Program-made: the position numbers and the translations under genes
Shown: piece after piece, positions 1 through 25,271 of the stretch
How the letters are laid out: each line of letters opens with the position of its first letter
Numbering within the stretch: position 1 is the stretch's first letter
The notes under the pieces: generated by a model
Told to the model about the DNA's origin: nothing
The model's database searches: none
The model's input: the letters and a program-made list of their open reading frames with translations, nothing else
DNA from: a virus
Reading direction: 5' to 3' (one strand)
IMG/VR virus record: IMGVR_UViG_3300028394_000289
Coordinates: 1 to 25,271 of that record
Length of the DNA stretch: 25,271 bases

Positions 1-1
1 T

Positions 2-172
2 AATGTGGCAACTACGCGCCTTGTCTGGTGGATACTGATAGGAGTTGCGATATGCGTAATTGTTGGAGTTACATCAATGGCATACGTAGAAACCCTATAC
101 ATGCGCGCTCAACTCAAGCAAGAAATGAAAGAGTTGCGCAAACTTAAACGTGAACTAAAGGAATCAAAATGA
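2..172 (+). CDS. Small single-pass membrane protein of the lysis region (5' end uncertain)
   Basis: An open frame enters from the left edge and stops at TGA 170-172, overlapping the ATG of the next gene (ATGA). It encodes about 55 residues: one hydrophobic segment (roughly residues 7-27, rich in Trp, Ile and Val), then a strongly charged helical tail (Lys/Glu/Arg heptads) ending in ESK. A GTG at position 5 could be the true start, because a TAA in another frame precedes it at 1-3, but its ribosome binding site would lie outside the window, so a longer protein cannot be excluded. The overlap with the holin-like gene suggests a part in lysis. A membrane anchor plus coiled coil recalls an inner-membrane spanin, but it is too short to span the periplasm. 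Function not assigned. Confidence 0.6.
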   Translation, partial: NVATTRLVWWILIGVAICVIVGVTSMAYVETLYMRAQLKQEMKELRKLKRELKESK

Positions 173-675
173 TGACACTATTCTCAACCCTACTGTCTTT
201 CCTGATGGGCGGGTTACCCAAACTGTTTGACTTCTTCCAAGACCGCTCTGACAAGGCACATGAACTAGCCTTGGCGCAGATGCAGACAGAGCGCGAACTG
301 ACCTTGAAGAAAGCAGGGCTAGAAGCCCAAGAGCGTATTGAGCATATCCAGACAGAGCAGATACAGATTAACGCCGAAGTGACTAATGCACAGACTGCTA
401 TGCAAGAACGTCAAGCCCTGTATGCCCATGACATTGCTATTGGTCAAGGTTCTAGTCAGTGGGTGATTAACGCCCGTGCTATGGTGCGTCCCGCCATAAC
501 TTATGGACTGTTTGTTCTGTTTGCTTTTGTAGAAATCTTTGGCTTTTGGTTTGCTTACCACAAGGAAGTGCCGTTTGATGTGGCTCTAGACCTGCTGTGG
601 GATAACGAAACTCAAATCATTTGGGCATCTGTGGTGTCGTTCTGGTTTGGTACGCAAGCATTTGGCAAGAAATGA
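169..675 (+). CDS. Holin-like protein (Holin_3TMs type)
   Basis: 168 residues, probably a pore-forming or endolysin-release protein of the inner membrane. The N-terminal ~22 residues are amphipathic and hydrophobic (LFSTLLSFLMGGLPKLFDFF). A charged, coiled-coil-like stretch runs from about residue 28 to 92. Two membrane segments follow, at about 107-131 (AITYGLFVLFAFVEIFGFWF) and 148-164, ending in the FWFGTQAFGKK tail typical of phage three-TM holins. ATG codons at 169 and 172 are both possible starts. The start overlaps the stop of the preceding small membrane protein and the stop overlaps the endolysin ATG (ATGA), so the three are translationally coupled as a lysis cassette. The family call is from recognised features; pore activity is inferred from the adjacent endolysin. 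Confidence 0.75.
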   Translation: MMTLFSTLLSFLMGGLPKLFDFFQDRSDKAHELALAQMQTERELTLKKAGLEAQERIEHIQTEQIQINAEVTNAQTAMQERQALYAHDIAIGQGSSQWVINARAMVRPAITYGLFVLFAFVEIFGFWFAYHKEVPFDVALDLLWDNETQIIWASVVSFWFGTQAFGKK

Positions 676-1148
676 ACCTGTCAGACAAAGCCCTCAATAT
701 GATTAAGCACCATGAAGGGGTGCGTCAGAAACCTTACCGTTGCCCAGCCAAGCTGTGGACGGTGGGGGTGGGGCATGTTCTGTATCCAGAGCAGGGCAAG
801 ATGAAGATAGAAGACCGTGACGGGTTTGCTCTTAAAGACGCCGACAACCGCACATTTAGCATGGAAGAAGTCGATGGAATTCTTAAAGCAGATTTGGCTC
901 GCTTTGAGCGAGGTGTGGTTCAGTTCTGTCCTGTTCCCCTCACTCAGGGTCAGTACGATGCTCTCATATCTTTTAGTTTCAATGTTGGTCTTGGTACATT
1001 ACAGCGAAGCACCCTCCGTCAGAAGGTTCTGCGCGGGGATATGGAAGGCGCTGCAGAAGAACTCTTGAAGTATTGCAAGGCTGGTGGGAAAATACTCAAA
1101 GGGTTGGAGAATCGTCGCAAAGACGAGCGCGCCCTGTTCTTAGGATAA
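672..1148 (+). CDS. Endolysin, GH24 lysozyme (muramidase)
   Basis: 158 residues; a T4/P22-type lysozyme that cleaves the N-acetylmuramic acid to N-acetylglucosamine bond of peptidoglycan at the end of infection. The catalytic triad is visible as E15-x8-C24-x5-T30 (HHEG...YRCPA...WTVGVGH). Cys in place of Asp at the second position is common in phage members. Further family marks are QYDALISFSFNVG and the C-terminal GLxNRRKDERALF. There is no signal peptide or N-terminal anchor, so release should depend on the holin-like protein just upstream. The start is ATG 672, overlapping the holin stop; a longer frame back to 621 lies entirely inside the holin gene. The last 35 codons recur as a diverged copy at 13703-13810. 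Confidence 0.95.
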   Translation: MNLSDKALNMIKHHEGVRQKPYRCPAKLWTVGVGHVLYPEQGKMKIEDRDGFALKDADNRTFSMEEVDGILKADLARFERGVVQFCPVPLTQGQYDALISFSFNVGLGTLQRSTLRQKVLRGDMEGAAEELLKYCKAGGKILKGLENRRKDERALFLG

Positions 1149-1151
1149 AAG

Positions 1152-3332
1152 ATGCCATTACAGACGCTTAAATTTATACCGGGGGTCAACCGCGAATCCA
1201 CTACTTTGGCAAATGAAGGTGGCTGGTTTGAGTCCGATAAGGTCCGGTGGCGCTCTGGCTATCCGGAGAAGATTGGCGGTTGGGTAAAAGACACAGGCAC
1301 TGCTGAAGACGACCTACAGCCCCCCGCAGGGTCTTTTTGGGGCGTGTGCCGTTCTCTGTGGAACTGGCTGACCCTTAACGGGAACAACTTGGTTGGTTTG
1401 GGCACAAACCTGAAGTTCTACATTCAAAACTCTACTGGTGGTTATTTCTACGATGTGACGCCAATCAGGCTGACTCAGTCTCTAAGTAACCCTTTTGTTG
1501 CGACCAACGGATCTAAGACCATAACCGTTACTGCTGCGGGACATGGCGCTACAACTGGGGACTTTGTCACTTTTAGTGGAGCTGTATCCCTTGGCGGAGT
1601 TATTACTGCAGCAATTCTTAATGCAGAGTTTCAAATCACATATGTGAGTTCCAACAAATTTACCATTACATCTTCTGTTACTGCAAATGCCAGCGATACA
1701 GGAAATGGTGGAGCAAGCGTTTCCGCTGCTTTCCAAATCACTACAGGTAACGAAGTGTTTACCCTTGGTACGGGTTGGGGCGCTGGTTTGTGGGGAGGGG
1801 TCACTACTGGTGTAGCAACAACCACGCTCAACGGGACAATCAATTCTTCAGTAACGTCTATTGTGTTGACCTCTGCTACAGGGTTTGGTACTTCTGGCAC
1901 TATATTAGTTGACAACGAATTAATCACTTATTCTGGGGTATCTACCAATACACTTACAGGCTGTACGCGTGGAGCAAGTGAAACCATTGCAGCGGCGCAT
2001 ACTACGGGAGCCACCGTTCAATTAGCCACCACCTTTGGCGGTTGGGGCGTTCCTGCAGCAGCAACTATTTCTACGCAGTTACGCACGTGGACACAAACTA
2101 GTTTTGGGCAAGAACTGATCTTTAATCCACGCAACGGCGCTTTGTATATTTGGACGGTAAATGCCAATCCGAACATTTGGAGTCGCGCCCAGTACCTTGG
2201 ACCAAGCGTCACTATCACTGGTTCTTTTACCCCAGCTATTCCGACAGATGCATACTGCCCAGTTATTGCATCGGCAGTGCTGGTATCTGACTCGTCTCGC
2301 TTTGTTATTGCTTTTGGTTGTAATGACTACGGGGCTACTGCACAGACGCCATTGTTAGTTCGTTGGTCTGATCAAGAATCATTTGCCACGTGGTATCCAG
2401 AAGCAACAAATCAAGCAGGAAGTTATTTATTGAGCCATGGCTCTACGATCATGGCAGCCGTCCAAACTCGTCAAGAGATTTTGGTGTTGACGGATGCGGC
2501 GATTTACTCCATGCAGTATCTTGGCCCACCTTATGTGTGGGGTTTCCAAATCATGGGAGACAACATTTCTGTTATGTCTCCTAACTCCGTGATCACGGTC
2601 AATAACGTGACCTACTGGATGGGCACAGACAAGTTCTACATGTATACCGGACGTGTAGAAACGCTCCCCTGCACTTTGCGTCAATACATATTTGACGACA
2701 TTAATTTCCAACAATCTTTCCAAGTATGCTGTGGCACCAACGAAGGTTACAACGAAATTTGGTGGTTCTATTGTTCGGCTGGATCGACTACTGTAGACAA
2801 GTATGTCATCTTCAACCATTTAGAGCGCACTTGGTATTACGGCACTATTGCTCGCACTGCTTGGTGCGATAGCCCATTGCGTGCGACACCTATGGGTGCG
2901 GGATACAACGGACAGCTTCTTTATCATGAAAATGGAAACGATGATGGATCCACTACCCCTGCTACACCTATTGAAGCGTATTGCCAGTCTGCCGATTTCG
3001 ACATTGGAGATGGCCATAATTTTGGTTTTGTGTGGCGCATTATTCCTGACATAACTTTTGATGGGTCTACAGTGGATCAACCTTCAGTGGCATTTACTGT
3101 GAGACCTCGCCAAAACCCCGGTGCTAATTACGGTACATCCAATGCACCTGCTGTAACCAGTACACAAAACTATACCAATGAGCGGACGTACAACGTGCAG
3201 ACTTTTACCGAATACGCATACGTACGTATTCGCGGACGTCAGATGGCGTTTAAGGTTAGTTCAACAGGCTTAGGGGTATCTTGGCAATTAGGTGCTGCGC
3301 GCCTTGATGTGCGTCAGGATGGAAGACGTTAA
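1152..3332 (+). CDS. Large tail structural protein with inserted beta-domains
   Basis: 726 residues. The N terminus (IPGVNRESTTLANEGGWFES, then KVRWRSGYPEKIGGW) matches a family of podovirus tail proteins I recognise from environmental phages, functionally comparable to tail-tube or tail-hub components. Two accessory modules appear inserted. At about 112-195 there is a beta-rich HGATTGD/LGGVITAAILN unit. At about 222-292 there is a unit with the LTGCTRG...AAHTTGA signature seen in many phage structural proteins. They lie between the GWGAGLWGG and FGGWG segments of the host fold. The remainder is beta-strand rich with many Trp and Tyr. Start ATG 1152 follows AGGA by 6 nt and lies 3 nt after the endolysin stop. 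The stop overlaps the next ATG (TAATG). The role as virion protein is well supported; the exact tail position is not. Confidence 0.7.
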   Translation: MPLQTLKFIPGVNRESTTLANEGGWFESDKVRWRSGYPEKIGGWVKDTGTAEDDLQPPAGSFWGVCRSLWNWLTLNGNNLVGLGTNLKFYIQNSTGGYFYDVTPIRLTQSLSNPFVATNGSKTITVTAAGHGATTGDFVTFSGAVSLGGVITAAILNAEFQITYVSSNKFTITSSVTANASDTGNGGASVSAAFQITTGNEVFTLGTGWGAGLWGGVTTGVATTTLNGTINSSVTSIVLTSATGFGTSGTILVDNELITYSGVSTNTLTGCTRGASETIAAAHTTGATVQLATTFGGWGVPAAATISTQLRTWTQTSFGQELIFNPRNGALYIWTVNANPNIWSRAQYLGPSVTITGSFTPAIPTDAYCPVIASAVLVSDSSRFVIAFGCNDYGATAQTPLLVRWSDQESFATWYPEATNQAGSYLLSHGSTIMAAVQTRQEILVLTDAAIYSMQYLGPPYVWGFQIMGDNISVMSPNSVITVNNVTYWMGTDKFYMYTGRVETLPCTLRQYIFDDINFQQSFQVCCGTNEGYNEIWWFYCSAGSTTVDKYVIFNHLERTWYYGTIARTAWCDSPLRATPMGAGYNGQLLYHENGNDDGSTTPATPIEAYCQSADFDIGDGHNFGFVWRIIPDITFDGSTVDQPSVAFTVRPRQNPGANYGTSNAPAVTSTQNYTNERTYNVQTFTEYAYVRIRGRQMAFKVSSTGLGVSWQLGAARLDVRQDGRR

Positions 3333-3985
3333 TGGCAACGGAATTTAAGAATCTACCCCTAATTGCGCCACAGCAGCCTCGCCTGCTTGTGGCCCCACAG
3401 GAGTACGAGCGTCAATACCAAGATCAATTAAACAATGTCTTGCGGTTGTACTTCAACCAGTTACAGAACTTTAATCAACTTTTTACAACTAATACCGGTG
3501 GGGCGTTACTACAGTTTCCTCATGGTGCGTTTTCGTCAAGCGTTGACCAAACAACAACGGCGAATACAGCCACGTTGATGACACTGAACACAACAGATTT
3601 TGCCAATCAGATATCTATTGCCTCATCTAAGATAACGGTAGCGGTTGCTGGAACCTACAACTTTCAATTTAGTGTGCAGTTAGAAAACTCTAATAACGCT
3701 CCTCAGGATGTATTTATTTGGCTTAAACAAAACGGGGTAGACATTGTTGGTTCTACAGGTAAAGTAGGTTTGCCTGCTAGAAAAAACCCCGGCGACCCAT
3801 TTCATTCTATTATTGGCTGGAACTATTTTGTTAATTTAAGTGCTGGACAGTACATAGAACTATATTGGTCAACTACTAGTGCCGATGTTTCTATTCAGTA
3901 TTACCCCGCTTCTGGAACGCCTACCAAACCATCAACCCAGTCTGTGGTAGCCACAATGTCGTTTGTCTCGGCGCTCTACACATGA
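3332..3985 (+). CDS. Phage structural protein with C1q/TNF-like jelly-roll domain
   Basis: 217 residues. The N terminus (about 1-50) is helical and Gln/Asn-rich (YERQYQDQLNNVLRLYFNQL) and could form a trimeric attachment stalk. From about residue 65 to the end it has the strand pattern of a C1q/TNF-like jelly roll: GAFSSSVDQTTTANTAT, then AGTYNFQFSVQL, DVFIWLKQNG, IIGWNYFVNLSAGQYIELYW and a closing SVVATMSFV strand. Such domains usually trimerise and occur in virion surface or tail-associated proteins. Its place directly after the tail protein (TAATG overlap) supports a tail or receptor-interaction role. This is fold recognition from residue pattern; no specific ligand can be inferred. Confidence 0.7.
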   Translation: MATEFKNLPLIAPQQPRLLVAPQEYERQYQDQLNNVLRLYFNQLQNFNQLFTTNTGGALLQFPHGAFSSSVDQTTTANTATLMTLNTTDFANQISIASSKITVAVAGTYNFQFSVQLENSNNAPQDVFIWLKQNGVDIVGSTGKVGLPARKNPGDPFHSIIGWNYFVNLSAGQYIELYWSTTSADVSIQYYPASGTPTKPSTQSVVATMSFVSALYT

Positions 3986-4021
3986 TACGATTTACCCAAT
4001 TTTCCCCCGTAAGGAACCAAC

Positions 4022-6460
4022 ATGGCAACTAGTCCCCAAGGCATTATGGCGCTCCCACAAGAAGCCGAACAAGCCGCTCCCCAAATCAGCATTGATGACT
4101 CTTACGACGCTGTACGTGGGGGTTTAAGTGATGCTAGTCCCGAGGCTTCGGCACAGGTGCAAGAAACACTAAATCAACTACTGCCCGCTTTGGATCAGCT
4201 TAGTGATGAAGACTTAGATCAGCTTATTCAAACCGTGCAATATATGCACGACCATGAAGAAGAGTACGCTAATACGTTGGCTACATTAATTCAACAAGGC
4301 GTAGTAGATGAAGGGGTTTTTCCTGCCGAGTATGACCCTGAGTTTATTGCTACTTTGGGTATGGTTTTGTTGGAAGCCAAGCGTCAGCGCATGCAGTCCG
4401 CTCCTCAGCAAATGCCTCAGCCTCCTATGCAATTAGCTAGAGGCGGGATTGCAGAAGCTGCACGTATGGTGGCTTCTCATGGCCGCTATGGCGATACCAT
4501 GTTGGCACACATCAATAAGGATGAAGCCAGATTACTTAAAAAGCGTGGCGGTTCTGGGACTATTAATCCAAAAACAGGATTGCCTGAGTTTTGGGGATTA
4601 GGCAACATCACCAGAGGTATTCAAGACCTAGGTCAAGGTGCAGTAGATACTGTTAGAAATCCGGTTGGCACAATTAATAAAGCCGTAAACACTGTTGTTG
4701 GCGGCGTTAAAGATGTAGTGTCCAGCCCGGTTGGCAGAATTATTGCCGTGGCAGCGCTTGCCACGTTCCTTGGCCCAGCAGCAATGTCCGTTTATGGTGT
4801 TGCTGGGGCAGGCCTTGGTACAGCCGCTTCTATCGGCCTTGCTTCTGCTGGTGTAACCGCCCTAGGTGGGGGCAACATTAAAGACATTATTCGTAGTGGT
4901 GCACAAGGCTACTTTATTGGAGCACTTGCAGGTCCTGCGGGCAGTGCAATTGGCTCTGCTACTGGCGTTACAAACGCTGCAGCTCAGGCGGCCATGGGCG
5001 CGGGCGCTGCCGGTACTGCACTAGGTGCGTTATCAGGCAAGAGCCTCCAACAATCATTGAAAGAAGGCCTTACTTCTGCTGCAGTTGCTGGATTAGCCAC
5101 TGGTGCCGCCAAAGGATTTGGCGCACAAGCTCCCGGACAGGCTCCTGTTCCCGGACAGGCTCCAACAGAAGGACCTTTGACCCCGGATCAAGTCAATCAG
5201 CAGATCAGTGAAATGGCCAAGAACCAGCCGGGTAATGTTAGTGGCACATACAACCCTGCAACTGGTAGGTTTGAAGTCCCTGTTTCTGATGCGGGCACTG
5301 CCGCCAATCCTCAAGGGCCTGTTACTGCGGCTGGGGGAGCTACGGGCCAAAACCAAATTGATTTGAATAATCGAGTTGCAGCCGTACAGGCTCCTGCAGG
5401 CGCACCACCAGTTAATCCTGATCCACTAGGAGATTTCATCGCCAAAAATAATGCGATGACTACAGAAATGGGCAATACCCCTATGGGTCAGCCCACCACA
5501 TGGGAAAGTATTAAAAGTACCATGTTCCCTAGCAATCCAACAGCTAACGATGTTATTGATTCTAAAGACTATAAAAATCTAGTTGCAAAAGGAGTAAGTC
5601 CTGACACTGCCTATGCACAGGTCAAAGCAGATATGACTCCTAGTACTTTGGCAAAATATGGCCCTAGCGTTGGTGCAGGCCTTGGTATTGCTGCTTTGTC
5701 CGGTGGGTTTAAACCAAAGACCGTGTCGCCTTCTCAAGGCTCACAAGATTTGATGAGTGGCAAAGCTTCTCAGGACATCATCAGTGCTAATCCCAGTCGT
5801 TACATTACACAGGGTATGCCCGGTGTGACATACGATGCAAGCGGAAACATCACTGGTTCTAGTGCAGGATGGACACCAAGAAGCGGATATGGGACTACGG
5901 AAGTAGCGGGAAATTACATTCCATATACCTCAACCGGGTATGGAAGCACCCCCGCTCCTGTTTACAGTACGCCTATTGCAGCAATTGGTGGAGGAAATCA
6001 GATATCTCAAAGATATAATAACAATCCATACAATTTCCTTCCACGCTATGCAGCAGATGGTGGTTATATGCAGTCTTCTCCTGCATTTCCCGGTACGCCT
6101 TTGACAGCACAGCCTGATCAACATTCCATAATGGGCGGGGGCATGTTGCCGATGAACACCTCCGGAATGCCAATGAACACATCAGGTGCTCCAATGAATC
6201 TTCCAGTAGGGTACGCGGCAGGGGGAATGCCTATGGCAGGTATTGCTTCTTTGGCTCCGGGCGGTTATCCTAGACGTAATGGTCAAATTAGCGGTCCGGG
6301 GACCGAGACCTCTGATTCCATCCCTGCAATGCTTTCTGACGGGGAATTTGTCATGACTGCCAAAGCCGTCAAAGCGCTTGGCAAAGGCAACCGTCGAGCA
6401 GGAGCGAAGAAAATGTACGCTCTTATGCATCACCTTGAGAAAAACGCAGCACGGGGATAA
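4022..6460 (+). CDS. Large internal virion / tail-associated protein with Gly-Ala membrane-like core
   Basis: 812 residues. RBS AAGGAA lies 8-9 nt before ATG 4022. The N-terminal 110 residues are acidic and helical. At about 140-193 is a motif set recurrent in environmental phage virion proteins (RGGIAEAARMV, GDTMLAHINKDEARLLK, GGSGTINPKTGLPEFWG). Residues ~237-330 form a Gly/Ala hydrophobic core that could insert into membrane. A Pro/Gly/Gln-rich low-complexity stretch follows, with short repeats at 5131-5163 and 6149-6211. The C terminus (about 756-812) has the ISGPGTETSDSIPAML / SDGEFVMTAKAV motif seen at the end of many phage tail and ejection proteins. A DNA-ejection or tail tape-measure-like role is inferred from composition and from its place before other similar proteins. 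Confidence 0.65.
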   Translation: MATSPQGIMALPQEAEQAAPQISIDDSYDAVRGGLSDASPEASAQVQETLNQLLPALDQLSDEDLDQLIQTVQYMHDHEEEYANTLATLIQQGVVDEGVFPAEYDPEFIATLGMVLLEAKRQRMQSAPQQMPQPPMQLARGGIAEAARMVASHGRYGDTMLAHINKDEARLLKKRGGSGTINPKTGLPEFWGLGNITRGIQDLGQGAVDTVRNPVGTINKAVNTVVGGVKDVVSSPVGRIIAVAALATFLGPAAMSVYGVAGAGLGTAASIGLASAGVTALGGGNIKDIIRSGAQGYFIGALAGPAGSAIGSATGVTNAAAQAAMGAGAAGTALGALSGKSLQQSLKEGLTSAAVAGLATGAAKGFGAQAPGQAPVPGQAPTEGPLTPDQVNQQISEMAKNQPGNVSGTYNPATGRFEVPVSDAGTAANPQGPVTAAGGATGQNQIDLNNRVAAVQAPAGAPPVNPDPLGDFIAKNNAMTTEMGNTPMGQPTTWESIKSTMFPSNPTANDVIDSKDYKNLVAKGVSPDTAYAQVKADMTPSTLAKYGPSVGAGLGIAALSGGFKPKTVSPSQGSQDLMSGKASQDIISANPSRYITQGMPGVTYDASGNITGSSAGWTPRSGYGTTEVAGNYIPYTSTGYGSTPAPVYSTPIAAIGGGNQISQRYNNNPYNFLPRYAADGGYMQSSPAFPGTPLTAQPDQHSIMGGGMLPMNTSGMPMNTSGAPMNLPVGYAAGGMPMAGIASLAPGGYPRRNGQISGPGTETSDSIPAMLSDGEFVMTAKAVKALGKGNRRAGAKKMYALMHHLEKNAARG
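5131..5163 (+). repeat. 15-bp direct repeat inside virion protein gene
   Basis: TCCCGGACAGGCTCC occurs at 5131-5145 and again exactly at 5149-5163, an 18-nt period that encodes two PGQAP units. It is an in-frame tandem repeat within the low-complexity linker and probably reflects replication slippage. Confidence 0.85.
6149..6211 (+). repeat. Three-copy 21-nt in-frame repeat (PMNxxxx heptads)
   Basis: Three consecutive 21-nt units start at 6149, 6170 and 6191 and encode PMNTSGM, PMNTSGA and PMNLPVG. The first two are near-identical and the third has diverged. The repeat sits in the Gly/Met/Pro-rich linker before the conserved C-terminal motif of the virion protein. Confidence 0.8.
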
Positions 6461-6463
6461 ACC

Positions 6464-7558
6464 ATGGCAACCACAGGCGCAGCAGCAAGTAATATTACCG
6501 AACAATTTGTCCGGGAAGCACCGGACATTGAAGCCTATAAATTAGGCTTAATGCAATCAGCGCAGGCGCTCAAGCCCCCTACGCTTCCTGACTATCAAAT
6601 TGCGGGCATGGCCCCACAACAAACACAGGCCATAAAACAAGGCCAAGCAGGTATTGGTGCATACATCCCTTACATGCAGGCAGGCACACAGAACGTAGGT
6701 CAAGCCGCAGGGACAATTGGAGAAGCTTCAGACATATTGCGTGGTGCAGATACACGTAATCAATTTGATGCTGCACAACAAGCTATGAATTTAGCTGCAG
6801 GCCAAACCCTGCAACAAGGCCAGCCAATTGGTCAGCAACAGATTCAACAGTACATGAATCCGTACACCAATTTGGCGTTGAGCCAGCAGTTGGGTGAAAT
6901 GAATCGCCAAGCGAAGATTCAACAACAAGGATTGCAAGCAGGAGCCGTTCAGGCTGGTGCTTTTGGTGGTGCGCGTGAGGGCATTCAACGTGCGGAATTA
7001 GGTCGCAACCTTGCTCAAACACAAAATCAAGCAATTGCACAAGCAATGCAGCAAAACTATGGTCAGGCGTTATCTACTGCTCAACAGCAACAACAAGCCG
7101 GTTTGGCAGCAGCGGGCCAGCTATCTAATGTAGGCCAAGGCATAGGTTCATTAGCTGGTCAGCAATATGGCATTGGCCAAAGCATGGCACAGGGCCTTGG
7201 TTCGCTTGGCACACAACTTGGTAACATAGGTGTTCAACAAGCTGCTTTGGGCCAGACTCAGCAGCAGTTGGGCCAAAACGATACCAACTTCTTGTACAAC
7301 CTTGGCGCTCAACAACAAAAGCAACAGCAAGCAGTACTCGACGCACAGCGCGCAACATCCATGCAAAACGCTATGCAGCCGTATCAGCAGTTGGCATTCC
7401 AATCAGATATTTACAAAGGGGCGCCTTCTACACAGATGGCTATCACCCAGCAGCAAGCTGCGGCCCCAAGTCCATTCCAGCAAATTGCTGGTGTAGGTAC
7501 AGGTATTTTGGGATTGGCAGGCGCTACAAATGCCATGAGCAAATCAGGTCTATTTTAA
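6464..7558 (+). CDS. Gln/Ala-rich internal virion (putative ejection) protein
   Basis: 364 residues, extremely rich in Gln, Ala and Gly and predicted almost wholly helical. Marks of a recognised phage family are QQYMNPYTNLALSQQLGEMN (residues ~125-145) and AGAFGGAREGIQRAELGRNL (~165-185), followed by long QQ-containing helical repeats. A short hydrophobic C-terminal segment (IAGVGTGILGLAGATNAM) may contact membrane. Gln/Ala-rich helical proteins placed after the tail genes in podoviruses are typically ejected into the cell with the DNA. The start at ATG 6464 has only a weak purine stretch (GGGGAT) upstream and follows the previous stop by 3 nt, which suggests translational coupling. Ejection function is inferred. 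Confidence 0.65.
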   Translation: MATTGAAASNITEQFVREAPDIEAYKLGLMQSAQALKPPTLPDYQIAGMAPQQTQAIKQGQAGIGAYIPYMQAGTQNVGQAAGTIGEASDILRGADTRNQFDAAQQAMNLAAGQTLQQGQPIGQQQIQQYMNPYTNLALSQQLGEMNRQAKIQQQGLQAGAVQAGAFGGAREGIQRAELGRNLAQTQNQAIAQAMQQNYGQALSTAQQQQQAGLAAAGQLSNVGQGIGSLAGQQYGIGQSMAQGLGSLGTQLGNIGVQQAALGQTQQQLGQNDTNFLYNLGAQQQKQQQAVLDAQRATSMQNAMQPYQQLAFQSDIYKGAPSTQMAITQQQAAAPSPFQQIAGVGTGILGLAGATNAMSKSGLF

Positions 7559-7564
7559 GGAAGC

Positions 7565-9925
7565 ATGATGCAAGACGAAGCTCTCAAACGTGCCATGTTC
7601 ACTAAGCCTATGACTAAGGCTACCCGCAACTCCGGCATCATGGCTGGATTTGAAGATGACGTGGAAGATATGCAACCAGAGGAGCCAGAAGAGCAAATGT
7701 CTCCTATGGCCCGCACGCCTCAAAATCCAGAGATTTTGATGAATACTTTGCGTGGGGACATGCGCTCTGTTGATGCACGTGTACAAGAGCTCGCAAATAT
7801 GGTCGGGGACCAAGCAGCACAGGAAACACCTCCTGAAGTTTTGGCTTTGTTGCAGGCTCAATTAGCCGCCCAACAGATGCCCCAAGGCGGTATTGGTGCT
7901 TTGCCCCAGTCTGCCGGAATGCCTCCTGCTCCCGGCGCTGGAATGCCTCCACAAGGAATGCCGCCCGCACCACCTCAAGGAGCTGGGCCGATGGCACCAG
8001 TGGGTGCTCCCCCTTTTCCGCAGGGGGCATCAGCCCCCCAACAATTTAGCCACGGCGGGGCAGTAGAGCCTCCAACCCCAGACGGCATGCCTCCGATGCA
8101 TGCTTTCTTGGGTTCTATTGTTACTCCGATGGCACGCTATGCACAGATGGGTGCAGATAAAGCCGCGATGCTTGGTCAAGAAGCCAATATCATCGGCGGC
8201 CGTTTGATGACTCAGGGTTTTCCCCAGCAGTTCCCCGGAATCTTGGAGAACCTAAGAGGACCCAACGGAAGATACATTGCTGATCAAATTTTGAAATACC
8301 CAACACTGACCCAGCATTTGGGTAATGTTGGTTCTAAACTAGCAGAACAATACCCTCGCGTGGCGGGAGCACTTAATACTGTGGCCCAGCCTGTTGTTGC
8401 AGGCGTTGGAGCCCTTGGTGCATCTATTCCTATCATCAATAGCATGGCGCCTTCAGCGAAGCGTTCTCCTGAAGAGGAAGCACAGTTTCAAGAAGTATTA
8501 GCACGCATTCCAACAAACAGCGAATTCCCAACAGGTGCAACTCCACCTGTCGCGCCCCCTGTTAATTCAAAGGAACCTGCTCCTCCTCCCTCTGGCGCTA
8601 AGAAGCCTGCCGTTCCTGTATCCCCTGCTGCGGTTACTGGGGAAAAGACTACAGATGAGTTCATCAAGGACCAAGCCAAGCCTGCTGGTGCTAACTTGAC
8701 GAGCATTATTCCTACCTCTTCTGCTAAGACAGATGTGGAAGGTATTCGTGAGAAATACAAGGAATACGGCCCACTGTTCAAAGAGATTTTGGGCGACAAC
8801 AACGATGATATGCGTGCAAACGCTATGTTGTTATTGGCTGATGCTGGCTTTAAATATGCCAGCGCTCGTCCTACTGCAGGCTCTACTCCTGTAACTCTTT
8901 TCTCCGAATCTATTGCCGATTTGCCAAGAGGCGTTGCTTCTTTAATTGCACAAGCAAGAGACCGCAAAGTCAAGATCGATACCGCTGCTTTGTCACAAGC
9001 TATTACAGATGTTTCGACAGAGAAGAAAGCAATGGCAACACTCAGGTCAGACATCATCAAAGGCGACTACAGTCTTTTACGGGAGCAAGCCAGACAAGGC
9101 GGGGGGAGTTTGGAAGACGGCGGCGCAGGTTTGGTTATTGCCAAGAATCCAAAAGGCAGTTACTTGGGCGTTTCTATTGATCCGAAGAACCCAACCGTAC
9201 AGTCTGCTGTTTCTAGCCGTTGGACATTGAGTGACACCAATCCGTTTGTTGAATTCCGTGGCCAAGCTCCTACGACTGTGGAAACAGATAAGCAAGAGAG
9301 AACCAAGCTCACCGGAACTTTGCGCTCACTGGACAACAGTCTATCTACGCTTGAAAACCTTAAAGGTGAGTTTGCAAATGCATACGGCCCCGGAGCATGG
9401 TTTAACGACAAGGTCAACAACCTGCTTGTTCCTGTCTTGCCCACGGCACTTGTCCGTCCTGACGTCAATCTGGTAGATACAAAAACTCGTATCAATACAG
9501 GTTTGAATTCCATCATCAAGAACATTGCCTCTGCTAATGACAGCGGACGTGTTGCTGTACAGGAACAAGAATGGGCTAAGAAGACGGCAGCGGATATTGA
9601 AAACCCAACAGCGTTTTTCCAAGACAAAGAGTTGGCTGCCAAACAGTTCAACAGTATGGAAACCATGTTGCGTAATTCACGCCAACAGGTCCTGACTCAG
9701 TTGGGCTATGAAGGTAGTGACTACGTTATGCGCACACCTAACACAGGGACAAAGAGCGATCCGTTTATTATTCCTACTGAGCCTAATGCCCAAAAGCAAA
9801 TGTTTAATTTCCTTGGCAATAGCCTTGGTAAGATTCAACAACCAAATGCAACCGTATATCTGAAGTTGCCTAACAATACAATTCAAGCGTTCAACCCCGG
9901 ACAATTGAAAGAACTGGTGAAATGA
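7565..9925 (+). CDS. Large putative internal virion protein, Pro/Met-rich N-terminal half
   Basis: 786 residues. RBS AAGGAAGC stands immediately before tandem ATG codons at 7565 and 7568; the first is used here. The N-terminal ~75 residues are acidic and helical. Residues ~100-180 are a low-complexity Pro/Gly/Met/Gln linker. About 200-300 include a Val/Ala/Gly hydrophobic stretch (VVAGVGALGASIPI). A Pro/Ala/Ser linker follows at ~310-365, then a largely helical region to the end. No enzymatic motif is visible; I find no lysozyme or protease residues. Its position between two other ejection-like proteins and the ATGA overlap with the next gene place it in the late virion operon. Structural role probable, exact role unknown. 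Confidence 0.6.
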   Translation: MMQDEALKRAMFTKPMTKATRNSGIMAGFEDDVEDMQPEEPEEQMSPMARTPQNPEILMNTLRGDMRSVDARVQELANMVGDQAAQETPPEVLALLQAQLAAQQMPQGGIGALPQSAGMPPAPGAGMPPQGMPPAPPQGAGPMAPVGAPPFPQGASAPQQFSHGGAVEPPTPDGMPPMHAFLGSIVTPMARYAQMGADKAAMLGQEANIIGGRLMTQGFPQQFPGILENLRGPNGRYIADQILKYPTLTQHLGNVGSKLAEQYPRVAGALNTVAQPVVAGVGALGASIPIINSMAPSAKRSPEEEAQFQEVLARIPTNSEFPTGATPPVAPPVNSKEPAPPPSGAKKPAVPVSPAAVTGEKTTDEFIKDQAKPAGANLTSIIPTSSAKTDVEGIREKYKEYGPLFKEILGDNNDDMRANAMLLLADAGFKYASARPTAGSTPVTLFSESIADLPRGVASLIAQARDRKVKIDTAALSQAITDVSTEKKAMATLRSDIIKGDYSLLREQARQGGGSLEDGGAGLVIAKNPKGSYLGVSIDPKNPTVQSAVSSRWTLSDTNPFVEFRGQAPTTVETDKQERTKLTGTLRSLDNSLSTLENLKGEFANAYGPGAWFNDKVNNLLVPVLPTALVRPDVNLVDTKTRINTGLNSIIKNIASANDSGRVAVQEQEWAKKTAADIENPTAFFQDKELAAKQFNSMETMLRNSRQQVLTQLGYEGSDYVMRTPNTGTKSDPFIIPTEPNAQKQMFNFLGNSLGKIQQPNATVYLKLPNNTIQAFNPGQLKELVK

Positions 9926-12900
9926 CAACTCTTACAAATGCCAACGGAGATTTAGTTGATCTAACTACTGGCGAGGTGATGGGCCGCGCGCAAGGCGCGC
10001 CTACTACTGTTGCAGACCCACGCAAGAACACCGGAGCTCCGGATCAGATCGTGGCTAATCCTTTAATGGGGTTGCTACAAAACACAACTTGGGGTTTTAA
10101 CTCTGCTTTGTTTGCATTACCGGACGCACTTGTTACACAAATTGGCAAACAGATCTTTCGTCAAAAGCCAGAAGAAACTGTCACGCTCACCAAGCTTTTT
10201 AATTCCGGCGAAGTTGCTCCTCGTAATGTAGAGGAGCGCTATGCCCGTGCCGCAGGTGAAGGCCTAGGCGGCACATTGCCTTTTACTGGAGTGCTTGCCG
10301 CTGCCGCTCGTATGCGCCCTATGGTCATGGCCGCCACACCCAGCGCAGGGGTCATCAAGAGTATTGCTAATGATGCCATTCAAATGGTGCAAAAGTCTCC
10401 CATGAAAGCGGCCGCATTGGATATGGTTTTTGGTGTAGGGTACGAAGGCCTTCGACAAGCAGTTGAAGAAAATGTAAGCGATCAAAATCAATACAAACCA
10501 CTGCTCAAGGAACTGTTACCAGCCGCTACTTTTGTAGGCTTACCTTTAGCTGCAGCCACATTGAGTCCAACGGCATTGGCGGTGCGTGGAGGCAAGCAAC
10601 TACAAGACAAGCTTGTCAACAATCTGGGTGAAGTCGGACAAGAAGTCTTGGCTCAAGAAACAGGATTGTTTAAGCTGCCCGGCATTAGGATTGTTCCTTC
10701 TGTTTTGATTGGCCGTGCGGAAAAGAAATTAAGTGGTGTCTTTGCAGACATTCAGAAAAATCCAGAGGCGTTGAAAGCTTTGGATGAACTCAATACCATC
10801 TTGGCTAACCCTGATGTGGAAAAACTTGGATTCCAGTTTGGTGTTGCAGAGCGCTACATGGACCCTGCATTGTTACAGAAACAAGCAGAGACGCTTCAAG
10901 GCATGTCCCCCAAGGACCTAGCGCCTTTCCGCAAGCAGTACGCTGAAAATCAAGCCAAACTAGAGCAGTTGTTTTCTACGTTCTCCCCTACTTCACGTAA
11001 GACGGTAGAGGAAGCATTTCTTGCCGCACAAAAGCAACGCCAAACATTTTTTGATGATTTACTGGCCCAACGTCAGACCTTGACTGATTCAGAGCGTGAG
11101 CTCTTGAACCAACGCCTTGGACCTCAGAACCCTGATCAAATCAATAACGAGCTACGTGGTGTTTTGATGTCTGGCATGGAGATGGATGCGGGCATGCGCC
11201 AAGGCATTTTGAGACGTATGGGCCTTAAACAAGCCATGGCACCTGATGGAACACCAATGCCTACACGGGCAGATGGAAAGTCTTTGTTTCCAGCAAGGGA
11301 CATGGAAGCTGCAGCCACTGCGTTAATTGAGAAATACAAGCCAGAGCGTCCTTCCCTGCGGGTCAACGTCCCTGAGCCAGTGCAATTACTAGAGCGCTTT
11401 GTCAAAGGCCAGCAACAGGCCAGAGATGCCATGACGGACAAGATGCTGGTGCAGTTGACTGATCAGGCAATCAACGAGCAACTCGGACCACTTGCCAAGG
11501 AAATGCCTGCTGATTTCCAAAAAGCTTTGCGAGACTCTGTATTGCAATTAGTCCGAGGCGACACGGCCAAAGGTTCTAAGCGCAAAGTTACTCTTGCTGA
11601 TATTGCTGCCACTCCAGACAAGAATGGCATGATTACTGTGGCTACCGGCATACCGGGGCGCAAAATCTACGTCAATCCCGGACAACTACAACAAGATGCC
11701 CAACGCATTGCCGCAGCCAATACAGGCATCGACATCAACGTACCCGAGGCCTTGGATTATCTCCAGTCCGCTCAGCGTTTCCGTAACGATTCCCTTGGCC
11801 GCTATAACGCTGCCATGATGAAGGGCCGTACCCGTTTGACAGATGCTCAACGTATTATTGATTCTGGCAACTCAGTGTTCAAGGACGTTGAGAAACTGAT
11901 CATGGACCACGTGCCAAAGATCAAGCAAGAGTATCAAGGCATGAAAATGATCCTTGATGACTACAAGGCCGGCTACGAACAAAGCCTGCCTTTGCTGATG
12001 ACACAGAAGACCCGTGGCGGACAAGAATACTATCTGCCCAACGAAGACTTGATGGCCACAGCATTTAAAAATGCCGACCGTCTACGTCAATTGCAGATAA
12101 CCATAGGTAATAACCCTCAAGGTAAAGAACTGTTAGAAAAAGGCGCTGTAGATTGGATTCGCAGCAAGCCTATTTTTGACAAAGACGGTTTGATTGACGC
12201 GACCAAATTGCGCCGTGTCATGGACCAGAATAAAAATATTGTTGAGGCCTTGCCTGCCAGCGTACGCTTAAAAATTGAAGACGAAGCTAAATTTGCTGAC
12301 GACATTGCCATTCGTTTGGCAGAAATTGATCAACGCCGTATCCAAGCCAAAGATGCAGAGCTTGATAGTCTTTTGGCAAAGTCTTCGCGTGCGGATGCTA
12401 GTCCTAGACAGACCTTAGAAAAAGCAATTAAAGACCCTGCCACTATGCGCAGTCTGGTCAATGAGATGAGCAAGGATCCAGAGAATCTGGCTTCACTACG
12501 TCGTTCCGTTTACGACTTGGCTACCGAAGGTGCGGCCAAAGGTGGCGCACTAGAAGTCTTCTTGCGTAATAACGAGAAGTCTTTGAAGGTGCTGTATGGT
12601 GGCACAGGCCACTATAACAACCTACTTCAGTTGGCCAACATGCAACGACGCGTCAACGCGTTTGCTGATGTCACTGGACAAGTTCCTGCTTTTGACACGC
12701 TAGACCAGCAACTACAGGGGCTGTTTGGTGTAAGCATTCCTTACTTGACTACCAGTATCCGTAACGTAGCGATGCGTAATGTCTCTAAAGAAACCATGCT
12801 GGTGACCTTAGGCACACGTTTGCTCAACGCCAAAGAAGCAAAAGTGTTTGAGCGCCTGTTTACCAAGGCTTTGGAAGACCCCAAGTTTGCGGAGAAGATG

Positions 12901-13299
12901 ACTAGTTTGAACACCCCTGCTGCAGCGGCGGCCGTGGCCAAGGAACTGCAGAACTTTGGTATGTCTCCTAGGCGTTTGGCTGAAGTATTGACAGCGCCTG
13001 CGGCGTCCCGTGGGGCTGTAATTGAGGCACAGGACTTGGCCCAACAAGGCAATCCTCCCATCCCAGTTTCTAGCAATGTTTCACGTGGAACATCTGCCGC
13101 ACAAATGCTCAAGGCCCAGCCAGCAGCGCCCGCCACCCGTGGTACAAACTTCAACCCACGTATGCCAACGACGCCACAGGTCACTCCCGGCCAGCAGCAG
13201 ATACCTTTGATGTATCCTGCCATGTTCCCGAATGACCCAATCAGCGGGCTATTGCAACAACGTCAGGCGCAGGTACAACCACGGCCCCCGGGCATGTAA
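9922..13299 (+). CDS. Very large internal virion protein (putative DNA-ejection protein)
   Basis: 1125 residues, the largest gene in the window. It begins at ATG 9922 overlapping the previous stop (ATGA). It is mostly alpha-helical with long charged segments. Hydrophobic stretches lie near residues ~45-80 and ~195-225 (LLPAATFVGLPLAAATLSP), and the C-terminal tail of about 80 residues is rich in Pro, Gln and Ala, ending RPPGM. I see no transglycosylase or peptidase signature. Size, composition and position recall the giant ejection proteins of T7-like podoviruses (comparable to gp15/gp16) without detectable motif identity. An envelope-spanning ejection-tube role is therefore inference by analogy. 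Confidence 0.55.
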   Translation: MTTLTNANGDLVDLTTGEVMGRAQGAPTTVADPRKNTGAPDQIVANPLMGLLQNTTWGFNSALFALPDALVTQIGKQIFRQKPEETVTLTKLFNSGEVAPRNVEERYARAAGEGLGGTLPFTGVLAAAARMRPMVMAATPSAGVIKSIANDAIQMVQKSPMKAAALDMVFGVGYEGLRQAVEENVSDQNQYKPLLKELLPAATFVGLPLAAATLSPTALAVRGGKQLQDKLVNNLGEVGQEVLAQETGLFKLPGIRIVPSVLIGRAEKKLSGVFADIQKNPEALKALDELNTILANPDVEKLGFQFGVAERYMDPALLQKQAETLQGMSPKDLAPFRKQYAENQAKLEQLFSTFSPTSRKTVEEAFLAAQKQRQTFFDDLLAQRQTLTDSERELLNQRLGPQNPDQINNELRGVLMSGMEMDAGMRQGILRRMGLKQAMAPDGTPMPTRADGKSLFPARDMEAAATALIEKYKPERPSLRVNVPEPVQLLERFVKGQQQARDAMTDKMLVQLTDQAINEQLGPLAKEMPADFQKALRDSVLQLVRGDTAKGSKRKVTLADIAATPDKNGMITVATGIPGRKIYVNPGQLQQDAQRIAAANTGIDINVPEALDYLQSAQRFRNDSLGRYNAAMMKGRTRLTDAQRIIDSGNSVFKDVEKLIMDHVPKIKQEYQGMKMILDDYKAGYEQSLPLLMTQKTRGGQEYYLPNEDLMATAFKNADRLRQLQITIGNNPQGKELLEKGAVDWIRSKPIFDKDGLIDATKLRRVMDQNKNIVEALPASVRLKIEDEAKFADDIAIRLAEIDQRRIQAKDAELDSLLAKSSRADASPRQTLEKAIKDPATMRSLVNEMSKDPENLASLRRSVYDLATEGAAKGGALEVFLRNNEKSLKVLYGGTGHYNNLLQLANMQRRVNAFADVTGQVPAFDTLDQQLQGLFGVSIPYLTTSIRNVAMRNVSKETMLVTLGTRLLNAKEAKVFERLFTKALEDPKFAEKMTSLNTPAAAAAVAKELQNFGMSPRRLAEVLTAPAASRGAVIEAQDLAQQGNPPIPVSSNVSRGTSAAQMLKAQPAAPATRGTNFNPRMPTTPQVTPGQQQIPLMYPAMFPNDPISGLLQQRQAQVQPRPPGM

Positions 13300-13308
13300 G
13301 GAATAGAA

Positions 13309-13680
13309 ATGGAAATGATTGGACGCCTAGTCGGCACATTGTTCTTGGCCCGTGAATATGCGCACAGGGCGCATCTGCGCGTCACTGGCCCCGGTAGCTT
13401 TGCCAAGCATTCTGCGTTGGGTGAGTTCTACACAGGCATCATCGACATCGCCGATACGATTACAGAGGCCTATCAGGGCCGCCACAGCATTATCGAAATC
13501 CCTTACCTTCCAATGATTGACGAGGATGATCCTGTCAAAGCACTGGAAGAGCTGTTGGATGACGTAGAGAAGATTCGCTATGACGCAGTGGACAAGAAAG
13601 ATACTGCCATCCAAAACCTTATAGACGAATCCGTTGCCACGTTCTTGTCTGCGCTATATAAGCTAAAGAACCTCAAATAA
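13309..13680 (+). CDS. Small Dps/ferritin-like four-helix protein (DUF5856-like)
   Basis: 123 residues, with RBS AAGGAA before ATG 13309. I recognise the N-terminal half as the phage DUF5856 type. It aligns well with Dps: in helices A and B, residues H22, H34, D49 and E53 (AHLRVTGPGSFAKH...DIADTITEAYQG) have the spacing H-x11-H-x14-D-x3-E that binds iron at Dps ferroxidase sites. The extra acidic residue that Dps has four positions after the second His is Gly38 here, next to E39. The C-terminal half (about 73-123) looks like two further helices, giving a shortened four-helix bundle. There is no DNA-binding Lys-rich N-tail. It closes the main virion gene run, so it may be a virion component or an oxidative-stress protein. 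Iron binding is inferred, not shown. Confidence 0.7.
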   Translation: MEMIGRLVGTLFLAREYAHRAHLRVTGPGSFAKHSALGEFYTGIIDIADTITEAYQGRHSIIEIPYLPMIDEDDPVKALEELLDDVEKIRYDAVDKKDTAIQNLIDESVATFLSALYKLKNLK

Positions 13681-13702
13681 TGTGGACCCCTTCTCTCTTC
13701 AT

Positions 13703-13810
13703 ATGGAAGGCGCTGCGGAAGAACTCTTGAAGTATTGCAAGGCAGGTGGCAAAATACTAAAAGGACTAGAAAACCGCCGTAAGGACGAGCGGGCTTTATT
13801 TTTATCATAA
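13703..13810 (+). pseudogene. Duplicated endolysin 3' fragment (35 codons)
   Basis: An in-frame stretch from ATG 13703 to TAA 13810 encodes the last 35 residues of a GH24 lysozyme (MEGAAEELLKYC...NRRKDERALFLS). It matches the C terminus of the endolysin at 672-1148 in 34 of 35 residues; only the last residue differs (Ser for Gly). By direct comparison about 19 of 108 bases differ, and all but the final codon's changes are synonymous. The catalytic E/C/T region is absent and similarity stops sharply at the ATG. No Shine-Dalgarno sequence precedes it (pyrimidine-rich CCCCTTCTCTCTTC). It is best read as a recombination relic of a related phage's endolysin, though translation as a mini-peptide is not excluded. 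Confidence 0.85.
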
Positions 13811-13819
13811 GGGCATAAA

Positions 13820-14023
13820 ATGATAGGCTTTATTCAAAAACAAATTGATGCTAGTGAAAAATTGTTTGAGATGATGCGACAAGACCATAAAGAACGCATG
13901 TCTCAAGTGTTAGTTTGGGCAGACATGAATGAAAGTCTGATGCGCAAACTGGAAGAACGTGACCGAGAAATTCAAGAATTAAAAGGCCTATTGCAGGCCT
14001 ATCAAACTGCAGAAACTCTGTAG
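13820..14023 (+). CDS. Small coiled-coil protein of unknown function
   Basis: 67 residues with RBS AAGGG before ATG 13820, 9 nt after the endolysin fragment. The whole sequence is predicted helical and charged, with heptad-like spacing in ESLMRKLEERDREIQELKGLLQ, so it probably oligomerises. It has no membrane segment and no motif I recognise. It is the last gene before the terminator at 14080-14111, so it belongs to the late rightward operon. It may be a virion accessory or assembly protein, but nothing in the sequence decides this. Confidence 0.6.
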   Translation: MIGFIQKQIDASEKLFEMMRQDHKERMSQVLVWADMNESLMRKLEERDREIQELKGLLQAYQTAETL

Positions 14024-14037
14024 TAACCGAGCAGTTG

Positions 14038-14074
14038 CCATCACATCAGTCCGGGGCGTCTCCCCCCGTGATGG
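14038..14074 (+). other. Hairpin upstream of the late terminator
   Basis: CCATCAC (14038-14044) and GTGATGG (14068-14074) are perfect inverted repeats. An inner GGGG/CCCC pairing (14053-14056 with 14064-14067) can stack on them across an 8-nt bulge. No T-run follows, so it is not itself a terminator. It lies in the 3' untranslated end of the late mRNA and over the last codons of the convergent nuclease gene; it may protect the transcript 3' end. Confidence 0.5.
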
Positions 14075-14783
14075 TACTTAAGTCCGGGCCCACAAGGCTC
14101 GGACTTTTTTTATTAAATTCTTCTACGCGGCACATCCACATATCTTTGTATCCATCAAATTCGCGCCCACAAGTAATGAATTCTTTAGTCTCTCCATTCT
14201 GTGCAATCATCATAATCACTCCTTGATCCACTGTGGTGCCATGCGCCATATCATGCGCACAAGCATATGCGGCTAATTGGATAAAGTAATCATCAATCCA
14301 CTTACGCTCTTTCATCTTGTTAGTTTGTTTAAAGTCAATAATCGAGGGTTTATCCCTATATACGCCAATACAGTCAGAAGTGCCTGCGTATTTAGTTGGG
14401 TAGTACAGCGGTATCTCTGCCCCCCAGACTTCTTGTACATGCGGAAAAAACTCCTCAATTAAACGGTAGCCCATCCAATAGCCTTTGACCGCGAGCCATG
14501 TTCTTGGTACGGGTAAATCCCTATTTATCAACAGTCTCTCTACAACGTTATGCATGTGCGTGCCCACAGTAGCGGCATCATTTTTAATCCTGTCCGCTTC
14601 CTCCTGCCCAATCCTCGCGGCCCACGCCTCTAAATGTGCTTTATCTTTCGTCCCAGATAAGATAGTTGTCACACTGGGGACAGCAGGCTGCCCTTCCAAG
14701 GTATACGTCCGACCGTTGGGGCCGTCTATGCGCTGGAGACGTGGGTATTTATAGCGCGGGCGCAGTGGAATTAATTGCATCAT
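14046..14783 (-). CDS. RecB/Cas4-like PD-(D/E)XK nuclease
   Basis: 245 residues. The PD-(D/E)XK core is visible in order: GTHMH (H78), an acidic residue in WGAEIPL (E123), D137 in the GTSDCIG strand, D150-x-K152 in IIDFKQTNK, and the trailing QLAAYA helix (motif QxxxY). These are the metal-binding and catalytic residues of the RecB-like exonuclease superfamily (PDDEXK_1 type). The likely role is processing or recombination of phage DNA ends, or degradation of host DNA. The start ATG 14783 overlaps the stop of the SNF2 helicase upstream (ATGA), so the two are co-translated and probably act together. A second ATG follows immediately. Its last ~20 codons overlap the terminator hairpin of the convergent operon. 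Confidence 0.85.
   Translation of the reverse strand: MMQLIPLRPRYKYPRLQRIDGPNGRTYTLEGQPAVPSVTTILSGTKDKAHLEAWAARIGQEEADRIKNDAATVGTHMHNVVERLLINRDLPVPRTWLAVKGYWMGYRLIEEFFPHVQEVWGAEIPLYYPTKYAGTSDCIGVYRDKPSIIDFKQTNKMKERKWIDDYFIQLAAYACAHDMAHGTTVDQGVIMMIAQNGETKEFITCGREFDGYKDMWMCRVEEFNKKSPSLVGPDLSTITGGDAPD
14080..14111 (+). terminator. Intrinsic terminator of the rightward late operon
   Basis: An 11-bp stem, AAGTCCGGGCC (14080-14090) with GGCTCGGACTT (14096-14106) and one G-U pair, has a 5-nt loop CACAA and is followed by a T-run (14105-14111). This is a classic rho-independent terminator for rightward transcripts. It lies within the coding sequence of the leftward nuclease gene. There is no T-run on the other side, so it should act in one direction. 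Confidence 0.85.
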
Positions 14784-16231
14784 TTGATCCAGTCCTTTAG
14801 GTCTTCGCCCAGCACTTGCGAGGCTATGTTAATTTTGTTTCTAAGCGCTTTGACAATGTGCTCATCAACCGTATTAGGGCTGATGAAATCAATGTAAGTC
14901 ACCTTGCTTGTTTGCCCAATCCTATGGGCCCTGTCTTCTGATTGCAGGCGTACCTCCAAGTCAAAACTATTGCTGTAGTAAATGACCGTCTTGGCAGCAG
15001 TCAAAGTCAAACCATATCCGCCTGTGCGGGGATTGCCTACAAAGAAACGTAACTCGCTATCCATGTCTTGAAATTTAGTCACGATCTCCTGCCTATCCTC
15101 AGCCTCTGTATCACCGTAGTAAGTAGCCACAGAGGTCATGCCGTATTCCTTTTGCAGGGCAGTCTTGATGTTCTCAATATCTCGCCTGTAGTTGGCCCAA
15201 ATGATGATCTTGCCATCGCATTCTTCAATTGTGGACAGCAACTCATTGACCCTGTTATTCGGTATGTCTACTTGCCTGCCATCGTCATACTTCACGTGGC
15301 CGCAGCATATCTGATGCAAGCGCATGATCTGGGTCAGAGCATTATTGGTAGACATCAAATTTCCATCTACCAAGGCCAACGCCATGAGCTTCATTTGATC
15401 GTAGTATTTCTTCTGTTCTACAGTGAGTTCAATGTCTCTGCGAACAAAGACTTTATCTGGTAAATCCAAGCATTCATCTTTGGTCACGCGGTATGAAAAC
15501 TCACCTAGTTTTTTCTGCAATTCATCCAAGTGTCGATAGCCAACAATCTGCTTAAATGTATGTGTGGATAGCTTGCGTTCAACAAGAACCGCGTAGCGTG
15601 CTTGGAAGGCATAGAAACTGTGGTAGTTGAGGTTGCCATTGCCTAAGAATTCGCACTGGCTGTAGAGGTCTAGCGGGGACTTCGTCACAGGGGAGCCTGT
15701 AGCAATTCTCCTGTACCGCGCCTCACGGCCCACTTTCACAATACTCTTGGTGCGTTTAGATGTTGGTGTCTTAATGGTGGTGGATTCATCAATAGCCATG
15801 AATGCGTTGGTCACCCGCAAGAATGTGCGTGCAAACGCACTACCTTTTTCTGTGCTGAACGCTTCAATATTTATTACCAAAATACGCAACGTATCCACCG
15901 CATTTAGCATCGCATCCATCTCAATCTTCTCCGCCTTTCTCGGCGTAGGAGACCATGCAGCCATGGTGTAAGTTATGTGATCCGGCATATGCTTTGGTAT
16001 TTCAGATGTATACCAGTTGCGGTATACACCCTTAGGCGCAACGATCAGCAAGGCGTTGATCTTGCCCTTGTCAAATAACATGGCGGCATTGTTTATAAGC
16101 ATGAAGCTCTTGCCTGTACCCATATCGGCAAATAAAGCGACCTCCGGATCCTCCCAAAAACGCTGTAAATACGCGGCTTGGTGAAGGTAAGGTTGATTTT
16201 TAAATGGATAGTGCTGTAAAAAATAACTCAT
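14780..16231 (-). CDS. SNF2-family DNA-dependent ATPase / helicase
   Basis: 483 residues from ATG 16231, preceded by a purine-rich AAGAAAGAGAGAAAG. An in-frame extension of 18 residues to 16285 is rejected because it runs through the control region. Superfamily 2 motifs are present in order: YLHQAAYL (Q motif, ~15-22), Walker A DMGTGKS (36-42, K41), motif Ia LLIVAPKGVYRNW, Walker B variant DEST (148-151), motif III ATGSP, motif IV IIIWANYR, motif V TGGYGLTLTAA, and motif VI QSEDRAHRIGQ (430-440, R434 and R437), which is diagnostic of SNF2. It would translocate on or remodel duplex DNA using ATP. It is coupled to the nuclease gene and read away from the replication operon. Confidence 0.9.
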   Translation of the reverse strand: MSYFLQHYPFKNQPYLHQAAYLQRFWEDPEVALFADMGTGKSFMLINNAAMLFDKGKINALLIVAPKGVYRNWYTSEIPKHMPDHITYTMAAWSPTPRKAEKIEMDAMLNAVDTLRILVINIEAFSTEKGSAFARTFLRVTNAFMAIDESTTIKTPTSKRTKSIVKVGREARYRRIATGSPVTKSPLDLYSQCEFLGNGNLNYHSFYAFQARYAVLVERKLSTHTFKQIVGYRHLDELQKKLGEFSYRVTKDECLDLPDKVFVRRDIELTVEQKKYYDQMKLMALALVDGNLMSTNNALTQIMRLHQICCGHVKYDDGRQVDIPNNRVNELLSTIEECDGKIIIWANYRRDIENIKTALQKEYGMTSVATYYGDTEAEDRQEIVTKFQDMDSELRFFVGNPRTGGYGLTLTAAKTVIYYSNSFDLEVRLQSEDRAHRIGQTSKVTYIDFISPNTVDEHIVKALRNKINIASQVLGEDLKDWIK

Positions 16232-16258
16232 TCTTTCTCTCTTTCTTGAAAAAGGGTA

Positions 16259-16286
16259 TTGACAACCCCAAAACATAGTGTACACT
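16259..16286 (+). promoter_or_regulatory. Sigma70-type promoter for the rightward replication operon
   Basis: A perfect -35 box TTGACA (16259-16264) is followed after 16 nt by TACACT (16281-16286; 4 of 6 matches to TATAAT). The predicted start of transcription is near 16293, about 25 nt before the GTG start at 16319. No comparably good promoter is seen reading left toward the SNF2 gene. The host RNA polymerase would use it, consistent with early expression. Confidence 0.7.
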
Positions 16287-16290
16287 ATGT
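16273..16290. promoter_or_regulatory. Perfect 18-bp palindrome, probable operator
   Basis: ACATAGTGTACACTATGT is a perfect inverted repeat with no spacer. It covers the whole -10 box of the rightward promoter and sits midway between the divergent SNF2 and replication genes. A dimeric helix-turn-helix repressor bound here would block polymerase and could act on both directions. No repressor gene is seen in the window, so the binding protein is unknown (host or phage). Confidence 0.75.
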
Positions 16291-16318
16291 GGACGTTTTA
16301 AGAAAGGAGAGCGTAAAC

Positions 16319-16648
16319 GTGTCAATTGTATATATCGTTCAAGAAATGCCGAACCATGACCTAGCGGCTGCAATGAAGTATGGGGATATGGAAGTTCTAC
16401 TGCCATCAAATACCCAGATTGCATTCAGCACTGTGCCCACGGTTCGCACACTGCGTAGGAAACTGCGCGAATATAAGGATGGGGATTTCCTGTTACTCAC
16501 AGGAGACCCTGTAGCTATCGGCTTGGCCTGCTCGATAGCTGCTTTCTATAACTCTGGCCGGTATACTGCCTTGAAGTGGGATCGCCGCGAAAAGATGTAT
16601 ATCCCTGTTAAAATTGACATCACCGAGAATGGAGAAAGAGATGAGTAA
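16319..16648 (+). CDS. Conserved phage protein of unknown function, first gene of replication operon
   Basis: 109 residues from a GTG start at 16319, chosen because AGGAG (16305-16309) stands 9 nt upstream. A TTG-initiated extension to 16259 would start on the -35 box. The N terminus is a hydrophobic strand (MSIVYIVQEM). The central part has a basic helix (RTLRRKLREY) and a strongly patterned segment DFLLLTGDPVAIGLA (56-70), then LKWDRREKMYIPV. I recall this pattern from small proteins beside replication genes of environmental phages, with no known activity. The stop overlaps the next gene by 8 nt. Confidence 0.7.
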   Translation: MSIVYIVQEMPNHDLAAAMKYGDMEVLLPSNTQIAFSTVPTVRTLRRKLREYKDGDFLLLTGDPVAIGLACSIAAFYNSGRYTALKWDRREKMYIPVKIDITENGERDE

Positions 16649-17198
16649 TTTCAATGATATTTTTGAGCAAGACGCCGGTGCGTTGACCGTTAAGAACGAA
16701 GACTTGTCTTCTGTTGGTGCTTTGGCTAAACGGGCCAAGGAACTCGAAGCAGAGATCAAGGAACTCGAAGATGTGGTTGGCGAACGCAAGAATCAGCAAC
16801 GTAAGTTGTTGGAGGAAACTATCCCTGCCATGTTGCAGGAATTAGGCATGGCGGATTTCACAATGGCTGACGGTAGCAAGATTACTGTTAAGCCTTTCTA
16901 CAGCGCAAGCATCCCAGAGGAGAACCGCGCTCAAGCATATGAATGGTTGCGAGACCATGGGTATGACGACATCATCAAGAACACTGTGTCTGTTCGTTTT
17001 GGCCGAGGCGAAGACGGACTATGCGACACATTACTAAATCAACTGCGCGGGCAAAACTATCCAGTAGAGCAAGCGCAGAAGATCGAACCACAGACCTTGA
17101 AAGCTTGGGTTCGCGAGCAGGTGGAACGCGGAAGCGAGTTCCCCACAGAGCTGTTTGGCGTATACGTAGGCCAAAGAGCAACCATCAAATCAGCATGA
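16641..17198 (+). CDS. Conserved phage protein with N-terminal coiled coil
   Basis: 185 residues, with GGAG 6 nt before ATG 16641; the start lies inside the preceding gene's end. Residues ~25-65 form a coiled coil (KELEAEIKELEDVV and following). Then comes a compact alpha/beta region with LGMADFTMADGSKITV, EWLRDHGYDDIIK and a C-terminal TLKAWVREQVERG motif. I recognise this layout from proteins encoded just before the SSB-like and primase genes in other phages, but no function is established that I know of. Acting as a helper in DNA replication is inferred from the operon only. Confidence 0.65.
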   Translation: MSNFNDIFEQDAGALTVKNEDLSSVGALAKRAKELEAEIKELEDVVGERKNQQRKLLEETIPAMLQELGMADFTMADGSKITVKPFYSASIPEENRAQAYEWLRDHGYDDIIKNTVSVRFGRGEDGLCDTLLNQLRGQNYPVEQAQKIEPQTLKAWVREQVERGSEFPTELFGVYVGQRATIKSA

Positions 17199-17214
17199 TA
17201 AAAGGAAATTAAAA

Positions 17215-17991
17215 ATGGCTAAGACCGAAGTTGCAGTAAAAGACGCCAACACTGCATTGGCATTGGTAGGTGATTTTGAACAAGACGCTAATAGCGGGTT
17301 TGAGGGTATGGGTCAGGAAGACTTTGCACTTCCATTTCTTAAACTCTTGACCAACACTAGCCCAGAAGTGGGTGAAGTTAAAGGCGCAAATCCCGGCTTC
17401 ATTATGAACACTGTTACCGGTGAACTCTATGATGGTAAGGAAGGAATCACTGTTATTCCCGTAGCTTATGTGCGTCAGTACATTGAGTGGGCACCTCGCG
17501 GTTCTGGTGGTGGCGGAGCACCCGTCAACATTTTTCCCGCTACGTCAGATATCCTGACACGCACGCATAAAGAGCCCGGTGATAACAAGGACTATTTGGA
17601 TAACGGCAACTACATTGAAAACACCGCAAATCATTATGTAATGGTGATCACTGAAGCTGGCGTACCAGAGCCTGCCCTTATCAGCATGAAGTCTACTCAG
17701 CTTAAGAAAAGCCGCAAGTGGAACAGCATGTTGATGTCTACTAAGTTGATGGGCAAAAACGGTCCATACACACCTCCTATGTATTCACATACATACCGTC
17801 TTACCACACAGGCCGAATCGAACGATAAGGGCAAATGGTACGGTTGGGAGATTGAGAAGATCGGTCCTATCGAAGATATGAATCAGTATCAGGCTGCTAA
17901 GGCTTTTTCTACCCAAGTGGGTGAAGGTGAAGTCAAGGTTAAGCATGAGAACGAAAGCGCAGAAGGTAACGCTTCAGCCGCACCATTCTGA
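17215..17991 (+). CDS. Conserved replication-operon protein, candidate ssDNA-binding protein
   Basis: 258 residues with RBS AAGGAA before ATG 17215. The core is beta-rich (FALPFLKLL, ANPGFIMNTVTGELY, ITVIPVAYVRQYIEWAPRG) and is followed by YVMVITEAG and an alpha/beta C-terminal part. It lies just before the primase. The C-terminal ~25 residues are polar and acidic and end in SAAPF, recalling the flexible tail with terminal Pro-Phe of bacterial SSB proteins, which recruits partners. I see no certain OB-fold signature, so SSB function is a hypothesis from position, composition and tail. An unrelated DNA-metabolism role is possible. Confidence 0.55.
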   Translation: MAKTEVAVKDANTALALVGDFEQDANSGFEGMGQEDFALPFLKLLTNTSPEVGEVKGANPGFIMNTVTGELYDGKEGITVIPVAYVRQYIEWAPRGSGGGGAPVNIFPATSDILTRTHKEPGDNKDYLDNGNYIENTANHYVMVITEAGVPEPALISMKSTQLKKSRKWNSMLMSTKLMGKNGPYTPPMYSHTYRLTTQAESNDKGKWYGWEIEKIGPIEDMNQYQAAKAFSTQVGEGEVKVKHENESAEGNASAAPF

Positions 17992-17996
17992 TTCTC

Positions 17997-18017
17997 GGGG
18001 GAGGCAACCCCTCCCCC
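17997..18017 (+). other. Strong GC hairpin between SSB-like and primase genes
   Basis: GGGGGAGG (17997-18004) pairs with CCTCCCCC (18010-18017), an 8-bp stem with a CAACC loop. No T-run follows, so it is unlikely to be a strong terminator. In a polycistronic phage mRNA it could stabilise the upstream 3' end, be an RNase processing site, or attenuate expression of the primase, whose ATG is 21 nt downstream. Confidence 0.65.
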
Positions 18018-18038
18018 ACTTCCCGATAGAGAGACGAA

Positions 18039-19571
18039 ATGACCGACATAACAAAATTCAAGGAGATATTCAGCGGTCTGGATATCGCCTATGGCACGTA
18101 CAAAATCAAAGCGGAGCGCGGAGATGGAAAACAAGCTGGACAGGCCACGGTGGTTAGGAAGCCGCCAACAGATGACCTATGGGTCCAACATTTGGAAGGC
18201 GTTGAGCCTTCCCTTGGCATTATTCCTATTCGCGCTGATAACAGTTGCATATGGGGCTGTATCGATATTGACCAGTACCCGATTGACCACAAAGGACTCG
18301 TCGAAAGAATAGCGAACCTGAAGCTTCCGCTTGTGGTATTTAGAAGCAAATCCGGAGGAGCACATGTATTCCTATTTACAAAAACGCCTGTTCCAGCACG
18401 CGAGTTCCAGACATATCTCAAGAACGCTGCTGCGCTTCTCGGAGAGGCTGGGCGGGAAATATTTCCAAAGCAGGCTGAGATACTTGTCGAGCGAGGAGAC
18501 ACAGGGAACTTCCTCAACCTCCCCTACTTTGGCGGCGATACCGGCACTCGGTACGCGTTCAACATGGATGGGACGGCAGCGACTCTCGAAGAGTTTTACG
18601 GCTTGTATGAAGCCAATGTCCAAGATTCGCTCGATCAAGCTCCAGAACCTCCGAAACAGGCAGAGAGTCCCGTCAAAGACGGCCCACCTTGCCTACAAGC
18701 TTTATGCGCCCAAGGCTTCCCAGAGGGGACGCGCAACAATGGTCTATTCAACATTGCTGTCTATCTTAAAAGGGCCGCCCCCGGCTCTTGGGAGGACAAG
18801 CTGGTGGAGTACAACTTCAAATACGTGGCTCCCCCGTTACCAAACAACGAAGTTCAACTTGTCCTTAAGCAGGCCAACAAAAAGGACTACAACTACAAGT
18901 GCAAGGACGCGCCGCTTAACGGCTTCTGTAACTCGGGTTTATGCAGGACTAGGAAGTTCGGCATCGGAGCACATTCCCCTGATGCGCCTCAAATAGCATC
19001 ACTATCAAAGTACGCCAGTGAACCACCCCTGTGGTTCTTAGATGTCAACGGCAAGCGCATAGAGATAGAAACAGAAGCGCTATACAACCAAGCAGCATTC
19101 CAGAAGGCATGTCTTGAAAAGATTAACGTAGTACCTCCTACGTTGCGCAAGCAAGATTGGGAGAATCTACTTAATGCTTTGCTCAAGGAAATGGTAGAGA
19201 CAGAACAAATCACCGAAGCATCTGAGGACACTAGTCTTACAGGACGCTTCACCGACCTGTTGGAAGAATTCTGTGCACACATGCAACAAGCTATGGTGCG
19301 TGATGAAATGCTTATGGGCCGTCCGTGGACAGATGAAGAGGCGGCAAAGACGTACTTCAGGATGAAGGACCTTGAAGCTCATCTAAAACGAAATAACTTT
19401 GTAGGCCTATCAGCACCAAAGATGGCTCAGCGCTTACGCGACATGGGCGGCGAACCTATCAGCATGTTCTTGAAGAACCGCACGGTCCGTTGCTGGAGCG
19501 TGCCTAAGTTCAACAAGCAAGACGCACCATTTGAGACACAAACCAAACGCAACGAAGGGAGCCCATTCTGA
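18039..19571 (+). CDS. Archaeo-eukaryotic-type primase (AEP, TOTE-like primase-polymerase)
   Basis: 510 residues. The AEP catalytic core is visible: D76-x-D78 in CIDIDQY (metal-binding hhDhD motif), S105-GGA-H109 in SKSGGAHVFLF (sxH motif), and the later GNFLNLPYFGG segment typical of TOTE-type AEP primases. A Zn-binding motif follows: C288, C297, C302 (CKDAPLNGFC, CNSGLC), then RKFGIG. H312 is a possible fourth ligand. A helical C-terminal domain (about 350-500) ends in NEGSPF. It would synthesise primers for PolA, possibly with polymerase activity. No helicase motif is fused to it. It sits between the SSB-like candidate and the SF1 helicase. The stop overlaps the next ATG (TGATG). RBS is weak (AGAGAGACGA). 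Confidence 0.85.
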   Translation: MTDITKFKEIFSGLDIAYGTYKIKAERGDGKQAGQATVVRKPPTDDLWVQHLEGVEPSLGIIPIRADNSCIWGCIDIDQYPIDHKGLVERIANLKLPLVVFRSKSGGAHVFLFTKTPVPAREFQTYLKNAAALLGEAGREIFPKQAEILVERGDTGNFLNLPYFGGDTGTRYAFNMDGTAATLEEFYGLYEANVQDSLDQAPEPPKQAESPVKDGPPCLQALCAQGFPEGTRNNGLFNIAVYLKRAAPGSWEDKLVEYNFKYVAPPLPNNEVQLVLKQANKKDYNYKCKDAPLNGFCNSGLCRTRKFGIGAHSPDAPQIASLSKYASEPPLWFLDVNGKRIEIETEALYNQAAFQKACLEKINVVPPTLRKQDWENLLNALLKEMVETEQITEASEDTSLTGRFTDLLEEFCAHMQQAMVRDEMLMGRPWTDEEAAKTYFRMKDLEAHLKRNNFVGLSAPKMAQRLRDMGGEPISMFLKNRTVRCWSVPKFNKQDAPFETQTKRNEGSPF

Positions 19572-19810
19572 TGTTAAAAATTGATGGATACGATCATGCA
19601 ATCATTGGACCTGCCTATATTTGGCGCGATCAATCTGTAGTAGGTGTATTGGTCTACGACGCTGAAAAGATTAGGGACCATCTAATGCTTGAAGATGGCA
19701 TGGAGATGGATGAAGCGCGCGAATATATTGAGTTCAATATTGAAGGTGCTTACATGGGAGAACATACGCCTGTACTAGTTTGGCCAAACGATCTGTGGGA
19801 TGAAGAATGA
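19571..19810 (+). CDS. Small acidic conserved phage protein
   Basis: 79 residues, very acidic, starting at ATG 19571 inside the primase stop and ending at the ATGA overlap with the helicase. The pattern (IRDHLMLEDGMEMDEAREYI, then EFNIEGAYMGEHTPV) is one I recognise in many phages, usually near replication genes. It has no membrane segment and no catalytic motif. High acidity could mean a DNA mimic or a protein-binding adaptor, but nothing in the sequence proves this. Confidence 0.75.
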   Translation: MLKIDGYDHAIIGPAYIWRDQSVVGVLVYDAEKIRDHLMLEDGMEMDEAREYIEFNIEGAYMGEHTPVLVWPNDLWDEE

Positions 19811-21309
19811 GCCACATTCACAAGGTCTTTGGCCCTCCCGGATCAGGTAAGACCACCTATTTGCTTGACGTAGTAGACAAGGAACTGAGCAATCACGTTC
19901 CTTCTACAAAAATAGGTTATTTTAGTTTTACACGGAAAGCAGCTAACGAAGCACGCGATAGGGCTATTGCTAAGTTTCCGAGCTTAAATGAGAAGACTGA
20001 CTTTCCATTCTTTCGCACCTTGCATAGCCTAGCGTTTCGCTGCATGTCTGTTAAAGCAGACATGATGATGCAGCCCGAGCATTACAGGGAATTTGCCCAA
20101 CAGTCAGGGATAGAACTCAACATCGTATTTGAAGAAGAGTCTTCAATTGCTAAAGCAGACAATCCAATTCTTAATGAAATTAATTTAGCGCGGATCAGAG
20201 GAGTTGATTTGCGTGAGCACTATAACCAAAGCGGCTTGGATATCGAGTGGTATCACTTCGAGTTTGTGGAGCGGTCCTATCGTCATTACAAACGCAGCAA
20301 GGATCTGCTGGACTTCACCGATCTGTTGGAAATGGCTGTAGTCGAGCACGATAGCTTACCTAGTTTGGAAGTATTAATCGTTGACGAAGCACAGGATTTA
20401 AGTCGGCTACAGTGGCTTTTAGTTGAAGCCTTGGCCGCGAAGGCGAAACGGGTCTTCCTCGCCGGAGACGACGATCAGGCAGTATTCACTTGGGCAGGGG
20501 CAGATGTCAAGAGTTTTCTTTCTTTTGAGGGAAAAATTACTGTCTTAAATCAATCCTACCGTGTGCCCTCTACTGTTCATGCATTGGCTAACATAATTGT
20601 TCATCGAATTCATGAGCGCCAACCAAAAGAATGGAAAGCCCGTGATTTTGAGGGCATGGTTAAGACCTATTACAGATTTGAAGATGTGCCCATGGATGAC
20701 GGCGAATGGCTCATCATGGCGGCCACTAACTACATGCTCAACCCTGTACACGAATGGCTTAAGAGTCAAGGTATTTTGTTTGAACGTAGCGGCATTCCAA
20801 GCCTTGCCCCTGCCATGATTAAAGCAGTTATGCACTGGGAGCGTTTGCGCGCAGGAGAGGCCGTTGAGGGCCTCTATGTCAGGGATGTCTATAAGTACCT
20901 TGGGGGAGAATTCGTTACCCGTGGACACCGGACCTTTAAAGGCGGAGATGACTACATGGAATACACCCTTGAGCATTTAAAAGAGCATCACGGTCTTACT
21001 ACTGATGACATTTGGCACACAGCGCTGTCCCGCATTCCAGAAGACAAGCGCGAGTATTTGATTGCTGTGCTTCGTCGCAAAACCAAGCTGTCAACTTCTG
21101 GGAGGATAAAGTTATCCACAATCCATGGAGCTAAAGGAGGAGAGGCAGACAACGTCATGCTAATGATGGATCTGTCCCCTAAATTTGCCAAAGAGTACGC
21201 AACTAATGGAGACAACATTCATCGACTTTTCTACGTGGGTATTACCCGCGCCAAGCAATCATTGCACTTAGTGCTACCCCGATTTCAAGATAAAGGCTTT
21301 CGTTTATGA
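19807..21309 (+). CDS. UvrD/PcrA-like SF1 DNA helicase
   Basis: 500 residues, short for UvrD (about 720) but with a complete motor. Walker A is GPPGSGKTT (9-17), motif Ia is near FSFTRKAANEA, and motif II is DEAQD (193-197). Motif III is GDDDQAVFTWAGA (from 220), motif IV SYRVP, motif V STIHGAKGGEAD (437-448), and motif VI YVGITRAK with R481. GDDDQ and HGAKG mark the UvrD/Rep branch, which moves 3' to 5' on single strands. The likely role is unwinding for PolA replication or recombination, since no DnaB-like helicase is present. It is coupled by ATGA on both sides, to the small acidic protein and to the polymerase. Confidence 0.9.
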   Translation: MSHIHKVFGPPGSGKTTYLLDVVDKELSNHVPSTKIGYFSFTRKAANEARDRAIAKFPSLNEKTDFPFFRTLHSLAFRCMSVKADMMMQPEHYREFAQQSGIELNIVFEEESSIAKADNPILNEINLARIRGVDLREHYNQSGLDIEWYHFEFVERSYRHYKRSKDLLDFTDLLEMAVVEHDSLPSLEVLIVDEAQDLSRLQWLLVEALAAKAKRVFLAGDDDQAVFTWAGADVKSFLSFEGKITVLNQSYRVPSTVHALANIIVHRIHERQPKEWKARDFEGMVKTYYRFEDVPMDDGEWLIMAATNYMLNPVHEWLKSQGILFERSGIPSLAPAMIKAVMHWERLRAGEAVEGLYVRDVYKYLGGEFVTRGHRTFKGGDDYMEYTLEHLKEHHGLTTDDIWHTALSRIPEDKREYLIAVLRRKTKLSTSGRIKLSTIHGAKGGEADNVMLMMDLSPKFAKEYATNGDNIHRLFYVGITRAKQSLHLVLPRFQDKGFRL

Positions 21310-23171
21310 AGACAACTCCTATGTTTCCCTCTCAAACAGAGTGGGTTCCTCCACAGACTTTCCCCAACTTATCCACAGCCAAGGAGATTGCAATTGACCT
21401 TGAAACATGCGACCCCCATATGGAATCTTTTGGACCGGGCTGGCCTCGTAACGACGGTTTTATTGTTGGCTATGCTATCGCCGTTGAGGGATGGTCTGGC
21501 TACTATCCTATCGCCCATCAAGGCGGAGGCAATCTCGACAAACGACTTGTCGAAAGATGGATCACGGACGTCCTCAAAACCCCTGCCGACAAAATTATGC
21601 ATAACGCCGCTTACGATCTCGGCTGGCTTAAAGCGTCAGGGTTCGAGGTCTCGGGGACGATCTTTGACACCATGTTGGCCGCACCCCTCCTCGACGAAAA
21701 TCGTTTTAGCTTCGCCCTCAATTCACTGGGCTTTGATTACATCCAAGAAGTCAAGTCCGAGCAAGGACTAAAGCAAGCTGCTGCAGACTTTGGTGTGCAT
21801 CCAAAGAAAGAACTTTGGAAGCTCCCCGCTATGTATGTGGGGGACTATGCTGAACAAGACGCTGCACTCACACTAAAACTGTGGCAAGCATTTAAAACAA
21901 AAATGCGAATTGAAGAAGTTGAATCCATATTTAAACTTGAGACAGAAGTTTTCCCCGTCCTGTTCAATATGACTTATCGCGGTATTCGGTTTGACCGCGT
22001 CAAGTGCGAAAAGCTTATCACTCAATTAATGACCAGAGAGAAGCAGCTTCACGCTGAATTAAAGAAAACATGTGGCACCCATGTCGATATCTGGGCCGCT
22101 GCATCTATTTCCTCTGCATTTGATAAATTGGGTGTTTCGTATGGCAGAACAGATGCCGGCGCACCTAGCTTTACAAAAGGCTTTTTAGATTCTTGCGATC
22201 ACCCTGTAGCCAAAATGATTGTTGAAGCACGCGAGACAAACAAAACGCACAGCACGTTCCTGCAACCGTATCTGGACTTTAGCGCGAAGACTGGGCGCAT
22301 CCATCCGCATGTCAATCAGATGCGCTCAGATGATGGCGGCACCGTCACCGGACGTTTGTCCATGTCCCAGCCAAACCTACAACAAGTACCCGCCCGACAT
22401 GAAATTATTGGCCCCATGGTGCGCAGCCTTTTCCTTCCTGAAGAGGGCGAGCTCTGGGCATCCAACGACTTTAGTTCCCAAGAACCGCGCCTGCTTGTCC
22501 ATTATGCAAATCTCCTCTCCCTACCCGGGGCCGAGACTATGGTGCAGGCCTATCAGACCGATCCCAATACTGACTTCCACCAAATGGTTGCCGATATGGC
22601 AGGCATTAACCGCAAAGCAGCTAAGACGATTGGCCTAGGATTGATGTATGGCATGGGCAAAAACAAGCTTGCCGGCCAACTGGACCTATCCCTTGATGAG
22701 GCCTCTGAGCTAATTGAGCAGTTCCATAAGAACGTGCCATTCCTAAAAGGCACCGTCAACGCCGTCATGAAGCGCATAGACCATCCAGCTGCAGGCGGAG
22801 CAATCCGTACATTGTTGGGCCGCAAATGCCGCTTCCCTCTGTGGGAGCCGATGGAGTGGGGAGTCAACAAGGCACTGCCCCGCGAACAAGCAGTCATTGA
22901 ATACGGCTCAAGGATCAAGCGAGCAGGCACCTACAAGGGGTTAAATCGTCTTATCCAAGGGTCAGCCGCAGATCAGACCAAAGCAGCCATGGTGGCCCTG
23001 CATAAGGCCGGCTATCGCCCCATTCTGCAAGTGCATGATGAATTGGCTCTTAGTGTCAAGAACAGGGAAGAAGCGGAGGCTGCAGCAGAGATCATGGCCC
23101 AAGCAGCACGCCTAGAAGTTCCTAGCCGTTGCGATGTAGAAGTAGGTCCGAGCTGGGGTGAAGCAAAGTAA
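21306..23171 (+). CDS. polA: Family A DNA polymerase with 3'-5' exonuclease
   Basis: 621 residues; replicative DNA polymerase of the phage. A DEDDy proofreading exonuclease is at the N terminus: D31 and E33 (IDLET), D104 (NAAYD), Y181 and D185 (YAEQD). The polymerase domain has motif A with D388 (SNDFSSQEPR), motif B R436-x3-K440-x7-Y448 (RKAAKTIGLGLMYG) and motif C H577-D578-E579 (VHDE). In motif B the position equal to E. coli Phe762 and T7 Tyr526 is Leu444, a variant linked with altered nucleotide discrimination and slower synthesis. There is no 5'-3' exonuclease domain. The start overlaps the helicase stop (ATGA). It is the last gene of the rightward operon, before the terminator at 23200-23224. 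Confidence 0.95.
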   Translation: MKTTPMFPSQTEWVPPQTFPNLSTAKEIAIDLETCDPHMESFGPGWPRNDGFIVGYAIAVEGWSGYYPIAHQGGGNLDKRLVERWITDVLKTPADKIMHNAAYDLGWLKASGFEVSGTIFDTMLAAPLLDENRFSFALNSLGFDYIQEVKSEQGLKQAAADFGVHPKKELWKLPAMYVGDYAEQDAALTLKLWQAFKTKMRIEEVESIFKLETEVFPVLFNMTYRGIRFDRVKCEKLITQLMTREKQLHAELKKTCGTHVDIWAAASISSAFDKLGVSYGRTDAGAPSFTKGFLDSCDHPVAKMIVEARETNKTHSTFLQPYLDFSAKTGRIHPHVNQMRSDDGGTVTGRLSMSQPNLQQVPARHEIIGPMVRSLFLPEEGELWASNDFSSQEPRLLVHYANLLSLPGAETMVQAYQTDPNTDFHQMVADMAGINRKAAKTIGLGLMYGMGKNKLAGQLDLSLDEASELIEQFHKNVPFLKGTVNAVMKRIDHPAAGGAIRTLLGRKCRFPLWEPMEWGVNKALPREQAVIEYGSRIKRAGTYKGLNRLIQGSAADQTKAAMVALHKAGYRPILQVHDELALSVKNREEAEAAAEIMAQAARLEVPSRCDVEVGPSWGEAK

Positions 23172-23199
23172 AGAAAAATAAAAGTAAGGAAAAGTAAGG

Positions 23200-23224
23200 A
23201 AAAGGGCCCATTGGGCCCTTTTTT
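23200..23224. terminator. Bidirectional intrinsic terminator
   Basis: A 10-bp stem AAAAGGGCCC (23200-23209) with GGGCCCTTTT (23213-23222), loop ATT, has a T-run on the right (23219-23224) and an A-rich run on the left that becomes a T-run on the other strand. It sits between the convergent polA gene and the leftward gene ending at 23223, so it can stop both transcripts. Confidence 0.9.
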
Positions 23225-23693
23225 ATCGTTCAATGCCTTCCAGCCTGTCCGATATAAGTTTGGCATAGCCTGCAATATCAATCCAATGATCTACTGCATC
23301 CGGATTGCCATTAACGATACGGCCAATCTTATGCACAATCATCTCTAGTGCCTCCCACTGGTCATCAGCAAATAGTTTGTCATGCTTTTGCGCATGCTCA
23401 GCCATCTGCCGCTTGATCCCTTGCATTAACGCTGCCCCATCCTTAAATTTCCCGTAATCCAGCCCACGCATATCAATCACACAATCCACGTCGGTTGAAC
23501 GTTCCACTTCCTTCTTTTTCCAAGAGGTGAGTGGGGGAGTATCTAATGGATTAGGTAGTTCAGCTTCCAGCTGCGCCTGCTTTCTGACTTTATAGACCAT
23601 AGGCAATGCAGCCTTAAATCTAGTAGCCACCATCTTTGCTTGCGCATTTGGGTTTTTCATGTAATATGCAAAAATCTTCTCAGTCTTAGTCAT
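23223..23693 (-). CDS. DUF6378-containing phage protein
   Basis: 156 residues. The C-terminal half carries the DUF6378 pattern: LDYGKFKDGAALMQGIK, then QWEALEMIVHKIGRIVNGNP and DHWIDIAGYAKLI (about 77-150). The N-terminal ~40 residues include a possible helix-turn-helix (MVATRFKAALPMVYKVRKQA) that could bind DNA. A charged linker joins them. The molecular function of the domain is not known to me. It is the last gene of the leftward chain and overlaps its upstream neighbour by 4 nt. Its stop codon lies against the bidirectional terminator. Confidence 0.8.
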   Translation of the reverse strand: MTKTEKIFAYYMKNPNAQAKMVATRFKAALPMVYKVRKQAQLEAELPNPLDTPPLTSWKKKEVERSTDVDCVIDMRGLDYGKFKDGAALMQGIKRQMAEHAQKHDKLFADDQWEALEMIVHKIGRIVNGNPDAVDHWIDIAGYAKLISDRLEGIER

Positions 23694-24163
23694 GCTTTTT
23701 CCTTTTTAATGATGGGACGTGCCCGATGATGGCGAATTTCATTGTTTACAATGTCCATCGCCCGCTCCAGTTCTGCTACAGTGCAGACTTCTAATTGGGC
23801 ATCATGGATTTCCATGCCCAAATTTAATGAAGTGAGTTCGGGTCCGCGCAAAATAAACCTGCCAGTTTCCACTCCTCTGCTTCCCACAGCAAAGAGAGCG
23901 TCAAGCGCGGACCCTATCTCATCCCCCCAGTCCTTACCAATTGACATGCGCGCTAAGGCCTCCGCCATATTCAACGCACCAATTAGGACCTCTATATCTC
24001 TACGATCCGATATCCCCTTTCGCACCTTGTCCAACGCATCGTGATTCTTAATCCGCAACGTTGTCCCCGAACCAATATCCCCTACACGCTTTAAACCAGC
24101 AATGATGTAGGACATCGGATCATGGATCACGGGCCTAGGACGATACTTAGATCGCTTTCTCAT
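23690..24163 (-). CDS. Conserved phage protein of unknown function
   Basis: 157 residues, starting at ATG 24163 inside the stop of the 33-residue membrane protein (ATGA). The sequence is mixed alpha/beta with recognisable family marks I recall from other phages: basic N terminus (KRSKYRPRP), LRIKNHDALDKVRKG, VLIGALNMAEALAR, and MEIHDAQLEVCTVAELERAM. The conserved NH.A, EAL and HDAQL residues suggest an enzyme-like or metal-binding core, but no known catalytic motif can be named. It is expressed with the other leftward small genes. Confidence 0.75.
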   Translation of the reverse strand: MRKRSKYRPRPVIHDPMSYIIAGLKRVGDIGSGTTLRIKNHDALDKVRKGISDRRDIEVLIGALNMAEALARMSIGKDWGDEIGSALDALFAVGSRGVETGRFILRGPELTSLNLGMEIHDAQLEVCTVAELERAMDIVNNEIRHHRARPIIKKEKA

Positions 24164-24261
24164 TTATCTTCACTCAACATAAAGATAGCTACAAAAGTAG
24201 TAACCACCACAATGCCTCCAAGGCACATTAAAAATACTATCCAGCAAATAGTTTCAAGCAT
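24160..24261 (-). CDS. 33-residue single-pass membrane protein
   Basis: A very short gene starting at ATG 24261 and stopping at TGA 24162-24160. It encodes a nearly continuous hydrophobic segment (residues 4-29, rich in Val, Ile, Phe and Thr) between MLE and a charged SEDK tail, so it is a single membrane helix. It is supported as a real gene by a strong Shine-Dalgarno GAGGAGG 9 nt before the ATG, by an 8-nt overlap with the upstream gene and by an ATGA overlap with the downstream gene. The function is unknown; small phage membrane peptides of this kind may affect host envelope or superinfection. Confidence 0.75.
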   Translation of the reverse strand: MLETICWIVFLMCLGGIVVVTTFVAIFMLSEDK

Positions 24262-24487
24262 TTATCACTACCTCCTCAAAAGTTTCAATCCAAACATGCG
24301 CGCCACAAGGCAGCGGCTTGTCAGGGCTATAGATCACGCGACTCGGACCAAGGATCTCGACGCTATTTGCATATGTGTTGCTGTTATAGGTCTTGACCGT
24401 TAGCACAGGTTCATTACTTTCTAGCTTTCTGTTAGTCTTTATCACGTGTTGGTTGACATGAATCAAAGTTTTTTTCTTACGGGACAT
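24254..24487 (-). CDS. Conserved small phage protein (HVNQHVI family pattern)
   Basis: 77 residues from ATG 24487, chosen because AGGAGAGG stands just upstream; an in-frame extension of 14 residues to 24529 lies inside the neighbouring gene. The basic N terminus (MSRKKK) is followed by IHVNQHVIKTNRKL, then LTVKTYNSNTYANSVEILGP and a Cys-containing KPLPCGAHVWIET. I recognise this pattern from a small family found across diverse phages with no known function. It is beta-rich and lacks membrane segments. It overlaps both neighbours and is translationally coupled. Confidence 0.8.
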   Translation of the reverse strand: MSRKKKTLIHVNQHVIKTNRKLESNEPVLTVKTYNSNTYANSVEILGPSRVIYSPDKPLPCGAHVWIETFEEVVINA

Positions 24488-25115
24488 TGTTCCTCTCCTT
24501 GATATCGTAAAACCAATCATCTCCCGCACTCCACTTGCGTGTGCCGTCTACTGTCCAAAATGTTTGGGCGGCTTGGAAGTCAGGAAACTTTGTATCAGCC
24601 GGAATCAAAGACTGGTCATACCAAAGACAGCGATTGTTTGGCTGACAAGCAAACTGACCATTGTCCAACGCTATCCAGTTAAAAGATTTATGTTCTTCTG
24701 CTTGCTCTGTAAAACCTGTGTCCAACACCATCTCATCCGCGCAAAAGTCCACAGTAAACAAGTAGCGACCAAAATGCCACTCTTTATCTTTGCCAAGGAA
24801 CTTCACGCCTAAGTTGCGTAAGCCAATCTTTTCAACAATGGTGAACCGATAACTCATACAGTCCCAAAGTTGCAAAGTATCAATGGGTAAATCGCCTGCG
24901 TCTTCTTTCCAAACATAGGCATGGATCGGCAGCTTGTCATACAACGCACCATAATTTGGCAGCAAAGACTCAATGCGAAACACCTGTCCACGCAAGGCTT
25001 TCAGCGATACCCAAATGGCCGGCTCCAATTCACCGTAGCCCTTTTGAAAGTTATATAAAAACTCGCGTTTGACAAAGCATTTCAAAGGGGGCAAGGATGC
25101 CACAAGATAGCTCAT
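24477..25115 (-). CDS. Conserved phage protein of unknown function
   Basis: 212 residues with RBS AAGGAG before ATG 25115. Recognisable conserved segments are VKREFLYNFQKGYGELEPAI, a YGALYDKLPIHAYVW motif near residue 60, LQLWDCMSYRFTI, the GRYLFTVDF strand, EEHKSFNWIALDNGQFACQP with NNRCLWYD, and a C-terminal FQAAQTFWTVDG. It is rich in Trp, Tyr and Phe and predicted beta-rich. From memory, similar proteins are frequent in phages of Burkholderiales and relatives, always of unknown function. It overlaps the next leftward gene by 11 nt and the previous one by 4 nt. Confidence 0.8.
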   Translation of the reverse strand: MSYLVASLPPLKCFVKREFLYNFQKGYGELEPAIWVSLKALRGQVFRIESLLPNYGALYDKLPIHAYVWKEDAGDLPIDTLQLWDCMSYRFTIVEKIGLRNLGVKFLGKDKEWHFGRYLFTVDFCADEMVLDTGFTEQAEEHKSFNWIALDNGQFACQPNNRCLWYDQSLIPADTKFPDFQAAQTFWTVDGTRKWSAGDDWFYDIKERNNVP

Positions 25116-25270
25116 GTGTTCTTCTCCTTGAGTTTGGCTTCTATGGCATTTGCAAAATCAACCCAAAACGAATCTTTTCTTGAGATTGAATCATGCAAGC
25201 TGCTGTAAACAAAACTTTGTTCGTCCCTTGTCAGCCCAACCCAAGGCTTTACATAAGCTTGAATGTCATC
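25112..25270 (-). CDS. Partial small protein, C-terminal 52 residues
   Basis: An open frame enters from the right edge on the minus strand and stops at TGA 25114-25112, overlapping the ATG of the 212-residue protein (ATGA). The visible part reads PWVGLTRDEQSFVYSSLHDS, a short loop, then VDFANAIEAKLKEKN, a helical arrangement of the small phage proteins that often lead an early-gene chain. Too little is present for a family call; the start and promoter lie outside the window. Confidence 0.6.
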   Translation of the reverse strand, partial: DDIQAYVKPWVGLTRDEQSFVYSSLHDSISRKDSFWVDFANAIEAKLKEKNT

Positions 25271-25271
25271 G

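Follow-up and report, generated by a model that had tools for sequence, protein, structure and literature searches.

A reduced Dps-type protein with conserved ferroxidase-like residues encoded behind the late structural module of a phage

Dps proteins of bacteria handle iron and limit oxidative damage. Full-length Dps proteins encoded by phages are already known (PMC8008677, PMC6669764). In the Dickeya phage LIMEstone1, ORF078 was reported as an unknown structural protein of 13.15 kDa, identified by three peptides with 28% coverage (PMC3296691); the GenBank feature at 58136–58489 of this phage bears the label ‘confirmed structural protein’ and translates to a 13.15 kDa member of the DUF5856 family that carries all four of the ferroxidase-type ligand residues considered below. 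Gp217 of the Salmonella phage Sajous1 was represented by 10 spectra from CsCl-purified virions and was assigned to ‘Ferritin’ by Phyre2 at 96.7%, with the authors themselves warning of contaminants (PMC10892097); the GenBank entry for gp217 likewise translates to a member of the DUF5856 family. Spectral counts for the virion-detected homologues are low. Thus, both virion association and a ferritin label have already been published for one branch of this family.

The gene described here lies in a 25,271-nt stretch of viral DNA, the whole of which is referred to as the window. The window carries a late structural module together with genes for an endolysin, a primase, helicases and a PolA-type polymerase. 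The features relevant to the argument are:

1152–9925, + strand: upstream late structural module (phrog_3287 virion structural protein, tape-measure-like tail protein, weak match to a DNA ejection protein, unknown protein of 786 aa)
9922–13299, + strand: 1125-aa protein immediately upstream of the mini-Dps gene, separated from it by a 10-nt gap
13309–13680, + strand: mini-Dps gene (DUF5856 / PHROG 858, T4 rI.-1 family), 123 aa plus stop codon
13372–13374, + strand: H22 codon, aligned by hhalign with the first ferroxidase His of Dps; invariant in 85 homologues
13408–13410, + strand: H34 codon, aligned by hhalign with the second ferroxidase His of Dps; invariant in 85 homologues
13420–13422, + strand: G38 codon, at the site of the extra acidic ligand of Dps (Listeria D47)
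13453–13455, + strand: D49 codon, aligned by hhalign with the ferroxidase Asp of Dps; invariant in 85 homologues
13465–13467, + strand: E53 codon, aligned by hhalign with the ferroxidase Glu of Dps; invariant in 85 homologues

The mini-Dps reading frame is a real gene, because relatives occur in 67 viral contigs (one scan) and the frame is under strong purifying selection (dN/dS 0.03–0.06 against close relatives, where dS was computable). Its start, 10 nt past the stop of the 1125-aa frame, is preceded by a ribosome-binding-like sequence, AAGGAA. The translated frame contains H22, H34, D49 and E53, as well as the segments TGPGSFAKH and DIADTITEA, just as the earlier note had read them. That note had called the protein ‘DUF5856-like’, which understates its affiliation: it is a full member of the family, scoring 52.5 bits against PF19174 (DUF5856) relative to a curated Pfam cut-off of 34.6 (E 1.1e-13). 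In PHROGs the protein falls in phrog_858, ‘starvation-inducible transcriptional regulator’ (E 1e-20), and it also matches the phage Dps family phrog_3636 over residues 3–53 (E 4.5e-7); two of three phage Dps proteins match phrog_858 in return. We do not retain ‘transcriptional regulator’ as a function, given that the protein has a predicted Dps fold; the PHROG label seems to have been inherited from the ‘DNA starvation’ wording. A match to DUF3213, obtained for 1 of 67 members at E 0.0036 and below the cut-off, was regarded as noise.

Conservation of the putative ligands was assessed in an alignment of 85 divergent DUF5856 members, with identity to the window protein down to about 27%. The columns of H22, H34, D49 and E53, and no others, are invariant, so that the case named by the earlier note as refuting, homologues without conservation of the two His, the Asp and the Glu, does not hold. 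The chance that four named columns out of 123 would be the four invariant ones is around 1e-7; because the invariant columns are exactly 22, 34, 49 and 53, the H/H/D/E motif is not a chance match. Alignments of 67 and 46 sequences each have six invariant columns, with the four ligands among them. The spacing of the motif had been described as exactly that of Dps, H-x11-H-x14-D-x3-E, and for x14 and x3 this is the rule throughout (85/85). The H22-to-H34 spacing, by comparison, is x8 in 54 members, x11 in 29 and x12 in two, so that H-x11-H is a clade feature; the x8 members have an A-B loop three residues shorter. The window protein does have the exact spacing, but across the family selection does not maintain it. 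The additional His of the HxxH motif in Dps, here H19, is retained in 82/85, and a C-terminal YKL is conserved across DUF5856 / PHROG 858 in the same alignment. At the position of the additional acidic ligand of Dps, which we take to be that of Listeria D47, the family has Gly in 67 members, Asp in five, Asn in five, Glu in four and Arg in three. The window protein, in agreement with the earlier reading, has Gly here (G38) and so lacks the fifth Dps ligand, an acidic residue that is not conserved family-wide.

The AlphaFold2 monomer model, built with 67 relatives (pLDDT 97, pTM 0.91), predicts helices at residues 3–24, 30–58, 75–93 and 99–121, and residues 59–74 are without a helix, meaning that the BC helix is missing; being a monomer, the model does not bear on whether a dodecamer or a site between subunits forms. 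As the earlier note had anticipated, the fold predicted by AlphaFold2 is that of a four-helix bundle, and it matches Dps in the Foldseek and VIA comparisons. Essentially all of the top 50 Foldseek matches in the PDB are Dps or Dps-like dodecameric miniferritins, with query TM up to 0.79 and weak E-values (8.5e-3 and up), and VIA gives Z up to 14.7 across 122 residues, with Dps first and bacterioferritins behind. A second model, of a short-loop Kuttervirus member from the Sajous1 gp217 sequence family (pLDDT 92), matches Dps almost exclusively. Helical bundles easily reach high Z, and for this reason the sequence evidence weighs more.

For the sequence comparison, the DUF5856 family was aligned with nine Dps sequences in hhalign, with 30 column shuffles, reversal and ligand masking as controls. 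The match has 96.8% probability over 117 columns, compared with at most 2.8% for the column shuffles (n = 30) and 0.6% for the reversed profile. Masking of the four ligand columns lowers it only to 90.4%, and therefore the match to Dps does not rest on the motif alone; bacterial Dps sequences by themselves give 93.2%. For the C-terminal half taken separately the value is 5.7%, which indicates that helices A and B account for most of the homology. An hmmsearch of the PDB with the family HMM ranks MrgA, HP-NAP and E. coli Dps highest (best E 5.6e-4), with Dps proteins making up the best 29 matches; phmmer with the single sequence retrieves only Dps chains from the PDB, at weak E-values of 0.14–1.2. 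The earlier description of a reduced Dps/ferritin relative is thus backed by hhalign with shuffled controls and by the PDB search, and on profile and model evidence we take the window protein to be a true but reduced relative of Dps. What the data show, then, is descent from the Dps family, a four-helix bundle as the predicted fold, and the retention without exception of the His/His/Asp/Glu set of the Dps ferroxidase centre.

In all 11 of the same-clade contigs sampled, the mini-Dps gene lies behind the same protein of 1100–1200 aa. The window's 1125-aa version is probably a large virion or ejection protein; neither it nor the 786-aa protein upstream has a PHROG or Pfam match, so the label ‘ejection protein’ for these two remains the earlier note's own reading. 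In another clade the mini-Dps gene starts where the portal gene stops or overlaps its stop, and the large neighbours scored as portal proteins in seven of the 10 cases scanned. Elsewhere, a terminase, major head/protease, tail-fibre or virion structural protein takes the place of the large neighbour. In T4-like phages the family gene adjoins rI and thymidine kinase (tk), outside the structural operon.

Directly downstream of the mini-Dps gene, the window carries a truncated copy of the 3' end of its own endolysin gene (13701–13811, + strand; endolysin gene at 621–1148), with 83% identity over 110 bp and open as MEGAAEELLKYCKAGGKILKGLENRRKDERALFLS*. The same remnant is present in one related contig (L001), and another (L013) has a full endolysin gene about 1.8 kb downstream; the remnant looks like a relic of movement of the endolysin gene. 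At 24477–25115 (− strand) the window encodes a 212-aa protein that matches PHROG 3704, ‘ferredoxin’ (E 1e-75), and has no Pfam match; the PHROG name is doubtful. Among larger phage proteins, Dps-like folds are predicted in BFVD for A0A6J7WPK9, A0A6J7WIS1 and A0A6J7XDU5, which bear prohead protease annotations (333–763 aa), and others are annotated as ParB/sulfiredoxin or NUDIX proteins. These models raise the possibility of Dps domains fused to head proteins, as another route by which a miniferritin might enter the virion.

The family is widespread among phages. A tblastn search at E 0.01 found relatives in 538 phage records, with a range that includes RB49, T4 (rI.-1), Kuttervirus Vi01 and other Ackermannviridae, Caulobacter phages, small podoviruses and 640-kb huge phages. 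Individual relatives and a closer alignment served as queries for the collection scans. Those of IMG/VR gave 67, 34 and 19 relatives, and one query gave at least 600 matches. In 84,980 bacterial and archaeal genomes, one pattern-based scan, which reaches only sequences near its patterns, found three relatives, all on short contigs; the family therefore looks mostly viral. A further clade (L059–L062 and L064–L067, around 5001–5117, on contigs of 27–117 kb) keeps HxxH-x11-H-x14-D-x3-E (FHKLHLKVSGPSAFAMH...DLVDTITEAYQG) and has a different C-terminal half.

The best explanation, which we consider fairly probable, is that the gene encodes a late-expressed Dps-type miniferritin that has a ferroxidase site and is probably incorporated into the virion. 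Such a protein would be a stripped-down miniferritin of about 120 aa, with four helices and neither a BC helix nor a basic tail, made together with the late structural proteins, and it would probably enter the virion or be assembled with it. On pairing of subunits, H22 and H34 of one subunit and D49 and E53 of its partner would form a metal site able to bind Fe(II) and oxidise it with H2O2 or O2. Removal of this Fenton reagent near packaged, ejected or newly replicated phage DNA would lessen oxidative damage, and some copies would travel in the virion of the window phage, as in LIMEstone1 and Sajous1. The earlier proposal that the protein is packed in the virion has precedent in homologues (LIMEstone1 ORF078 and Sajous1 gp217); for the window phage itself we infer packaging, iron binding and oligomeric state alike.

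A soluble mini-Dps that is not packaged would account for the fold and ligand evidence equally well: it would sequester iron released late in the infected cell and protect replicated DNA and assembly, with the place in the late operon reflecting timing only. The position of the gene in T4-like phages, beside rI/tk and away from structural genes, is in keeping with this, and the low spectral counts in Sajous1 could represent carry-over. We nevertheless regard a purely intracellular role as rather unlikely, in view of the detection of homologues both in the virion proteome of LIMEstone1 and in virions of Sajous1 purified on CsCl, and because unrelated phages repeatedly have the gene next to portal, terminase, head or tail genes. 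Far less likely is a ‘Ferrojan horse’, in which the protein would load iron into the tail or virion for recognition by a siderophore or iron receptor, an idea put forward for gp217, the Kuttervirus homologue, whose gene neighbours that of a tail completion protein (PMC10892097). We disfavour this because, in a published test, Salmonella mutants in tonB and feoB proved no less susceptible to infection than the wild type; the family is also found outside structural regions, and a Dps-type site, to judge from the fold, would lie inside the protein, out of reach of a receptor.

Control of lysis timing, with the Dps fold put to another use, has been suggested for T4 rI.-1, over-expression of which makes lysis inhibition last slightly longer (Golec et al., 2010, cited from a review, PMC6832632). 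The effect is slight and comes from over-expression. It does not explain ligand conservation; a pure regulator would not be expected to hold exactly four metal ligands invariant. Moreover, the window phage does not belong to the T-even type, none of its scanned genes was recognised as rI/rIII-like, and homologues occur in phages without the T4 lysis-inhibition genes (RaK2), all of which leaves lysis regulation a very improbable role. Dps ancestry by itself would accommodate a DNA-condensing Dps packaged with the genome, and the earlier note had suggested that the protein protects DNA. Protection by DNA binding is disfavoured: the window protein is acidic (pI 5.0, net charge about −7 at pH 7), helix A begins at residue 3, and there is no Lys/Arg-rich extension at either terminus. 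The low pI and absent basic tail argue against DNA condensation, and two checked homologues are acidic too, making this the least credible of the roles weighed. In this the protein resembles Dps proteins whose protective action involves no DNA binding, as described for Agrobacterium Dps (PDB 1o9r).

We read the window protein as a member of a reduced, loop-variable, widespread and mostly unrecognised family of phage mini-Dps proteins. A broader reading, which we hold only tentatively, is that DUF5856 could be an ancient, mostly phage-specific lineage of virion-carried miniferritins, extending from T4-like to huge phages and small podoviruses, that would deliver or maintain iron-oxidising activity along with the infecting genome. 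To our knowledge, a virion-borne antioxidant enzyme is not an established category of phage component. In the open-access literature we found no paper that mentions DUF5856 by name and none with both rI.-1 and Dps; nor did we find published there a Dps origin, with exceptionless ferroxidase ligands, for the whole DUF5856/rI.-1 family. If the broader reading is true, T4 rI.-1 would encode a metalloprotein and not a transcriptional or lysis regulator. Sequence profiles, predicted fold and ligand invariance show that a Pfam family of unknown function, labelled a transcriptional regulator in databases and linked to T4 lysis inhibition, is a reduced Dps lineage; it is represented in more than 500 records of sequenced phages and by at least 600 matches on environmental contigs. 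The small T4 gene rI.-1 thereby gains a testable biochemical function. Together with the published mass spectrometry of two homologues, the assignment offers a cheap and concrete way to test whether phage particles contain a ferroxidase.

Within PHROG 858 / DUF5856, including T4 rI.-1, the window protein has the same length, the same four invariant residues and the C-terminal LYKL; rI.-1 of T4-like phages sits beside rI and tk, whereas the window gene is in a late structural module. The window clade has the longer A-B loop, of Dps length (x11). The Kuttervirus/Limestonevirus virion protein (Sajous1 gp217, LIMEstone1 ORF078, Vi01_092c) shares the family, predicted fold and four ligands of the window protein, but is about 34% identical to it, has an H-x8-H loop and lies in a myovirus tail-gene neighbourhood. 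The phage Dps proteins of phrog_3636 (Lactobacillus plantarum phages, gut ‘Gratiaviridae’, Streptomyces phage Karimac) have reciprocal profile matches with the window family; they are mostly longer and fuller, and the three loci examined (L093, L094 and L095) are near thymidylate synthase genes (ThyA/ThyX), not in structural operons, with two of the three also near thioredoxin-like genes. T4 rI.-1 is near a thymidine kinase gene too, which may be coincidence or may reflect a nucleotide-metabolism module. Dps proteins such as MrgA, HP-NAP and those of Listeria and E. coli resemble the window protein in the four-helix bundle, the H-x11-H-x14-D-x3-E spacing, and the HxxH motif and GP loop in register. 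Compared with bacterial Dps, the window protein is reduced to 120 aa from about 145–190, has shorter helices C and D, no BC helix and no basic tail, and carries Gly at the D47 position.
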